Assembly (NCBI GenBank): GCA_948468985.1
Contig: CAOKKG010000004.1
Coordinates: 1-64,000 of the forward strand
DNA from: an uncultured Eubacteriales bacterium
GTDB lineage: Bacteria; Bacillota; Clostridia; Christensenellales; Christensenellaceae
Direction: 5' to 3'
Length of the DNA: 64,000 bases
The notes under the pieces are model-generated. The model was given only the letters and a program-made list of their open reading frames with translations, was not told where the DNA came from and made no database searches. A program made the translations under genes and the position numbers. Below are positions 1 to 64,000 of the stretch, one piece after another. Each line of letters begins with the position of its first letter. Position 1 is the first letter of the stretch.

Positions 1-1431
1 TACAGGCATCGGGTATGCAACAAGACAACTCAGCAGCGAGTCTAAAAACCGGTTCATATATTGCCCGTACGCGTGCACCTCGTCCACAACGACCACCTTG
101 CCCGCCAACCCTAGGTGCTTGAGCATGAGGTGCCGCTGCTTGAGCGCGCCCAGCAGAAATTGATCGACCGTGCCGACCACAAAGTCGGCGAGCAGCTGCG
201 TCTTGCGCCCGAGGAAGAACGCGTGTGCCGAAAGCCCGGCGGGCGCATCCGGCGAAAACTCCGTCGTCAGGGCCGCATCCTCGTTCACCGACATCGCGTG
301 TTCCGCCAGCGCCGCAAATTCCTTGTTCAGCATCGCCTTGCCGTGCGCCAACTCATAGGACAACGGCGCCCACTGGGCAAACTGTCCCGCCCACCCGCTC
401 ACGCGTTCATTCATGGCGTTGGCCGTCGCCTGCGAGGGCAGGAAAAAGGCCAGCCCACCCTCCTGCCTTTTCTCGGCCAGTATCTCACTGGCGGCGAGCG
501 CTGCCTCTGTCTTGCCCATGCCCATCGGCGCTTCCAGGATAAACAGCCCCGGCTGTGCCGCCTCCCCGGCCGCCTTTTGCATCATCTGCTGCACGGCGTT
601 GCTCGCGGCAAAGCCAAACCGGGCACAGCAAAGGTCTTCGTATTGCCATTCATCGTTTGGCGCCCATTTCTCCGGGAGGTCCAGGCGGGCAATCGCCCGT
701 TCGCTGCGCGCGGGATAGGCTGACTCCCCCACCACACTCTGCCCATCGACAAGCGGAAAGAGCTCCGTATTGCTGGCCAGCCAGTCGCCCATGATGAGCA
801 GCCCAGAGAGGAGCAGCTGCGCGGGCTTGTCCAGCGGATATTGCCTGAGCGTGTCCGTCAGTTCCTCCTTCGTGGTGCCCGCCAGGCGAAAGGCCTGTTC
901 CAGCACGGCTTTCCAGCAGTCCTGCCACAGGTGAGCGTCGCCCCGGCGGCCGTACAAGTTCCCCTCGGCCGCCATCATATCCTCCCAGACAGGCGCACGC
1001 TGCAAAGTCTTTCCGTGGTGTGCGCCCACGATTGCGCAAAGTTCCTCCGGGATCTCCCGCTCGTGCAGGATGGCCGCGCCCGTGCAGGTGTGATGCGCAA
1101 AGGCGCGCTCCGCCGCGTCCGGCTGGGTGATGGTCTGCGAGTCCCACCCCGCGCGGGCGAATTCCAGCTCCATCCCGGCCACGCGCCCCAGCACCTGCGA
1201 TTGAAAGGCGGCCGTCGCCTTGCCGATATCATGCACCGCACCAAGAAATACCGCCGTCTGCAAAAACACCTTGCGGGGGAGTTTGACCGCCCGCCGCACA
1301 CCGGCCGGCAGCCATTTCTGCACCAAATAGCGCATAACCTCCGCCGTATCCCGCAGATGCATCCAGAGCGGCAGATCCTTTTCCGGATTCTGCGGATCCG
1401 TCTTGGCAATCAAGCATTCCCATGCGGTCAT
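1..1431 (-). CDS. cas3: CRISPR-associated helicase/nuclease Cas3 (partial, runs off the left edge)
   Basis: Cas3 is recruited by Cascade to a crRNA-bound target and nicks, unwinds and degrades the DNA. The 477 visible codons start at an ATG preceded by AAGGAGAATTG and stay open to the window edge. The HD nuclease domain comes first: His25, the HD pair in GAVHDIGKAT (about residues 64-73), then AHHTCTGA and GAHHGK. A superfamily-2 helicase follows, with a Walker A-like APMGMGKTEAAL near residue 300 and a DEVH box (VVVDEVHAYG) near residue 447. The helicase C-terminal half and any Cascade genes lie outside. The domain order fits a type I Cas3. The upstream repeats resemble type I-E repeats, so I-E is my inferred subtype. 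The gene is probably repressed by the guide RNA unit just upstream. Confidence 0.93.
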   Translation of the reverse strand, partial: MTAWECLIAKTDPQNPEKDLPLWMHLRDTAEVMRYLVQKWLPAGVRRAVKLPRKVFLQTAVFLGAVHDIGKATAAFQSQVLGRVAGMELEFARAGWDSQTITQPDAAERAFAHHTCTGAAILHEREIPEELCAIVGAHHGKTLQRAPVWEDMMAAEGNLYGRRGDAHLWQDCWKAVLEQAFRLAGTTKEELTDTLRQYPLDKPAQLLLSGLLIMGDWLASNTELFPLVDGQSVVGESAYPARSERAIARLDLPEKWAPNDEWQYEDLCCARFGFAASNAVQQMMQKAAGEAAQPGLFILEAPMGMGKTEAALAASEILAEKRQEGGLAFFLPSQATANAMNERVSGWAGQFAQWAPLSYELAHGKAMLNKEFAALAEHAMSVNEDAALTTEFSPDAPAGLSAHAFFLGRKTQLLADFVVGTVDQFLLGALKQRHLMLKHLGLAGKVVVVDEVHAYGQYMNRFLDSLLSCLVAYPMPV

Positions 1432-1501
1432 AGTTTCAATTCTCCTTTTCTCATTATTTCATTGTCCACGGGTACACAATTTATTAGCATTTAGTTTATT
1501 T

Positions 1502-1519
1502 CTCTTATCTTCACATGTT
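1502..1519 (-). promoter_or_regulatory. Protospacer-like target of the guide RNA in the cas3 promoter
   Basis: Read on the minus strand, AAC (1519-1517) stands where a PAM would be. It is followed by a 15-base stretch (1516-1502) identical to the mini-spacer at 1633-1619 except at spacer positions 6 and 12. Type I-E crRNAs flip out every sixth base, so mismatches at 6 and 12 do not weaken pairing. From position 16 the match ends, a length that would allow binding without efficient cleavage. Confidence 0.7.
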
Positions 1520-1520
1520 C

Positions 1521-1550
1521 TGTATAATAGATTCGACAAAAAAACCGCAA
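1521..1550 (-). promoter_or_regulatory. Putative cas3 promoter overlapping a guide-RNA target
   Basis: On the minus strand TTGCGG (1550-1545) and TATACA (1526-1521) are 18 bases apart, about 90 bases before the cas3 start codon. An overlapping TATTAT at 1529-1524 is an alternative -10. The match to the upstream mini-spacer begins at 1516, next to the -10, so a bound Cascade would block initiation. The -35 is imperfect; the promoter call is an inference. Confidence 0.5.
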
Positions 1551-1564
1551 TTCCTGCCTCGCAG

Positions 1565-1715
1565 CAAAAAAAATTGCGATTTTTTTCGGCACCCCCGCTG
1601 CCGCGGGGAATATACAAACTCCTATCTCCACATAGGATCACCTCCGCTGCCGCGGAGAAAGCTTCACACACCCACTGCCATCGTCGGCGAGGTGCGCCGC
1701 CCGTCACATCGGGAC
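1565..1715 (-). ncRNA. CreR-like cas-regulating guide RNA (two degenerate repeats and a mini-spacer)
   Basis: On the minus strand a degenerate repeat (1662-1634), a 20-base spacer (1633-1614) and a second degenerate repeat (1613-1585) follow each other. Both repeats keep the type I-E hairpin pattern. The stem is CTCCGC/GCGGAG in one and CCCCGC/GCGGGG in the other, so a paired change preserves the hairpin. The first repeat ends in GGTGATCC, like I-E repeats of Gram-positive bacteria. A promoter lies upstream and an A-tract/T-tract hairpin with eight T residues ends the unit at about 1565. The spacer matches the cas3 promoter. This layout is that of cas-regulating RNAs (CreR), which guide Cascade to repress cas genes. 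Transcript ends are estimated. Confidence 0.75.
1585..1662 (-). repeat. Pair of degenerate type I-E CRISPR-like repeats, 49 bases apart
   Basis: Repeat copies lie at 1634-1662 and 1585-1613. They share 19 of 21 bases across the core (1639-1659 against 1590-1610); the two differences are complementary across the stem. The 49-base period is shorter than the usual 61 of type I-E arrays, so this is not an ordinary array. Confidence 0.75.
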
Positions 1716-1721
1716 ACTTCT

Positions 1722-1750
1722 ATTATACCTGCAGCACCGCCGAAACGCAA
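1722..1750 (-). promoter_or_regulatory. Promoter of the guide RNA unit
   Basis: TTGCGT at 1750-1745 and a perfect TATAAT at 1727-1722 are 17 bases apart on the minus strand. Initiation near 1715 would leave about 50 bases of leader before the first repeat. Confidence 0.65.
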
Positions 1751-1785
1751 TTTCCATTTTCACGGGAATTTTCGCCTAATTTCCC

Positions 1786-1814
1786 TTGACAACCCCCGCC
1801 GGGATTGCTATAAT
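1786..1814 (+). promoter_or_regulatory. Promoter of the T-box operon
   Basis: A perfect TTGACA (1786-1791) and a perfect TATAAT (1809-1814) are 17 bases apart. The start point would be near 1821, directly before the T-box stem I. Confidence 0.85.
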
Positions 1815-1820
1815 GCCTGT

Positions 1821-2090
1821 AATTTCATAAACGAAATGCAGCGAAGGAATTATGTGCTTCTTCCCATCGTATAGAGAGTTGACGGTTGGTGCAAGTCAAT
1901 CCAAGGGAGAATGCGCAGTCTCGTTCCGGAGTAGGATCCCCGATACTAAGGAATCCCGGCCGCCCCGTTACCATGGCTGGAGGTTTTTTTGAGCCTTGAC
2001 AGAGAGCGGCTGCCCCCGGGGCAGCAAGCAGGGTGGTACCGCGATCCACAAAAATCGTCCCTGAAGCCAGTTGGCTTCGGGGATTTTTAT
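1821..2090 (+). promoter_or_regulatory. T-box leader with intrinsic terminator
   Basis: The leader carries an AGAGAG bulge followed by a TTGAC/GTCAA hairpin with loop GGTTGGTGCAA (stem I apex, about 1872-1900), and the T-box AGGGTGGTACCGCG at 2030-2043. The terminator is the CCCTGAAGCC/GGCTTCGGGG hairpin plus T-run at about 2051-2087. Uncharged tRNA stabilises the antiterminator and switches on the downstream genes. The variable T-box base is U (2037), which pairs with discriminator base A73. This fits tRNA-Leu and others and argues against tRNA-Cys. The specifier codon is not settled: UGC follows GAA at 1911-1913, and CUC occurs at 1920-1922. Confidence 0.93.
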
Positions 2091-2113
2091 TTTCCCACAA
2101 AAAAGGAGTACGG

Positions 2114-3535
2114 ATGTTGAAGACCATTGCATTTACGGATATTACATTGCGCGAAGAGGCGCATCGCATCGACAATGCCTTGAGTTTCAAGGAAAAGATC
2201 GAGATTGCCAAGCAGCTCGACAAGCTGCAGGTGGATGCAATCGAGTTCGCCCCCTTGCAGGACGAAAAGGCGGACACGCTGCTCATCAAGACCGTTGCCG
2301 CACTCGTGCGGCAGAGCGCCGTCGCGCTGCCCATCGCGCTGACGCAGGAATCCATCGCCGCCTCCTGGGAGGCGATCCGGCACGCCGCGCACCCCCGATT
2401 GGTCGTGAGCGTCCCCACCTCGCCGATCCAGATGGCCTACACCTGCCAAAAGAAGGCGCCCGCCGTACTGGACATGCTCTCGCAGCTTGTCGCACAGGCC
2501 AAAGCCGTGTGCCCGGAGGTGGAATTCGCCGCCGAGGATGCCAGCCGCAGCGAGCTGCCCTTCCTGGCCGCCGCCATCTCCGCGGCAATCGAGGCGGGCG
2601 CTTCCGTCATCACCGTGTGCGACACGGCGGGCGTCTTCCTCCCGGAGGAATGCCGGGCCTTTGTTCAAACGCTCTATGCCCAGGTGCCCGCGCTTTCGAA
2701 GGTCACACTCTATGTGCAGTGCGCTAATACGCTCGGCATGGCCGCCGCCTGCGCCATCGAGGCCATACAGGCCGGGGCGGCGGGCGTCAAGGCCTCTGCC
2801 AGCCAGGGTTGCTTCGCCATCCTCTCGGACATGGCCAATGTCATCCGTCACCGCGGCGATTCGCTCGGGCTGTGCTGCCGCTTAAAATTCACCGAGATGC
2901 AGCGCATCGCCGGACAGATCGCTTGGATCACGCAGACGCGTCGGGCGGAATCGACCCCGTTTGAAAACGGCGCCAACAACGCCGTCCCGCAGATCTCCTT
3001 TGACAAGCATGACACGCTGGAGGCGGTCATCAAGGGCATCCGGCAGCTGGGCTACGATCTCTCCGAGGAGGACAACATCAAGGTCTATGAGGCGTTCTGC
3101 CTAGTTGCGCAGAAAAAGAGCATCGGCGCCAAGGAGCTAGACGCGATTATCGCCAGCACAGCCCTACAGGTCCCGCCGACCTATAAGCTCAACAGCTATG
3201 TCATCAACAGCGGCAATGTGATCAGCGCCTCGGCCAACATCCAGATGGAAAAGAACGGGCAGCCCGTCTCCGGCATCTGCGTCGGCGACGGCCCGATTGA
3301 CGCGGCCTTTCTGGCGATCGAGCAAATCGCCGGCCGGCACTACGAATTGGACGACTTTCAGATCCAGGCAGTCACCGAGGGCCGGGAGGCTATGGGCTCC
3401 GCACTCGTGCGGCTGCGCTCCGGCGGCAAGCTCTATTCCGGCAACGGTATTTCTACCGACATCATTGGCGCCAGCATCAAGGCCTATCTGAACGCGCTTA
3501 ACAAGATCGTCTATGAAGAGGAGGGCAACGAATGA
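2114..3535 (+). CDS. LeuA-like (2-isopropylmalate synthase family) protein with altered active site
   Basis: The 473-residue protein has the length and layout of alpha-isopropylmalate synthase: an N-terminal TIM barrel and a C-terminal LeuA-type regulatory domain (from about residue 360, SGNVISASANI...GDGPIDAAF). The usual DTTLRDGEQ start of the barrel reads DITLREEAH. The metal-binding HCHND motif reads QCANT near residues 202-206, so both histidine ligands are missing. The GERAGN segment is also replaced. Normal Claisen condensation by this protein is therefore doubtful; it may have another reaction or a regulatory role. The start is the ATG after AAAAGGAG, not the in-frame ATG inside the T-box. 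The next gene overlaps it by 4 bases, so the two are co-translated under the T-box. Confidence 0.85.
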   Translation: MLKTIAFTDITLREEAHRIDNALSFKEKIEIAKQLDKLQVDAIEFAPLQDEKADTLLIKTVAALVRQSAVALPIALTQESIAASWEAIRHAAHPRLVVSVPTSPIQMAYTCQKKAPAVLDMLSQLVAQAKAVCPEVEFAAEDASRSELPFLAAAISAAIEAGASVITVCDTAGVFLPEECRAFVQTLYAQVPALSKVTLYVQCANTLGMAAACAIEAIQAGAAGVKASASQGCFAILSDMANVIRHRGDSLGLCCRLKFTEMQRIAGQIAWITQTRRAESTPFENGANNAVPQISFDKHDTLEAVIKGIRQLGYDLSEEDNIKVYEAFCLVAQKKSIGAKELDAIIASTALQVPPTYKLNSYVINSGNVISASANIQMEKNGQPVSGICVGDGPIDAAFLAIEQIAGRHYELDDFQIQAVTEGREAMGSALVRLRSGGKLYSGNGISTDIIGASIKAYLNALNKIVYEEEGNE

Positions 3536-6057
3536 AATTATCGTTTTCGACCAAGGGATGGAAGGGAGACTCCTTCCGGCATTTCTGCGACACAGCGGCC
3601 GAGCTGGGCTTTGCCGGCATCGAGCTATATGACCTGCACGCGGACAATTTTGCCGACAAATACAGCCCCGCCAACCCGGTGATGGCCGCAGCCATCCGGC
3701 GCGACCTCATGGAGCGCAAGCTCTCCCTTTCCTGCCTGGACTGTGTCGGCAACCCGGCCGACCCCACCGCACAGGAGGCAGTCTCTCAGGAGATTTCCGA
3801 ATGCGTCCGCACGGCGGCCAACTTGAACATCCCCTATGTCCGCCTGCGCGCCGCGCAGGTGGCCGACCAGGCCGCGGACGACGCGGCGGTGATCTCCTGC
3901 CTGACGCGCGCGCTGCCCGAGGCAGAGCGTGCAGGCGTCGTGCTGCTCCTGGAAACAGCGGGGATCTATGCCAACACCGCCCGGCTGCGCGACATCTTAA
4001 ACCATTTCGCCTGCGACTTCCTCGCGGCGCTATGGGATCTGAACCACCCTTACCGGGAAAACGGCGAGTCGCCGGAGACGACCATCCAGAACCTCGGAGC
4101 CTATACGAAGCATGTGCACATCAAGGACTCGGAGCTGGTGGACGGCCGGGTGGAATACTGCCTGGTGGGCGAAGGGTCGCTGCCCCTCGATGAGATGATC
4201 CAGGCGCTGCGCTCCATCAACTATAAGGGCTTCCTCTCCCTCGAGTGGGACCCGCAGTGGCGGCGGGACATCGACGATCAGGAGATCATCTTCGCGCACT
4301 TTGTGAGCATCATGGGCCGATTCGAGCGCCCGGCGCGCCTGCGCGACCACTTGTACAGCAACAAGGCGGGCACGGGCAAGTTCGTCTGGAAAAAGGACAG
4401 CCTGATCGACAAGACTTTTTCCGAGGTGCTGGACAAAATGGTCGAGGAATTTCCTGACCAGTTGGCCTTCAAATACACGACGATGGACTATACTCGCACC
4501 TATGCGGAATTCCGCGACGATGTCGACACCTTCGCGCGGGCGCTCGTCTCGCTGAGCGTCGGCGCGGGCGATCATGTCGCCGTCTGGGCGACCAATCTGC
4601 CACAGTGGTACATCGCCTTTTGGGCGACCACCAAGATCGGCGCCGTCCTCGTCACGGTCAACACGGCCTATAAGATCCACGAGGCGGAATACCTGCTCCG
4701 GCAGTCGGACACGCACACGCTGATCCTGATTGACGGATACCGCGATTCCAACTATGCGGCCATCCTCTCCGAACTGTGCCCGGAGCTGGAGGCGACGCGC
4801 CCCGGCAGCCCACTGCACGCAAAGCGCCTGCCCTTTTTGCGCAATGTCATCACGATCGGCTTCCGGCAAAAGGGATGCCTCACCTGGGAGGAGGCCGTCT
4901 CGCGTGCCGGGCGCGTCTCGATGGAGCAGATCCACCGCATGGCGGCTGCCGTCGGTGTGCACGACGTCTGCAACATGCAGTATACCTCCGGCACGACCGG
5001 CTTCCCAAAGGGCGTCATGCTCACGCATTACAACATCGTGAATAACGGCAAGTGTATTGGCGACCGCATGGACCTTTCCACGGCGGACCGCATGATGCTG
5101 CAGGTGCCCATGTTCCACTGCTTCGGTATGGTGCTCGCCATGACAGCCACGATGACGCACGGGGGTACGCTGCTCCCGCTGCCGTACTTCTCGCCGAAGC
5201 CGGCGCTCGCCTGCATCTCGAACGAGCGCGTCACCTGCTTCCACGGCGTCCCCACCATGTTCATCGCCATGCTGCAGCATGAGGACTTTGCCAAGACGGA
5301 CTTTTCCTATATGCGCACGGGCATCATGGCCGGAAGCCCCTGCCCCATCGCCGTCATGCAGGATGTCGTGGACAAGATGCACATGCGGGAGATCACCATC
5401 GTCTATGGGCAGACGGAGGCCTCCCCGGGCTGTACCATGAGCAGCACCGATGACCCGCTGGAGGTGCGCGTCACGACGGTCGGCCGGGCGCTCCCCGAGA
5501 TCGAGTGCCGGATCGTCGACCCGGAAACGGGACGGGAAATGCCGGTGGGCGAGATCGGCGAATTCGTCGCCCGCGGTTACAACATCATGAAAGGGTACTA
5601 CAAGATGCCCCGCGCCACCGAAGCGGCGATTGACGCCGAGGGCTGGCTGCACACGGGTGACCTCGCTTGCCAGACGCCGGAGGGCAACTTCCGCATCACC
5701 GGTCGCCTGAAAGACATGATTATCCGCGGAGGTGAAAACATCTACCCGAAGGAGATCGAGGAATTCATCTATACGCACCCAAAGGTGCAGGATGTACAGG
5801 TGATCGGCGTGCCGGACGACCGCTACGGTGAGGAGATTATGGCCTGCATCATCCTAAAAGAAGGCGCCTCCATGACGGAGGCCGAAATGCGCACCTATAT
5901 CACCGATCACATGGCGCGTCACAAGGTCCCCAAATACATCGACTTTGTTAAGGAGTTCCCCATGAATGTCGCGGGTAAGATTCTGAAATACCAGATGCGC
6001 GAGGACGCTATCAAAAAGCTGGGGCTGCAAAAGGCCGCCACGATCGAAACCGCCTAA
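3532..6057 (+). CDS. Fusion: sugar phosphate isomerase/epimerase (TIM barrel) + acyl-CoA synthetase
   Basis: Residues 1 to about 265 form a xylose-isomerase-like TIM barrel of the sugar phosphate isomerase/epimerase group (GFAGIELYDLH; HVHIKDSELVDG; FLSLEW). Residues about 290-830 form a complete adenylate-forming (ANL) enzyme. The AMP-binding loop is YTSGTTGFPKG near 483, YGQTEASPG lies near 624, GWLHTGD near 705, GRLKDMIIRGGENIYPKE near 723, and the catalytic lysine is in GKILK near 815. The second half resembles medium/long-chain acyl-CoA synthetases that activate a carboxylic acid with ATP and CoA. The reading frame is continuous with no sign of a sequencing fusion. A Shine-Dalgarno GAGGAGGG lies within the end of the LeuA-like gene. 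The substrate is unknown; the T-box suggests a link to amino-acid-derived acids. Confidence 0.88.
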   Translation: MKLSFSTKGWKGDSFRHFCDTAAELGFAGIELYDLHADNFADKYSPANPVMAAAIRRDLMERKLSLSCLDCVGNPADPTAQEAVSQEISECVRTAANLNIPYVRLRAAQVADQAADDAAVISCLTRALPEAERAGVVLLLETAGIYANTARLRDILNHFACDFLAALWDLNHPYRENGESPETTIQNLGAYTKHVHIKDSELVDGRVEYCLVGEGSLPLDEMIQALRSINYKGFLSLEWDPQWRRDIDDQEIIFAHFVSIMGRFERPARLRDHLYSNKAGTGKFVWKKDSLIDKTFSEVLDKMVEEFPDQLAFKYTTMDYTRTYAEFRDDVDTFARALVSLSVGAGDHVAVWATNLPQWYIAFWATTKIGAVLVTVNTAYKIHEAEYLLRQSDTHTLILIDGYRDSNYAAILSELCPELEATRPGSPLHAKRLPFLRNVITIGFRQKGCLTWEEAVSRAGRVSMEQIHRMAAAVGVHDVCNMQYTSGTTGFPKGVMLTHYNIVNNGKCIGDRMDLSTADRMMLQVPMFHCFGMVLAMTATMTHGGTLLPLPYFSPKPALACISNERVTCFHGVPTMFIAMLQHEDFAKTDFSYMRTGIMAGSPCPIAVMQDVVDKMHMREITIVYGQTEASPGCTMSSTDDPLEVRVTTVGRALPEIECRIVDPETGREMPVGEIGEFVARGYNIMKGYYKMPRATEAAIDAEGWLHTGDLACQTPEGNFRITGRLKDMIIRGGENIYPKEIEEFIYTHPKVQDVQVIGVPDDRYGEEIMACIILKEGASMTEAEMRTYITDHMARHKVPKYIDFVKEFPMNVAGKILKYQMREDAIKKLGLQKAATIETA

Positions 6058-6068
6058 AAACAGGCACC

Positions 6069-6097
6069 AAAAAGGACGCTTAAAAAGCGTCCTTTTT
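6069..6097. terminator. Bidirectional intrinsic terminator
   Basis: The perfect stem AAGGACGCTT/AAGCGTCCTT is flanked by A and T runs. It can end both the T-box operon and the convergent foldase operon. Confidence 0.9.
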
Positions 6098-6109
6098 ATA
6101 TGCGTAAGC

Positions 6110-7333
6110 TCAATAGATCCGATCCTTGTATTCCTCGATTGTCGCCTGGCGTTTCCAGTTTTCATAAATCTCTTCGTAATACTCGGTCGCCTTTTCTTTG
6201 ACGAGGATCGCCCGGATCTTGTCGCGCACCTGTTCCACCGGGATCTCCTGCTCCACCGAGTCGCCCACATAGCGGATGATGTAATAGCCATAGTCCGAAC
6301 CGACCGGCTGCGAGACATCGCCGACATTCGCAAGGCCCATGGCGGCTTCCTTAAAGTTGTCTTCATAGCTCTTGGAGCCGTCGTAGATACGGTATCCGGT
6401 CTCTGCGTTTTCTGCGCCGGCCTTCATGCCCGGGTCGTCGCCATAGGCGGCGAGCAGCTCGTCATAGGATTCGCCATTCTGGATGCGCGCATAGATACCC
6501 TGCGCCTTGGCAGCAATCTTCGAAAGCTCCTGGTCGCGCAGGGCATCCGCCTCCGCGTCCTTGCCGTCTGCGCGCAGCGAGGCGATCTCCTCCCGCACAG
6601 AATCCGGGATCGCGATGAGCAGATTCTTCACATAGCGGAAGCCCGCCGGCATGTACAGGTTGACGGATTCCGAAGTGTAGTAGTCGTAATAGCTCAGATC
6701 ACGCTCCATATAGCTCTTCTGGATATCCAGATAGGTGTCGTAATAGTTCTGGATAGCCTTGTCCGTCGGCTCATAGTCAGCGGAAAGCGCCGTGCGCACC
6801 GCGTCGATCACGAGCTCCCACGCGCGCGTCTTTTCAAATTCCCCTGTCGAGATACCGCGATAGGCGAGCCGGTCCTCGATGCGCTTTTTGCAGGCGGCCT
6901 CCTGGTCCATGCCCGGGTCCTTCTTGGCGAGGTCAGCTGCCACCGTCTCCGCGCCGCTCTCGATCGCGGCAATGGTCTGTGCCTTTTCGTCCGCAATGCT
7001 CTGTTCCATTTCTGGAGTCAATTCCACCGAAGTGAGCTCCGCGGCGTACTGCTTGATCAATTGGTATTCGATGAGCGTCGAGTAGGCGTTTTCCAGGAGG
7101 GTATTGCGGCTGGAAATATACTGTTCCGTTTCCTCGTTTTCATCGGTCAGCCGGTAATAGTACCGATAGGTATGGTATGCCGCCATGACATCCGCCTTGG
7201 TAATCTCGACGCCGTTCACTCGCGCCACGACCTGTTCCAGATCCTTCTGCTCGTCCTTCACCATCAGCTTACAGGATGCGCAAGAAAGCACCATCAGCAC
7301 CGCCAAAATGAGCATACAAACTCTTTTTTTCAT
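6110..7333 (-). CDS. PrsA-like peptidyl-prolyl isomerase lipoprotein (parvulin family)
   Basis: The 407-residue protein starts at the ATG after GGAGGAGAGA; an in-frame upstream start lacks a site. It has a short lipoprotein signal peptide (MKKRVCMLILAVLMVLSC) with cysteines for lipid attachment near residues 15-18. A SurA/PrsA N-terminal region (VARVNGVEITKADV) and a parvulin-type PpiC domain follow (about 240-370, with GESYDELLAAYGDD and SDYGYYIIRYVGD). Such proteins help fold secreted proteins outside the membrane. The gene is last in a leftward operon behind mfd, about 50 bases downstream of its stop. Family assignment is firm; the exact role is inferred. Confidence 0.85.
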   Translation of the reverse strand: MKKRVCMLILAVLMVLSCASCKLMVKDEQKDLEQVVARVNGVEITKADVMAAYHTYRYYYRLTDENEETEQYISSRNTLLENAYSTLIEYQLIKQYAAELTSVELTPEMEQSIADEKAQTIAAIESGAETVAADLAKKDPGMDQEAACKKRIEDRLAYRGISTGEFEKTRAWELVIDAVRTALSADYEPTDKAIQNYYDTYLDIQKSYMERDLSYYDYYTSESVNLYMPAGFRYVKNLLIAIPDSVREEIASLRADGKDAEADALRDQELSKIAAKAQGIYARIQNGESYDELLAAYGDDPGMKAGAENAETGYRIYDGSKSYEDNFKEAAMGLANVGDVSQPVGSDYGYYIIRYVGDSVEQEIPVEQVRDKIRAILVKEKATEYYEEIYENWKRQATIEEYKDRIY

Positions 7334-7382
7334 TCTCTCCTCCACATGGGCACGCCGTATTGACACAGTAAAACATAATTTA

Positions 7383-10300
7383 TTATACTTGATTGCCTTT
7401 TGTTATGCAATGCCTGATTTTCTCCATGAATTGTAACATTTCCGTATAGGAAGCGCCTTTTTTCATGCCGTAGACGATATAGGGCGGGTCCGCCTTGCGC
7501 AGTTCCGCCCGCCCGCGCTCGCTCTGGATCGCCGCCAGCAGCCGCCCCGCCTCCGGGGTCACGGAATCAGCAAACTTCATCTGCACCGTGTCGCGCACGC
7601 GCACCACGCTCGCGAGCCCGGCGCGCTCGCCGTATCCGCGGATGACCGACGCGCCGAGCAGGTTGGCCGCTGGGCGCGGGATCGGCCCAAAGCGGTCGAT
7701 GAATTCCGCCTGCACCTCCCGTGCCTTTTTGATGGTGTCCGCCTGCGCCACCTTACGATACATGTCCAGCTTGAGCCCTTCGTCCGGGATGTAGCTGTCC
7801 GGGATATAGGCGTCCTCGCCCATCTCCACCGTCGTCTCGATCTCGGGAACGAGCGGCTGCCCCATTGTCTGCATGACCTCCTCCTTGACCATCTTCAGGT
7901 AGAGGTTATAGCCGACATTGGCCATGTGGCCGCTCTGTTCCGCGCCGAGCAGGTTGCCCGCGCCGCGGATCTGCAAATCGCGCATGGCGATCTTCATGCC
8001 GCTGCCGAGCTGCGTGAATTCGCGGATCGCTTCCAGCCGCTTGGCTGCGATCGGGTTCATGTGGTCGCCCGAGAGGTGCGTGAAATAGGCGTATCCACGC
8101 AAGTTAGAACGCCCGATGCGCCCGCGCAGCTGATAGAGCTGCGCGAGGCCGAATTTATCCGCCTCATACACGATAATCGTGTTGACCGAAGGGATGTCGA
8201 TGCCGGATTCGATGATCGTTGTGCACAGCAAAACATCGTATTCCCGTTCCATAAAGGCGTTCATGACCGCCTCGCTTTCCGCTTCGGTCATGCGCCCGTG
8301 CGCAGAGATGACGCGCGCCTCCGGCACTGCCCGGCGAATGCCTGCGGCCAGCGATTCCATTTCGTTGATGCGCCGGCACACGAAAAAGACCTGCCCGCCG
8401 CGGTTTAGTTCCTTTAGGATCGCGTCGCGCACCATCCCCCAATCAAAGGGAAGGACATACGCCTGTACCTCTTTGCGGATCTCGGGCGGCGTGTCGATCG
8501 TACTCATGTCACGGATGCCGGTGAGCGCCATTTCCAGCGTCCGGGGGATGGGTGTGGCGGACAGCGTCAACACATCGACATCGCGCTTCATGTCCTTGAT
8601 CCGTTCCTTGTGCGACACGCCAAAGCGTTGTTCTTCGTCGATGATCAACAGCCCCAGGTTTTTGAATTTCACATTCTTGCCGAGTAACTTGTGCGTGCCG
8701 ATGACAATGTCCGTCTTGCCGGACAGCAGGTTTTCCAGCACCGTCTTGGGGTGCTTGGTATAGCGAGAGAGCTGCTCGATGCGCACGGGAAAACCCGAAA
8801 ATCGCGCGAGAAAGTTCTTATAGTGCTGCCGGGCGAGCAGCGTCGTTGGCACCAGCATGGCGACCTGCTTGGAATCCATGACTGCCTTGAAGCAGGCGCG
8901 CATAGCGACCTCGGTCTTTCCATAGCCGACATCGCCCAACAGCAGGCGATCCATGATCTTGGTGCTCTGCATATCCTGCTTGATCTGCTCGATGCTCTCG
9001 AGCTGCCCCGGCGTCTCGGTATAGGCGAAGTTGTCCTCGAATTGCCGCTGCCAAACGGTGTCCTCCGAAAAGGCATACCCCTTTGCCTGGCTGCGTTCGC
9101 GGTAGATCTCAACCAGGTTTTCCGCGAGCTGCTTAACCGAGGCGCGCGCCTTGCTCTTGGCCGTTTCCCACTCGCGCCCGCCCAGCTTGGACAGCCGCGT
9201 TTCTTCCTCATCCGGGCCGATGTATTTGTCGATGCGCCCAATCTGCGCCGTCGGGATGAACAACCGGTCGCCGTCGCGGTATTCGATCTCCATATAATCC
9301 GCGCTGACACCTGCGATCTCCATCGTCTTGAGTCCCAGGTATTTGCCCTTACCGTGTACCTCGTGCACGACGATGTCCCCCGCGTGCAGGTCGGCCAGCA
9401 AAGCGATCTCCCGGGTCTTTTTAGGTTGCCGGGCGCCCGCCTTGCGCGGCCGCCGCCCCAGGATGTCCTCCTCGGAAAAGAAGACGGCGTGGATGCTTTC
9501 TGCTTCAAAGCCTTCCTCGATGGAAAGCGGCAGCATGCTCACGCCCGGGGCCTTAAGCGCTGCGCCGAGCGGCGCCAATATCCCGCGTTCGGACAGCGCG
9601 CCCGCAATGCTCGTCTGCCGCCCGCCTGCGCAGAGATACACCCGGTATCCCGCCTGGACGCGCTCGCGGATCGCCTCGGCCAACAGGTCGGCGTTGCCCT
9701 GGAACCCTACGGTTGCCCGGGTATGGAAGTCAATCTGTGCCGCCCCGGCAAGCTTCGTCCAGGGCGAGAGCCCCTCTAAATTGACGATCCGCCGCCGGTG
9801 TGCGTCCAAAAATTCCTCCGCCGGGAAGGTGTGCAGGATTTCCACACCGAACGCGCCGCCCTCCGCCACAATCTCGGAAAACATCGTCGTCTGGCTCTGC
9901 AGGCGCTCCGTTTGTTCTGCTAAAATCGCCGCGCTGTCCGCAAACACGAGGATCGGATCCTTCGCATAGGAAAGCGCGCTCGCCTGCTCTTCGAGCAGGC
10001 TCAGATACGCCTCGATGTTGGAAAAACTCCCGCTCTCTTCCAGGGAGAGCAGGTAGGTCTCCCGCACCGCGTCCAGCTTTTCCTCCTTAGCCGCCTCGAA
10101 ATACCGGCGGAACTGCGCCGTTTCCGCGTCGTCCATGGCGAATTCGTGCGCCGGCGGGATGTTTACCGCTGCGATGTTACCGCCAAAGGAGCGCTGTGAA
10201 TCCGCGTCAAACGCACGGATACTTTCAATCTCCTCGTCAAAAAAGGTAATGCGCAGCGGCTGCGCCGCCCCCGGAGGGAAGATCTCGACCATTTCCCCGC

Positions 10301-10811
10301 GGCCGGATATCTGCCCCGCGCCCTCGATGAGCGAAGTATACTCGTACCCCGCCCGGGAAAAGCGGCGCAGCAGTTCCTGCGGCGAGGTGGTCTGCCCTTC
10401 GCGCAGCGTGACATATTGCGCAAAGAAATGTTCCGGCGGGCGCATCCGGGCAAGCAGCGACTCTATGGATGCGAACACGATACCGCCCTTTTGGTGCAGC
10501 CGGTCGAGCGCCTGCACGCGGGCATGCCGCACCTCGGCGCTCTGCGCCTCCACGGGGCGGAGTTCCGCCTGCGGCGCGGGGAGCAGGATGCCCTCCGGAT
10601 AGACATACGCCTCCGCCGCACGCCGCGCGTGGTACTCGCTCGAAAAGACATAAAAGACGTCGCGCCCCGTCTGTTCGCGGAGCAGGTGCAGCAAATGCGG
10701 CCGCACCTCCGCCGCCACGCGAACAAGCGCGCAGGGGGCTTTCCCCCGCACGCTCGTTACAAGCTGCTGTAGTTCCGGCATTTCCGCCAACAATGCAAGA
10801 AATTGTTCCAT
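7383..10811 (-). CDS. mfd: Transcription-repair coupling factor Mfd
   Basis: Mfd removes stalled RNA polymerase from DNA lesions and recruits UvrA. The 1142-residue length is normal. In order: a UvrB-like N-terminal module, the RNA-polymerase-interacting domain (about 480-550, GDIVVHEVHGKGKYLGL), a RecG-like translocase with Walker A GDVGYGKTEVAM and DEEQRFG box, and the TRCF C-terminal domain. The start follows AAGGGG. The gene lies 11 bases downstream of pth, an arrangement common in Bacillota. Confidence 0.97.
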   Translation of the reverse strand: MEQFLALLAEMPELQQLVTSVRGKAPCALVRVAAEVRPHLLHLLREQTGRDVFYVFSSEYHARRAAEAYVYPEGILLPAPQAELRPVEAQSAEVRHARVQALDRLHQKGGIVFASIESLLARMRPPEHFFAQYVTLREGQTTSPQELLRRFSRAGYEYTSLIEGAGQISGRGEMVEIFPPGAAQPLRITFFDEEIESIRAFDADSQRSFGGNIAAVNIPPAHEFAMDDAETAQFRRYFEAAKEEKLDAVRETYLLSLEESGSFSNIEAYLSLLEEQASALSYAKDPILVFADSAAILAEQTERLQSQTTMFSEIVAEGGAFGVEILHTFPAEEFLDAHRRRIVNLEGLSPWTKLAGAAQIDFHTRATVGFQGNADLLAEAIRERVQAGYRVYLCAGGRQTSIAGALSERGILAPLGAALKAPGVSMLPLSIEEGFEAESIHAVFFSEEDILGRRPRKAGARQPKKTREIALLADLHAGDIVVHEVHGKGKYLGLKTMEIAGVSADYMEIEYRDGDRLFIPTAQIGRIDKYIGPDEEETRLSKLGGREWETAKSKARASVKQLAENLVEIYRERSQAKGYAFSEDTVWQRQFEDNFAYTETPGQLESIEQIKQDMQSTKIMDRLLLGDVGYGKTEVAMRACFKAVMDSKQVAMLVPTTLLARQHYKNFLARFSGFPVRIEQLSRYTKHPKTVLENLLSGKTDIVIGTHKLLGKNVKFKNLGLLIIDEEQRFGVSHKERIKDMKRDVDVLTLSATPIPRTLEMALTGIRDMSTIDTPPEIRKEVQAYVLPFDWGMVRDAILKELNRGGQVFFVCRRINEMESLAAGIRRAVPEARVISAHGRMTEAESEAVMNAFMEREYDVLLCTTIIESGIDIPSVNTIIVYEADKFGLAQLYQLRGRIGRSNLRGYAYFTHLSGDHMNPIAAKRLEAIREFTQLGSGMKIAMRDLQIRGAGNLLGAEQSGHMANVGYNLYLKMVKEEVMQTMGQPLVPEIETTVEMGEDAYIPDSYIPDEGLKLDMYRKVAQADTIKKAREVQAEFIDRFGPIPRPAANLLGASVIRGYGERAGLASVVRVRDTVQMKFADSVTPEAGRLLAAIQSERGRAELRKADPPYIVYGMKKGASYTEMLQFMEKIRHCITKGNQV

Positions 10812-10822
10812 CCCGCGACCCC

Positions 10823-11386
10823 TTATTTGGAGCTATATTTCTGCTGCGCCGCTTCCAGTCCGTGCACGACAATCTCCATCGCCGCCTGCGCGCTCTTTTC
10901 GGCACTTTCGGCGTACAGCCGCTGCTCCTCACGGCTTAGGTGGTGCAACACATAATCCATAAGGCGCATGCCCTCCGGCGGCTTGCCGATGCCAAAGCGC
11001 ACGCGCGGGAATTCCTCCGTCCCCAAGCACTCGATGACGGACTTCATGCCGTTGTGGCTGCCCGCGCTGCCCTTGGCGCGGATGCGCAGCTTGCCGAGCG
11101 CCATGTCCTTGTCGTCATAGACCACGACGATGTGTTCCGGCGGGATGTTGTAATACCGCGCAGCCGCCGCCACACTCCGCCCACTCAGGTTCATAAACGT
11201 CTGCGGCTTTAAGAGCAGCACCTTTTCGCCGCCCAGGAACAACTCAGCCGCCTGCGCCTCGAACGCGCTTTTGGAAAAGCGGACCTTTTGCTGCGCCGCC
11301 AATTCATCCAGCGCCATAAACCCCGCATTATGCGGGGTTTTCCGATACTTCAGGCCAGGATTGCCCAGCCCCACGATCAAATACAT
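10823..11386 (-). CDS. pth: Peptidyl-tRNA hydrolase
   Basis: The enzyme cleaves peptidyl-tRNA released from stalled ribosomes. The true start is the ATG giving MYLIVGLGNPGLKYRKTPHN, with AAGGAAG upstream; the reading frame is open much further upstream but without family homology. The 187 residues match the family. The catalytic histidine is in the N-terminal TPHNAG, and the FMNLSG and GSAGSHNGMKS motifs are present. It lies between glmU and mfd with gaps of about 11 bases. Confidence 0.97.
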   Translation of the reverse strand: MYLIVGLGNPGLKYRKTPHNAGFMALDELAAQQKVRFSKSAFEAQAAELFLGGEKVLLLKPQTFMNLSGRSVAAAARYYNIPPEHIVVVYDDKDMALGKLRIRAKGSAGSHNGMKSVIECLGTEEFPRVRFGIGKPPEGMRLMDYVLHHLSREEQRLYAESAEKSAQAAMEIVVHGLEAAQQKYSSK

Positions 11387-11397
11387 GCGTTTCTTCC

Positions 11398-12774
11398 TTA
11401 CTTTCTGTGAATCTGATACCGCCCCTTGGCCCAATTCGCCTTCACGAGCTCCCGTGCGCGCCCGATCGCGAGTGCCTCCGCAGGGACATCCTTGGTTACC
11501 GTCGTCCCCGCGGCGATATACGCGCCGTCGCCCACCTGCACGGGCGAGATCAAGTTGGTGTTGCACCCGATAAAGGCGCCGTCACCTACGACCGTCTTGT
11601 TCTTTTCCTTGCCATCGAAGTTAACGAACACCACGCCGCACCCGATGTTGATGTCCTCACCCAATTCCGCGTCGCCCACATAGGTGAGGTGCGAAACCTT
11701 GGTCCCATCGCCGATCACGGCGTTTTTTGTCTCTACAAAGTCGCCGATCCGGCAATGGTTGCCGATCCGGGTACCTGGGCGCAGATAGGCGTTCGGCCCG
11801 ATCTGCGTATGGTCGCCCACCTCCGCCTGCAAAAGGACGGAGTTTTCCACCGTCGTCGCGTCGCCGATCGTGCATCCCACAAGGCGGCTGCCCTGATACA
11901 GCGTGCTCCCGCGCCCGATGCGGCACTTGCCCTCCAAAATGACGCCAGGATAGATCACCGTGTCCTCGCCGATCTCTACCTCCGGACCAATATAGGTCGC
12001 GGCTGGGTCGATCATGGTCACGCCCGCGAGCATCAGCTTTTCATTGATGCGCGTGCGGAGCGCCGCCTCCGCCTCGGCCAGCTGCACGCGCGTGTTGACG
12101 CCCACGCATTCGCGCATATCCTCGATCTGGATACTGCGCACATCGCCGCCCGCGCGGTACAGGATGCCGACACAGTCGGTCAGGTAGTATTCATGCTGCG
12201 CATTGTCCGGCGTCAATTGTGCAAGCGCCCGGAGCAGCGCAGAGGTCTTGAAGCAATAGAAGGAGAAGTTGAGCTCCTTGATTTTCTTCTGCTCGCTCGT
12301 CGCGTCCTTGTCCTCGACAATGCCGCAGATCCGCCCCACCGCGTCGCGCACGATGCGCCCATAGGGCGGCGTCTTTTCCGGGCAGGCCGTGAGCAGCATG
12401 CAATCGCATCCGCTCTTCCGCGTCTCCTCTGCCAGCCGTGCAATCGTCTCCGGCCGGATGAGCGGCATATCCCCAGCCAGAACGATTGTATAATCGCTGT
12501 TTCGAATCTCCTCCTGCGCGGTCAGGACGGCGTGTCCGGTGCCCAGGCGCTCCGCCTGATACACATAGCGGAACGCCTCGCCCAGCGTTTCTCGCAATTG
12601 CTCGCCGCCGTTTCCATATACGAGCACCGGCTTTTCCGTCACGGCGCGCGCCGCCTCGGCCACCCATTCCACGAGGCTCCGCCCCGCCGCCTTGTGCAAT
12701 ACCTTGGGGAGGGCGGAATGCATCCGCGTGCCCTCGCCCGCCGCCATAATGACTACTTCTATTTTCTGCTGCAT
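11398..12774 (-). CDS. glmU: Bifunctional UDP-GlcNAc pyrophosphorylase/glucosamine-1-phosphate acetyltransferase
   Basis: GlmU makes UDP-N-acetylglucosamine for the cell wall. The 458-residue protein starts at MQQKIEVVIMAAGEGTRM after AGAGGA. The N-terminal nucleotidyltransferase has the AAGxGTRM loop and PKVLH lysine. The C-terminal half is a left-handed beta-helix of hexapeptide repeats (about 250-440; TYIGPEVEIGEDTVIYPGV). The region upstream of the ATG in the same frame belongs to mnmA and is not part of the gene. It is 17 bases downstream of mnmA and in one operon with pth and mfd. Confidence 0.97.
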   Translation of the reverse strand: MQQKIEVVIMAAGEGTRMHSALPKVLHKAAGRSLVEWVAEAARAVTEKPVLVYGNGGEQLRETLGEAFRYVYQAERLGTGHAVLTAQEEIRNSDYTIVLAGDMPLIRPETIARLAEETRKSGCDCMLLTACPEKTPPYGRIVRDAVGRICGIVEDKDATSEQKKIKELNFSFYCFKTSALLRALAQLTPDNAQHEYYLTDCVGILYRAGGDVRSIQIEDMRECVGVNTRVQLAEAEAALRTRINEKLMLAGVTMIDPAATYIGPEVEIGEDTVIYPGVILEGKCRIGRGSTLYQGSRLVGCTIGDATTVENSVLLQAEVGDHTQIGPNAYLRPGTRIGNHCRIGDFVETKNAVIGDGTKVSHLTYVGDAELGEDINIGCGVVFVNFDGKEKNKTVVGDGAFIGCNTNLISPVQVGDGAYIAAGTTVTKDVPAEALAIGRARELVKANWAKGRYQIHRK

Positions 12775-12791
12775 CGCTTTGTTCCTCTCGT

Positions 12792-13865
12792 TCACTCTAA
12801 AATTACGTCTACCGGGCCGCCGCCCAGGCATTCGTCGCCGCTGTACAGCACGGCGTATTGCCCCGGCGTGACGGCGCGCTGCTTTTCCCGCGCCTCGATG
12901 AGGACATGGTCGCCCTCCACATAGACATGCACCTTCTGATCCGGCTGCCGGTAGCGGAACTTCGCCGTGCAATCGAATTCCTTCACATCCATCGGGTTGA
13001 CAAAGCTGAACGACCCGACCGCGCACACCCGGGAATACAGCTTCGGGCTGTCCTCTCCCTGCTCTACATATAATATGTTGTTTTTCAGGTCCTTATCGAC
13101 GACGAACCACCGTTCGCCCGTCCCGCGACCGCCGATATTGAGCCCGCGGCGCTGCCCCAGCGTGTAATACATGAGCCCCTGATGCATGCCGATGTATTCG
13201 CCGGCGGTCGTGCGCATCTCGCCAGGCTGCGCCGGGAGATAGCCCTGCAAAAACTTGCGGAAATTGCGCTCGCCGATGAAGCAGATGCCGGTGGAATTCT
13301 TCTTGTCCGCCACCGGCAGGCCGGCGTCCCGCGCAATCTGCCGGACATATTCCTTCGTATATCCGCCGACGGGGAATTCCACCCGTTCCAATTGCTCTGC
13401 CTTGAGCGTGCACAGGAAATAGGATTGATCCTTGCGCGAATCGCGCCCCTTTAGGAGCCTTGTGCCGTCCCATTTGTTGACGCGGCAATAATGCCCGGTC
13501 GCAATCTCCTCCGCACCGATGTCCAGACAAAAATCCAAAAAAGCCTTAAATTTGATCTCCTTATTGCACAAAACATCCGGATTCGGCGTCCGCCCGGCCT
13601 TGTATTCCTCGAGGAAGAGGGAAAACACCCGTTCCCAGTATTCCCGCGCAAAATTGACCGAATAATAGGGGATGCCGATCTTGTCGCAGACGCGGCGGAC
13701 ATCCTCAAAATCCTGATCTGCTGTACACACGCCGTTTTCATCCTCTTCGTTCCAGTTTTTCATAAAAACGCCCATGACATCATAGCCCTGCTTTTTCAGC
13801 AGATAGGCGCTGACGGCGGAGTCTACCCCGCCAGAAATTCCGATCGCAATCTTTGGTCTGCTCAT
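12792..13865 (-). CDS. mnmA: tRNA-specific 2-thiouridylase MnmA
   Basis: MnmA thiolates U34 of tRNA-Glu, -Gln and -Lys. The 357-residue protein begins [23 protein letters not shown] with the PP-loop SGGVDS. Catalytic cysteines are in [11 protein letters not shown] and in [10 protein letters not shown], and the ATP pyrophosphatase and C-terminal barrel domains are complete. An upstream GTG is possible but the ATG fits the family. This is the first gene of the leftward operon with glmU, pth, mfd and the foldase gene. Confidence 0.96.
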
Positions 13866-13887
13866 AGATCTACACCTCACCTATGTT

Positions 13888-13916
13888 AGAATAGCCCAAT
13901 CTCCCGGGCAAGTCAA
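13888..13916 (-). promoter_or_regulatory. Promoter of the mnmA operon
   Basis: TTGACT (13916-13911) and TATTCT (13893-13888) are 17 bases apart on the minus strand, just before mnmA. Confidence 0.75.
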
Positions 13917-13933
13917 CAAAAAAGGACGCCGCA

Positions 13934-13962
13934 TTGACGCACTCCCGCTTTTCCCGTATACT
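13934..13962 (+). promoter_or_regulatory. Promoter of the Gfo/Idh oxidoreductase gene
   Basis: TTGACG (13934-13939) and TATACT (13957-13962) are 17 bases apart. It is divergent from the mnmA promoter. Confidence 0.8.
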
Positions 13963-13995
13963 AAACGCAGAAACCATGTATCAAGGAGGGGCGTT

Positions 13996-14982
13996 ATGGT
14001 TCGTTTCGCCGTCGTCGGCACCAATTTCATCACCGACTATATCCTGGAGGCGGCCAAGGCCTGCCCGGATTTCCAATTGACCGCCGTGCATTCCCGCCGC
14101 GCCGAACGCGCGCAGGAGTATGCCAAGACCTGGGGCGCACCCCACGCGTTCACCACGCTGGAGGAGGTCGCCGCTTGCCCAGAAGTCGACGCCGTCTATA
14201 TCGCGACGCCCAATTTCACGCACAAGGACTATGCCCTGCAAATGCTGCGGGCGGGCAAGCATGTCCTCGTGGAGAAGTCCGCCGCCGCCAATGCGCGGGA
14301 ATGGCAGCAGATGCGAAATACGGCAAAAGAACACGGCGTCATCCTTTTGGAGGCGCTGCGCACCGCATTCAACCCCAATTACGCGCGCATCCGCGACGCC
14401 CTTCCGAGGCTCGGCACGCTGCGGCGCGGAGTCTTTTCCTGCTGCGCCTATTCCCGGCGCTATGACAATTTCAAACAGGGCATCATCGAAAACGCCTTTG
14501 TGCCCGAAATGGCCAACGGCGCGCTCATGGATCTCGGCGTATACGCCATGAATTTTATGACCGGGCTGTTCGGCAAGCCGGAAAGCCTCACCGCCTCGGC
14601 CGTCAAGCTGCACAACGGCGTGGACGGCGTGGGCACGATCACCGCCGCCTATCCGGGCATGCTCGTCACGCTGTTCTATGGCAAGATCGCGCCGTCCGGC
14701 AACGCCTGCGAGATCCAGGGCGAAGATGCCTATATGACCATCGAGGGTCTAAGCGCCCCGGAACGCGTCACAATCACCTATCGCGACGGCACGACGGAGG
14801 AGCTCCCACTCGAGGATATCCCCTTCCGACGCGACCTGTCCTATGAGCTTGCTGCATTTACCCACATGATCCACGAGGGCGGCGAGGACGCCTATAATGA
14901 CCGCACGCGTATCTCCCTCGAAGTGATGGACGAGGCGCGGGCACAGATGGGCATGCATTTCCCAAACGACGACATCCTCTAA
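13996..14982 (+). CDS. Gfo/Idh/MocA family NAD(P)-dependent oxidoreductase
   Basis: The 328-residue protein has an N-terminal Rossmann fold (MVRFAVVGTNFITDYILEAA, a variant of GxGxxG), the conserved lysine in HVLVEKSAAAN near residue 95, and a C-terminal alpha/beta substrate domain (GALMDLGVYAMNF). Members oxidise or reduce sugars, inositols or related diols. The substrate cannot be read from the sequence. It is a single gene with its own promoter and terminator; AAGGAGG sits before the ATG. Confidence 0.88.
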   Translation: MVRFAVVGTNFITDYILEAAKACPDFQLTAVHSRRAERAQEYAKTWGAPHAFTTLEEVAACPEVDAVYIATPNFTHKDYALQMLRAGKHVLVEKSAAANAREWQQMRNTAKEHGVILLEALRTAFNPNYARIRDALPRLGTLRRGVFSCCAYSRRYDNFKQGIIENAFVPEMANGALMDLGVYAMNFMTGLFGKPESLTASAVKLHNGVDGVGTITAAYPGMLVTLFYGKIAPSGNACEIQGEDAYMTIEGLSAPERVTITYRDGTTEELPLEDIPFRRDLSYELAAFTHMIHEGGEDAYNDRTRISLEVMDEARAQMGMHFPNDDIL

Positions 14983-14998
14983 GAAAGGCAAACGCAAA

Positions 14999-15037
14999 GA
15001 CGCCCCAGGCCGCACAAGGCTTGGGGCGTTTCTTTTT
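14999..15037. terminator. Intrinsic terminator
   Basis: The stem ACGCCCCAGGCC / GGCTTGGGGCGT is followed by a T-rich run on the plus strand. It lies between convergent genes. Confidence 0.85.
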
Positions 15038-15044
15038 GCCGCCG

Positions 15045-15587
15045 TCACCGGATGTCCGCGATCATCGCGTCCATTTCCTCGGCCGTCAGCACCGTATTTC
15101 GGACATGCACGACCTCCGCGCCCCGTTTTAGGAACAGGACATAGGGCAGTGTCCGCACGAGCAGGTCTCCTTCCAGGCATTTTTCCCGGTCATAGCACAC
15201 GGGGAAGGTGTAACCCCCCTCGCGCAGCACCTCGGCGGCGTCCTCCATCGTGTCCGCGCTGCCGTCGAAGGTGTTGACGACGAGGAACTGCACCTCCTCG
15301 CCATACTTTTCATACGCCTGCTGCACCGCCGCGAGGCCCTTCACACTCTCCGGCGTGCGCGACGCCCAAAAATAGAGCACCACCGGCTGCGCCCGCACCC
15401 AGCTTTCCCCGGTCTCGAAATAGACGCCCTCGGCATCATAGAAGCGCAGCGCCTTCATATAGTGTTTGACGCGTTCCAATTCCTTGGCTTCCCATTCCTC
15501 GACACTTTGTTCCTTTTTGCAGCCGCAGACCGCCAAGGCCAGCATGCCCAGCGCCAACAGGAGCGCCCATATCCGTTTTCGTTTCAT
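15045..15587 (-). CDS. Thioredoxin-fold lipoprotein lacking the CxxC motif
   Basis: The 180-residue protein begins MKRKRIWALLLALGMLALAVCGC, a lipoprotein signal with lipid attachment at the cysteine of VCGC. The remainder has a thioredoxin/TlpA-like pattern (VVLYFWASRTPESVKGLAAVQQ, VQFLVVNTFDG, LLVRTLPYVLFLKRGAEV). Where TlpA proteins have W-C-x-x-C, this reads WASRTPES, so both redox cysteines are absent. Disulfide exchange is therefore unlikely. It follows the ABC ATPase gene by about 60 bases and is probably in the same transcript; its role there is unknown. Confidence 0.75.
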   Translation of the reverse strand: MKRKRIWALLLALGMLALAVCGCKKEQSVEEWEAKELERVKHYMKALRFYDAEGVYFETGESWVRAQPVVLYFWASRTPESVKGLAAVQQAYEKYGEEVQFLVVNTFDGSADTMEDAAEVLREGGYTFPVCYDREKCLEGDLLVRTLPYVLFLKRGAEVVHVRNTVLTAEEMDAMIADIR

Positions 15588-15649
15588 CGTTGTTTCCTTT
15601 CTTTTTGTCTGGCGCGCAGGCGTTCCTTCCCCGCGCGCCATGTTGTCCT

Positions 15650-16309
15650 TTACCGCTGCTTTTCGATATATCCGTCGCGCATCTGATAGGTGTGCTGCGC
15701 ATAGTGCAAAAGGTCCAAGTCGTGCGTTACCATGATGAGGCTCGCCCCGTACCGCCGGCACAGCTCCATCAGCAGTTCCAGCACCATCCTGCCGTTTTCC
15801 TCGTCCAAATTGCCCGTCGGTTCGTCCGCAAAGATGATCTTCGGCCGGTTGACCACCGCCCGCGCGATCGCCACGCGCTGCTGTTCCCCGCCGGACAGCG
15901 CCATCGGCCGCCGTTTCAATTTGTCCTTGAGGCCGAGCGCCTCCACCACCTCGCGGAAGGTTTCGCGGTCTTTGTTTTTGTCGAACCGCAGAGGCAGCGT
16001 GATGTTGTCCTCCACGCTGAATTCCTGGATCAGGTTGTAGGCCTGAAACACAAAGCCAAAGTCGTGACAGTGTAGCTTAGCCAGGTCGCAGTCCTGATAG
16101 ATGGACTTGCCCTCGTAAAATACATCGCCCTTGGTCGGCTGTTCCAGCCCCGCCATCATGTGCAAAAGCGTCGATTTGCCCGATCCGCTCTTGCCGTAGA
16201 TGAAGTGGATGCCCTCCTCGAATTCCATGCTTACCGGCCGCACCGCCTCCACGCGCGTGCTCCCCTGCCGGAATTCCTTGCCGCATTGTTCCAATCGAAG
16301 TAAGCTCAT
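15650..16309 (-). CDS. ABC transporter ATP-binding protein (MacB/LolD type)
   Basis: The 219-residue ATPase begins [22 protein letters not shown] after AAAGGAGACAACT. Walker A is [10 protein letters not shown], the Q-loop is in [11 protein letters not shown], the signature is [14 protein letters not shown], Walker B is [13 protein letters not shown] and the H-loop is in MVTHD. The 'PTGNLD' form and length are typical of MacB/LolD/FtsE ATPases that work with FtsX-type permeases rather than of nutrient importers. The gene follows the permease by about 30 bases. Confidence 0.93.
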
Positions 16310-16338
16310 AGTTGTCTCCTTTCCAAATTGTCGCCCCG

Positions 16339-18888
16339 TCATTCCGCAAAGCGGATGCAGGAGGCGATGTTTTTTCGAAATACGCTCCGGGAAACGCCGT
16401 AGGCCAGCAGCATAAACGCCGCGCCCAGCCCCAGTGCGATCCACCCGAGCTGCCCCGCCAACCGCACATAGTCCGCCGTCAACAGCAGCTGCCCCACGAC
16501 CTGTTTGGCAAATTTTGTTACGCTCAGCATGGTCACGGCAACCATCGCCGCCACGATGAAGGCGAAGTACACGGAAAGCTCCGCCAACACTGCCCGGAAA
16601 AGGTAGCTTTGCCGGTATCCCGTCGCGCGCAGGATGCCGAACATCTGCTGCCGCTGCAACAGGCTCCCGTACAGGATGCCCACCAGCGCCACCAGAATGA
16701 ACAGCCCGAGCACCCCGCCCAGCACGGCGTATACCACGCCGATGGCGCTCCACAGCTGCTGCATATACACTTTCGCGTCTGCGGAATTCCCAATCAGTGC
16801 CCCTCGCTTGGCCATGGCAATGCGGTAAAATTCCCGTTCCACGACCATTTGCTGTTCCGGCGTGATGTCGCGATTCAAATACACATGGAAGCGCACAATA
16901 TCCTTCAAAGTCTTCATCGTTTCCGCCGTCTCTTCCGTGATCACGATGGTCAGATACGACCCCGTTTCCTGCCTCGTGCCGCAATCCAGCCAAAAATGCT
17001 GATCCACACACTTGCTGAGCTTCAGGATCTCTTCCCGATATTGGATCTCCTCTGGGTGATCCGGTATCTCCAAAAATGGGCGGTCGGATTCCAGATAGGC
17101 AAACCGCAGCGTATCGCCCGGATGAAACGCATCGCTGCACACCGGGGTCGTCTCCAATCCTTCCATCGTGAGCGGCTCCGCAAAGAGCACTGCCTTGCCG
17201 GGCGCCAGATCCCGTTCCGCATCGATGTCCGGATAGGCTTCCCGGAAATAGGGGAGCGTTTGGGCGTCCAACACGCAAAATGCATATCCCGAGGGCAGCA
17301 CTCGCAGATTTTGAGGGATCGCCGGAACCTCCGACATTTCGTGATCGAGGATCGGTTCATCCAGCCGCTGCTGTAGGCATTTATAGTATTCGCTGGCTCC
17401 ATCCGGATAGATCAGCGGCAGCGACCTGGACGCAGCGTCTACATCCGCCACGCCGGGTAGTGCAGCCAATGTTCGCATTTCCTGCCTGGAAAACAGGTCA
17501 TTTTTCGAATAAATTTCCAATGCACCATACATATACAGAGCCGTTCCCGCGTTGGCAGCCGCCTCCAGATTGGATGGCGCCTCCAAGATCTCTCGCCCAC
17601 GCACCTGTTGATCATATTGTGTGCAGAAGATCATCGCCACAAACATCACGACGAGTAGCCCCACGGCCGCCATGCGCCGCCCGTTTTTGCGCAGGTAGGA
17701 TACCGCGATCGGCCCGCAGAGGCTCGGGGACACACCGAGGTCTTCGTCCTCCGCCGCCCGGCGGCGCAGAGCGGGAAAGAGCTTTTTGCCCTCTAACCCA
17801 AAGACGAAATACCCGCCTGCCGTCAGCAGCACCCCGACCAAAAGGAAGAGCAATTGTGGCCATTGCGCCAGGGGATGGATCTCCAGATGCAGCCCCGCGC
17901 GCATGCACAGCGTGAAGGCCGCGCACCAAAGCGCACCGAGCAGGACGCCGGCAAGGCCGAGGATCCCCGCCCACAGGAGCAGCAGCCCCAACCGCCGCGC
18001 GCACGAAGCGCCCAATTGTTCCATCGTGCGCGCCACCGGGGCAAAGGTCCGAAAATGCGCCGTCAGGGCGATGCAGAGCAGCACCGCCGTGCCCGTCAGC
18101 ACCAGGATTGTGAACAGCCCGCGATAGGTATACACCGGGTAGATCATCATCGGGAAATACCTCCAGTAAGTCGCGTCGTTAAAGGTCATGAGATCGGCAT
18201 CGATATCGCCGATGTCGTTGGAAAGGCGGAGGATCGCGCCATCCGGCGATTCCATGCGATTTAATGTATATAAATAGAGCAGCGCCGCCGTCTTTGGCTC
18301 GCTGCCGAGGGTATCCCCTTTGCTGAGCAGGATGTTCAGGTAGTCGTTTTCGCCCGGGAGCGGCACATCCGGCGAGGAGCAAAACCCGGTGTAGTTCCGC
18401 AGGACGCCGCAGATGCGAAATTCCCGGACGCCATCCGGCGTCTCGAGGGAAAACCGGCTCCCCACGCCGCTCCCTTCGGGGAGGAGGTAAAGCAGATGTT
18501 CCTCTACCGCGGCTTCGCCCGCCGCCTCGGGCAAGCGCCCTTGCAGGAGGCGCAGGCCGCCGAGCGAAACGGCCGTTTCGTCCATATGCCCGGCCGTGAC
18601 ATAGGCGTCCGTCCCGGCGAGGGGGAAGTTTCCGTAATTTTCCATCAACCCCAGTTCCCGCACGAGCGGCGTCGCGCGCAGCTCTGCGACCTGCGCCTCG
18701 CTCAAGTCGAAGAAAGTCGCCTGAAACCGCCCCGTCTTTTCCACAAAGCCGTCAAAGGTCGTGTCCAAAATCGCCGTAAAGATCGGCGCAATGCTCAGGA
18801 TCAAAAACGCGGCCAGGGAAAGGAGGGCGACCATCATCGCGGTGCTCTTTTTGCGGTAAGTAAACAGCGAAACTGCCTGCCGCAGCAT
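16339..18888 (-). CDS. FtsX-like ABC transporter permease with two extracytoplasmic domains
   Basis: The 849-residue protein starts at MLRQAVSLFTYRKK after AAAGGAG. It has one membrane helix near 20-40, an extracellular domain to about 245, three helices (about 250-370), another helix near 420, a second extracellular domain (about 440-700) and three C-terminal helices, in the last of which lies the FtsX pattern FGILRATGYRQSYLF. Such permeases couple ATP use to events outside the membrane: peptide export, resistance, or lipoprotein release. It is followed by its ATPase and a thioredoxin-like lipoprotein. The upstream neighbour encodes a small secreted protein, so export of, or self-protection from, that protein is possible. 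Confidence 0.85.
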   Translation of the reverse strand: MLRQAVSLFTYRKKSTAMMVALLSLAAFLILSIAPIFTAILDTTFDGFVEKTGRFQATFFDLSEAQVAELRATPLVRELGLMENYGNFPLAGTDAYVTAGHMDETAVSLGGLRLLQGRLPEAAGEAAVEEHLLYLLPEGSGVGSRFSLETPDGVREFRICGVLRNYTGFCSSPDVPLPGENDYLNILLSKGDTLGSEPKTAALLYLYTLNRMESPDGAILRLSNDIGDIDADLMTFNDATYWRYFPMMIYPVYTYRGLFTILVLTGTAVLLCIALTAHFRTFAPVARTMEQLGASCARRLGLLLLWAGILGLAGVLLGALWCAAFTLCMRAGLHLEIHPLAQWPQLLFLLVGVLLTAGGYFVFGLEGKKLFPALRRRAAEDEDLGVSPSLCGPIAVSYLRKNGRRMAAVGLLVVMFVAMIFCTQYDQQVRGREILEAPSNLEAAANAGTALYMYGALEIYSKNDLFSRQEMRTLAALPGVADVDAASRSLPLIYPDGASEYYKCLQQRLDEPILDHEMSEVPAIPQNLRVLPSGYAFCVLDAQTLPYFREAYPDIDAERDLAPGKAVLFAEPLTMEGLETTPVCSDAFHPGDTLRFAYLESDRPFLEIPDHPEEIQYREEILKLSKCVDQHFWLDCGTRQETGSYLTIVITEETAETMKTLKDIVRFHVYLNRDITPEQQMVVEREFYRIAMAKRGALIGNSADAKVYMQQLWSAIGVVYAVLGGVLGLFILVALVGILYGSLLQRQQMFGILRATGYRQSYLFRAVLAELSVYFAFIVAAMVAVTMLSVTKFAKQVVGQLLLTADYVRLAGQLGWIALGLGAAFMLLAYGVSRSVFRKNIASCIRFAE

Positions 18889-18969
18889 ACTGTATTCTCC
18901 TTTCATTTTGGCGGGAACGGCACAGTATTCCCGTGCCGTTCCCTTTTCTATTTACGATGTTTGTGATGC

Positions 18970-19344
18970 TCACCTATTATAGATATAGGTAAGACCGTCA
19001 ACTACTTCCGTGTTCAATGTTGAATCCTCGCGCCACGCATAGGTGCCATACTTCTGATTGATAGTGTAAGTACCACTAATAGTGCGTTCCTGTAGTCTTC
19101 CAGCATTACATCTTACTCGTGCAGATGCGCTCCCGCCTGATTTCAACGCTACCTTATAATAGGTATCTTCCGCGCCGACATTGACGGTATTTGCTCTTGT
19201 AGTAATATAATATTTGCTGCTTGTCGTCTTTGCCGTCCAGGTATGTACCCGCGAGCGCTGATCCGCACTTGAAATGTTCCAGTTGCATCCATAATGCTTC
19301 GTGTCCGCCAACGCCGTTGTCATCAGGACGCTCAGCACCAACAC
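18970..19344 (-). CDS. Small secreted protein of unknown function (start appears damaged)
   Basis: The frame gives about 124 residues. A hydrophobic signal-peptide core ending TTALADT is followed by a Thr/Ser/Tyr-rich domain of about 105 residues with two cysteines. I do not recognise the family. The best available start is GTG at 19344, inside the signal core and without a ribosome binding site. In the same frame a TGA precedes the core at about 19360, whereas a strong AAAGGAGG and ATG lie near 19415-19397 in another frame that stops after eight codons. The N-terminus thus looks broken by a frameshift or point mutation, or has an unusual start. It stands upstream of the permease/ATPase genes, as bacteriocin genes often do, but similarity to a bacteriocin family is not evident. 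Confidence 0.5.
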   Translation of the reverse strand: MLVLSVLMTTALADTKHYGCNWNISSADQRSRVHTWTAKTTSSKYYITTRANTVNVGAEDTYYKVALKSGGSASARVRCNAGRLQERTISGTYTINQKYGTYAWREDSTLNTEVVDGLTYIYNR

Positions 19345-19505
19345 AAACAGGGCAACTCAAAATATATATGCGTTTCTTTGCCTACTTTGCGCCCGCAAAC
19401 TGGCCCATGGGAATCAGCCTCCTTTCCCTTTCCTTGGTAACTTTTACAAACTTTCCCCGTGTTTTTGAAACTTTTTCCGCCTTTTGCTCCTCATTTGGGT
19501 ATAAA

Positions 19506-19610
19506 AAATACAGTTTCCAAATTTTACACCGCTCGAAGCCAAGCTCTCTCGTCCGCTGTCTGCACGAAAAAACACTATACTGCGCTATATAAAATTTGGA
19601 AACTGTATTT
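19506..19610. repeat. 105-bp element bounded by a perfect 21-bp inverted repeat
   Basis: The arms at 19506-19526 and 19590-19610 (core ATACAGTTTCCAAATTTTA and its complement) are perfectly complementary and enclose 63 bases. It lies upstream of the small secreted gene. It could be a MITE-like insertion, a paired operator or a long hairpin RNA. I see no clear target-site duplication. Confidence 0.7.
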
Positions 19611-19868
19611 ATTTTTAATATACCAGATTTGCCAAAATTGTCAATGGTTTCCTATGGAAAAATCAGAAAATCCCGTGCCCGCAAGGCGTGCGGCATGGCT
19701 GTTTGGATGGGGCGCCGCCATGCATACATTCGCCCTCAGCCGACAGCGCACCGCAGTTTGCATGCCACCCGCTTCCCACAAATCGACCGGCGCGACCGTT
19801 GGAATGCATCCATTCAGCCCCCTGCACAGGTCGCCAAAAAGCATTGGCAAACAATGCCTTTCACGCGC
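19611..19868. other. Intergenic stretch with no recognised feature
   Basis: Several short overlapping reading frames occur on both strands, but none has a ribosome binding site or recognisable product. I see no RNA gene or repeat here. Confidence 0.5.
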
Positions 19869-19895
19869 AAAAAAGCGGCAGGAAGCCCCGCCGCC
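19869..19895 (-). terminator. Terminator of ilvE
   Basis: On the minus strand the GCGGCGGGG/CCTGCCGC hairpin is followed by six T residues, shortly after the ilvE stop. Confidence 0.8.
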
Positions 19896-19909
19896 TCTCT
19901 TTCTTTCAT

Positions 19910-20974
19910 TCAGTCCACCATTGTCGTCCAGCCGTAGGTGTCCTCCACCCGGCCCCACTGGATACCCGTGAGGTAGTCATAGAGCTTCTGCGTCAGCTCG
20001 CCCGTCCGGAAATCGTTGACCGTCACGGCATCGTCCCGATAGAGGAATTCCCCGATCGGTGAGATGACCGCCGCCGTGCCCGTGCCAAAGGCCTCCTCCA
20101 GCGTGCCGTCGTGCCCGGCCCGCATGAGGTCGTCCACCGACAGGCGGTCTTCATGCACGGTGTAGCCCCAGTCGCGCAGGATGCGCAGGATGGAGTCGCG
20201 CGTCACGCCCGGAAGCACCGAGCCGTCGATCGGCGCAGTATAAATCTCGCCCGCAATCTTGAACATGACATTCATCGTGCCCACTTCCTCCACATACTTG
20301 CGCTCCACGCCATCCAGCCAGAGCACCTGCGCACAGCCCTTCGCCTCTGCCTTGACCTGCCCCAGGATAGACGCCGCATAATTGCCGCCGCACTTGGCAA
20401 AGCCCGTGCCGCCCTTGACCGCGCGAACAAGCTCGTCCTCGATCAAAATCTTGACCGGATTGACGCCCGCGGCATAATACGCGCCGCTCGGGCTTAGGAC
20501 GATCACGAACTTGTAGGAGTTGGCCGCATGCACGCCGAGCGCACCCTCGGTGGCGAACATGAACGGGCGGATATAGAGCGAGGTCTCCGGTTCGGAGGGC
20601 ACCCAGTCCTCATCCATCTTGACGATCGCCTTGACCGCCTCCACAAACATCTCCTCCGGGAATTCCGGCATGCACAGCCGGCGGTTGGAATTGATCATGC
20701 GCCGGGCGTTCATCGCCGGCCGGAAGAGCTGCACCTTGCCATCCGCACGGCGATACGCCTTGAGGCCCTCGAAGGTCTCCTGCGCGTAGTGCAGCGTGAC
20801 GCAGGTCGGCTCCAGCGGGATCGGACCATACGGAACGATGCGGGCGTCGTGCCAGCCCTGTCCGGCGTCATAGTCCATGACAAACATATGATCGGTATAG
20901 TACTTGCCAAATCCCAGATTCTTTTCATCCGGTTTCTGCTTGGGAACTGCAATTCTTTCCACACGAATTTCCAT
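19910..20974 (-). CDS. ilvE: Branched-chain amino acid aminotransferase
   Basis: The 354-residue PLP enzyme interconverts leucine, isoleucine and valine with their 2-oxo acids. The start is MEIRVERIAVPKQK after AAGGAGG. The PLP lysine lies in GGTGFAKCGGNYAAS, and EEVGTMNVMFK and LPGVTRDSIL match class IV aminotransferases of the BCAT2-like branch. It is transcribed alone from a good promoter. It may supply or drain the same branched-chain pool that the T-box operon at 2 kb could sense. Confidence 0.95.
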   Translation of the reverse strand: MEIRVERIAVPKQKPDEKNLGFGKYYTDHMFVMDYDAGQGWHDARIVPYGPIPLEPTCVTLHYAQETFEGLKAYRRADGKVQLFRPAMNARRMINSNRRLCMPEFPEEMFVEAVKAIVKMDEDWVPSEPETSLYIRPFMFATEGALGVHAANSYKFVIVLSPSGAYYAAGVNPVKILIEDELVRAVKGGTGFAKCGGNYAASILGQVKAEAKGCAQVLWLDGVERKYVEEVGTMNVMFKIAGEIYTAPIDGSVLPGVTRDSILRILRDWGYTVHEDRLSVDDLMRAGHDGTLEEAFGTGTAAVISPIGEFLYRDDAVTVNDFRTGELTQKLYDYLTGIQWGRVEDTYGWTTMVD

Positions 20975-21050
20975 GTTCTCTCTCCTCCTTGCGTCTTTGC
21001 ATGGCCGTGCCCAAAAGCGCACATATGCAGGCGTAAAATGATTTTTTCTT

Positions 21051-21079
21051 ATTATATATTAGCCCCTTTTCAAATTCAA
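21051..21079 (-). promoter_or_regulatory. Promoter of ilvE
   Basis: TTGAAT (21079-21074) and TATAAT (21056-21051) are 17 bases apart on the minus strand. Confidence 0.75.
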
Positions 21080-21148
21080 TAAAAAGAATAATTCCAAACG
21101 AAAAAATTCTTTTTTTGCAAACTGGCCGATCTTGCCCGCGTGAAATGC

Positions 21149-21177
21149 TTGCAAGAGATTTGCTTTTGTTTTATACT
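21149..21177 (+). promoter_or_regulatory. Promoter of the SIS gene pair
   Basis: TTGCAA (21149-21154) and TATACT (21172-21177) are 17 bases apart, about 44 bases before the first SIS start codon. Confidence 0.75.
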
Positions 21178-21220
21178 GTAATCAGGTAATGATTTACTTA
21201 AATTAAAAAGGAGAATGAAT

Positions 21221-21862
21221 ATGGATACCAAACAAATTCTGACTCAAGCTGGCAACCATGTGGCGGAAGTTCTTTCCAAGATCGATCCGGCACAGGTAGA
21301 TGCTCTGGCAAAAGCGATTGCCAAGGCAAACCGTGTGTTCGTTTCCGGTTGGGGCCGTGCGGGCAATGTCGCTGGTATTCTGGGCATGGATATGTCCCAG
21401 ATTGGCAAGGTCGTATTCCGTGTAGGCGATAACAACACGCCTTCCATCCACGAAGGGGATATCCTGCTTGTCGTTTCCGGTTCCGGCAACACCAAGACGA
21501 TTTCCATCATCGCGAAGGAAGCGAAGGATTTCGGCGCAACGGTCGGCTTGATCTCCACGAGCGAGCAGTCCATCATCGGCGAAATCGCGGACTACAACAT
21601 CGTGCTCCCGCGCATCGAAACGCCCATGACCAAGATCATGAAGGACAAGAGACCGCCGCGTGACCCGAAGTTCAAGAGCACGGCCGGCACGCGCGAGACC
21701 TATGACCTCACTGCGGAAGAGAGAGAAGCGATCACGCTGGATCAGATGGAACTTACCTATCAGGCGGCGTTCATCCTTAACGAAGTTCTCCAGCAAAAGG
21801 TCATGGAAGAGCTCGGCGAGACCTTCGAAGCGGTTCACTACTATCACAACAGCCTTGAATAA
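21221..21862 (+). CDS. SIS-domain sugar phosphate isomerase (6-phospho-3-hexuloisomerase-like), copy 1
   Basis: The 213-residue protein is a single SIS domain. VFVSGWGRAGNVAGILGMDM (about 34-53), GDNNTPSIHEGDILLVVSGSGNTKT (about 68-92) and LISTSEQS match the phosphosugar-binding pattern of 6-phospho-3-hexuloisomerases. The start is the ATG seven bases after AAGGAG; an ATG six bases earlier is too close. No hexulose-phosphate synthase gene lies in the window, so the ribulose monophosphate pathway is not proved. Codon choice is less GC-rich than in neighbours and favours common codons, suggesting high expression. The next gene is a diverged copy. Confidence 0.85.
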   Translation: MDTKQILTQAGNHVAEVLSKIDPAQVDALAKAIAKANRVFVSGWGRAGNVAGILGMDMSQIGKVVFRVGDNNTPSIHEGDILLVVSGSGNTKTISIIAKEAKDFGATVGLISTSEQSIIGEIADYNIVLPRIETPMTKIMKDKRPPRDPKFKSTAGTRETYDLTAEEREAITLDQMELTYQAAFILNEVLQQKVMEELGETFEAVHYYHNSLE

Positions 21863-21882
21863 TTGAAGGGAGACTACTTAAC

Positions 21883-22518
21883 ATGTTAGATATTAAAAAA
21901 TTGCTGGATTGCGCCGGCAAAAATGTTGCTGAAACATTGAACAAAGTTGATCCCGCACAGATCGAAGAAATCGCGACCGCAATTGCGGAATCCAAGCGCG
22001 TATTCACCGCTGGCTGGGGCCGTGCGGGCAACGTCGTCCGCATCCTGGGCATGGACATGTCCCAGATCGGTATGCTCGTATACTGCGTCGGTGACAACGG
22101 CACGCCCTCCATTCATCCGGGCGACATCCTGCTCATCAACTCCGGTTCCGGCAACACCAAGACGATTGCTGTAATCGCAGAGCAGGCAAAAGAGCAGGGC
22201 GCAAAGGTTGCTCTGATCTCGGGCGCTGCACCGGAGGATTCCATCATCGGCAAGATCGCTGACATCAATGTCACCGTTCCGCGCCTCAAGAAGAACAACT
22301 TCCGCCCGCCGGTCAGCAAGAATGTCAAGAACAAAGGTCTTGGCGAGCGCGTTGACTGGGGTCTGACCGCAGAACAGAGAGAAGAAATGGCTTATGACGA
22401 TGTCACGGGCTATTATGAATCTGCTTTCGCCCTCAATGAAGTTATCCGCAAAGCCGTTATGGAAAAGACGGGCGCGAAGACTGAGGACATCATGTACTAT
22501 CACAACAACCTGGAATAA
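21883..22518 (+). CDS. SIS-domain sugar phosphate isomerase (6-phospho-3-hexuloisomerase-like), copy 2
   Basis: The 211-residue protein shares the motifs of the preceding gene (VFTAGWGRAGNVVRILGMDM, GDNGTPSIHPGDILLINSGSGNTKT) and closely matches it through most of its length, but differs in the middle (PRLKKNNFRPPVSKNVKN). It lies 20 bases downstream after AAGGGAG, so the two are one operon, probably from a tandem duplication. They may form a heteromer or act on different sugar phosphates. Confidence 0.85.
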   Translation: MLDIKKLLDCAGKNVAETLNKVDPAQIEEIATAIAESKRVFTAGWGRAGNVVRILGMDMSQIGMLVYCVGDNGTPSIHPGDILLINSGSGNTKTIAVIAEQAKEQGAKVALISGAAPEDSIIGKIADINVTVPRLKKNNFRPPVSKNVKNKGLGERVDWGLTAEQREEMAYDDVTGYYESAFALNEVIRKAVMEKTGAKTEDIMYYHNNLE

Positions 22519-22539
22519 GCCACATCGTTCCAGCATCAG

Positions 22540-22572
22540 ACGCACCGTCGGTATTCGACGGTGCGTTTTTAT
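22540..22572 (+). terminator. Terminator of the SIS operon
   Basis: The perfect 11-bp stem ACGCACCGTCG/CGACGGTGCGT is followed by a T-run. Confidence 0.92.
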
Positions 22573-22914
22573 TTGTGGAATCCCCGCCACCCAGAGGTGT
22601 TTTCCCTCTGCGGGTTCCCGCTCGCACTTTGCAAACCACACTATCTGGCATATTTCGAATTTCTGTAATTTGAAATTTCAGAAAAACTTCTGATTTACCT
22701 TGAAAAATCCCTCGATTCGAATGTGGAATCTAAATTTTCTAGATTCCGTCAATTCTTATATAAACTTACAGATTATCTTGGGATTTTGACGAACCCTGTC
22801 TTCCGGAAAAGGTGTTGCGGCGCTACTCCGGCTGATCACTCTTCTTCCTCCCTAGCCTCCTTTGGGGCGCAGCTTTCCCGGCAGGGGAGGAAATTACGCG
22901 CACAAAACGGGCAA
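22573..22914. other. Intergenic stretch without a gene
   Basis: The stretch contains an AT-rich part with the inverted repeat GGAATCTA/TAGATTCC (about 22731-22754), but no reading frame with a ribosome binding site and no recognised RNA. Confidence 0.5.
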
Positions 22915-22950
22915 CAAAAAGCCGGCGGATCATCTTGAGGCCGCCGGCTT
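22915..22950 (-). terminator. Terminator of prs
   Basis: The perfect stem AGCCGGCGG/CCGCCGGCT is followed on the minus strand by a T-run. Confidence 0.9.
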
Positions 22951-22966
22951 ACCATCGCTATGAATC

Positions 22967-23956
22967 TTATTTATCGCTTTCTTCCAGAACCTTTTCCGGG
23001 ACTTTGGCAAACAAGGGGCTGACCGAAACGCGGTTGTGGATGCGCAGAACCGCCTCCGCAAACAGCGGCGCAGCCGATACCGTGACCATCTTGGGGCTGT
23101 CCGCCGTATAGGGGTTTTCCACCGTGTCCGTGCTGATGACCATCTCGATCGGGCTTTCCTCGATGCGCTTGACGCCGGATTCCCGCAGAATGTTGTGCCC
23201 CAGGCAGGCGAAAATGCGTTTCGCACCCTTGGTTTTCAACACCTTCGCGATGTCGATGAGCGTCCCGCCCGAGATGCTGAAGTCATCCACGATCAGGCAG
23301 TCCTTGTCTGTCACATCGCCGATGAGTTCCAGGATCTTTGCCTTTTCGTCATGCGCCACGCGCGTCTTATCGCCGATCGCGACCGGCGTGCCAAGGTAGT
23401 CCGCATATTTGCGCGCTGTCTTGGCAAAGCCCGCATCTGGAGAAACCACGACCAGGTTTTTCACATCGACATATTTCTTGACGCTCTCACACAAAAGCGG
23501 CAGGGAATACAAGTGGTCAGAAGGAATGCGGAAGAAGCCCTGAATCTGCGGTGCGTGCAGGTCCATCGTGATGAAGCGATCCGCCCCGACGACCTCGATG
23601 CAGTCCGCACAGACGCGCGCACGAATCGAGACGCGCGGCTCGTCCTTCTTGTCGCCCTTGGCATAGCCGAAATACGGTACGATCACCGTGATCGAGCTTG
23701 CGCTTGCCCGCTTGAAGGCGTCGATCCAGAACAGGATCTCTACCAGTTCGTTATTCGGGTCCATCCCGATGGGCTGAACCAGATAGACATCGCTGTTTCT
23801 TACCGTTTCCTTGATGCGCACAAAAATATTGCCATCAGAGAAATGTATAACTTCCGAGTTTCCCAGTTCCGTGCCGAGGTAGTTGCACATCTTCTTTGCA
23901 AAGCTCTGGCCCGTTTTTCCCGCAAAGATTTTTACATTTCCTTGTTCACTATGCAT
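22967..23956 (-). CDS. prs: Ribose-phosphate pyrophosphokinase (divergent PRPP synthase)
   Basis: The enzyme makes PRPP from ribose 5-phosphate and ATP for nucleotide, histidine and tryptophan synthesis. The 329 residues keep FSDGNIFVRIKETVRNSDVYLVQ, the FITMDLHAPQIQGFF histidine segment, VVVSPDAG and the catalytic KTR loop. The PRPP-binding loop reads VDDFSISGGT rather than the usual VDDxIDTAGT, and the segment after RIFACLGHN also differs from the common CTH form. It therefore belongs to a less typical branch, but all catalytic segments are present. It is a single-gene transcript. Confidence 0.92.
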   Translation of the reverse strand: MHSEQGNVKIFAGKTGQSFAKKMCNYLGTELGNSEVIHFSDGNIFVRIKETVRNSDVYLVQPIGMDPNNELVEILFWIDAFKRASASSITVIVPYFGYAKGDKKDEPRVSIRARVCADCIEVVGADRFITMDLHAPQIQGFFRIPSDHLYSLPLLCESVKKYVDVKNLVVVSPDAGFAKTARKYADYLGTPVAIGDKTRVAHDEKAKILELIGDVTDKDCLIVDDFSISGGTLIDIAKVLKTKGAKRIFACLGHNILRESGVKRIEESPIEMVISTDTVENPYTADSPKMVTVSAAPLFAEAVLRIHNRVSVSPLFAKVPEKVLEESDK

Positions 23957-23979
23957 GTTTGATCTCCCATAGGTTCTAA

Positions 23980-23995
23980 TATCAAAACTTTGATA
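23980..23995. promoter_or_regulatory. Short palindrome upstream of prs
   Basis: TATCAAA and TTTGATA are separated by two bases, 24 bases before the prs start. It could be an operator or part of the 5' leader; no regulator is identified. Confidence 0.35.
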
Positions 23996-24030
23996 AATTC
24001 ATCATATCACACCCCGCGGAAACTATCAAC

Positions 24031-24050
24031 AAAAACAGCCCTCAAGGCTG
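24031..24050 (-). terminator. Terminator of the PHP gene
   Basis: CAGCC/GGCTG with a T-run on the minus strand begins within the stop region of the PHP gene. Confidence 0.7.
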
Positions 24051-24878
24051 CTTTTTTTCAAAAATCCGCCGGAGGCCTTCTCTCAGCAGCGGCGTGTCCG
24101 CCCCGCGCTGCTCCATGCCGAGACGGGCCTCGCGGCGCGTGCCGTGAAAGTCGCTGCCCTGCGTCACAAACAGGCCATGCTTCCCGGCCAGTGCATAATA
24201 CGCCTGGCACGCCGCGTCGCTGTGCAGGGGATAGAAGGCCTCCACCCCCTGGAGGCCGCCCGCCTTCAGACGGGCAAATAGCGCGTCATAGTCCTCCGTC
24301 TGTGTAAGCCCGGGATGCGCCAGCACCACCAGCCCTCCAGCCGCCTGTGCCGCCGCAAGAATCTCCTCTACACTAAGGCTCTGCCGCGGCACATACCCGG
24401 CCTGCCCGGGTATCAGATATTTTGCAAACGCCTCTGCGATCGATGTGGCATACCCGGCCCGGCAAAGCGCCTGTGCCAGGTGCGGCCGCCCGATCGAAGC
24501 GCCATCCGCACGCCGCTGCACCGCGTCATAGGAGAGTATAACGCCCGCCCGGTGCAGCTGTTCTAGCATGCGCCGCATGCGCTCCTCCCGCAGTTGCCGC
24601 AGGCCGCAGAGTGCCTGCCTAAGCGCAGCGTCCTCCACATCCGCCCCATAGACCAGGATGTGCAGCTCTCCCTCCCATTCAGCCGAAAACTCGATCCCGC
24701 TCACCGCGCGGATGCCCTGTGCCCGCGCCGCCGCCAGAAAGTCCGCCGTCCCTGCCATCGTATCGTGGTCGGTCAGCACCGCATGCGAGAGTCCGGCCGC
24801 CAGGCAAAGCGCTGCCAGCGCTTCGGGCGCGTCCGTCCCGTCCGAAGCGGTCGAATGCATGTGCATATCCACTTTCAT
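24042..24878 (-). CDS. PHP-domain phosphoesterase (RNase AM / YciV-like)
   Basis: The 278-residue protein begins MKVDMHMHSTASDGTD with the HxH metal motif, then AVLTDHDT, GIEFSAEW, a helical insertion, VVLAHPG and QGSDFHG. This is the order seen in the RNase AM / 3',5'-nucleoside bisphosphate phosphatase group, which uses metal ions to hydrolyse nucleotide phosphates or trim RNA 5' ends. The ATG after GGGGGA was chosen over an upstream in-frame TTG. It lies downstream of ftsH behind a terminator. Confidence 0.87.
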   Translation of the reverse strand: MKVDMHMHSTASDGTDAPEALAALCLAAGLSHAVLTDHDTMAGTADFLAAARAQGIRAVSGIEFSAEWEGELHILVYGADVEDAALRQALCGLRQLREERMRRMLEQLHRAGVILSYDAVQRRADGASIGRPHLAQALCRAGYATSIAEAFAKYLIPGQAGYVPRQSLSVEEILAAAQAAGGLVVLAHPGLTQTEDYDALFARLKAGGLQGVEAFYPLHSDAACQAYYALAGKHGLFVTQGSDFHGTRREARLGMEQRGADTPLLREGLRRIFEKKQP

Positions 24879-24896
24879 CCGCCATCCCCCTTTCCG

Positions 24897-24933
24897 CAAA
24901 AAGGGCAGAGAAACCCCCGTTCCTCTGCCCTTT
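24897..24933 (-). terminator. Terminator of ftsH
   Basis: The stem AAAGGGCAGAG/CTCTGCCCTTT is followed by a T-run on the minus strand, directly after the ftsH stop. Confidence 0.9.
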
Positions 24934-24935
24934 GT

Positions 24936-26801
24936 TTATCCAAGCACCGGCGCTTCCGCCGCTTCTGTGAAGAGCTTTTCGAACTCCTCTCCCGAAATTT
25001 TCTCCTTTTCCATCAAGACCTTGGCGATCTTGTGCAGCTTTTCCATGTTGGCCTGTAAGATCTCCTTCGCACGATCCATGCAGCTGACCAGCTGCTTTCT
25101 GAGCTCCGCGTCGATCTGTGCCGCGACCTGCTCGCTGCATTCCTTAGACTGCACAAGCTCCTTGCCCAAAAAGACTTCCTGGCTCCCGCCGTGGAACACT
25201 GGGCCGATCACATCGTTCATGCCGTATTTCACGATCATAGCGCGCGCCATGCGCGTCGCCCGCTCGATGTCGTTGCTCGCGCCCGTCGTAATGTCGCCCA
25301 GCACCAATGCTTCCGCCGCGCGGCCGCCCAGCATCATCGTTATCTCGTCGACCATTTTGGACTTGAAATAGTGGCTCTCGTCCTCATCGGGCAATGTCAT
25401 GGTATACCCCGCCGCCATGCCGCGCGGGATGATGGAAATTTCGTGCACCTCGTCGCAGTGCGGCAGTACCTTGGCGCAGATCGCGTGCCCCACTTCATGA
25501 TAGGCCGTGACCATTTTGTCCTTTTCGGTGAGCACGCGGCTCTTCTTCTCCGGCCCGGCGATAACGCGGGTGATGGCTTCCTCCACTTCCTGCATGCTGA
25601 TTTCTGTCTTATGGAAGCGCGCTGCCAAAATGGCTGCTTCGTTCAGCACATTTTCGAGATCCGCACCCGAAAAACCCGGCGTGCGCTTGGCGATGACCTT
25701 GAGGTCCACATCCGCACCGAGCGGCTTTTTCTTGGAATGCACGCGCAGGATCTCCTCGCGGCCCTTGACATCCGGCACATTGACGACAATCTGCCGGTCA
25801 AAGCGCCCCGCGCGCAGCAGCGCCGGGTCGAGGATATCTACGCGGTTGGTCGCCGCCAGCACGATGATGCCCTCGTTAGACACAAACCCATCCATCTCGA
25901 CAAGCAACTGGTTGAGCGTCTGCTCGCGTTCATCGTGGCCGCCGCCCAGACCCGCGCCTCTCTGCCGGCCGACGGCGTCGATCTCGTCGATAAAAATGAT
26001 GCAGGGGGCGTTCTTTTTCGCATTGTCAAACAGGTCACGCACGCGCGCCGCGCCCATGCCGACGAACATCTCCACAAAGTCCGAGCCCGTGATGCTGAAA
26101 AACGGGATGCGCGCCTCGCCGGCGACCGCCTTGGCGAGCAGCGTCTTGCCGCATCCGGGCGGACCAACCAACAGGACGCCCTTCGGGATGCGCGCCCCGA
26201 ATTTGGTGAACTGCTTGGGGTCCTTCAAAAATTGGACGATTTCTTCCAATTCCGCCTTTTCCTCGTCCTCGCCCGCGACATCGGCAAAGGTCGTCTTGAC
26301 ATTTTCGCCCATCGTCATCTTGGCGCGGCTCTTGCCGTAATTGAGACCCTTGCCGCCGCCCTGCGTCTGTCGGTACATCATGTACCACAGCGCGCCCATG
26401 AGCAGGATGGGCACAAGATAGGGCAGCACGACATCCAACCAGATCGAGTTGTCCTGGATCTTTTGGTAGGTGATGCTCACTCCGGCGTCCGCCAGGTCCT
26501 GCACCCCGAGCGCCGCCTTGAGGTCAATGTCCACCTGATAATACGAAGGTAGGTAGACATAATAGTCGTATTTCTTCGGGAAGGCTTCCTTTTTGATCGT
26601 CGAATCCTTTTTGAGCGCCACCGCCTCGTATCCGACGATCGTGATATCCGTAACCTCGCCGGCCTCTACCTTTTTTAAGAAGTCCGTATAGCTCAAGACG
26701 GAATCCTTTTTGGCGTCGGTATTGACGAGGGATTGTGCAACAATAAAAATGGCCAGTATGAGCAGCAGGTATACGAGCGGCCCGCGGGCAAATTTCTTCA
26801 A
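24936..26801 (-). CDS. ftsH: ATP-dependent zinc metalloprotease FtsH
   Basis: FtsH is a membrane-bound hexameric protease for membrane and regulatory proteins. The 621 residues begin [25 protein letters not shown] (first membrane helix). An extracytoplasmic domain, a second helix near 115-135, the AAA+ domain (Walker [14 protein letters not shown]; Walker [10 protein letters not shown]; second region of homology) and the zinc site HEVGH follow. The C-terminus is short after the protease domain. It follows hpt as in other Bacillota. Confidence 0.97.
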
Positions 26802-26835
26802 GTTCGATACTCCTCCTTCACGGTGCGTAATCGCG

Positions 26836-27393
26836 TTATACGCGGTAGATTTCGGGTTTTAGGGTGCCGACGAATTTCAAATTGCGGTATTTGCCGGCAT
26901 AATCGAGGCCATAGCCCACGAGGAACTTATCCGGCACATCGAAGCCCACATAGTCCGCCTCGATCGGCGCCTCGCGGCGCTCCTTTTTGTCGAGCAGGCA
27001 GCAGCACCGCACGCTCTTGGCCCCGCGCTTTTGGAAAAGCTCCTTGAGCGCGCATAGCGTGTTGCCGGAATCGACGATGTCCTCGACGATGAGCACATCC
27101 TTGCCGGCGATGTCCGCCTCGAGGTCGTAGAGCATGCGGACATTGCCGGAGCTCTTCGTCCCCGCTCCATAGCTGGACACACGGATGAAGTTCATCTCAA
27201 GCGGGATGTCCAGCTCCATGATCAGGTTGATATAGAAAATCGCCGCACCGTTTAGGACGCCGACCATCACAAATTCCTTGCCGGCATAGTCCCGGGTGAT
27301 CTGCGCCGCGATCTCCCGCACGCGCGCCGCAATGTGTTCCTCGCTCAAAATGACCTCTTCGATGTCCTGCTTCAATTGGCTTTCCGCTTTCAT
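26836..27393 (-). CDS. hpt: Hypoxanthine phosphoribosyltransferase
   Basis: The enzyme salvages hypoxanthine and guanine with PRPP. The 185-residue frame begins MKAESQLKQDIEEVILSEEH. VGVLNGAAIFYINL, SSYGAGTKSSGNV and the PRPP loop VLIVEDIVDSGNTL are typical. The start codon overlaps the tilS stop as ATGA, so translation is coupled. Confidence 0.95.
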   Translation of the reverse strand: MKAESQLKQDIEEVILSEEHIAARVREIAAQITRDYAGKEFVMVGVLNGAAIFYINLIMELDIPLEMNFIRVSSYGAGTKSSGNVRMLYDLEADIAGKDVLIVEDIVDSGNTLCALKELFQKRGAKSVRCCCLLDKKERREAPIEADYVGFDVPDKFLVGYGLDYAGKYRNLKFVGTLKPEIYRV

Positions 27394-28781
27394 AATTCCC
27401 GTTCCTTCGTTTTCTGATATTCCAGCATGCACACGGCCTCTGCCTGTTCCGGCACGCGCAGCTTTTCGCTGAGCGCCCGCCCTGGGATCCACAGCACCTC
27501 TGCGCCACGGCAGAGCAGCAATTGTTTTTCCCGTTCCTCACGGGAAACCTTGTGGTCGATAAACCATTTTTTGAGTTTCTGGCTGCCCGCCGCTCCAAAA
27601 GGCGAAAAGACATCACCCTCCCGCCGCGTGCGCAGACTGAGCGCGCCAAAAAGCGCCTCCGCCGAGACATACTGCCGCAAGCTCTCCGCCGCCGGAAAGA
27701 CCTCCGGCGCCTGTGCCGGCAGGATGCGCAGCACTGCGCCGTCCGCCAGACGGGTTTCCCCGGGGCCGACCGGCTGCGCCGGAGTCCCATTTATTGTATA
27801 CATTTTTGCATCAAGAATCAATAAACCATAACTAACCTGTGCAAAAAAAATATCGGGCAGGGAAAAGCTCTTGCCCGTCCGCCCCGGCAGGCATAGATCC
27901 TCAAGCTGCGCCAGCGCCGCGCTGGAGACATCCCGGGTCGTGCCCGCGCACCGCGCAATCGCCAGGCGCAGCACCCGCCGCCGCATGGCCCCGTTCAGTA
28001 GCCGAAGTTCCTCCGTGTCCAGCAGGACGCGCCCGCCCTGTTCCCGGGCGATGCGGGCATATTCCCGCATCGTGTATTCCCGAAGCAGGGCGTCCTCCTC
28101 CTCCAAGAGGCGCGCCGCGCGCGCGATTGCCCCTACGGCATCGGGGTTTACCCGCTGCATCTGCGGGATCAATTCCCGCCGCAAAAAGTTGCGGCGGTAG
28201 CGCGTATCCCGGTTAGTCGCATCCTCCCGAAAGGGAATACCGTACCCGCGGGCATAAGCCTCGATCTCTTCCCGCGAAACATCCAGCATCGGGCGGATGA
28301 TCCCGTCCGAGCGCAGATACGGCATCGCGCAAAGGCCGGTCAGGCCGCTCCCGCGGAGCAGGTGCAGCAGGAAGCTCTCCGCCAGGTCGTTCTTATGATG
28401 CGCAACTGCGATGCGATCGATTCCATATTCCCGACAGCTGCGGGCAAAAAAGGCATAACGCATCTCCCGCGCCGTCTCTTCCAGATTGGCCTTGCGCGCG
28501 GCCGCCGCCCGCAGGGCATCGCCGCGTTCAAACACCAACGGCACGCCCCACGCCCGGCAGGTCTCCTGCACAAAGGCGAGATCCGCCTCGGACTGCGCGC
28601 CGCGGATTCCGTGTTCGTAATGCAGCGCATACAGCCGCACGCCGCGTTTTTGCGCGATGCCCAAAAACAGGTGCAGCAGCACCATGGAATCTACCCCGCC
28701 GCTCACGGCCACGCCCACCTGCTGCCCGCATTCGAGAAGCTGGTGCCGTGTAATGGTAGATTCTACAATTTCTTCTATCAT
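27390..28781 (-). CDS. tilS: tRNA(Ile)-lysidine synthase
   Basis: TilS converts C34 of the AUA-reading tRNA-Ile to lysidine. The 463-residue protein has the PP-loop SGGVDSM, HYEHGIRG, the AVAHHKNDLAES segment, and a C-terminal TilS domain. The ATG at 28781 fits the family start; the GGAAGGAAAG upstream is about 20 bases away, so the site is weak. An upstream in-frame extension lacks homology. It is the first gene of tilS-hpt-ftsH. Confidence 0.94.
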   Translation of the reverse strand: MIEEIVESTITRHQLLECGQQVGVAVSGGVDSMVLLHLFLGIAQKRGVRLYALHYEHGIRGAQSEADLAFVQETCRAWGVPLVFERGDALRAAAARKANLEETAREMRYAFFARSCREYGIDRIAVAHHKNDLAESFLLHLLRGSGLTGLCAMPYLRSDGIIRPMLDVSREEIEAYARGYGIPFREDATNRDTRYRRNFLRRELIPQMQRVNPDAVGAIARAARLLEEEDALLREYTMREYARIAREQGGRVLLDTEELRLLNGAMRRRVLRLAIARCAGTTRDVSSAALAQLEDLCLPGRTGKSFSLPDIFFAQVSYGLLILDAKMYTINGTPAQPVGPGETRLADGAVLRILPAQAPEVFPAAESLRQYVSAEALFGALSLRTRREGDVFSPFGAAGSQKLKKWFIDHKVSREEREKQLLLCRGAEVLWIPGRALSEKLRVPEQAEAVCMLEYQKTKEREL

Positions 28782-28852
28782 AATAGATTTTATTTTACGC
28801 TTTCCTTCCTCTCCTGACAAGTCCCGGCCCCATAAACAAATTATTAATAATT

Positions 28853-28890
28853 CCCGCCCGGCAATTCCTTTTTTTCGATTGCCGTGCGGG
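28853..28890. repeat. 13-bp inverted repeat in the tilS upstream region
   Basis: CCCGCCCGGCAAT (28853-28865) and ATTGCCGTGCGGG (28878-28890) pair with one mismatch around a 12-base loop. No T-run follows on either strand, so it is not an intrinsic terminator. It may be a leader hairpin or protein site. Confidence 0.5.
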
Positions 28891-28961
28891 AAAACCGCAT
28901 ACTCCAATGGGGATGGAATCTTATTTTTTCGAGCAAGGCCGGGCGTAAGCATTTTTTGCAT

Positions 28962-28992
28962 AAAAAACGCGGAGCAACTGCCCCGCGTTTTC
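28962..28992 (-). terminator. Terminator of the beta-propeller gene
   Basis: AACGCGGGGC/GCTCCGCGTT forms a stem and is followed by a T-run on the minus strand. Confidence 0.8.
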
Positions 28993-29022
28993 TTTTGCCC
29001 GTTTTTGTCCGATGCTGTCCGC

Positions 29023-30666
29023 TCAGGAGAGCCTCACGCCGAAGATTTGCATGCCGCGCGTACCCACGACCAGCATGTCGCCCACCACGGCCGGACTGGC
29101 TTCGATGTTCGCGCCGAGCGAGATCGAATCCAGGTGCTTGCCTGTCTTGGCTTCCAAAAGGTGCAGCACACCCTCCGAATCGCCCTGCACGAGATATGCC
29201 TTGCCTGCCTCGTCATAGACGAGCACCGGCGAGCTCCAGGCATAGGCGTGCATGCGGTAGCGCCATACCTCGCGCCCGGTCCGCTTGTCCAACGCGACCA
29301 GCAGGCCGTTGCGCACGCTGGGCGTGCGCGCGACCGGCAGGAAGAGGAGATCCCCCACCTCGCCCCGGCCGAGCGCCGCCGTCGCCTGCACCCCGCCGGA
29401 GATCCCGGCGATCGTGTTGCAGAAATAGGAGCGGATCCACACATATTCGCCGGTGATGGCGTCCAGCTTGAAGATCGGGCAATCTCCGAGGCGCAGCCGC
29501 TTGCTGGGCGACCAGTGCAGCGAAGTGCCAATGTACAGGTACGGGTGCCCGTCCTCCATCGAAAAGACGGGGGACCCGTTTGTGTCGTCCACCACATCCT
29601 GCGTCCACACGACCTGCATCGTGTTGATGTCCACGCACAACATCGTCCCGCCATTGTCCGCGATATAGAGGTAATTCTTCCACACAACCGGGCTGTCCTC
29701 CATCCCAAGCCAGTAGCTCTGCTCACTGGAGCGTGCCGTTTGATAGCGCAGCTTGACGAATTCCGTAGGGTCGATGCGCAGTTTTCCTTCCGCATCGCGA
29801 TAAGGATTGAGCTTGAAGCTATAGAGGATCCCGTTTTCCGAAGGCTCCAGGATATAGTCGCCAAAAAAGAGCGGTGAGCTGTCGAATCCGCAGAACTTGC
29901 GCAGTGAGAACGCGTCCTGCCCGCCGTATTCGAGGAGCTTTTCCCCGTCTTCCAGGCTATAAAGGTACGCGCGGGCGTATTCGCCCTCCCCCGCGCCGGA
30001 ATCACCCGGCCCGAGATGCAGGATGGGCAATGTTGGGTGCAGAGCGCCCGCCCCCTTAAAGGGAAGCCCGACCTTCCATACATCCCGCGTGGGCGTGCCG
30101 TCCTCGAGATCTAGGAAGTACACATTGCCGTCCATCGTGGAATACACGACCTCGAACAGGCCATCCTTTTGCTTCTTGTCCGCGTACAGGTTCATCGCCT
30201 GCTTTTCCTCGTCCCGCCAGCGCACGATGAGCGGCTGTCCCGTCCAGCCGCTGCCCGTCCAAAAGCCCTTGCCATAGCCCTTGGCGAGCTTGCCCGTCTG
30301 CGCACTCCAGCACACGCGCAGCTTGCCTTCCCGAATCTCCGCCGTCCCAAAGGAGGCGCCGCTGCGCAATTGGTCGCCGCGGAAGGTCACGATGCCCTCC
30401 CGCCCGGCGTAGGGCGCATCCTCCGGAACAGAGATCGGCTCGCTGCGCGTATAGGATTCTGCGCGCTGTCCATCGACCTCCAATTCGGCGGTGATCCCGT
30501 GCGCCTGGGGCTGCGTTTCCGGCACGGCATGCGCCGGGGTGTCGCCCGATTCCCGCTGCGGGCGGAAGCGCTGCAACTTCGTGAATTTGCGGAATGGCCG
30601 CAGCAGCGCCATCACAAACAGGTCCAGCGCCATCATAAAGATTCGAAAGATTCTACTGGTTTTCAC
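29023..30666 (-). CDS. Membrane-anchored PQQ-like beta-propeller protein
   Basis: The 547-residue protein starts at a GTG six bases after GAGGAG; the frame is open upstream but that part looks non-coding. One N-terminal membrane segment (IFRIFMMALDLFVMALL) is followed by an extracytoplasmic domain of repeated beta-propeller blades of the PQQ/BamB type (VYSTMDGNVYFLDLEDG, YLYIADNGGTMLCVDINTMQVVWT, NGLLVALDKRTGREVWRYR, GVLHLLEAKTGKHLDS). Such domains usually scaffold proteins or bind ligands at the surface. No quinoprotein partner is nearby. The specific function is unknown. Confidence 0.8.
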   Translation of the reverse strand: MKTSRIFRIFMMALDLFVMALLRPFRKFTKLQRFRPQRESGDTPAHAVPETQPQAHGITAELEVDGQRAESYTRSEPISVPEDAPYAGREGIVTFRGDQLRSGASFGTAEIREGKLRVCWSAQTGKLAKGYGKGFWTGSGWTGQPLIVRWRDEEKQAMNLYADKKQKDGLFEVVYSTMDGNVYFLDLEDGTPTRDVWKVGLPFKGAGALHPTLPILHLGPGDSGAGEGEYARAYLYSLEDGEKLLEYGGQDAFSLRKFCGFDSSPLFFGDYILEPSENGILYSFKLNPYRDAEGKLRIDPTEFVKLRYQTARSSEQSYWLGMEDSPVVWKNYLYIADNGGTMLCVDINTMQVVWTQDVVDDTNGSPVFSMEDGHPYLYIGTSLHWSPSKRLRLGDCPIFKLDAITGEYVWIRSYFCNTIAGISGGVQATAALGRGEVGDLLFLPVARTPSVRNGLLVALDKRTGREVWRYRMHAYAWSSPVLVYDEAGKAYLVQGDSEGVLHLLEAKTGKHLDSISLGANIEASPAVVGDMLVVGTRGMQIFGVRLS

Positions 30667-30753
30667 ACACAACTCCTCGTTTTCTTCCGATTTTTCGGCA
30701 TTTTCCCTGCTAGTATACCCTTTTTTCGTGTTCCCTGCAACCGCGTGCGCCGC

Positions 30754-30782
30754 TTGACTTTTGGGGCGTGGTTCAGTACAAT
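30754..30782 (+). promoter_or_regulatory. Promoter of the NMT1/SsuA-type transporter operon
   Basis: TTGACT (30754-30759) and TACAAT (30777-30782) are 17 bases apart. The resulting leader of about 145 bases before the ATG is GC-rich; I do not recognise a riboswitch in it. Confidence 0.75.
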
Positions 30783-30936
30783 TTTTGCAGGCCGCCTGCC
30801 TTTTGGGACGCCCCAAAGCGGCTTTTCCCCGCCGGACGGTGGCGCCGCGCCTTTGCGCGCCCGTCCCGCATGTCCCGGCGAACAGCGGGCAACCTATCCC
30901 CTAGACTTCCCATTTTGAATCATAAGGAGTATGCAT

Positions 30937-31974
30937 ATGAAAAAAATATCCCGTTTTCTTGCGGCGGCGCTTTGCCTCGCGCTGCTTGCCGGCTGCCTCT
31001 GCGGCTGCGCCAAGAACCCCACCCCGGCCGAGGTCGTTTCGGATCCGGCGTCCAGCATCGTCGCTCCGCCCCAAAAGGCCAAGGTGCGCGTGCTCGCAAT
31101 CTCCGGCCCGACCGGCATGGGCATGGTCGAATTGATGCAGGCAAACGACGAAGGCCGTGCCGCCAATGACTATACCTTTACCCTCACCACCAACCCGAGT
31201 GACGCGGTCGCCAAGCTCACCTCGGGTGAGACCGACATCGCCGCAATCCCGGCCAACCTCGCCGCGACCCTGTATGCCAAGACACAGGGAGGAATCCAGA
31301 TCCTCGCGCTCAACACGCAGAATAACCTCTACATCGTGCAGACGGGCGAGGAAGTGAGCTCCATCGCGAGCCTGGAGGGCAAGACCATTGCTGTCTCCGG
31401 ACAGGGCTCTACGCCGGAATACATCTTAAACTATATTCTCTCCGCCAACGACCTCGCGGGCAAAGTAACCATCCATTTCTATGCGGAACACAGCGAAGTC
31501 GTCGCCAAGCTGGCCGCTGGGGAGGAGACCATCGCGCTTTTGCCGCAGCCGTTCGTCAGCGTTGCACAGAAGAAGATGGAAAACCTCTCCATCGCCGTGA
31601 ATATGGAAACCGCCTGGGAGGACGCCTGCAAAAAGACGGGCAGCACCGCCGACATCGCGATGGGCTGCGTCGTGGCGCGCCGCGAATTTATCGAGCAGAA
31701 CACGGCCGCTGTGCAGAGCTTTTTGGCGGAATACCTGAATTCCATCGGCTATGTGTCTACCAACACGAAGGAAGCGGCCAAATTGGTCGTGCGATACGGC
31801 ATCCTCCCCGACGAGGAATTGGCGGAAGCCGCCCTACCCTCCTGCGGGATTGCTTTCCTAAGCGGCGCGACCATGCGTGATTCGCTGAAGCCGTTCCTGG
31901 AGATCCTCTATGCAGCCAACCCCGCGGCCGTGGGCGGCGCTTTGCCGGGCGAGGATTTCTACTATCTGCCCTGA
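30937..31974 (+). CDS. ABC transporter substrate-binding lipoprotein (NMT1/SsuA-like)
   Basis: The 345-residue lipoprotein begins MKKISRFLAAALCLALLAGC with a perfect lipobox LAGC; the ATG was chosen seven bases after AAGGAG. The mature part has the type II periplasmic-binding fold of the nitrate/sulfonate/thiamine-precursor group (LKSGETDIAAIP-type segment, LEGKTIAVSGQGSTPEYILNY). These bind small anions or pyrimidines outside the membrane. The ligand cannot be read from sequence and no TPP leader is visible. The permease and ATPase follow. Confidence 0.87.
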   Translation: MKKISRFLAAALCLALLAGCLCGCAKNPTPAEVVSDPASSIVAPPQKAKVRVLAISGPTGMGMVELMQANDEGRAANDYTFTLTTNPSDAVAKLTSGETDIAAIPANLAATLYAKTQGGIQILALNTQNNLYIVQTGEEVSSIASLEGKTIAVSGQGSTPEYILNYILSANDLAGKVTIHFYAEHSEVVAKLAAGEETIALLPQPFVSVAQKKMENLSIAVNMETAWEDACKKTGSTADIAMGCVVARREFIEQNTAAVQSFLAEYLNSIGYVSTNTKEAAKLVVRYGILPDEELAEAALPSCGIAFLSGATMRDSLKPFLEILYAANPAAVGGALPGEDFYYLP

Positions 31975-31981
31975 CCACCTT

Positions 31982-32009
31982 GGGAAAGCCCGTCGGCTTT
32001 CCCTTTTTT
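31982..32009 (+). terminator. Intrinsic terminator between binding-protein and permease genes
   Basis: The perfect 9-bp stem GGGAAAGCC/GGCTTTCCC with a 4-base loop is followed by six T residues. It should make the binding protein more abundant than the membrane parts. Confidence 0.9.
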
Positions 32010-32023
32010 GTACAGGAGACCGC

Positions 32024-32764
32024 ATGAAAAAAGGAATTTCTCGCCTGGCCGTGTGCCTGTTCTGGCTGGGCGTCTGGCAGGCCGCCAGCCTGCTCGTCGC
32101 GCAGGAATTGTTCATCCCCTCGCCCCGGCGGGTGGGCGAGCGCCTTTTCGCGCTCGCGGGGAGCGCCGTTTTCTGGAAGGCCATCGGCGCGACCTTCCTC
32201 CGCGTCGCCGCAGGATATGCAGGCGGGATGTGCCTGGGCAGCCTGTTTGGGCTGCTCACCTGGCGCATTCCCGCGCTGCACCGCCTGTTTGCGCCGCTCC
32301 TGGCGCTGCTCCGCGCCGCGCCGGTCAGCTCCTTCATCCTGCTCGTGCTGCTCTGGGTACCGGCCGGGCTCGTGCCCGTGTGCATCAGCACACTGCTAGT
32401 CGCGGGACTGTTTTGGCAAACCGTATACGACGGCGCGCACAGCATGGACAAGTCGCTTTTGGAAATGGCGCAGGTGTACCGTCTTTCCCCGCGCGTGCGC
32501 TTTCGCGCGATCCTCTGGCCGTCGATCCGGCCCGTGTTTTTGTCCACGGCATCTACGGCGATCGGGCTGGCGTGGAAGTCCGGCGTCGCCGCCGAGGTGC
32601 TTTCCCACCCTGCGTTTTCCATGGGCAAGGCATTGTATGAATCCAAAATTTACCTGGAAACACCTGACCTGTTTGCCTGGACATTGCTCGTCGTGGTGTT
32701 CAGCATGCTGTTCGAGCACTGTTTCCGCCGCCTATTCGCCCGTGCCGCGGCGCAAACCCGATAA
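32024..32764 (+). CDS. ABC transporter permease (SsuC/TauC type)
   Basis: The 246-residue membrane protein starts at MKKGISRLAVCLFWLGVWQ after AGGAG. About six hydrophobic segments and the cytoplasmic coupling loop (LLEMAQVYRLSPRVRFRAILWPSIRP, near 145-170) match permeases of nitrate/sulfonate/bicarbonate importers. A substantially longer frame upstream overlaps the terminator and the previous gene and was rejected. Confidence 0.88.
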   Translation: MKKGISRLAVCLFWLGVWQAASLLVAQELFIPSPRRVGERLFALAGSAVFWKAIGATFLRVAAGYAGGMCLGSLFGLLTWRIPALHRLFAPLLALLRAAPVSSFILLVLLWVPAGLVPVCISTLLVAGLFWQTVYDGAHSMDKSLLEMAQVYRLSPRVRFRAILWPSIRPVFLSTASTAIGLAWKSGVAAEVLSHPAFSMGKALYESKIYLETPDLFAWTLLVVVFSMLFEHCFRRLFARAAAQTR

Positions 32765-32773
32765 GGAGGCTGC

Positions 32774-33355
32774 ATGGACATTCGCTTTTCAAAGGTTTCC
32801 AAACATTTCGGCGCACTCTCTGTGCTGTCCGATTTTTCCTATACCTTCCGGGACGGGCAGACCTATTGCTTGATGGGGCCGTCCGGCTGCGGCAAGAGCA
32901 CGCTGCTGCGCCTGGCCTGCGGCCTTCTCCCCCCGGGCGGCGGGCGTCTGTCGGGGCAGGCGCAGCGGTTTTCCGTTGTGTTTCAGGACAACCGCCTGCT
33001 CCCCTGGTACAGCGCCCGGGAAAACCTGGCCATCACCCTCCGCCGCGGCACGCCGGAGGAATGGATCCGACAAATCGGCCTTTCCGCATTTGCCGACGCG
33101 CGCCCCGGCGACCTCTCCGGCGGGATGTGCCGGCGGTTGGCCATCGCCCGCGCCCTGGCTGCGGACGGGGATGCCTATCTATTCGATGAGCCCTTTTCCG
33201 GGCTGGACGCCGACAACCGGCAGAAAATGCTCCGCCTCATCCGCATCTCTACGGAGGGAAAACTCTGCCTGTTCGTCACGCACAGCGCCGAGGAAGCGTG
33301 CGAAATCGGCGGCACGCGCCTGTCTTTTTCCGGTCCGCCGCTCCGCCTTTGTTAA
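32774..33355 (+). CDS. ABC transporter ATP-binding protein (SsuB/TauB type)
   Basis: The 193-residue ATPase has Walker A GPSGCGKSTL, Q-loop VVFQDNRLLPWYS, signature DLSGGMCRRLAIARAL, Walker B AYLFDEPFSGLD and H-loop FVTHS. The QDxxLLPW form is typical of nitrate/taurine-type ATPases. It is shorter than the usual 240-260 residues, ending soon after the H-loop. The start follows AAGGAGG, 9 bases after the permease stop. Confidence 0.92.
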   Translation: MDIRFSKVSKHFGALSVLSDFSYTFRDGQTYCLMGPSGCGKSTLLRLACGLLPPGGGRLSGQAQRFSVVFQDNRLLPWYSARENLAITLRRGTPEEWIRQIGLSAFADARPGDLSGGMCRRLAIARALAADGDAYLFDEPFSGLDADNRQKMLRLIRISTEGKLCLFVTHSAEEACEIGGTRLSFSGPPLRLC

Positions 33356-33706
33356 ATGCCCTGCCTCCCGCCCGCATCGCGACTTCCTTTACTGCATGTT
33401 GTTGTTTCTCCCGCCTATGCCGTCTGTATATTTATTCATATGAAGTCGCATATTATTTGCTCTATCTCGCATTTCTGCCCGCCGTTTTTTTCATACGTAT
33501 ACAATATTATGCAGTAAATTTCCCACCTTGGAGCTTGGGCCATTTCGTTTTTCGTTGTTACCCCGCCAGTCTTGCGTCAGAAGCCTCTCTGCCCGGCGCA
33601 CCTGTGTCATTTTTCTTTCGGCAGGCATGCGCATTGAACGGATGTGATAGGCGCATCCGCCCGTGCAGCATTTCCCCGGGCACACCTTTGCCGGCATTTT
33701 TTTGCA
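33356..33706. other. Intergenic stretch without a recognised gene
   Basis: A 68-codon frame on the minus strand lacks a convincing ribosome binding site and recognisable product. No RNA gene or repeat is apparent. Confidence 0.5.
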
Positions 33707-33744
33707 TCAAAAAACCGCATGCCCTGTTTGGGGCACGCGGTTTT
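33707..33744 (-). terminator. Terminator of the AIM24-family gene
   Basis: A long stem AAAACCGCATGCCC/GGGGCACGCGGTTTT has T residues on the minus-strand side. Confidence 0.88.
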
Positions 33745-33756
33745 GCGCGATTTCGT

Positions 33757-34437
33757 TCAGTTTCGCTTGGATGGGATGTAGGGGATCATCTTCGCCGCGA
33801 ATTCCGCGACACACATGCTCTGCACCCAGATCTTACCCGGGCCCTCGAGCACTGTCAAAAACAGCCCTTCCCCGCCAAAGAGGATGTTCTTAAAGCCCCG
33901 CACCATCTCCGCGCGGTAGCTCACCGTCGCCTCATACAGCGCGACATGTCCGGTGCTCACGCGTAGCGTCTCGCCGGGCGCCAGCGTCTTTTCGATAACC
34001 GTGCCGTCGAGCTCCAAAAACGCCAAGCCCTGCCCCGACAGCTTCTGCATGACGAGCCCTTCGCCACCCAGAAAGCCGCCGCTGCCGAACTGCGCATAGG
34101 CGGAAAGCTCCACGCCCTGCGTCGCGCACAGGAAGGACTGCTTTTGGCAGATATATTCCATCCGACCGTCCAATTGCAACGGCAGGATGCTCCCTGGCAT
34201 CGTAGAGGAGATGAGCAATTCCTGTTCCGGCCGGTTGGCGCGGAAAGTCGCCATAAAGAGCGATTCCCCGGAAAACAGCCGCCCCAACCCGCCCAGCATA
34301 CCGCCGCGCATGTTGGTTTCCATCGTGATGCCGTCCTGCATCGAAGTCATGCCGCCGCTTTGCGTATACACGCTTTCGCCCGCGTCCAGCAGGATGCGCA
34401 CCGCCGGCATGGTCTCGCCCAAAATTTGATACTGCAT
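33757..34437 (-). CDS. AIM24 / TIGR00266 family protein
   Basis: The 226-residue protein has the beta-rich, glycine-rich pattern of the AIM24 family: ILLDAGESVYTQSGGMTSMQDGI, GGMLGGLGRLFSGES, FGSGGFLGGEGLVMQKLSG and FKNILFGGEGLFLTVLEGPG. Bacterial members are widespread and poorly understood; a TRAP-like beta-fold is known for the family. There is no signal peptide or membrane helix. The start follows AAAGGAAAAGTTT. Function is not assigned. Confidence 0.85.
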   Translation of the reverse strand: MQYQILGETMPAVRILLDAGESVYTQSGGMTSMQDGITMETNMRGGMLGGLGRLFSGESLFMATFRANRPEQELLISSTMPGSILPLQLDGRMEYICQKQSFLCATQGVELSAYAQFGSGGFLGGEGLVMQKLSGQGLAFLELDGTVIEKTLAPGETLRVSTGHVALYEATVSYRAEMVRGFKNILFGGEGLFLTVLEGPGKIWVQSMCVAEFAAKMIPYIPSKRN

Positions 34438-34462
34438 AAACTTTTCCTTTCCCTATTTCCGT

Positions 34463-34924
34463 TTAGAGCGTCTTGCGCAGGATCAGAAAATCCACATCGT
34501 CCCAAGCGGATTCCTCCGGCGCATTGATGACATGAAACCCGAGCGACTCGCGATAAATCTTGAGCGCCTTATAGTTCGAGGGATGCACACAGACCTCCGC
34601 CATACGCAGGTTGCTCTCCTTCAAATCGGCAAACGCGCTTAGCAGCAGCGATTCGCCAATATGCTTGCCCGATTCCTGCGGCTTGACCGCGATCTCGTAC
34701 AAAAAGCACTTGCCGGGATTATTGAAATCCCTGAGGAAGTATGCGCAGCCCAACACCTCATCGTATTCGACCGCAGCATATACCCGGCCGTAGCGAATAA
34801 AGGAATGCACCTCGAAGAAGTTCAGCCCTGTACCCCGCGCCGGATGCACCTCCTGTTCCAATTCCTGGATCTGGTCCAGCATATCGTGATCGCTTTCGCT
34901 GATATGAAAATATTCAATTGCCAT
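34463..34924 (-). CDS. GNAT family N-acetyltransferase
   Basis: The 153-residue protein has a GNAT core: VLGCAYFLRDFNNPGKCFLYEIAVKPQESGKHIGESLLLSAFADLKE contains the acetyl-CoA-binding QxxGxG/A-like turn (QESGKHIG). VCVHPSNYKALKIYRESLGFHV is the typical C-terminal strand. It probably acetylates a small molecule or protein amine; the substrate is unknown. It lies 25 bases upstream of the AIM24 gene. Confidence 0.85.
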   Translation of the reverse strand: MAIEYFHISESDHDMLDQIQELEQEVHPARGTGLNFFEVHSFIRYGRVYAAVEYDEVLGCAYFLRDFNNPGKCFLYEIAVKPQESGKHIGESLLLSAFADLKESNLRMAEVCVHPSNYKALKIYRESLGFHVINAPEESAWDDVDFLILRKTL

Positions 34925-34993
34925 AGTCGTCCATTCCTCTCAATATCGTTTGTTTCTCATTATAGCAAAGCAAAAAGGGCATTGCAATGCCCC

Positions 34994-35935
34994 TTATTTT
35001 CGGTACATGCGCAGATCCTGCCCCGTAAAGCGCAGCACATCGCTCCCCGACACGCCGGCCAGGCGGGAAAAGACGCGCTCGGTATAGCGCTCCGCCAGCT
35101 GCTCAAAGGAGTGGTTGGTGACGGCGAAGGTGTATCCGCCCCGCTCCTGCCGCCGGCAGAGCAATTCAAAGAAGTATTCGCGCGTCACATTCTGCGTCAT
35201 CGGCTCGCTGCCGAGGTCGTCGATCGCCAGCACCTTTGCCTCATAAAACAGCTCTACGCCCGCATCTTCGCCCAGACGGTGCTGATGAAATGCGTCAAAC
35301 AGGCGCCCTGCGCTGATGCAGCAGATGTCTGCCTCCTTTGGCTCGATCTCCTTTAGGAGCGCGTGCAAAAGGAAGCTCTTGCCAAGCCCCGCACGCCCCA
35401 AAAAGAGCAGCTGCCGCTTTGCGTTGCGCGGAAATTCGAGGGCATAGTTCTGCAAGAAGCGAGCGATCGCCCGGGTTCGCGCCCTCTGTTCCTCTTGCCC
35501 GCCAAAGATTGTATCGTCAAATTCCGCAAAGCTGCCATCCAAGCTGTCCACCGCCTGCGCGCCCAACACCTCTTGGTATGCCTGCCGGCGGATGCAGGTG
35601 CACAGGATCCCTCGCACATAGCCGGCCCCGCCGCAGAGCGGGCAGATCACCTGCGGACAATAGGCGGGAATGGCATGTTCCTCCTTATAGGCATCGACCT
35701 GCGCCTGTATGCTCTCTGCCTCCCGGGCGGCCTGCGCCTTGATCGCGTCCTTCTCACCCGGCGCGTGCAGCACGCGCTCCAGCTGCCGGAGGAACAATTC
35801 CTTTTTCTGCGCCTCCAGCGCCGCAAGGGCCGGATGCCGCCGGTACAACTCCGCCTCCCACGCCTCCCGGCGGAGGATTTCCTCATTCTTCCTGCTGTCG
35901 TATCGGTTCAGCAGGTCTGCAATCGTCTTTGCCAC
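34994..35935 (-). CDS. DnaI/DnaC-like helicase loader
   Basis: The 313-residue AAA+ protein has a helical N-terminus, a zinc-binding CPLCGGAGYVRGILCTC motif (about 98-115), Walker A LGRAGLGKSFL, Walker B VLAIDDLGSE and an arginine-finger segment (YTERVFSRL). These features match DnaI, which loads the replicative helicase DnaB/C with DnaD at replication start. The start is GTG after GAGGAGGAG. It follows the DnaD-family gene by 10 bases, so the two helicase-loading genes are coupled. Confidence 0.9.
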   Translation of the reverse strand: MAKTIADLLNRYDSRKNEEILRREAWEAELYRRHPALAALEAQKKELFLRQLERVLHAPGEKDAIKAQAAREAESIQAQVDAYKEEHAIPAYCPQVICPLCGGAGYVRGILCTCIRRQAYQEVLGAQAVDSLDGSFAEFDDTIFGGQEEQRARTRAIARFLQNYALEFPRNAKRQLLFLGRAGLGKSFLLHALLKEIEPKEADICCISAGRLFDAFHQHRLGEDAGVELFYEAKVLAIDDLGSEPMTQNVTREYFFELLCRRQERGGYTFAVTNHSFEQLAERYTERVFSRLAGVSGSDVLRFTGQDLRMYRK

Positions 35936-35945
35936 GCTCTCCTCC

Positions 35946-37382
35946 TCATTCCTTGCCTGGTTCGCGGTATGCCAGCGTCGGATCCGGGATCAACCCCGCC
36001 AATTGCTCTTCGGAATAGCTGCGCTGGTCAATATCGCTGAGGCTCCCCGGCCGCCGGCCGCGGCTCCTAAACGAATCGTTGGCCTGCTGCGCCTCCCGCA
36101 GATTATGCACGCCTGCCTTGCGCCACCGGGCGAGCATTGTGTCCATCGCCCGCAGCGGCGCGGGCGCTCCCACAGCACAGCTCGCCGCAAAGAGGACGAC
36201 TTCCTCCGGAAAGCCGTATTCCCCGGTAAAGCGGTCGTAGAGCGTCAGGTCTCCCTGCATGACGCGCCGCTTGTAGCCCGCCGCCGCCAGCATGCGCCCT
36301 GCCGCCGCGCGGCGCTTCTTTTCCGTCTCTAGATAGGCAGTAATCTGTCCCTCGGTCTTGAGGCCCCGCTGTGCCCAGTCCCGGAGCACCCCGGCCACAT
36401 AGTCCAGCCCCGCCGAGCTCTTGCCGCCCGCCTGCGCGCAGGCTAGCAAAATTTCCTTCTGTCCGAAGCCCATGTCCACAAATTGTAGATACCGGTTGCG
36501 CTGCTCTTGCGAGACCGTGAGCCGCACATAGGAGAGCGCGCGCAGCACCTCCTTGACCTGCTCGTCCAACCGTTCGTTAAGCTCGAAATATTCCTGCACC
36601 TGCGCCGCGGAGAGGCGTCCCTGCTGATACAGGTTCTTCAAGATGCCGTCGAGATACTTGAGCGTCGGGTATTGCGCGTTGGTCGTCGCTGCCATTGCCG
36701 CGCGGATCGCCCCCGCCGAAAAACCCCATTCCTCCGTCCATTTCTGATAGAGCTGGAATTCCTGCTCCGTCGGCATGCGCAGGATGTTGAGCGAGGACAG
36801 CAGCTCGCGCAGTTCGGTAGAGCTCCGGCGGATCGCCTCAATCTTGCGTTGGGCGGCTTCGATGCTGTCGATCCCCTCCTTCGCCCAGTTGCGACCCACC
36901 TTGCGGATATAGGCCATGCTCACCTTGTTGCCGGCGCTGCTGCTTCCGATGCAGTATTCCGCCAGCATGAGCAGCACCTTTTCCGGGAGGCCGTAGACCT
37001 CCAGCAGCTCATAGAACAAGCGGTAGTCGCTGTAGCTGAGCTCCCGGTCGCTGAACAGGGACTGCAGCATGGCGTTGAATCCGGCGTTCGCATAAATCTC
37101 CGGCGCGCCCGCCGCCTCTTCCCGCTGCAGAAGGGCATAGGTCATGCGCCCGCCCGCCTCGGCCGAGAGGGTGCACAGCCCCTGCGCCTGCAACGTCTCC
37201 CATGCCTGCAAAACGGCGCTTTTCGGGATTCCGAGCTCCTGCGCCGCCGCCTCGGGATCGGCCTCGGCGTGCAGCAGCCCGTAGAGATATACGCGCAGCA
37301 CCTCCGCTTCTCCCTCGACCAGCCGCTCTGCCGCCGCGCGCGGGAGGACAAGCATATCAAAATTAGATTTGTCAAAAATCAT
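35946..37382 (-). CDS. DnaD-family replication initiation protein with four DnaD-type repeats
   Basis: The 478-residue protein has an N-terminal winged-helix-like part (1 to about 90) and four copies of the DnaD/DnaB C-terminal module at about 121-175, 209-262, 296-347 and 380-431. Each has a helical pattern with the YxxxIxxxW motif or a variant (YIRKVGRNW, YLDGILKNL, YVAGVLRDW, AMDTMLARW). DnaD usually has one and DnaB of Bacillus two. The module binds DNA and the initiator/helicase complex. The start overlaps the cca stop as ATGA, and the DnaI-like gene follows. The repeats may come from duplication of a two-module unit. Confidence 0.85.
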   Translation of the reverse strand: MIFDKSNFDMLVLPRAAAERLVEGEAEVLRVYLYGLLHAEADPEAAAQELGIPKSAVLQAWETLQAQGLCTLSAEAGGRMTYALLQREEAAGAPEIYANAGFNAMLQSLFSDRELSYSDYRLFYELLEVYGLPEKVLLMLAEYCIGSSSAGNKVSMAYIRKVGRNWAKEGIDSIEAAQRKIEAIRRSSTELRELLSSLNILRMPTEQEFQLYQKWTEEWGFSAGAIRAAMAATTNAQYPTLKYLDGILKNLYQQGRLSAAQVQEYFELNERLDEQVKEVLRALSYVRLTVSQEQRNRYLQFVDMGFGQKEILLACAQAGGKSSAGLDYVAGVLRDWAQRGLKTEGQITAYLETEKKRRAAAGRMLAAAGYKRRVMQGDLTLYDRFTGEYGFPEEVVLFAASCAVGAPAPLRAMDTMLARWRKAGVHNLREAQQANDSFRSRGRRPGSLSDIDQRSYSEEQLAGLIPDPTLAYREPGKE

Positions 37383-38797
37383 CGTGTTCCTCCCTCCGCC
37401 TGCCCCGGCGCAAAGAAGCGGGGCGCCAGCCGCAGCAGGTGTTGCTTTTTGTTTTGCGCTGGGTGCAGTGCACAGAAATCCAACAGTGCGTGCAGCACGC
37501 GCCCGATCTCCGCGCCCCGAAGAGCATAGGCCGCCATGAGGTCACACCCGGTGATGTCCAGGTCGCCCACCTGCATCGGCGCATTTTCCCGCTGCATCGC
37601 GTCGCGGACCGCCCGGAAGCGCTCCGCCGTCGCGACCGGCCGAGATTCCTTGCCGCTGCCCAAAAAGTCCGCCTCGCGCAGCAGGATCAAGCGATCAAAC
37701 GCCGCATAGCCCATGCTCTGGATCTTGCGGCGGATCCTGCTCTCCCTCGCCTGCCCAGTGAGATCGTACATGTGTTCGCGCACGAGGCGCACGACCTGTT
37801 CGGTCGTTTTGCGGTTCACACCCATCTCAGGCAGCCGCCGAGCCGCAATATCCGCGCCGCAAAGATCGTGTCCCCGCATGCACCCCGTCTCCCGCCAAAC
37901 ACAGGGCTTGCCCACATCGTGCAGCAGCGCCGCATAGCGCAGCACCAGGTCGGGCGGCGTCTCTCCCACCGTGTGTGCCGTGTGCAGAAAGACATTGTAT
38001 TTGTGGTATTTACACTGCCCAATTTCCCGGTAACCCGCAAACTCCGGAATCAATTCCCGAAGCACGCCCACGCATTCCAGCAGGATGACCGCCCGCTGCG
38101 CCGCCGGAATGCGCCGGGGGAGGGCATACGCCGTGTCCGAGAGCAGGATCTTCTGCATCTCCGCAGCGATCCTTTCCCTGGAAATCGCGTGGATCTGCCC
38201 CGCGTATTCCCGCGCCGCCCGAAACAGCACAGACTCAATCTGGAAGTCCAGCTGACAGGCGAACCGCACGAGCCGCAGCAGCCGCAGCGCGTCATCCCGG
38301 ATCATCTCCGCCGCACAGGCCCGGGCCGAACGCAGACGGCGGGCCGCGATGTCCGCCAATCCGCGCCCCGTCGGGTCAAGCACCTCGCCGTCCGTCAGGC
38401 GCATATATAGTGCATTGACCGCAAAATCGCGGCGCAGTGCGTCTTCCAACAGCGTCGCCCCGATCTCCACCCGGGCAGGCGTGTGCCCGCCGCCCGCCGC
38501 ATAGCTTTCGCGCCGAAAGGTGGTGTGTTCAATCTTTTCTCCGTCCATCTGCAGCAGCACCGTCCCGAGCCTGGCGTTGACGATGCGCGCTTCGGGAAAT
38601 CCGGCAGCTGCCGCGGCCTGCACCACCTCCTCCGGCAAAAGCGCCGAGGCGATGTCCAAATCTGCCGGCGGCAACCCCAACAGCAGGTTGCGCACATACC
38701 CGCCGACCAGATACCCCTGCGCCCCCTTCGCGGCAAACAGGGCCTGTAATGCTTCCCCGACCCGCCGGTGCGCCGGCGGCAATGTGAGCTTCGCCAT
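37379..38797 (-). CDS. cca: CCA tRNA nucleotidyltransferase
   Basis: The enzyme adds or repairs the 3' CCA of tRNA. The 472-residue protein starts MAKLTLPPAHRRVGEA after AAAAGGAG. The catalytic GGYVRNLLLGLPPADLDIAS (about 33-52) has the GG and DxD motifs, LRRDFAVNAL and the RLLRLVRFA neck follow, and an HD domain (ALLHDVGKP...GHDLCGADIA) lies in the second half. The HD domain is common in Clostridia-type enzymes and may give phosphohydrolase activity. It is the first gene of the cca-dnaD-dnaI operon. Confidence 0.94.
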   Translation of the reverse strand: MAKLTLPPAHRRVGEALQALFAAKGAQGYLVGGYVRNLLLGLPPADLDIASALLPEEVVQAAAAAGFPEARIVNARLGTVLLQMDGEKIEHTTFRRESYAAGGGHTPARVEIGATLLEDALRRDFAVNALYMRLTDGEVLDPTGRGLADIAARRLRSARACAAEMIRDDALRLLRLVRFACQLDFQIESVLFRAAREYAGQIHAISRERIAAEMQKILLSDTAYALPRRIPAAQRAVILLECVGVLRELIPEFAGYREIGQCKYHKYNVFLHTAHTVGETPPDLVLRYAALLHDVGKPCVWRETGCMRGHDLCGADIAARRLPEMGVNRKTTEQVVRLVREHMYDLTGQARESRIRRKIQSMGYAAFDRLILLREADFLGSGKESRPVATAERFRAVRDAMQRENAPMQVGDLDITGCDLMAAYALRGAEIGRVLHALLDFCALHPAQNKKQHLLRLAPRFFAPGQAEGGTR

Positions 38798-38969
38798 GTC
38801 CTTTTCTCCTTTTGCCCTATTATACCATATTTCCCATCCCCTGTTTTGCCGGGTGAGATGTAAATTTTCCGCCATCCCCCGGCAAAGTGAAAATTTCCCT
38901 CGGCATTTGCCGGGGAATATGATAGAATATTCTTGACTTTATATCGCATTTTGCGCATCGAGGTTTTGT

Positions 38970-40097
38970 ATGAAAAGACACCCCTCCATCCGCCGCCGGC
39001 GCAGCGCGGAAGCTGCCGCCGTCCCCAACCAAAAACTCCTGTTTTTGGGGGGAATCCTACTGCTGGCGATTCTGGTTTTCCTATATCTTGTTTTCTTCAC
39101 CAATCTGTTCCGCAAGGACCCCAACCTGACGCGGCTGGACATCACGAACAACACGAGTGTCTATACTGCAGACGGATCGGCACTCTACTATCTCGAGGGC
39201 TCGACCCTGCACCGCATCAATCCGGCCGGGAGCCGCATCTGGGTCTCCAAATACTCCTCCGGCAAGATGGAGCTGCAGGTCGGCGCGCAGATTCTGTGCC
39301 TATATAACGCCGACACCGCGACCGTGCTCGATTCCAACAAGACGCCCCTTTTCAACATTCCCGCTTCGGATTTCAAGATCGACGGGGTGACCTGCGGCAA
39401 GAACACGCTGGCCATGCTGTGCAGTATGGCGGACAGCGACAAGAATTACCTTCGCGTGTTCAGCAACACGGGCACGGAGCTGGACCGCATCGAGATTGCC
39501 GCATCTTCCTTTTTGGACTTCGGCTTTTTCGGGGAATCGGACAACTTCTGGTATATGACGCTGGACACCTCCGGCGCAGAGCCGATCTCGCGCATCACGA
39601 CGACGCTGCCCACACAGCAGAAAATCACCGGACTATATGAGATTTACGGGCAACTGGTAAGTAATGTAAATTTTGTGGGCTCTGACGCCTATGTGAGCAC
39701 GACTTCCTCGCTCATCGCATACGACACTTTTGGCGAGATCTTCTTCGAAAAGATGATCTACGGCAGCCAGCTGGCCGATTCACTGCTCGTCAAAGACACG
39801 CTGTATCAGGCCTATGTCCCGCAAAGCGGGATCGCGAGCGATTCCGCCACGCTCCGCGTGCTCTCCTCGGCCGGGCTGGACACCCTGATCCTGCTACCCT
39901 CGGGTGTGGAACATGTCGCACTTTCGGAAAAATATGTTTACTGCTTCTCCAAAAATGTTATATACTTATATAATTATAATGGAGAATTCCTGCGGTCCAT
40001 CTCGCTCGATTTCGAGATTACTGCGTTTTCCAAGCTCTATAAAAATTTGATTCTGCTCCGGGGTGCGGAGGATTCTTACCTCTTTTCCCTGAGCTGA
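38970..40097 (+). CDS. DUF5711-like membrane-anchored beta-propeller protein
   Basis: The 375-residue protein has a basic N-terminus (MKRHPSIRRRRS), one membrane helix near 22-45 (LLFLGGILLLAILVFLYLVFF) and an outer domain with repeated beta-propeller strands (YLEGSTLHRINPAGSRIWVSKY, LYNADTATVLDSNKTPLFNI, VYCFSKNVIYLYNYNGEFLRSI). It resembles the DUF5711 family of Clostridia, a group without known function. GAGG lies before the ATG. The CvpA-like gene follows 13 bases later, as one operon. Confidence 0.75.
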   Translation: MKRHPSIRRRRSAEAAAVPNQKLLFLGGILLLAILVFLYLVFFTNLFRKDPNLTRLDITNNTSVYTADGSALYYLEGSTLHRINPAGSRIWVSKYSSGKMELQVGAQILCLYNADTATVLDSNKTPLFNIPASDFKIDGVTCGKNTLAMLCSMADSDKNYLRVFSNTGTELDRIEIAASSFLDFGFFGESDNFWYMTLDTSGAEPISRITTTLPTQQKITGLYEIYGQLVSNVNFVGSDAYVSTTSSLIAYDTFGEIFFEKMIYGSQLADSLLVKDTLYQAYVPQSGIASDSATLRVLSSAGLDTLILLPSGVEHVALSEKYVYCFSKNVIYLYNYNGEFLRSISLDFEITAFSKLYKNLILLRGAEDSYLFSLS

Positions 40098-40110
40098 CGG
40101 AGGAACTCGT

Positions 40111-40812
40111 ATGAATATTATGGACATTCTCGTCATGGGGCTGCTGCTCCTCTATTTCCTGAGCGGGATGTATCGCGGATTTTTGCCCTCGCTGTTGAAC
40201 CTCGGCGGGTTCTTCGCCGCGTGGGTGGGATCGCTGCTCGGCTATCGCCTGATTGCCAAGCGGATGCTGGCGTCGGAGTTCATCTCCTCCTTCCAGTTCT
40301 ATGTGGAAGGCGCCGAAAAGGTCAACGATTACGAGGCGGCGCGACTCGCAGTCTCCTCGCTTTCCAAGGCAGATATTTCCTCTATTATGAACAACGCCAA
40401 GCTTCCCTCCTTCTTTAGCCGCGCGATCGAATCCAACCTCAAGCGGCAGGTGTTCGAGGACATGGGTCTGACCACGGTCGGCGAATATTTCAATATGAGC
40501 ATCTTCTGCCTGATCTTGAACATCATTTCCTTCATCTTGCTGTTCTTCCTGCTGAAATGCCTGTTCACATTGCTGACCAATGCCTACTCCTCCTCCACAG
40601 CGCTCCCGCAGCTCAAGCGCTTTGAATACACCTGCGGCGGTGGTGTGGCTCTGCTTCGAGGCTTCTTCACCATGCACATTCTGTTCATGGTCATCCCGAT
40701 CATCATCGCGCTCTTCCCTTCGCAGATTGCAGAGCTATTGAATTCCTCGATCGCTTCCCGCATCTTCTATTCCGGGAGCATCTTGTTGCCATTTATCCCA
40801 GCAGTCATTTGA
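40111..40812 (+). CDS. CvpA-family membrane protein
   Basis: The 233-residue protein begins MNIMDILVMGLLLLYFLSGMYRGFLPSLLNLGGFFAAWVG, matching the N-terminal repeat of CvpA proteins (first helices, then GYR..). Further helices lie near 130-160 and 185-205. CvpA proteins are linked to colicin V production or envelope function; the biochemical role is not established. The start follows GGAGGAACTCGT. Confidence 0.8.
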   Translation: MNIMDILVMGLLLLYFLSGMYRGFLPSLLNLGGFFAAWVGSLLGYRLIAKRMLASEFISSFQFYVEGAEKVNDYEAARLAVSSLSKADISSIMNNAKLPSFFSRAIESNLKRQVFEDMGLTTVGEYFNMSIFCLILNIISFILLFFLLKCLFTLLTNAYSSSTALPQLKRFEYTCGGGVALLRGFFTMHILFMVIPIIIALFPSQIAELLNSSIASRIFYSGSILLPFIPAVI

Positions 40813-40822
40813 CAAATCTGCC

Positions 40823-40847
40823 CGCGCCCCTTCGGGGGCGCTTTTTT
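40823..40847 (+). terminator. Terminator of the DUF5711/CvpA operon
   Basis: GCGCCCC/GGGGCGC hairpin with a T-run. Confidence 0.9.
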
Positions 40848-40852
40848 GCACC

Positions 40853-40879
40853 AAAAAAGGAAGGCCGCGCATGCCTCCC
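40853..40879 (-). terminator. Probable terminator of spo0J
   Basis: On the minus strand GGGAGGC and GCCTTCC pair with one G-U and are followed by six T residues. Confidence 0.7.
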
Positions 40880-40892
40880 TCTCTGTTTCCGT

Positions 40893-41753
40893 TTATTTAT
40901 TGCTGCTATGGCGCAGGTATTCATATAGCGTATACAGCTGCTCTTTTGAGAAATACTCAATCACAATGCGCCCCCGCCGGTCGCTGCCGGTAAAGTGCAC
41001 CTTGGTTTCCAGGATCTCACCGATCTCACGCTCGGCCGCCTCGAATTCCGGGGTCTGCGGCTTCTTCTGCGGCCGCGGGCGCTCAGTGAGCAGCCTCTTT
41101 ACATAGCTCTCCGTTTCCCGCACGGAAAACTGTTTTTCCACGACATAGGCTGCCGCCTTTTCAAGCAGCGTCCTGTCCTTGATCGCGAGCAGCGCACGCG
41201 CATGCCCCGCGGAAAGTTCCGCCGCGACAATCCGTTTTTTCACACTCTCAGGTAGGTTTAACAGCCGCAGGCTGTTTGCTACGGCGCTGCGTGAGCGACC
41301 GAGGATCTCTGCCGCCTCCTCCTGTGTGAGCGAGAACTGCTCCATCAGAGCCGCAATACCCTGCGCTTCTTCCAGTGGGTTCAGGTCCTCCCGTTGAATA
41401 TTCTCGATCATTGAGATCTGCAAGAGCTCCCGATCCGTCACTTCCTTGGTTACGACCGGCACCTGCTTGAGCCCGACCATGCGCGCCGCGCGGTACCGCC
41501 GTTCTCCGGCGATAATAGTATACCGCCCGTTTGCCTCCGGCTTTACCACCAGCGGCTGGATCACCCCGTGCTGCCGGATGGAGTCGGCTAGATCCTGCAT
41601 TTTTTCCTCGTCAAAGTGCTTGCGCGGCTGTTCCTTGTTGATGTCGATCTTTTGAATGTCCACTTCCCGGGCCGGCTGCTTTTCCGCCTCTGCGGAAGCA
41701 TCCTCCATCCCCATGAGCGCGCCCAGTCCCTTGCCCAACGCCTTTTTAGCCAT
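40893..41753 (-). CDS. spo0J: Chromosome partitioning protein ParB/Spo0J
   Basis: ParB loads at parS sites, hydrolyses CTP and recruits SMC. The 286-residue protein starts MAKKALGKGLGALMG, the typical ParA-stimulating N-terminus, after GGAGGGAGAGG. The CTP-binding boxes (QPRKHFDEE, IAGERRYRAARMVGL, ENIQREDLNPLEEA) and the helix-turn-helix (TQEEAAEILGRSRSAVANSLRLL) are intact. The start overlaps the end of soj by 8 bases. Confidence 0.95.
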   Translation of the reverse strand: MAKKALGKGLGALMGMEDASAEAEKQPAREVDIQKIDINKEQPRKHFDEEKMQDLADSIRQHGVIQPLVVKPEANGRYTIIAGERRYRAARMVGLKQVPVVTKEVTDRELLQISMIENIQREDLNPLEEAQGIAALMEQFSLTQEEAAEILGRSRSAVANSLRLLNLPESVKKRIVAAELSAGHARALLAIKDRTLLEKAAAYVVEKQFSVRETESYVKRLLTERPRPQKKPQTPEFEAAEREIGEILETKVHFTGSDRRGRIVIEYFSKEQLYTLYEYLRHSSNK

Positions 41754-42519
41754 CCTCTCCCTCCGTTTCCAAGAACTCTTTTGCCAGATCCATATACGCC
41801 TCTGCGCCCGCGCATTTGGGGTCATAGACCGTGATCGGCTTGCCATGGCTCGGCGCTTCGCCGAGACGCACATTGCGCGGGATCACCGCACGATGCACCT
41901 TTTCGGCAAAGAAGCGTTTGACCTCTTCCACTACCTGGATCGAAAGGTTCGTGCGCCCGTCATACATCGTAAGCACGACGCCTTCGACCTCCAGGTCCTT
42001 GTTGATATGCTTTTTAATGAGGCTGATGGTCTTTACGAGCTGCGAGAGCCCCTCCAGCGCGTAAAATTCGCATTGGATCGGGATCAACACCTGATTTGCC
42101 GCGGCAAAGGCATTGATCGTGATGAGCCCTAGCGACGGCGGCGCGTCGATAAAGATGAAGTCATACTGCCCCATCAGCGGCTGGATCGCCTGCGCCAGGA
42201 TCGTTTCGCGTGAAATGAGTGAAACCATTTCAATCTCCGCCCCCGCGAGGTCGATATTGGAGGGAAGGATGTCCAGGCCCGCCACCTCGGTCCCTCGGAC
42301 GGCTTCCGCTGCGGGCAGATGGTTAATCATCACATCATAGACCGAACTTGTAAGCGCCCGCTTGTCCACCCCAAGGCCGCTCGTCGCATTCCCCTGCGGG
42401 TCCGCGTCGATAAGCAGGGTTCGTCTGCCCATCTGTGCCATACAGGCGGCCAGATTTACGGCGGTCGTCGTCTTGCCCACGCCGCCCTTCTGATTTGCCA
42501 CAACAATCACTCTGCCCAT
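41746..42519 (-). CDS. soj: Chromosome partitioning ATPase ParA/Soj
   Basis: The 257-residue Walker-type ATPase has the deviant Walker A KGGVGKTTT (about 11-19), LIDADPQGNATSGLG and FIDAPPSLG. It works with Spo0J in origin segregation and, in relatives, controls DnaA. There is no N-terminal DNA-binding extension, as in chromosomal Soj. It is upstream of and overlapping spo0J. Confidence 0.95.
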   Translation of the reverse strand: MGRVIVVANQKGGVGKTTTAVNLAACMAQMGRRTLLIDADPQGNATSGLGVDKRALTSSVYDVMINHLPAAEAVRGTEVAGLDILPSNIDLAGAEIEMVSLISRETILAQAIQPLMGQYDFIFIDAPPSLGLITINAFAAANQVLIPIQCEFYALEGLSQLVKTISLIKKHINKDLEVEGVVLTMYDGRTNLSIQVVEEVKRFFAEKVHRAVIPRNVRLGEAPSHGKPITVYDPKCAGAEAYMDLAKEFLETEGEDG

Positions 42520-43795
42520 ATCCTACCTCCAGAAGTTTATTGTAGCAAGGAATCCATGTTTTTTCAACTATCTTGGGTGGATTTCCTCCTTTATATAAGG
42601 GCAAAGAAGGGCAATCGGAGAAATGTCCGGCTAAATACGCCTATGGCATGTAACTTTACGGTTTGCCCTGTAGATTATGCATCTTCTGGCCAGAGCACGG
42701 CGGCGGCACTCTTTCCCTTGCGTTTGGCCGTGAATTATGCATCTCTGGGACGGATGAGACAAAGGTATCCCTTGCTCTTACCCTAAGAAGGCCCGAAAGG
42801 TCCGAGAGCATTTGAGGAGGAAACAGGATTCCGGTGTAGAACGCTTCCTTATAAGAATATTCGAAACATCGGATTATAGGCGAACATAAACGCGGGGTTA
42901 GGACTTGAGATTCTCCCTATCGAAATAGTTGGGAGATCTGATGGTATTGGGGAAAAAGGGAATTGCAGCTTGTGCCATGCCACCCACTCTCTGTAAAAAC
43001 GACAGGAAAAATCGATAGCAGATGGGGACAGAGGTTTCCTTAGAGTCGCTTTCTATGGGGATACAGAGAATTGATAATTTATGGAGATAAAATTCCAGTG
43101 GAGCGCCGCTCCCCGCAGGCAGTTTTGAGCGCGGCCATTTTCTTTTGGGCGTGCATATCGCGCGCGATATGTGGCGTCACGCGAGCTTTTCGCTTTGCGC
43201 TATATTGCGGCAAGGGAAAACCGCCTTGGTGGCAGGCCTTCACGCAGAATTTACACTTTGTGACCCATACTGCAAACAAGTGTATTCGGCGGCAACCTGT
43301 CGCGCAAAATATATCCACTGTGAACCGCATTGCAAAAATCGCCATGGCAGCGCCAGCCGGGAAGAAAAGGCTCACCCCCCAGCTACAAGGATACAATCCT
43401 TGCGCATAGGGCTCTGCGCGGATTGTTCATTCTTCCCTGCGCTACCTATATCCTAACAGTGCACTGTTTCCCGATCCCTCGTTGTTTTTCCTACCTGGTC
43501 TCCTGCGCGTTTTTTTCAATATTTTCTCTATGATGAGACTTTCGATGCTTTAACTTAGCCCGCACCCTTCTTCAAGGATCTCCGCAAAAGCCGGAGCTTT
43601 TCTCTCCCTCTCTTCTTTTCACACCTCAATATCCCTGTTTTTTAGATCCCCCATCCTCGCATTCTCTATCAAATCTCAAGCTCCTCGCTCTCCTCCCAAA
43701 TTCTTTTTTCACCAAACAGCGCCCTTTCAACTTTCCCTCCATCTTTTTGCGCGCCGGAAAACGCGGCTACAGCGGCATTTATCCCCTTCACAAAA
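42520..43795. other. Unexplained 1.3-kb gap between soj and noc
   Basis: No gene can be firmly called. It contains two imperfect direct repeats ending in ATTATGCATCT (42661 and 42722), and an 18-bp perfect palindrome CATATCGCGCGCGATATG at 43154-43171. Two copies of a 36-base sequence lie exactly 60 bases apart (43243 and 43303, 25 of 36 identical). A pyrimidine-rich tract covers about 43560-43750. On the minus strand 43396-43079 is open for 105 codons and the 60-base repeat stays in frame as a 20-residue repeat with FCxxxC, but no ribosome binding site supports it. It may be a decayed gene or a dispersed non-coding element. Confidence 0.5.
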
Positions 43796-43823
43796 ACAAA
43801 AGCGCCTGTGCAGGCGCTTTTGT
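43796..43823. terminator. Bidirectional terminator downstream of noc
   Basis: A perfect 28-base palindrome-like hairpin with arms ACAAAAGCGCCTG and CAGGCGCTTTTGT and a two-base centre. It touches the parS-like site. Confidence 0.85.
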
Positions 43824-43836
43824 TTCATGTGAAACA
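43821..43836. other. parS-like ParB binding site
   Basis: TGTTTCATGTGAAACA differs from the consensus TGTTTCACGTGAAACA at a single central base. It lies immediately after the noc stop and within about 10 kb of the origin, where parS sites cluster. Binding by Spo0J is inferred; Noc sites have a different consensus. Confidence 0.75.
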
Positions 43837-43837
43837 T

Positions 43838-44671
43838 TTACTTTTCAATACGGATCACAACCTCAAAATAGCCATCCTTCTGCTCATAGCAAAGGTCCGT
43901 ATTTACACCAAGTGCATGTATCTTAGCAAGGCTTTTCTTCAGCGTGTTGATATACACGGCATCACTGCACTTGATTCGAAACGCTCCCCTCTGCGGTTTC
44001 GGTTCCTCCCCGTACAATTTTTTCAACTCCTTTTCAACCAAATCTTCCGTTGCCTTCACAGATAACCCCTCCCCAGCGATTTTATCTACAAGCTCCAACT
44101 GCGCCTTTTCGTTATGCAGGCGGAGCAGTGCCCGCGCATGTCTCTCCGACAAGCCGGTCGTCAAAATCTTATCTTTCACATTCCGAGTCAACTTCAATAT
44201 CCGCAATTTGTTTGCGATCGTGGATTGATTCTTGCTAAGCTTTTTTGCCAATTCCTCCTGCGTGAAGCCATGCTCGCGTAGCAGGCTCTGATAGCCCTCC
44301 GCCTCTTCAAAGAAATGCAGATTCTCCCGCTGCAAATTTTCGATCATAGCGATCGAGGCAAGTTCCTGGTCGCTAAGCGTCGAGGTGATGAGCGCCTTTA
44401 CATAGGAAAGTCCCGCCAGCTTGCAGGCGCGCAGCCGCCGTTCTCCGGCGATCAATTCATACTTTCCGTCTCCGCAGCGCCGCACATTGATCGGCTGCAA
44501 CAGCCCAATTTGACGGATCGAGTCCGCAAGCTCCTGAATGCTCTTCTGTGAAAAGTATTTCCGCGGCTGATATGGATTCGGATACACCGCAGACACCGGA
44601 ATAAATTCAAAACCCGGCTTTTCTTCATTGTTTCCCCGTTTGCCGGATTGGCCAGGAAATCGCAACATCAT
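43838..44671 (-). CDS. noc: Nucleoid occlusion protein Noc (ParB paralogue)
   Basis: Noc is a ParB-like CTPase that binds DNA and the membrane and keeps the division ring off the nucleoid. The 277-residue protein begins MMLRFPGQSGKRG, followed by YPNPYQPRKYFSQ, IAGERRLRACKLAGL, ENLQRENLHFFEEAEGY and a helix-turn-helix (TQEELAKKLSKNQSTIANKLRIL). The position between rsmG and soj matches noc in Bacillus. It is less GC-rich than its neighbours and, unlike in Bacillus, is separated from soj by 1.3 kb and from rsmG by a terminator. It could also be called a second ParB. Confidence 0.85.
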   Translation of the reverse strand: MMLRFPGQSGKRGNNEEKPGFEFIPVSAVYPNPYQPRKYFSQKSIQELADSIRQIGLLQPINVRRCGDGKYELIAGERRLRACKLAGLSYVKALITSTLSDQELASIAMIENLQRENLHFFEEAEGYQSLLREHGFTQEELAKKLSKNQSTIANKLRILKLTRNVKDKILTTGLSERHARALLRLHNEKAQLELVDKIAGEGLSVKATEDLVEKELKKLYGEEPKPQRGAFRIKCSDAVYINTLKKSLAKIHALGVNTDLCYEQKDGYFEVVIRIEK

Positions 44672-44815
44672 AAAACTTCCTTCTCCCTTTTCTTTTATTC
44701 AAATCTCTATGCTAAACCCGTGCGGGTCAGTTTCTGATCAGGGTGAGATTGTCCTCATTTTCGGCAGGCAAATTCACCGTTTTTGCTTTGAAATAAGGTT
44801 TTTTTCTATATATCC

Positions 44816-44844
44816 ATTTTGCGTAAAAACCGTCGAATTGTCAA
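44816..44844 (-). promoter_or_regulatory. Putative noc promoter
   Basis: TTGACA (44844-44839) and CAAAAT (44821-44816) are 17 bases apart on the minus strand. The -35 is perfect and the -10 weak. The remaining gap 44672-44950 holds nothing else I can identify. Confidence 0.55.
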
Positions 44845-44950
44845 CGGACTAAAAATAGGATATTTTGTCGAATTTTCACAAATGGCCAAAAAGCACTTGA
44901 AATTTCCTTCATTCACTGCCTGCGCTGCCTTTCTTTCCCGGTGCAGGTAC

Positions 44951-44982
44951 AAAAAAAGCTGGGGAACTTCTTCCTCCGGCTT
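44951..44982 (-). terminator. Terminator of the rsmG operon
   Basis: On the minus strand GCCGGAGGAA and TTCCCCAGC form an imperfect stem followed by seven T residues. Confidence 0.8.
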
Positions 44983-45008
44983 TTGTCCCGTTTGACAGGG
45001 CTGCCCCC

Positions 45009-45701
45009 TTAGAGGGGTGCTTTTTTGATTTTCGCATATTTTCTGGGAAATGCGGGTGGCGTCTCACCTACGCGGCGATAGACTGCGATCTTATGCGCCG
45101 TAGAAGCCGGCCCCGCGGCGACGACCGCCTCCAGTTCCATGCCCAGACGCTTTGCTGCAGAAGCGGCTTCCGCCACTTCTTCCTCCGCGCTGGCGCCTTT
45201 ATAGGCCAAAAAGCGGCCGCCCATGCGCACATACGGCGCGCACAGCTCCAAAAGTATATTGAGCCGCGCCACCGCCCGCGCCACCGCAATATCAAATACC
45301 TGGAAAAAATCCTCTCCCCGCGCCAATTCCTCGCTCCGCCCACAGACGACCTGTACCGGAATGCCGAGTGCGGTGCAGGTCTCGCGGATAAACTCCGTCT
45401 TTTTTTCCGAGGAATCCAGCAATGTCACCTTCGCCTCCGGCAGGAAGATCGCGAGCGGCACGCCGGGAAAGCCCGCGCCCGTGCCAATGTCGATGATGTG
45501 GGCGTCCGCGGGGATATACCCCTTACGCGCCGCGTCGATGGAATCCACAAAGTGGCTTTCCGCCATCTCCGCCGGGCCGAGGATGCGCGTCAAGTTGAAA
45601 TGTGCGTTCGCCTCTGCCACCTTTTGTCCATATTGCGCCATTTTTGCGGCAGGGTCCTCTGCAATACCCAGTCGCAGCAAATTCTCATATAATTCCTGCA
45701 T
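45009..45701 (-). CDS. rsmG: 16S rRNA (guanine-527-N7)-methyltransferase
   Basis: RsmG methylates G527 of 16S rRNA using S-adenosylmethionine. The 230 residues contain the SAM site IIDIGTGAGFPGVPLAI, VTLLDSSEKKTEFI and the conserved FLAYKGASAEEE. It follows mnmG by 11 bases, as in most Bacillota; AGGTGAAGT precedes the ATG. Confidence 0.95.
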   Translation of the reverse strand: MQELYENLLRLGIAEDPAAKMAQYGQKVAEANAHFNLTRILGPAEMAESHFVDSIDAARKGYIPADAHIIDIGTGAGFPGVPLAIFLPEAKVTLLDSSEKKTEFIRETCTALGIPVQVVCGRSEELARGEDFFQVFDIAVARAVARLNILLELCAPYVRMGGRFLAYKGASAEEEVAEAASAAKRLGMELEAVVAAGPASTAHKIAVYRRVGETPPAFPRKYAKIKKAPL

Positions 45702-45712
45702 ACTTCACCTGC

Positions 45713-47563
45713 TTATGTTCGGTCGAAATAGACGAGCAACACGGAAATATCCGCCGGGGACACGCCCGAGATGCGCGCGGCCTGCCCGATGTTTTCTGGT
45801 TGTGCCGCCTGGAGCTTCTGCCGCGCCTCGATGCGCAGCCCCTGGATCGAGAGATAGTCCGTATTCCGCGGGAGCTTGCGGTTTTCCAGCGCGCGGAACT
45901 GCTCTACCTGCCGCATCTGTTTATCGATATAGCCCGCGTATTTGACCTCGGTCTCTAGGGCTTCCAGCACTTCGCTGTCCGGGATCGGTTCCCCCACCGT
46001 GAGCAACAGCCGCCCCGCCGAAATACCCGGACGCTTTAGGATGTCTGCGAGCTTCTGCGGGCCGTTCGGTTCCGCATGCAGCAACCTGCGCGTCACCGCC
46101 GCCTTGGCCGGCGTCTCCTCTAGCATCCTGCGCAGGCGCGCCACTGTCTCCGCCTTATACATGAAGCGGTCATAGCGCGCATCGCTTACCAGGCCGACCT
46201 CGCGCCCGATTTGACACAGACGGGCATCGGCATTATCCTGCCGCAAAAGCAACCGGTATTCCGCGCGGGAAGTCATCATACGGTAGGGCTCGCGCGTCCC
46301 CTTGGTTACAAGGTCGTCCACCAGCACGCCGGCATAGGCCTGGTCGCGCCCGAGGATCATTGGGCTCTCCCCTTGCAGATAGCGTACTGCGTTGATACCG
46401 GCGATGATGCCCTGCGCACCCGCCTCCTCATAGCCGGAGGAGCCGTTGATCTGCCCAGCAAAGAACAACCCCGCGACCTCGCGAGATTCCAGGCTCAGCT
46501 TCAACTGCTGCGAGTCGATGCAGTCATATTCGATGGCATAGGCCGTGCGCGTGAACCGCACCTGCTCCAACCCCGGGATCGTCCGGTAAAAGGCAATCTG
46601 CACCTCCTCCGGAAGGCTCGAAGACATGCCCTGCACATACATTTCCGTCGTGGACAGCCCTTCCGGTTCGATAAACAGCTGATGCCGCTCGCGGTCCGGG
46701 AACTTCACAACCTTGTCCTCGATGGACGGGCAATATCTGGGCCCCGTACCCTTGATCTGCCCACTGAACAGCGGGCTGCGGTGGATGTTCTGCCGGATGA
46801 TGTCGTGTGTCCGTTCGTTCGTATAGGTAAGATAACAAGGCACCTGCTCACGCTCGATTTTTCCGCTCATAAAGGAAAAGGGTACGATCTTTTCGTCCCC
46901 ATACTGCGGGATCATCTTGGAAAAATCCAGGCTGCGGGCGTCCACGCGCGCAGGCGTACCCGTCTTGAACCGCTGCAAAGAAAACCCCAGGTCATGAAGT
47001 GCCGCGCTCAAGTGATTCGCCCCAGCAAGGCCCGCCGGGCCGCTCTCCTGCGAAAATTCGCCGATAATCACGCGGCTCTTCAGATACACGCCCGTTGCCA
47101 GCACGACTGCACCGCAGCGCAGTTTCGCCCCGCACGCCGTGTATACCGCCGAGACCTTCCCGTGCTCGATGCACAGGTCCGTGATCTCGCCCATGCGAAT
47201 TTCCAAATTTTGGGTATGTTCTAGCGTCTGTTTCATGAACTGCTGATACTGCCGCTTATCGGCCTGTGCCCGCAGTGAATGCACCGCCGGCCCCTTGCCC
47301 GTGTTGAGCATCTTGCTCTGGATAAAGGTCGCGTCGATGGACAGGCCCATCTGCCCGCCCAGCGCGTCAATCTCCCGCACGAGGTGTCCTTTGGCCGTCC
47401 CTCCAATCGAGGGATTACAGGGCATGAGCCCGATGCTTTCCAGATTGAGCGTCATGAGCAGCGTGTGCTTCCCCATGCGCGCGCCCGCCAGCGCCGCCTC
47501 GATACCTGCGTGCCCGCCGCCCACGACGATCAGATCGTAATATCCGCCATCATAATATTGCAT
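45713..47563 (-). CDS. mnmG: tRNA uridine-5-carboxymethylaminomethyl synthesis enzyme MnmG (GidA)
   Basis: MnmG with MnmE modifies U34 of several tRNAs using FAD and folate. The 616-residue length is typical. The FAD-binding [14 protein letters not shown] is at the N-terminus, conserved CNPSIGG and [11 protein letters not shown] segments follow, and the C-terminal GidA-associated domain is intact. It lies 24 bases downstream of mnmE. Confidence 0.97.
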
Positions 47564-47587
47564 AGTCGTTCTCCCAAAAATCTGCCC

Positions 47588-48964
47588 TTATTTGCCGAGA
47601 CAGAATTTTTCAAAAATGCGGTCGATGATCTGCTCCGACAGCGTCTGCCCCGTGATCTCGCCCAGATAGCGCCAGGCGTCGTGGAGGTCAATGGAGGCGC
47701 AGTCCAAATCGATTCCCGCCTCCAACGCCGCGATCCCGTCCGAAAGCGCATGTTCCGCCTGCATGAGGGCATAGGCGTGGCGGCTGTTCGTGATCACGAC
47801 GCCTTCGGTGAGTGTCGCATCCCCGACCGCCGCGCGGTAGACCTCTTCCAACAGAGCATCGACGCCCTGTCCCTGCCGGGCGGCGATCTCCACACAGGGC
47901 GCGGGAAATTCCGCCGTCACCGCCTCGCGCGTCAAAACGCGCGGCAGATCGGTCTTGTTAAGCGCCAGCACGATCGCGGCGCCCTGCGCCTTGGTGTAGG
48001 CATAGGCTTCCCGATCCTCCGCGCACAGTGGCGCGGACGCGTCCAGCACGAGCACGACCACGGACGCGTCGTCAATCGCCCGACGGCTCTTTTGTACGCC
48101 GATTTTTTCGATTTCATCCCCTGTTTCGCGCATGCCCGCCGTGTCCAAAAATTGCACGGGCAATGAATGAAGCAGGTAGTGTTCGGCGATGACATCCCGC
48201 GTCGTGCCGGGAATATTGCTCACGATTGCCCGATCCTCGCCGAAGATCGCGTTCAATAGAGAGGATTTGCCTACATTTGGCCGCCCGGCCAGGGCCACGC
48301 GGATGCCCTCGCGAAGCAGCTTTCCTTGGCGGAAGCTCCGTTCCAGCGCGCCAATCTGCGTCAAGAGGGCGCGCAGTTTGGGCAGCGCCTGCCCCGCGAT
48401 CTCCAGCTCCAGGTTCTCCTCGGGGTATTCGATCCCCGCCTCCATTTCGGCCAGCACATCCGTAAGCGCCGCTTGCATAGCCAAAATCTCCCGCGCAAGG
48501 TCGCCGCGCATCTGCCGTGCGGCCATCTCCGCCCCGCGTTCGGACAGTGCAGAAATCTGATCCGCCACCGCCTCGGCCGCAGAAATGTCCATTTTGCCGT
48601 TCAAAAACGCGCGTTTGGTGAATTCCCCCGGTTCCGCCGGACGCGCCCCGGCGCGCAGCAGCGCTTCCAGCACCATTTTTGCGGCTTGCATGCCGCCGTG
48701 ACAGTGGAATTCCACCACATCCTCGCCCGTGTAGGAATACGGCGCGCGAAAATACGCGCAGAGCGCGCAGTCCAGCAGGCGGTCTCCCTCGCGGATCTCG
48801 CCCAGATATAGATACCGCGGCTTCCAAGCCGCGCGTTTGGCATAGGGGAAAAACAGTGTTTTCGCAATGTCGCGCGCTCGGGGGCCGCTCAGGCGGAGAA
48901 TGGCGATGCCTCCCTCACCGATCGCGGTCGCCTGCGCGCAAATGGTGTCCAACGAATTCCTCAT
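47588..48964 (-). CDS. mnmE: tRNA modification GTPase MnmE
   Basis: The 458-residue protein starts MRNSLDTICAQATAIGEGGIAILRLSG. It has the folate-binding N-domain, a helical region and an inserted G domain (GRPNVGKSSLLNAI, DTAGMRETGD, LNKTDL). The C-terminal cysteine is in FCLGK. A slightly longer upstream start is possible but overlaps a terminator stem. It functions with MnmG encoded next. Confidence 0.96.
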   Translation of the reverse strand: MRNSLDTICAQATAIGEGGIAILRLSGPRARDIAKTLFFPYAKRAAWKPRYLYLGEIREGDRLLDCALCAYFRAPYSYTGEDVVEFHCHGGMQAAKMVLEALLRAGARPAEPGEFTKRAFLNGKMDISAAEAVADQISALSERGAEMAARQMRGDLAREILAMQAALTDVLAEMEAGIEYPEENLELEIAGQALPKLRALLTQIGALERSFRQGKLLREGIRVALAGRPNVGKSSLLNAIFGEDRAIVSNIPGTTRDVIAEHYLLHSLPVQFLDTAGMRETGDEIEKIGVQKSRRAIDDASVVVLVLDASAPLCAEDREAYAYTKAQGAAIVLALNKTDLPRVLTREAVTAEFPAPCVEIAARQGQGVDALLEEVYRAAVGDATLTEGVVITNSRHAYALMQAEHALSDGIAALEAGIDLDCASIDLHDAWRYLGEITGQTLSEQIIDRIFEKFCLGK

Positions 48965-48975
48965 TTTCCAATTCC

Positions 48976-49003
48976 AAAAAAGGGCGTGAACCACGCCCTT
49001 TTT
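48976..49003 (-). terminator. Terminator between jag and mnmE
   Basis: The AAAAAGGGCGTG/CACGCCCTTTTT perfect stem has a 3-base loop. It may reduce read-through from the rpmH-jag genes into mnmE; no separate mnmE promoter was identified. Confidence 0.85.
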
Positions 49004-49020
49004 ACATTCCTTTTCCAGAT

Positions 49021-49665
49021 TTACTTTGTCGGAGCGTTTGCCCGTTTCTTTTTGATAACGACTCGGCGATACGGTTCCTCGCCCTCAGACACCGTGCACA
49101 CCGAAGGATGATCGTGCAGCGTCGCATGCAGAATCCGCCGCTCATAGGGGTTCATTGGCTCCAGCACCACACGCCGTCCTGTCTTGGCGACCTTGGCTGC
49201 GATCCGGTTAGCGAGGTTCACAAGCGTCTCTTCCCTCTTTTCACGATAATTTTCCGTGTCCAGGAAGATGCGCCGGTACTGTTCCGCATCCTTATTGACG
49301 ACCAAGCTGGTCAGATACTGCAGGCTGTCCAGCGTTTCCCCGCGCCGCCCGATGAGCACGCCCGTCGAATCGCCATCCACTTGGATGCGGATCATCTCTT
49401 CGCTCTCCTCCGCGTGTGCCACGGCCGAAACGCCCATGCGCCGGAAAAGGCCATCCAAAAATTGTTCCGCATGGTCCGCTGCCCGGAATTTCCGCGTCAG
49501 CCTCACCGTCGCTGAACGGCCGATTCCGAGAAATCCCTTGCCCTCCTGCAAAATTTCCACATCCACCTGGTCAATGCCCAGACCCATCTTGGCAAGGCCG
49601 TGAAAGATCGCCTCTTCGACCGTCTTGCCCTTCGATTCCATGACCCTTTCGTCCGTTGCGCTCAT
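49021..49665 (-). CDS. jag: Jag/KhpB RNA-binding protein
   Basis: The 214-residue protein has the Jag N-terminal domain (SKGKTVEEAIFHGLAKMG...GKGFLGIG), a KH domain (GVLIGRRGETLDSLQYL) and an R3H domain (LEPMNPYERRILHATLHDH). It binds RNA and is encoded next to YidC in many Bacillota, where it affects cell shape or membrane protein insertion. AAGGAAGAGG precedes the start. Confidence 0.94.
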   Translation of the reverse strand: MSATDERVMESKGKTVEEAIFHGLAKMGLGIDQVDVEILQEGKGFLGIGRSATVRLTRKFRAADHAEQFLDGLFRRMGVSAVAHAEESEEMIRIQVDGDSTGVLIGRRGETLDSLQYLTSLVVNKDAEQYRRIFLDTENYREKREETLVNLANRIAAKVAKTGRRVVLEPMNPYERRILHATLHDHPSVCTVSEGEEPYRRVVIKKKRANAPTK

Positions 49666-49714
49666 CTCGCCTCTTCCTTTCTTCGCGCCGCTACGCGATC
49701 CGTTGCGTTGCCCC

Positions 49715-50644
49715 TTAAGCCTTTGCCGTGCGCTTTTCTTCCTTTTTGCGATAGATCAGATTAAAGAAGAAGTCCACCGCCATGCTGTATACGCTCGTAA
49801 ATGTCCAGTAGATTGCAAACATCGTGTTGCTGCTGAGACAGATCATGAAGGAGACCACCGGATAAATGTACTTCATCATGCCCATCTGCTTCTCCATCGC
49901 CGGGTTCGGGTTGAGCTTTGCCGACACCCATTGTTGGAAGAACATCGCCCCACCGGAAAGAAGTGGCAGGATGAACCAACCGTTGTTGACGCCCGTGAGA
50001 CCGTTCGCGGCAATGATGCCCGAGCAGAGCGCATTATACGCCGCCTCGTTGACACTCAGGATTCCCTCGTTAAAGAGGATGAGCCCTTTGCTCTGCAGGA
50101 TCCCCATCGTCTGCGGCGTAATCGTATTCGTGTTGGTCTGCAGGAAAGTCAAAAACTCGCTTGCCGAAGGCAGCACACCCGCCATGCCGGAATCCGGCTG
50201 CCAGAGGTTATGCACCCACAGCCATTTGGTAAGCTGCACCCCTTCCGCGCCGTGCTCCGCCGCCCGCAGCACAAGCGACATCGTCTCCTTCGCCGCAATT
50301 GAGCGCAACGCCCCGTAGAACGCAAGCAAAAAGACCAACTGCAACAGCATCGGCAGGCAGCCCGCCATCGGGCTGATGCCCCGTTCCTTATAGAGCTTGT
50401 TGATGCGAAGGTTGCACTGCTCTGGATTGTTTGCGTAGCGCTTGCGCAGGCTCTCTACCTCGGGGTTGATGCTGGCCATCTTCCTGCTGTTGGCGCGCTG
50501 CTTGACATCCACCGGTAAAAGCACCAGGCGGACGAACAGCGCGACCACAATCATAGTCAGCGAGTACTCCCGCAGAAATTGATATATCCATTCGATTGCC
50601 AAGATAAAGAAATCGGCAATGAAGTTATCGTTCAAAAAACTCAT
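49715..50644 (-). CDS. yidC: Membrane protein insertase YidC
   Basis: The 309-residue Gram-positive type YidC has a first helix near 15-35, the positively charged groove region (RLVLLPVDVKQRANSRKM with a conserved arginine), a cytoplasmic helical hairpin, and several C-terminal helices (WFILPLLSGGAMFFQQWV, YPVVSFMICLSSNTMFAIYW). The expected lipobox of SpoIIIJ is not visible at the N-terminus. It inserts small membrane proteins and follows yidD by about 20 bases. Confidence 0.95.
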   Translation of the reverse strand: MSFLNDNFIADFFILAIEWIYQFLREYSLTMIVVALFVRLVLLPVDVKQRANSRKMASINPEVESLRKRYANNPEQCNLRINKLYKERGISPMAGCLPMLLQLVFLLAFYGALRSIAAKETMSLVLRAAEHGAEGVQLTKWLWVHNLWQPDSGMAGVLPSASEFLTFLQTNTNTITPQTMGILQSKGLILFNEGILSVNEAAYNALCSGIIAANGLTGVNNGWFILPLLSGGAMFFQQWVSAKLNPNPAMEKQMGMMKYIYPVVSFMICLSSNTMFAIYWTFTSVYSMAVDFFFNLIYRKKEEKRTAKA

Positions 50645-50664
50645 AGTCCCTCCAATGGCTCCGC

Positions 50665-50874
50665 TCAGGGAACCGGGTCATACCCGCCTTTGCAAAAGGG
50701 GTGACAGCGCAGGATGCGCCGAAACGCCAGCCAGCCGCCCTTCAGGGCGCCGTATTTTGCGACCGCCTCATAGGCGTATTGCGAACAGGTCGGCGTAAAG
50801 CGGCAGGTCGCTGGAAAATAGGGGGAAATCCCCCGCTGGTAGGCACGAATCAGCCACAGCAAAACGCGCTTCAA
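50665..50874 (-). CDS. yidD: Membrane protein insertion efficiency factor YidD
   Basis: The 69-residue protein reads [15 protein letters not shown], then [20 protein letters not shown] and a C-terminal [15 protein letters not shown], the hallmark three-cysteine pattern. The start is a TTG that overlaps the rnpA stop (TTGA), so translation is coupled. Longer in-frame upstream sequence belongs to rnpA in another frame. Confidence 0.93.
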
Positions 50875-51254
50875 TGTGCCGCGCCGTCCTTTTGCGACCG
50901 TTCGGTGAGCAGCCCCGCTTTTTTCAAAAGATAGCGCATGTCCCGCGACAGCTCCGCATAGGAGGCGTCGCCAAGAGTTTCGCGCGCCACAAAGACCAAG
51001 CTGGCATGCGATGTATCCGGATGCGTTTTCAAGATCTCGCGCATGCATTCCTTCATGCGGCGCCGCACCTTGTTGCGCACAACCGCACCTCCCACTTTCT
51101 TGCTTACCGAAAAGCCGCTGCGCAATCCGCCGTATTTGTTTTTGAAATACACGAGCACCATGCGCCTTGTGGCGCAGGACTTGCCCCGGTGATATACAAA
51201 GGTAAATTCCTTATTCTTCTTCAGCGTCACGAGCTTGTTTTTCTTCTTTTCCAC
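50871..51254 (-). CDS. rnpA: Ribonuclease P protein component
   Basis: RnpA is the protein subunit of RNase P, which removes tRNA 5' leaders. The 127 residues start with GTG ([17 protein letters not shown]) and contain the family motif [16 protein letters not shown]. Basic composition and position between rpmH and yidD are classic. Confidence 0.95.
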
Positions 51255-51290
51255 AACGCCCGCTCCTATTCCGCCCTATTTTTCATGCTA

Positions 51291-51328
51291 AAATTATAGG
51301 GCTGTACCATTGTTGCCGATACAGCCCT
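51291..51328 (-). terminator. Hairpin between rpmH and rnpA
   Basis: The AGGGCTGTA/TACAGCCCT perfect stem is followed by an AT-rich tail on the minus strand. It probably attenuates transcription so that L34 is made in excess over RnpA. Confidence 0.7.
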
Positions 51329-51336
51329 GCACGCTA

Positions 51337-51471
51337 CTAAGCTGTGAGTTTTTTTCTGCCCTTATTGCGGCGGCGCTTCAAGACCTTGCGGCCGTTCAGC
51401 GTAGCCATCCGCTTACGAAAACCATGCACCTTGCTACGGTGCCGCTTTTTGGGTTGGAAAGTTCTCTTCAT
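51337..51471 (-). CDS. rpmH: 50S ribosomal protein L34
   Basis: The 44-residue, very basic protein reads [20 protein letters not shown] at its start, the L34 signature, and ends NKGRKKLTA. It is the first gene of the leftward set from the origin; GAGG lies upstream of the ATG. Confidence 0.98.
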
Positions 51472-51554
51472 GATCCATTACCTCGCAAATCTATAATTCG
51501 TTGTTTCTTCTCCAAAGTGCGTGAGCCACTTTTTTTCGATAAAAAGACGATTCT

Positions 51555-51583
51555 ATTGTATAGAAAAACCACATGGCTGTCAA
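51555..51583 (-). promoter_or_regulatory. rpmH promoter P1
   Basis: TTGACA (51583-51578) and TACAAT (51560-51555) are 17 bases apart on the minus strand. Confidence 0.8.
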
Positions 51584-51616
51584 CAAAAAATCGCCCATTT
51601 GTAGAATCACCAATAT

Positions 51617-51644
51617 ATTATACTTGCTTTTTGCAAATTTTCAA
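51617..51644 (-). promoter_or_regulatory. rpmH promoter P2
   Basis: TTGAAA (51644-51639) and a perfect TATAAT (51622-51617) are 16 bases apart, upstream of P1. Confidence 0.7.
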
Positions 51645-51715
51645 TGCCCTTGTCCCCAGCACCAGAAAAACTTTGCCGCGCTCGCCGTCGCGAATTTTGT
51701 GGAAAAAGGACAAGT

Positions 51716-51761
51716 AGTTATCCACAATTGTGGATAACTTTGAGTGCAAATGTGGATATTT
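51716..51761 (+). repeat. 46-bp perfect direct repeat, copy 1
   Basis: This module holds two facing DnaA boxes and one variant box. It is identical to 51991-52036. Confidence 0.95.
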
Positions 51762-51990
51762 CCTCTACCTATGGCCTTTTTTCAGGCGAACGAACCGTGA
51801 TTTATCCACAACCCGTGGATGCACCTTGTGGATTTGTGGATAACCTCCGCCGGACGGCGAGCGTTTTTCCCGCCCAAAAGTAGATCACCGCGCACGCGCC
51901 CCGCCGCCCCAATATCCGTACAAATTCCCCTGTTTTTTTGATAAAATTCGCCTTCCATTTTTCCCGTCCCTCCGTGGATAGTTTTTTACG

Positions 51991-52036
51991 AGTTATCCAC
52001 AATTGTGGATAACTTTGAGTGCAAATGTGGATATTT
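51991..52036 (+). repeat. 46-bp perfect direct repeat, copy 2
   Basis: Identical to 51716-51761, 275 bases downstream. A recent duplication or conversion of a DnaA-box module. Confidence 0.95.
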
Positions 52037-52184
52037 TATCTCCCTGTTCCCAAAAATCCCTCTTTTCCTACACAAAAGTTATCCACAAACTGTGGATAAC
52101 TTTTGCTTACTTGTGGATAACTTGTCCATATCCGGTGCATATCCTTTTTTTTCACAATCTTTTCAAATATTCGATTCTATCGCT

Positions 52185-52212
52185 TTGAGCCCCTTATTGT
52201 TTATGATATAAT
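52185..52212 (+). promoter_or_regulatory. dnaA promoter
   Basis: TTGAGC (52185-52190) and TATAAT (52207-52212) are 16 bases apart, just downstream of the DnaA-box cluster. Confidence 0.75.
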
Positions 52213-52275
52213 AAATATCCCCCCCCTCTGTCTATGGGTATGCGGGAGCGTTCTTTACTTGTGAGGAGAAATTTT

Positions 52276-53649
52276 ATGAATTCGTTTGCCACTCTCTGGG
52301 AATCCGTTCTCAAAAAATTGGAATCGTATTATCAGGCGAATCGCAATGCCATCGCCTACGAGATGTATATAAAATCTCTTTCTCCCGCGTTTGAGGAAAA
52401 CGGAAAATATATCTTCAAAGTATCGAACGACCTGGCCCGCGAACAGGTGGAGGAGCGCTTTGCCCCGCTGATCTTCCAGAAAATGAAGGAAGCCTATCAG
52501 GAGATGCACGGACAGGACCGCGCAATCGAACTCGTCTTTTTTACGCCGGCCGAGCTGGACCAATACCTGCTCGACCGCCCGGCCGCGCCTCGCTCTCTCG
52601 GCGACATCGCGCTCAACCCGAACTATACCTTCGATACCTTTGTCGTCGGCAAGACGAACAATCTGGCGCACGCCGCCTCTCTCGCCGTGGCCAACAACCC
52701 CGGCATCGCGTATAACCCGCTTTTCATCTATGGCGGAAGCGGTCTTGGAAAGACGCACCTGATGCACGCAATCGGCAACCGGATACTTGAACGCAATCCC
52801 GCTGCCCGCATCATCTATATCACGACCGAGGCTTTCACAAACGAATTCATCGAATCCATCCAGAAGCACACCTCTGAAGCCTTCCGAAACAAGTTCCGCA
52901 AGGTGGATGCGCTACTCATCGACGATATCCAATTCATCTCCCGCGCACGGGAAACGCAGGAGGAATTGTTCCATACCTTTAATACGCTGCGTGAAGCCAA
53001 TAAGCAGATCATCCTGTCCTCGGATAAGCCGCCGGAGGAGATCCCGCGGCTCGAAGAACGATTGATCTCCCGCTTCAAATGGGGGCTTACGACGGACATC
53101 GGGCTGCCGGACTATGAAACGCGCGTCGCCATTTTGAAGAAAAAAGCCCCTTATATCAAGGAGCTTACCCGCTGCACCTTGGACATCGAGGACGAGGTAT
53201 TCACCTATATCGCCTCCAAGGAGGATTCCAACATCCGGGATCTGGAGGGCGCCCTCAAGCGGGTCATCGCAAGCGCGCAATTGGACAGCAGCCTGCACTC
53301 CATCACGCTCAATGTCGCGATTAGCGCGCTCGGTAGCTTCTTCACCTCGCCGGCATCCAAGGTCATCACGCCAAAGACCGTCATCCGGCAGGTCTGCGAA
53401 TACTACGATATCACCGAGGAGGAGATACTGAGCCGGACGAAGAGCCGCAACATCGCCTATCCGCGACAGATTGCCATGTACCTCTTAAAGAAGCTCACCG
53501 ACCTCACCAACCAGAAAATCGGCGAATGCGTGGGGCTCACTAACCACACGACAGTCATCCACGCGTATAAGAAAATTTCCGAGGATCTCGAAAAGGATCC
53601 AGACCTGCAGTCCATCCTCGCCGAGATCACGCAGAAGATTCGTGAGTAA
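52276..53649 (+). CDS. dnaA: Chromosomal replication initiator DnaA
   Basis: DnaA binds the boxes on both sides of its gene and melts the origin. The 457-residue protein starts MNSFATLWESVLKKLES after GAGGAG; an in-frame upstream ATG lacks homology. Domain I, a short linker, the AAA+ domain (NPLFIYGGSGLGKTHLMHAIG; ALLIDDIQFI) and the domain IV signature GLTNHTTVIHAYKKI are complete. Confidence 0.98.
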   Translation: MNSFATLWESVLKKLESYYQANRNAIAYEMYIKSLSPAFEENGKYIFKVSNDLAREQVEERFAPLIFQKMKEAYQEMHGQDRAIELVFFTPAELDQYLLDRPAAPRSLGDIALNPNYTFDTFVVGKTNNLAHAASLAVANNPGIAYNPLFIYGGSGLGKTHLMHAIGNRILERNPAARIIYITTEAFTNEFIESIQKHTSEAFRNKFRKVDALLIDDIQFISRARETQEELFHTFNTLREANKQIILSSDKPPEEIPRLEERLISRFKWGLTTDIGLPDYETRVAILKKKAPYIKELTRCTLDIEDEVFTYIASKEDSNIRDLEGALKRVIASAQLDSSLHSITLNVAISALGSFFTSPASKVITPKTVIRQVCEYYDITEEEILSRTKSRNIAYPRQIAMYLLKKLTDLTNQKIGECVGLTNHTTVIHAYKKISEDLEKDPDLQSILAEITQKIRE

Positions 53650-53650
53650 C

Positions 53651-53903
53651 TTATCCACAATTGTGGATAAGTTTGTGCAATTCCTGTGCACGCCCCGTCG
53701 ACAGACCGTGGATTGTTTGACCCTTTTTTACACCCCCTCCCCCACCTCCGGCGGCGCGCCCGGACGGGAACAAGCGGGAATTGTACAATGCCCGCCCGGA
53801 AATGCACAAGGCATGCAAACGCTTTCCACGGCATTTTCACAAAAATAAACTGTCATTTTTGCCTTTGCCGCGCGGGGAAAAGGAGTTATCCACACTATCC
53901 ACA
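53651..53903. other. oriC, part 2: DnaA boxes between dnaA and dnaN
   Basis: TTATCCACA at 53651, TGTGGATAA at 53662, TTATCCACA at 53886 and the one-mismatch CTATCCACA at 53895. The last two sit head-to-tail directly before the DnaA-trio triplets. The remaining 318-base spacer is C-rich and holds no gene. Confidence 0.93.
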
Positions 53904-53960
53904 CTACTACGACTATCACTACGAATTAGTAATTTTTCTCATTCTTGAAAAAAGGAGTCG
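53904..53960 (+). other. DnaA-trio element and AT-rich unwinding region
   Basis: After the box at 53895-53903 come triplets CTA CTA CGA CTA TCA CTA CGA (53904-53924), i.e. repeated 3'-GAT on the complementary strand. An AT-rich stretch follows to about 53956, just before the dnaN ribosome binding site. In Bacillus subtilis such DnaA-trios next to tandem boxes direct strand opening in the dnaA-dnaN gap. The same arrangement here marks the likely unwinding site. Confidence 0.85.
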
Positions 53961-53967
53961 GCATTTT

Positions 53968-55077
53968 ATGAAGTTTACCTGCAACAAAGAAGAACTCATC
54001 AAGGGGCTCAACATCGTCATGCGCGCCGCGTATGGCAAATACCAAAAATCCATCCTGGAATGCATCCATATTAAAACAGAGGAACAGTCGCTTGTTCTCG
54101 ACGCCTTTGACATGACGACGGCAATCAAGACGAGCGTATATGCCGAGATCGAGGAGGCAGGAGAGACCGCCATCCCCGCACGCGTGCTGTATGACATCAT
54201 CAACAAATTCCCCGCGGGCGAGATCCGCTTTGCGCGCAAGGAGGCAGCCATCCAGATCCAGGGCGCGAATTCCAGCGCGATGCTTTCGGAAATGGATGCG
54301 CAGCAGTTTCCCCCCTTCCCCGTCTATGAGGGAGAGGCCAACCATGAGGTGACGCTTGAAAGGCAGCTATTCAAGGAAATGATTGAAAAGACCGCCTTTT
54401 CCGCCTATGTAGGCGAGGATCGGCCGATCTTCACCGGGTTGCTCTTTGAAACGGATCCGGAAGAAGAAACGCTGTCTGTTGTAGCGATTGACGGCATCCG
54501 CATGGCGAAAAAGACGGCAAAAGTCGCCAGCAAGAGCAAGCTGAAGGCAATCATCCCGGCAAAAATGCTCAAAGAGGCTTCTCGCATCCTGGGCGATGGT
54601 GAGGAGGAGGTCTGCCTGCGCTTTGGCGAACAGGCGTGCTTTTTGAAGAGCGGCAATGTCGAGATATTCACGCGCCTGCTGGACGGCGAATACATCAATT
54701 ATCAGGCGATCATCCCGGCGCAGTACAAGACGCGGGTGCGCATCAACGCCGGGCTGTTCGAGCGCAGTCTGGAGCTCATGATGGTTCTCGCCCGGGAGGA
54801 TAGCTCCAACCTGATCCGCATGTCGATCGAGGACAGCTGCATCGACATGCAGTCGGTTTCGGAATACGGCACGGCACAGGACAAGGTCCCGGCAGAGATG
54901 CAGGGCGAATTTTTAAAAATTGCATTCAATGCAAAATACCTGCTCGATGTATTCAAGGTGATCGATGAGGAAGAGGTGTATCTGGAATTTACTGGCCGCC
55001 TGCAAGCCTGCGTCGTCCGCCCGGTGGAGGGAGACGCCTTTTTGTACCTAGTCGTGCCCGTAAATATCGCGGAATAA
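53968..55077 (+). CDS. dnaN: DNA polymerase III beta sliding clamp
   Basis: The 369-residue protein starts MKFTCNKEELIKGLNIV after AAAAAAGGAG. The long in-frame extension upstream runs through the origin and is not coding. Three clamp domains are present (LDGEYINYQAIIPAQYKTRV in the centre; the last strand VRPVEGDAFLYLVVPVNI). It gives processivity to the replicative polymerase. Confidence 0.97.
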   Translation: MKFTCNKEELIKGLNIVMRAAYGKYQKSILECIHIKTEEQSLVLDAFDMTTAIKTSVYAEIEEAGETAIPARVLYDIINKFPAGEIRFARKEAAIQIQGANSSAMLSEMDAQQFPPFPVYEGEANHEVTLERQLFKEMIEKTAFSAYVGEDRPIFTGLLFETDPEEETLSVVAIDGIRMAKKTAKVASKSKLKAIIPAKMLKEASRILGDGEEEVCLRFGEQACFLKSGNVEIFTRLLDGEYINYQAIIPAQYKTRVRINAGLFERSLELMMVLAREDSSNLIRMSIEDSCIDMQSVSEYGTAQDKVPAEMQGEFLKIAFNAKYLLDVFKVIDEEEVYLEFTGRLQACVVRPVEGDAFLYLVVPVNIAE

Positions 55078-55097
55078 GAAACTGAGGCGTACGGCCG

Positions 55098-56180
55098 ATG
55101 CACATCACAAAACTGGCGCTGCGGGATTTTCGCAACTTTGAGGCGCTGACGCTGGAGGACCTAAACCCCGGGATCAATGTGTTTGCCGGGCGCAACGCTA
55201 TGGGTAAGACCAATCTCTTAGAGGCGGTTAACTACCTGTCCTGTGCCCGGTCCTTTCGCGGCGCGCCGGATGCTAAGCTAATCCGTGACGGGCAGGCGTT
55301 TGCCGGCATTTTTGCGCAGTATGCCGCCGATTCCCACCGGGGGAAAATCGAGATCGGCATCCTGGGCGAGGGAAAGCGGAGTGTGCGCCTAAACGGGCTG
55401 CCCGTCCGCAAGATCTCCGAGCTTATGGGTGCGCTCAATTCTATTGTGTTTGCGCCGGAGGATCTGCGCATCATCAAAGAAGCCCCATCGCTGCGCCGTC
55501 GGATGATGGATATGGAGCTTTGCAAAATAAGTCCCGGGTATTATCGCAGCCTGCAAAGCTACAGCTTGGCGCTCAAGAGCAAGAACAAGCTCTTAAAAAA
55601 CCCGCGGGCGGACGCGGGCGTACTTTCGGCATACAGTGAACAGATGGCGGCTTATGGCGAGCAGATGATTGAAGAGCGCGCCGCATTTGTCGAGCAACTA
55701 AACGCCTGCACTGCACGGTTTTACCACAATTTGCAGGGTGTTTCGGAGGGGATTGAGATCCGCTATAAATGCAGCGCGGAGGTGGAAAACGCGCGCGAGA
55801 GCTTACTTGCCAAGATGCAGGCGAACGCCGCGCGGGAACGGGAAATGGGCGTCTGCCTCACGGGCCCACACCGGGAGGATCTGGAAATCCTGATCAATAG
55901 GCGGGATTCCAAGATCTATGCCTCGCAGGGGCAGCAGCGCACCGCCATGCTGGCCATCCGCCTGGCGTCGCTCGAAGTGGCGCAGGCGCAGACGGGCGAG
56001 GCGCCGGTTCTGCTTTTGGACGATGTGTTTTCTGAGCTGGATCGCCGCCGGCGGGAGAGCCTCATGGAGATTGTGAGCGGCAATCAGGTGTTTATCACCT
56101 GCACGGACATGGAGGGAATGAAGGAATTTGCGGGGGCCTCCTATTTTTCTGTGGAAGAGGCAACGGTCCGCCGTCAATAG
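55098..56180 (+). CDS. recF: DNA replication and repair protein RecF
   Basis: RecF helps load RecA at gapped DNA. The 360-residue ABC-type ATPase has Walker A GRNAMGKTNLLEA, signature YASQGQQRTAMLAIRLA, and Walker B VLLLDDVFSELD. The S4-domain gene often found between dnaN and recF is absent; the gap is 20 bases. Confidence 0.95.
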   Translation: MHITKLALRDFRNFEALTLEDLNPGINVFAGRNAMGKTNLLEAVNYLSCARSFRGAPDAKLIRDGQAFAGIFAQYAADSHRGKIEIGILGEGKRSVRLNGLPVRKISELMGALNSIVFAPEDLRIIKEAPSLRRRMMDMELCKISPGYYRSLQSYSLALKSKNKLLKNPRADAGVLSAYSEQMAAYGEQMIEERAAFVEQLNACTARFYHNLQGVSEGIEIRYKCSAEVENARESLLAKMQANAAREREMGVCLTGPHREDLEILINRRDSKIYASQGQQRTAMLAIRLASLEVAQAQTGEAPVLLLDDVFSELDRRRRESLMEIVSGNQVFITCTDMEGMKEFAGASYFSVEEATVRRQ

Positions 56181-56185
56181 GGAAA

Positions 56186-56212
56186 AACGCCGGGAATCCG
56201 GCGTTTTTTTTG
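56186..56212 (+). terminator. Terminator of dnaA-dnaN-recF
   Basis: AACGCCGG/CCGGCGTT hairpin followed by eight T residues. Confidence 0.92.
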
Positions 56213-56255
56213 TGAATTTCGCGGCAAAATTCTTTTAATGCGGGCTGAAAAGAGG

Positions 56256-56261
56256 TATAAT
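56256..56261 (+). promoter_or_regulatory. -10 element of a probable gyrB promoter
   Basis: TATAAT at 56256-56261 lies about 80 bases before gyrB; no good -35 is visible (TTTTAA at the usual distance). Confidence 0.5.
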
Positions 56262-56342
56262 ATATATTAAAGTAGAAAATTTTCATAACGGTTTTTTCCG
56301 GTATGGTGTCGCCGGAAACAGGTGAAAAGATAGGAGCGTATT

Positions 56343-58253
56343 ATGGCGGAAAGAGCATCGGCTACCTATGATGAAAGCCAGATCCAGATCCTGGAGGGAC
56401 TGGACCCGGTGCGCAAGCGTCCGGGCATGTATATCGGTTCGACGGACAAACGCGGGCTGCATCATCTGGTCTATGAGATCGTAGACAACTCTATCGACGA
56501 GGCGATGGCGGGCTTTTGTAACAAGATCGAAGTGACGCTGACCCGGGAAGGGAGCGCGCGCGTGCGGGACAACGGCCGCGGCATCCCCACGGGCATCAAT
56601 AAACAGACGGGAAAATCGACGCTGGAGGTGGCCATTTCCATGTTGCATGCCGGCGGAAAGTTTGGCGGCGGCGGATACAAGGTCTCCGGCGGACTGCACG
56701 GTGTGGGCGTGTCCGTTGTCAACGCGCTGTCCACGCGGCTTATCGCGACAGTCGCGCGCAACGGGCGGATTGTGACGCAGGAATATGCGCGTGGGATCCC
56801 ACAGTGCCCGGTACACGAGATTGGCAAGACAGATGAAACGGGTACGACCATCGAATTCTTCCCGGATCCGGAGATCTTCGAATCCGTCGAATTCGACTAT
56901 GATGTGCTGCGCGTGCGTTTTCGGGAGATGGCTTTTTTAAACCGCGGTATCCACATCACCTTGACGGACGAGCGCCGGGACCCGGTCGTGCAGCACGATT
57001 ATCACTATGAAGGTGGCATCGTTTCCTTTGTCGACTACCTGAATCAAGGAAAGACCACGCTGCTCGAGCACCCGATTTATGTGTACGGCGAAAAGGATAT
57101 GGAAATCGTGGAGGTCGCGCTGCAATATAACGACCGGTACGATTCGACCATCTTTTCCTTTGCAAACAACATCAACACGGTGGAGGGCGGCACGCACGAG
57201 ACTGGGCTGCGCTCGGCGCTTACCAGGTCAATCAACGACTATGCGCGCAAGTATAACCTTCTAAAGGAAAAGGATGAAAACCTGACGGGCGACGATGTGC
57301 GCGAGGGCTTGGTGGCGGTTATCAGCGTCAAATTGCCCGAACCGCAGTTTGAAGGGCAGACCAAGACCAAGCTCGGCAACAGCTCTATGCGGACGCTGAC
57401 CGACGGGATCGTGTATAAAAAGCTCAGTGAATACCTGGAGGAAAACCCGAAGGAAGCCAAAAAGATTGTGGAAAAATGCATCCTCGCCCGGGCGGCGCGC
57501 GACGCGGCGCGCAAGGCGCGGGATGTGACGCGCAAAAAGTCTGGCCTGTTTTCCATGCCGGCCAAGCTCGCCGATTGCACGAGCAAGGATGTATCAGAAC
57601 GCGAAATCTTCATCGTAGAGGGCGACAGCGCAGGCGGCAGCGCCAAGAGCGGCCGTAACCGCAAAACGCAGGCGATCCTGCCTCTGCGCGGCAAGATCCT
57701 CAATGTGGAAAAGACGCGCTACGACAAGGCGCTCGGCAATGCCGAGATTCGCGCAATGATTACGGCGTTTGGCACGGGCATCGGGTCGGAATTTGATATT
57801 TCCAAGCTGCGTTATGACAAGATCATCATCATGACGGATGCCGATGTCGACGGGAGCCACATTCGCATTTTGCTGCTCACTTTCTTTTATCGCTACCTGC
57901 GCCCGATCATCGAACAGGGGCATGTATACGCGGCGCTCCCGCCGCTGTACCGTCTGTCCAAGGGACAGAAGATTTTCTATGCCTATAGCGAGGAAGAACG
58001 GCTGAAATTCCTGGAGGAAAACGGCACTGGCTTTGATACGCAGCGTTATAAGGGCCTGGGCGAGATGGACGCGGTGCAGCTCAAGGAGACGACGATGGAT
58101 CCCGAAAAGCGCACGCTCATGCAGGTCACTTTGGAAAATGCCATGGAGGCGGATGAACTGTTCGATATCCTGATGGGGGAAAATGTCGAACCGCGGCGCG
58201 CTTTTATCGAGGAAAACTCCAAAATGGTCGATAAAGACAGCCTGGATATCTGA
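56343..58253 (+). CDS. gyrB: DNA gyrase subunit B
   Basis: GyrB is the ATPase subunit that drives negative supercoiling. The 636 residues show the GHKL ATPase ([30 protein letters not shown]), QTKTKLGN and the TOPRIM segment ([35 protein letters not shown]). The length is typical of Gram-positive GyrB. It is co-transcribed with gyrA, which starts directly after. Confidence 0.98.
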
Positions 58254-58267
58254 TGGGGGAAGAAAGA

Positions 58268-60757
<2,490 letters not shown>

Positions 60758-60762
60758 GGAAG

Positions 60763-60792
60763 AAGGGCGGCTGTGGCCGCCTTTCTTTTTTT
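60763..60792 (+). terminator. Terminator of gyrBA
   Basis: AAGGGCGGC/GCCGCCTTT hairpin followed by a T-rich run. Confidence 0.88.
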
Positions 60793-60831
60793 ATATCCGC
60801 AAATATTCGAAAAAAGCGCAAAAAGGGACGG

Positions 60832-60860
60832 TTGACATTCAAAACATCCTTTGATATAAT
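60832..60860 (+). promoter_or_regulatory. Promoter of the two serine tRNA genes
   Basis: A perfect TTGACA (60832-60837) and a perfect TATAAT (60855-60860) are 17 bases apart, 22 bases before the first tRNA. Confidence 0.92.
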
Positions 60861-60882
60861 CGATATACATGAAATTTCGCAG

Positions 60883-60971
60883 GGAGAGGTGTCCGAGGGG
60901 TTTAAGGAGCTGGTCTTGAAAACCAGTGATACCGCAAGGTACCGTGGGTTCGAATCCCACCTTCTCCGCCA
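60883..60971 (+). tRNA. tRNA-Ser (anticodon UGA)
   Basis: The 89-base sequence folds into a class II cloverleaf: acceptor GGAGAGG/CTTCTCC, anticodon arm CTGGT-CTTGAAA-ACCAG with anticodon TGA, a long variable arm, TΨC loop GTTCGAATC, discriminator G and encoded CCA. Confidence 0.98.
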
Positions 60972-61025
60972 ATTTTTTTTGAAAGCGGCGGCAGAACGCG
61001 AAAAAATAGAAAACAATTTATATCT

Positions 61026-61117
61026 GGAGAAATACCCAAGAGGCCGAAGGGGCTCCCCTGCTAAGGGAGTAGTACGAGAGAATCGTAGCGAGGGTTCAAA
61101 TCCCTCTTTCTCCGCCA
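61026..61117 (+). tRNA. tRNA-Ser (anticodon GCU)
   Basis: The 92-base class II tRNA has acceptor GGAGAAA/TTTCTCC, anticodon arm CTCCC-CTGCTAA-GGGAG with anticodon GCT, a long variable arm, TΨC loop GTTCAAATC and encoded CCA. It reads AGC/AGU serine codons and shares the promoter of the first tRNA. Confidence 0.98.
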
Positions 61118-61118
61118 G

Positions 61119-61153
61119 GTCGTCGTGAATATAAGGTTCAGGACGACTTTTTT
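61119..61153 (+). terminator. Terminator of the tRNA operon
   Basis: GTCGTC/GACGAC stem with a 17-base loop followed by six T residues. Confidence 0.75.
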
Positions 61154-61210
61154 ATATCCATTTTTGTATCGTTGACGGCGATCCGGAATGTTCAAATAGG
61201 AGATGAACCG

Positions 61211-61594
61211 ATGGTAATCCGAAATATACCGAAATCCTTGGCAGAATCCTATCAGTCGCTGCTGTCCGAATTTCGGCCAAATTGGAAAGCGGAAGTTGTG
61301 GAAGAAGATTATAATCTATATAAGCTCGGCTTTGTGGAGGAGATCCCTTGTTCATTTATCCTGAAAGTGACGGATGAACAATTGCAAGAGATGTTTGATG
61401 AATTGGAAGAGATGGAAATCAATGCGTCTATGCAAGACTGCAAGGAGTGGATGTTAAAAACTACTAAGGGTATGGAAGAAGGAGAGAAACGAAGATTCTT
61501 TTACGAAATGAAAAAGGAAGAGGAGAGATACCGAAGATACGCTCCCCTAGAGGGGCTGTATTGGACGAATCAATTCGAGAAGCAGGATTTATAA
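61211..61594 (+). CDS. Hypothetical protein, 127 residues
   Basis: The frame starts at MVIRNIPKSLAESYQSLLSEF, with AGGAG ten bases before. The protein is soluble, acidic and rich in Glu, Met and Lys, with a predicted helical middle (EQLQEMFDELEEMEINASMQDCKEWM). I do not recognise a family. It lies alone between the tRNAs and the LUD remnant; its promoter is not clear. Confidence 0.6.
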   Translation: MVIRNIPKSLAESYQSLLSEFRPNWKAEVVEEDYNLYKLGFVEEIPCSFILKVTDEQLQEMFDELEEMEINASMQDCKEWMLKTTKGMEEGEKRRFFYEMKKEEERYRRYAPLEGLYWTNQFEKQDL

Positions 61595-61659
61595 CGAATT
61601 GTATTTGCCTTGGCGCACTCCCTACAGCGAAATATTCCCGGGAAACACTTCGCCGAGGA

Positions 61660-61889
61660 TGAGTCCATCCCCCACGCATGCGAGCAGCGGTGGCTTGACG
61701 GCGGATGCATATATCTGTTCGACCAACGCAATGACCGAAAAGGGCACGCTCATCAATGTGGACGGGATTGGCAACCGCGTAGACTGCGACTGTCCGGAAC
61801 GCATGTGCAAGATCACTCCCATCCTCGATTGGCCGCTGTCGGGGCGGGAATATCACCTGGTGCTGGCCGACGACATCGTGGGAATTTGA
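61660..61889 (+). pseudogene. LUD-domain protein remnant with internal deletion
   Basis: The translation contains GGLTADAYICSTNAMTEKG and TLINVDGIGNRV, the conserved middle of LUD (LutC-like) proteins. It is joined directly to DCDCPERMCKITPIL...REYHLVLADDIVGI, their C-terminal cysteine motif. The segment that normally separates these motifs, and the whole N-terminal part, are missing. No start codon or ribosome binding site suits the remaining frame. It is a decayed gene; its former function may have been oxidoreductase-linked. Confidence 0.75.
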
Positions 61890-61941
61890 CGGGAAAAGAA
61901 CGGGAGACCTCTCTTTTTTATCATAAATTTGGAAAAAGGAA

Positions 61942-61971
61942 TTGACTTTTTCCGAGAATTTGTGATAATAT
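61942..61971 (+). promoter_or_regulatory. Promoter of the ABC exporter operon
   Basis: TTGACT (61942-61947) and TAATAT (61966-61971) are 18 bases apart. The leader to the first gene would be about 140 bases. Confidence 0.7.
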
Positions 61972-62028
61972 AACGAACAAAATTCCATACGGAGTTGTCC
62001 TGTGGGCGGACGAGTGATCGAGTGGTGA

Positions 62029-62121
62029 ATGCGTAAATCCAGATTGGGTTTATGCGTTTTTTATTGCTGTGCGTATGGAAGAGAAAAGGTTTTATTGTTC
62101 TATGAAAGGAGAAAAGTATGA
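62029..62121 (+). CDS. Possible 30-residue leader peptide of the ABC exporter operon
   Basis: An ATG opens a 30-codon frame (MRKSRLGLCVFYCCAYGREK...) that covers the whole attenuator hairpin and ends with its TGA overlapping the exporter start (ATGA). The ribosome binding site is weak (GAGTGGTGA). A ribosome slowed here would change hairpin formation, like the BmrB leader before bmrCD in Bacillus. The frame could be accidental. Confidence 0.35.
   Translation: MRKSRLGLCVFYCCAYGREKVLLFYERRKV
62030..62062 (+). terminator. Attenuator-type terminator in the exporter leader
   Basis: GCGTAAA and TTTATGC pair with one G-U, followed by six T residues, between the promoter and the first exporter gene. 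Confidence 0.75.
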
Positions 62122-63866
62122 TCAAAACGTTAGCAAAATCCGTGCGGGAATACAAGAAGCCATCGATTTTGACGGCTGTCTTTGTCTCGTTGGAAGTCGT
62201 GTTGGAATGCCTTATTCCGTTTGTGATCGCCCGGCTCGTCAACCAACTCAAGGCGGGCTGTGCACTCGGCACCATCGTGCAATATGGGATCGTGCTCATC
62301 GCCATGGCGGGCGTGTCGCTGTCCATGGGCGCGCTCGCCGGGTCGTATTGCGCGACGGCGTCCTGTGGCTTTGCCAAAAACCTCCGGCACGATTTATTTG
62401 GACAGGTACAGAACTTTTCATTTGAAAACATCGATAAGTTCTCCACTTCCTCGCTCGTGACGCGCCTGACGACGGATGTCGCCAATGTGCAGATGGCATA
62501 TATGATGATCATCCGCATGGCGATTCGCGCGCCTCTCATGCTCATCTTCGCGTTTACCATGGCGTTTTTGATGGGCGGCAAGATGGCCTACATCTTTGTC
62601 GTTGTGGTACCGCTTTTGGGCGGCGGGCTGTATTGGATGATCAAAAAGGCGATGCCCCTGTTCCGCAAGGTGTTTGTCAAATACGACAATTTGAACAATT
62701 CCATTCAGGAAAACATCAAGGGCATGCGCGTCGTCAAGAGCTTTGTGCGCGAGGACTATGAAAAGAAGAAATTCGACGCCGCGGCGTCGAACATCTGCGC
62801 TGACTTCACGCAGGCCGAGCGGATCATGAGCCTAAACGGACCGCTCATGCAGTCCTGCATGTTCACGGTGATGCTGTTCGTGCTGTATTTTGGGTCTTAT
62901 CTTATCATCAGCTCGATGGGCGTCAAGGCGGATGTCGGGCAGCTCTCCTCGATGCTGACCTATAGCTTCCAGATTCTGACTAGCCTCATGATGGTGGCGA
63001 TGGTGCTCGTCATGCTCGTCATGGCGGAGGAGTCCGCTGAACGCATCGCTGAAGTGTTGATGGAGCAGAGCAGCATCCGCGAACCCGAACGCCCCGTGCG
63101 GGAGGTGGCGGACGGCTCCATCGACTTTTCGCATGTCTATTTCAAATATTCCAAGAGCGCGAAGCGCAATGTGTTGGAGGACATCAACCTGCACATCGCC
63201 TCGGGCGAGACGATTGGCATCATCGGCGGGACGGGCACTTCCAAGTCCTCGCTCATCCAGCTGATCTCACGGTTATATGATGTGAGCGAAGGCAGTGTGC
63301 AGGTCGGTGGACACGATGTGCGCGAATACGACCTCACGACGCTGCGCAATCAGGTGGCCGTCGTGCTGCAAAAGAATGTCCTCTTTTCGGGAACGATTTT
63401 GGAAAATATGCGCTGGGGCAATGCCCAAGCGAGCCTTTTAGAGATCCAGGAGGCGTGCCGCCTGGCGCAGGCGGACGAGTTTATCGAACGCTTCCCGGAC
63501 GGGTACGACACCCATATCGAGCAGGGCGGCAGCAATGTGTCCGGCGGGCAGAAGCAGCGCCTGTGCATCGCGCGCGCGCTTTTGAAAAAGCCGAAAATCC
63601 TCATTTTGGACGACTCCACAAGCGCGGTCGATACGCGCACGGACGCGCTTATCCGCAAGGGGCTGCGGGAATATCTGCCCGAGACGACCAAGCTCATCAT
63701 TGCGCAGCGGACGGCCTCGGTCGAGGACGCGGACCGCATCCTCGTGATGGACGGCGGGCGCGTGAACGCGATCGGAACGCATGCACAGCTGATCCGGGAA
63801 AACGCGATCTATCGCGAAGTCTATGAATCGCAGAATAAGGCAGGCAGAGAAGATGAAGAAGAATAA
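62118..63866 (+). CDS. ABC exporter, heterodimer subunit with degenerate ATP site (BmrC-like)
   Basis: The 582-residue protein has a six-helix type I exporter domain (about 15-305) and an ATPase domain. Walker A reads GGTGTSKSS near 370, with serine where glycine normally precedes the lysine. The signature NVSGGQKQRLCIARAL is normal. Walker B reads ILILDDSTSAVD, with Asp in place of the catalytic Glu, and the H-loop position reads IIAQRT rather than having a histidine. Such a degenerate site is typical of one half of heterodimeric multidrug exporters; the second half follows with a 14-base overlap. The start has GGAG seven bases upstream. Confidence 0.9.
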   Translation: MIKTLAKSVREYKKPSILTAVFVSLEVVLECLIPFVIARLVNQLKAGCALGTIVQYGIVLIAMAGVSLSMGALAGSYCATASCGFAKNLRHDLFGQVQNFSFENIDKFSTSSLVTRLTTDVANVQMAYMMIIRMAIRAPLMLIFAFTMAFLMGGKMAYIFVVVVPLLGGGLYWMIKKAMPLFRKVFVKYDNLNNSIQENIKGMRVVKSFVREDYEKKKFDAAASNICADFTQAERIMSLNGPLMQSCMFTVMLFVLYFGSYLIISSMGVKADVGQLSSMLTYSFQILTSLMMVAMVLVMLVMAEESAERIAEVLMEQSSIREPERPVREVADGSIDFSHVYFKYSKSAKRNVLEDINLHIASGETIGIIGGTGTSKSSLIQLISRLYDVSEGSVQVGGHDVREYDLTTLRNQVAVVLQKNVLFSGTILENMRWGNAQASLLEIQEACRLAQADEFIERFPDGYDTHIEQGGSNVSGGQKQRLCIARALLKKPKILILDDSTSAVDTRTDALIRKGLREYLPETTKLIIAQRTASVEDADRILVMDGGRVNAIGTHAQLIRENAIYREVYESQNKAGREDEEE

Positions 63867-64000
63867 GAGGCAAAACAAGGGCCTGCTCGGGCGGCTTTGG
63901 AAACAGATGCTGGAATTCTATCCGCGGATGCTGCCGGCGGCGGTATTGTGCATTTCGCTGAGCGCCGTCGTGGGGGCAATCCCGGCGATCTTTCAGCAAA
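63853..64000 (+). CDS. ABC exporter second subunit (partial, cut by the right edge)
   Basis: The 49 visible codons begin MKKNKRQNKGLLGRLWKQML and enter a first membrane helix (LPAAVLCISLSAVVGAIPAI). The start overlaps the end of the preceding exporter gene, as in BmrCD-type pairs, so this is probably the partner with the intact ATPase. The rest lies outside. Confidence 0.8.
   Translation, partial: MKKNKRQNKGLLGRLWKQMLEFYPRMLPAAVLCISLSAVVGAIPAIFQQ

Follow-up and report, generated by a model that had tools for sequence, protein, structure and literature searches.

It has been stated, in passages of PMC13131331 and PMC12737573 that cite Liu 2023 (Cell Host Microbe), that CreRs autorepress type I-B, I-E and V-A systems, and passages of the same two papers describe this repression as lifted if Cascade is scarce, filled by crRNA or blocked by anti-CRISPRs. 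The unit analysed here resembles the CreRs of those passages in being a mini-CRISPR near cas genes, in its partial match to a cas promoter next to a PAM and in its subtype, I-E, whereas it differs from them in that its spacer has 20 nt instead of about 32 nt, in that it stands upstream of cas3 as the likely first gene of a whole operon, and in that it is known from sequence alone. Regulatory mini-arrays and crRNA-like elements were reportedly also described by Shmakov et al. in NAR in 2023 (cited in PMC10651486), with type I-F as the experimental case, and the unit resembles these in being a stand-alone repeat pair whose spacer partly matches a cas promoter. Additionally, it shares with the CreA of type I-B CreTA (PMC8501985, PMC9458426) the two degenerate repeats, the pairing at positions 1-5 and 7-11 and the retention of half-repeats. 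In the case of I-B CreA, pairing takes place at positions 1-5 and 7-11, mutations at 6 or 12 are harmless, and each repeat keeps the half that is used in the mature RNA (PMC8501985). However, CreA represses a toxin RNA with a TTC PAM and the I-B Cascade, whereas the putative target here is a cas3 promoter, with an AAY PAM and a I-E system. A further parallel is tracr-L (Workman 2021, cited in PMC10651486), a single-guide RNA that occurs naturally with Cas9; there the effector represses its own operon through a short guide match, as is proposed here, although tracr-L as described in that citation belongs to type II, has a single-protein effector and involves no mini-array.

The window, by which the whole analysed stretch of 64,000 nt is meant, is the start of contig C4 in an assembly of 1.47 Mb that is about 92% complete. 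Its first gene is a cas3 truncated by the contig end, and contig C9 terminates in the remainder of this gene, the two contigs sharing an overlap of about 19 nt in which they differ, as judged by eye, at two places. The gene order on C9 is cas3 remainder-cse1-cse2-cas7-cas5-cas6e-cas1-cas2, followed by an array, and the cas genes are found on one strand, tightly packed or overlapping. The NCBIfam type I-E models for Cse1, Cse2, Cas7, Cas5e, Cas6e, Cas1e and Cas2e all scored above their curated cut-offs and Cas3 domains were recognised, so that the effector genes of this genome belong to the unit's own subtype. Judging from this arrangement, cas3 is likely the first gene of one operon that includes Cascade, and a complex that represses its promoter would therefore hit the whole operon. 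Cas2e carries a DEDDh (DnaQ-like) exonuclease domain as a fusion partner (L023:12966-13853, minus strand).

The array on C9 has 28-nt repeats (CTTTTCCCCGCGTAAGCGGGGGTGATCC) and 33-nt spacers, and each of the 16 repeats examined is followed by T or C. In type I-E systems this base mirrors the last base of the PAM, and the array is thus consistent with an AAY PAM, which AAC fits. A protospacer search of the array spacers against phage records gave no convincing match, and eight exact-pattern scans of virus contigs returned three matches (flanks CGT, CGT and TTC), about the number expected by chance, from which PAM confirmation was not obtained. Inside the array, a "spacer" of about 590 nt (L023:11456-12044; C9 ~25455-26043) forms an open stretch on one strand jointly with the adjoining repeats and bears a weak, sub-threshold likeness to phage MuF_C/LPD domains, with no match in PHROGs; it represents a very large insertion flanked by repeats, or else a join made in the assembly. 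Past it lies a last repeat-spacer-repeat (L023:11365-11460), whose final repeat has an altered end (GGGGGGAGATAA) and is probably the trailer end of the array.

Table 1. Features of the creR unit, its putative target and cas3 in the window, and the loci of the other CreR-like units.
Feature	Position or loci	Strand	Details
cas3, N-terminal part	1..1431	-	477 aa (HD + helicase start); truncated by contig end, rest on C9
Protospacer, cas3 start region	1502..1516	-	13/15 match to spacer nt 1-15
PAM AAC	1517..1519	-	29th bases of the array pyrimidine in 16/16; AAY in 15/15 CreR units kept
Predicted cas3 promoter	1524..1550	-	TTGCGG (1550-1545), gap 15 nt, TATTAT (1529-1524); weak consensus, exact -10 uncertain
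creR intrinsic terminator	1538..1586	-	arms 1586-1572 / 1552-1538, 15 nt, 93% complementary, then TTTTTTT
Psi-repeat 2	1586..1613	-	ATATTCCCCGCGGCAGCGGGGGTGCCGA; hairpin intact, handle half degenerate; 20/28 identity to array repeat
Predicted mature CreR, 49 nt	1593..1641	-	8-nt handle GUGAUCCU + 20-nt guide + 21-nt 3' hairpin end
Spacer, 20 nt	1614..1633	-	ATGTGGAGATAGGAGTTTGT
Psi-repeat 1	1635..1662	-	GCTTTCTCCGCGGCAGCGGAGGTGATCC; GTGATCC (5' handle half) intact; 22/28 identity to C9 array repeat
Predicted creR promoter	1722..1750	-	TTGCGT (1750-1745), gap 17 nt, TATAAT -10 (1727-1722); predicted from sequence
The 14 other loci	L115, L155, L160, L179, L187, L190, L199, L201, L212, L213, L218, L220, L059, L068

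The initial annotation had described upstream of cas3 a complete unit with a promoter, two degenerate I-E-like repeats with a compensating stem change, a 20-nt spacer and a terminator, all on the cas3 strand (Table 1). All of these parts were found again except that the promoter is less secure than it had appeared, its -35 hexamer being weak and its recognition having been made by eye, with no score in a consensus promoter scan; the cas3 promoter, with a similarly weak -35, was equally left without a score. A leader of about 60 nt separates the creR -10 from psi-repeat 1, in whose stem C7->T and G20->A compensate each other (TCTCCGC...GCGGAG), a C-G pair having become T-A. A single T at 1634, the 29th base, stands between psi-repeat 1 and the spacer. 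Psi-repeat 2 has lost GTGATCC and kept the full hairpin that provides the 3' handle. The terminator is a strong one and overlaps the cas3 -35 region. Thus, a single spacer lies outside the array between two degenerate repeats akin to those of the genome's own array, and the unit is not built as an ordinary array, since the two psi-repeats, 49 nt apart, are identical at 19 of 28 positions and the spacer has 20 nt, against the 28+33-nt units of C9. The psi-repeats differ from the array repeat chiefly in the loop, the outer bases and the one compensated stem pair, and their loops are nearer to each other than to the present array because both carry GGCA where the array repeat has GTAA. Judged by the halves that survive, the degeneration is functional, each psi-repeat keeping the half that would end up in the mature guide. 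It is known that in type I-E systems Cas6e cleaves after the stem of each repeat, and for this reason the ends of the mature CreR are predicted at 1641 and 1593.

An Rfam search of the region returned only a sub-threshold match to RF01719 besides a T-box divergent from creR; the latter is a leader (RF00230) in the segment 1786-2065 of the plus strand, where a perfect TTGACA-17-TATAAT promoter is also found, with an open reading frame from about 2115. A 6-bp hairpin between handle and spacer is predicted in the CreR, and a role for it in tuning CreR loading was rejected, the mean handle pairing of CreRs (0.47) differing little from that of own-array crRNAs (0.37). An exact 10-bp inverted repeat joins the -10 regions of cas3 and creR (1522-1531 / 1719-1728), and AATTGCG is common to their -35 regions; by this resemblance the two promoters may share ancestry.

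The claim that spacer positions 1-15 equal the cas3 promoter except at 6 and 12, with AAC in the PAM position, held up on closer analysis. Target ATGTGaAGATAaGAG and spacer ATGTGgAGATAgGAG are mismatched at these two positions only, the spacer having G and the target A at both, and the site is located 85 nt 5' of the cas3 start codon (1431), with no toxin-like open reading frame between. When positions 6n were left free, the best prefix match on both strands of the 180-bp region upstream of cas3 was 15 nt, whereas no match longer than 12 nt against the same region came from 20,000 shuffled spacers. In the window, ATGTGNAGATANGAG occurs in the spacer and in the target only, with 0 occurrences in 100 shuffles, and AAY followed by the seed 1-5/7-11 (AAYATGTGNAGATA) has a single site in the 1.47-Mb genome, even with one mismatch allowed. 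The spacer is therefore partly complementary to a cas promoter next to a sequence whose PAM function we infer from the array pyrimidines and from AAY in the 14 other units described below. It has been established that in E. coli type I-E about 5 seed bp are enough for Cascade binding and that interference needs >18 bp (PMC5904413). By that measure, the 20-nt guide, whose match extends over no more than 15 nt, is too short for interference; paired along 13-15 nt, such a guide should consequently bind its own promoter without self-cutting.

No cas3 orthologue was found in 7 genomes of the genus and 18 of the family, nor in 85k GTDB species searched with the single protein as query, and in order-level relatives (cas3 33-49% identical) no CreR was seen by eye at the corresponding place. 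Due to this lack of a close orthologue, the spacer-target pattern was examined on independent I-E units instead, in a sample of 80 I-E cas3 loci from GTDB and 74 I-E loci from Lactobacillaceae. A unit was defined as two repeats outside arrays, its spacer was scored against the surroundings with all positions weighted equally, and it was retained when a nearby match of score at least 8.5 stood next to AAY. The survey yielded 27 two-repeat units, 15 of which, this genome's included, were retained; among the top-scoring matches (at least 8.5) the PAM was AAY in 15/16, the exception being L207 (TTT), and L160, with the PAM AAT, was counted after a one-base register correction. In a control of 1,620 trials, with ordinary spacers from arrays as decoys in the same zones, 91 matches attained that score, and only 2 of them stood beside AAY. 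By BLAST, which allowed an assignment for 13/15, the first gene downstream of the target is cas3 in 12/15 (this genome included) and cse1 in 1/15. In the Ligilactobacillus agilis locus L115 (the same as L150), the mini-CRISPR lies around 12748-12912 and the AAY target is upstream of cse1.

In the 15-unit comparison, mismatches occupied 1/150 cells at positions 1-5 and 7-11 and 22/30 at positions 6 and 12 (11/15 at each), and the unit of this genome follows the pattern exactly. The mismatch rate at 6 and 12 (73%) is that expected without constraint (~75%), and transitions account for 9 of the 22 substitutions, which is no excess. Therefore, these two positions require no selection of their own and it is the other positions that are selected; the part of the earlier proposal by which selection on crRNA geometry includes transitions at the two free positions is not supported. 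Additionally, in all other units with a target, GTGATCC of psi-repeat 1 is intact or one base off, and that of psi-repeat 2 is never intact. On this comparison, AAY together with the 1-5/7-11 guide geometry is a rule of type I-E CreRs, and the mismatches at 6 and 12 are the outcome of freedom from pairing. Matches of 11 nt with a mismatch at position 6, beside AAC in L065 (Arcanobacterium, 20-nt spacer) and AAT in L044, did not exceed their nulls and were left uncounted. The L044 unit (L044 -6565, from a Blautia MAG) consists of a mini-CRISPR and a terminator directly upstream of cse1, its match lying on the opposite strand.

It is against this background that other origins of the unit have to be considered. 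A decayed, non-functional remnant of an array, whose spacer came by accident from the cas3 promoter or happens to resemble it, would account for the degenerate repeats, for a spacer shorter than the 33 nt of the array and for the fact that no relative in the genus keeps the unit. However, decay would not be expected to spare exactly the handle of psi-repeat 1 and the hairpin of psi-repeat 2, to compensate a stem pair, to keep a promoter and a terminator or to confine the mismatches to positions 6 and 12, and this layout is met with again in 14 unrelated I-E loci, which makes a remnant very unlikely. Less probable still is a CreA-type antitoxin RNA that guards a toxin, as in CreTA or CrePA, instead of regulating cas. 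Although the anatomy is common to CreA and CreR, the sole site with seed and PAM in the ~92% complete genome is the cas3 promoter and the next open reading frame is cas3; no toxin gene or toxin RNA emerged as the target of this guide, although the missing part of the genome could, with low probability, contain one.

The inverted repeat of the two -10 regions could also suggest a cis-acting RNA or DNA element of the cas3 leader, such as an attenuator or a protein operator, that only resembles a mini-CRISPR. Such a repeat is, however, little more than TATAAT and its complement, as expected from two promoters, while a terminator lies between cas3 and the unit, the half-sites of the psi-repeats match the CRISPR repeat of the genome and other genomes follow the same spacer-target rule, so that this explanation is the least credible of those considered. 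In nearly every feature open to sequence analysis, the promoter being the weakest, the unit is with high confidence a CreR gene of the type I-E kind.

For this CreR, we infer the steps of transcription, processing, binding, repression and derepression as follows. A short transcript would start at creR's own promoter and stop at its own terminator, and Cas6e would cleave both degenerate repeats to release a 49-nt crRNA-like RNA with a 20-nt guide. Cascade, probably a shortened version of it (20 = 32 - 2x6), would take up this RNA, and the complex would bind AAC and 1516-1502 over the cas3 start site, blocking RNA polymerase, with a pairing of about 13 bp that would be sufficient for binding and insufficient for cutting by Cas3. 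Since the operon encodes Cascade, the guide would exert negative feedback on its own effector. When Cascade is scarce, filled by ordinary crRNAs or blocked by anti-CRISPRs, repression would fall and the operon would be expressed again; the release by scarce Cascade or by anti-CRISPRs, which the initial annotation had also put forward, is carried over by analogy from published CreRs. Its proposal that cas3 is autoregulated gains from the I-E effector, the array, the PAM rule and the 14 other units, and has to be widened in that the putative target is not cas3 alone.

The guides of the 15 units measure 20 nt in five cases (this genome and four Lactobacillaceae loci), 31-33 nt in nine and 22 nt in one, and the 20-nt unit of the Arcanobacterium locus L065 showed no significant target within its locus. 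In a type I-B system, neither interference nor priming was left once a spacer had been shortened to 24 nt, while repression persisted (PMC10989794). Tentatively, and with some doubt, the type I-E CreRs could be divided by guide length into two classes, one of 31-33 nt and one of 20 nt (32 - 12), the latter directing a short, binding-only Cascade. If this were true, the short Cascade would lack two Cas7 subunits and a self-targeting guide would be safe by construction; the 20-nt guides would also be easier to outcompete, and the unit of this genome would represent its class.

CreRs of type I-E systems have been described before, and the present unit is a further, well-preserved example of the kind. 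To our knowledge, no CreR was previously known in this bacterial lineage. The unit would provide a complete and readable example of how a type I-E system regulates itself through a guide RNA, and in the comparison of 15 units natural sequences suffice to show that positions 6 and 12 are free to evolve and that 1-5 and 7-11 are nearly fixed. AAY plus 1-5 plus 7-11 may therefore serve as a practical rule in guide searches, and the proposed 20-nt class is directly testable.
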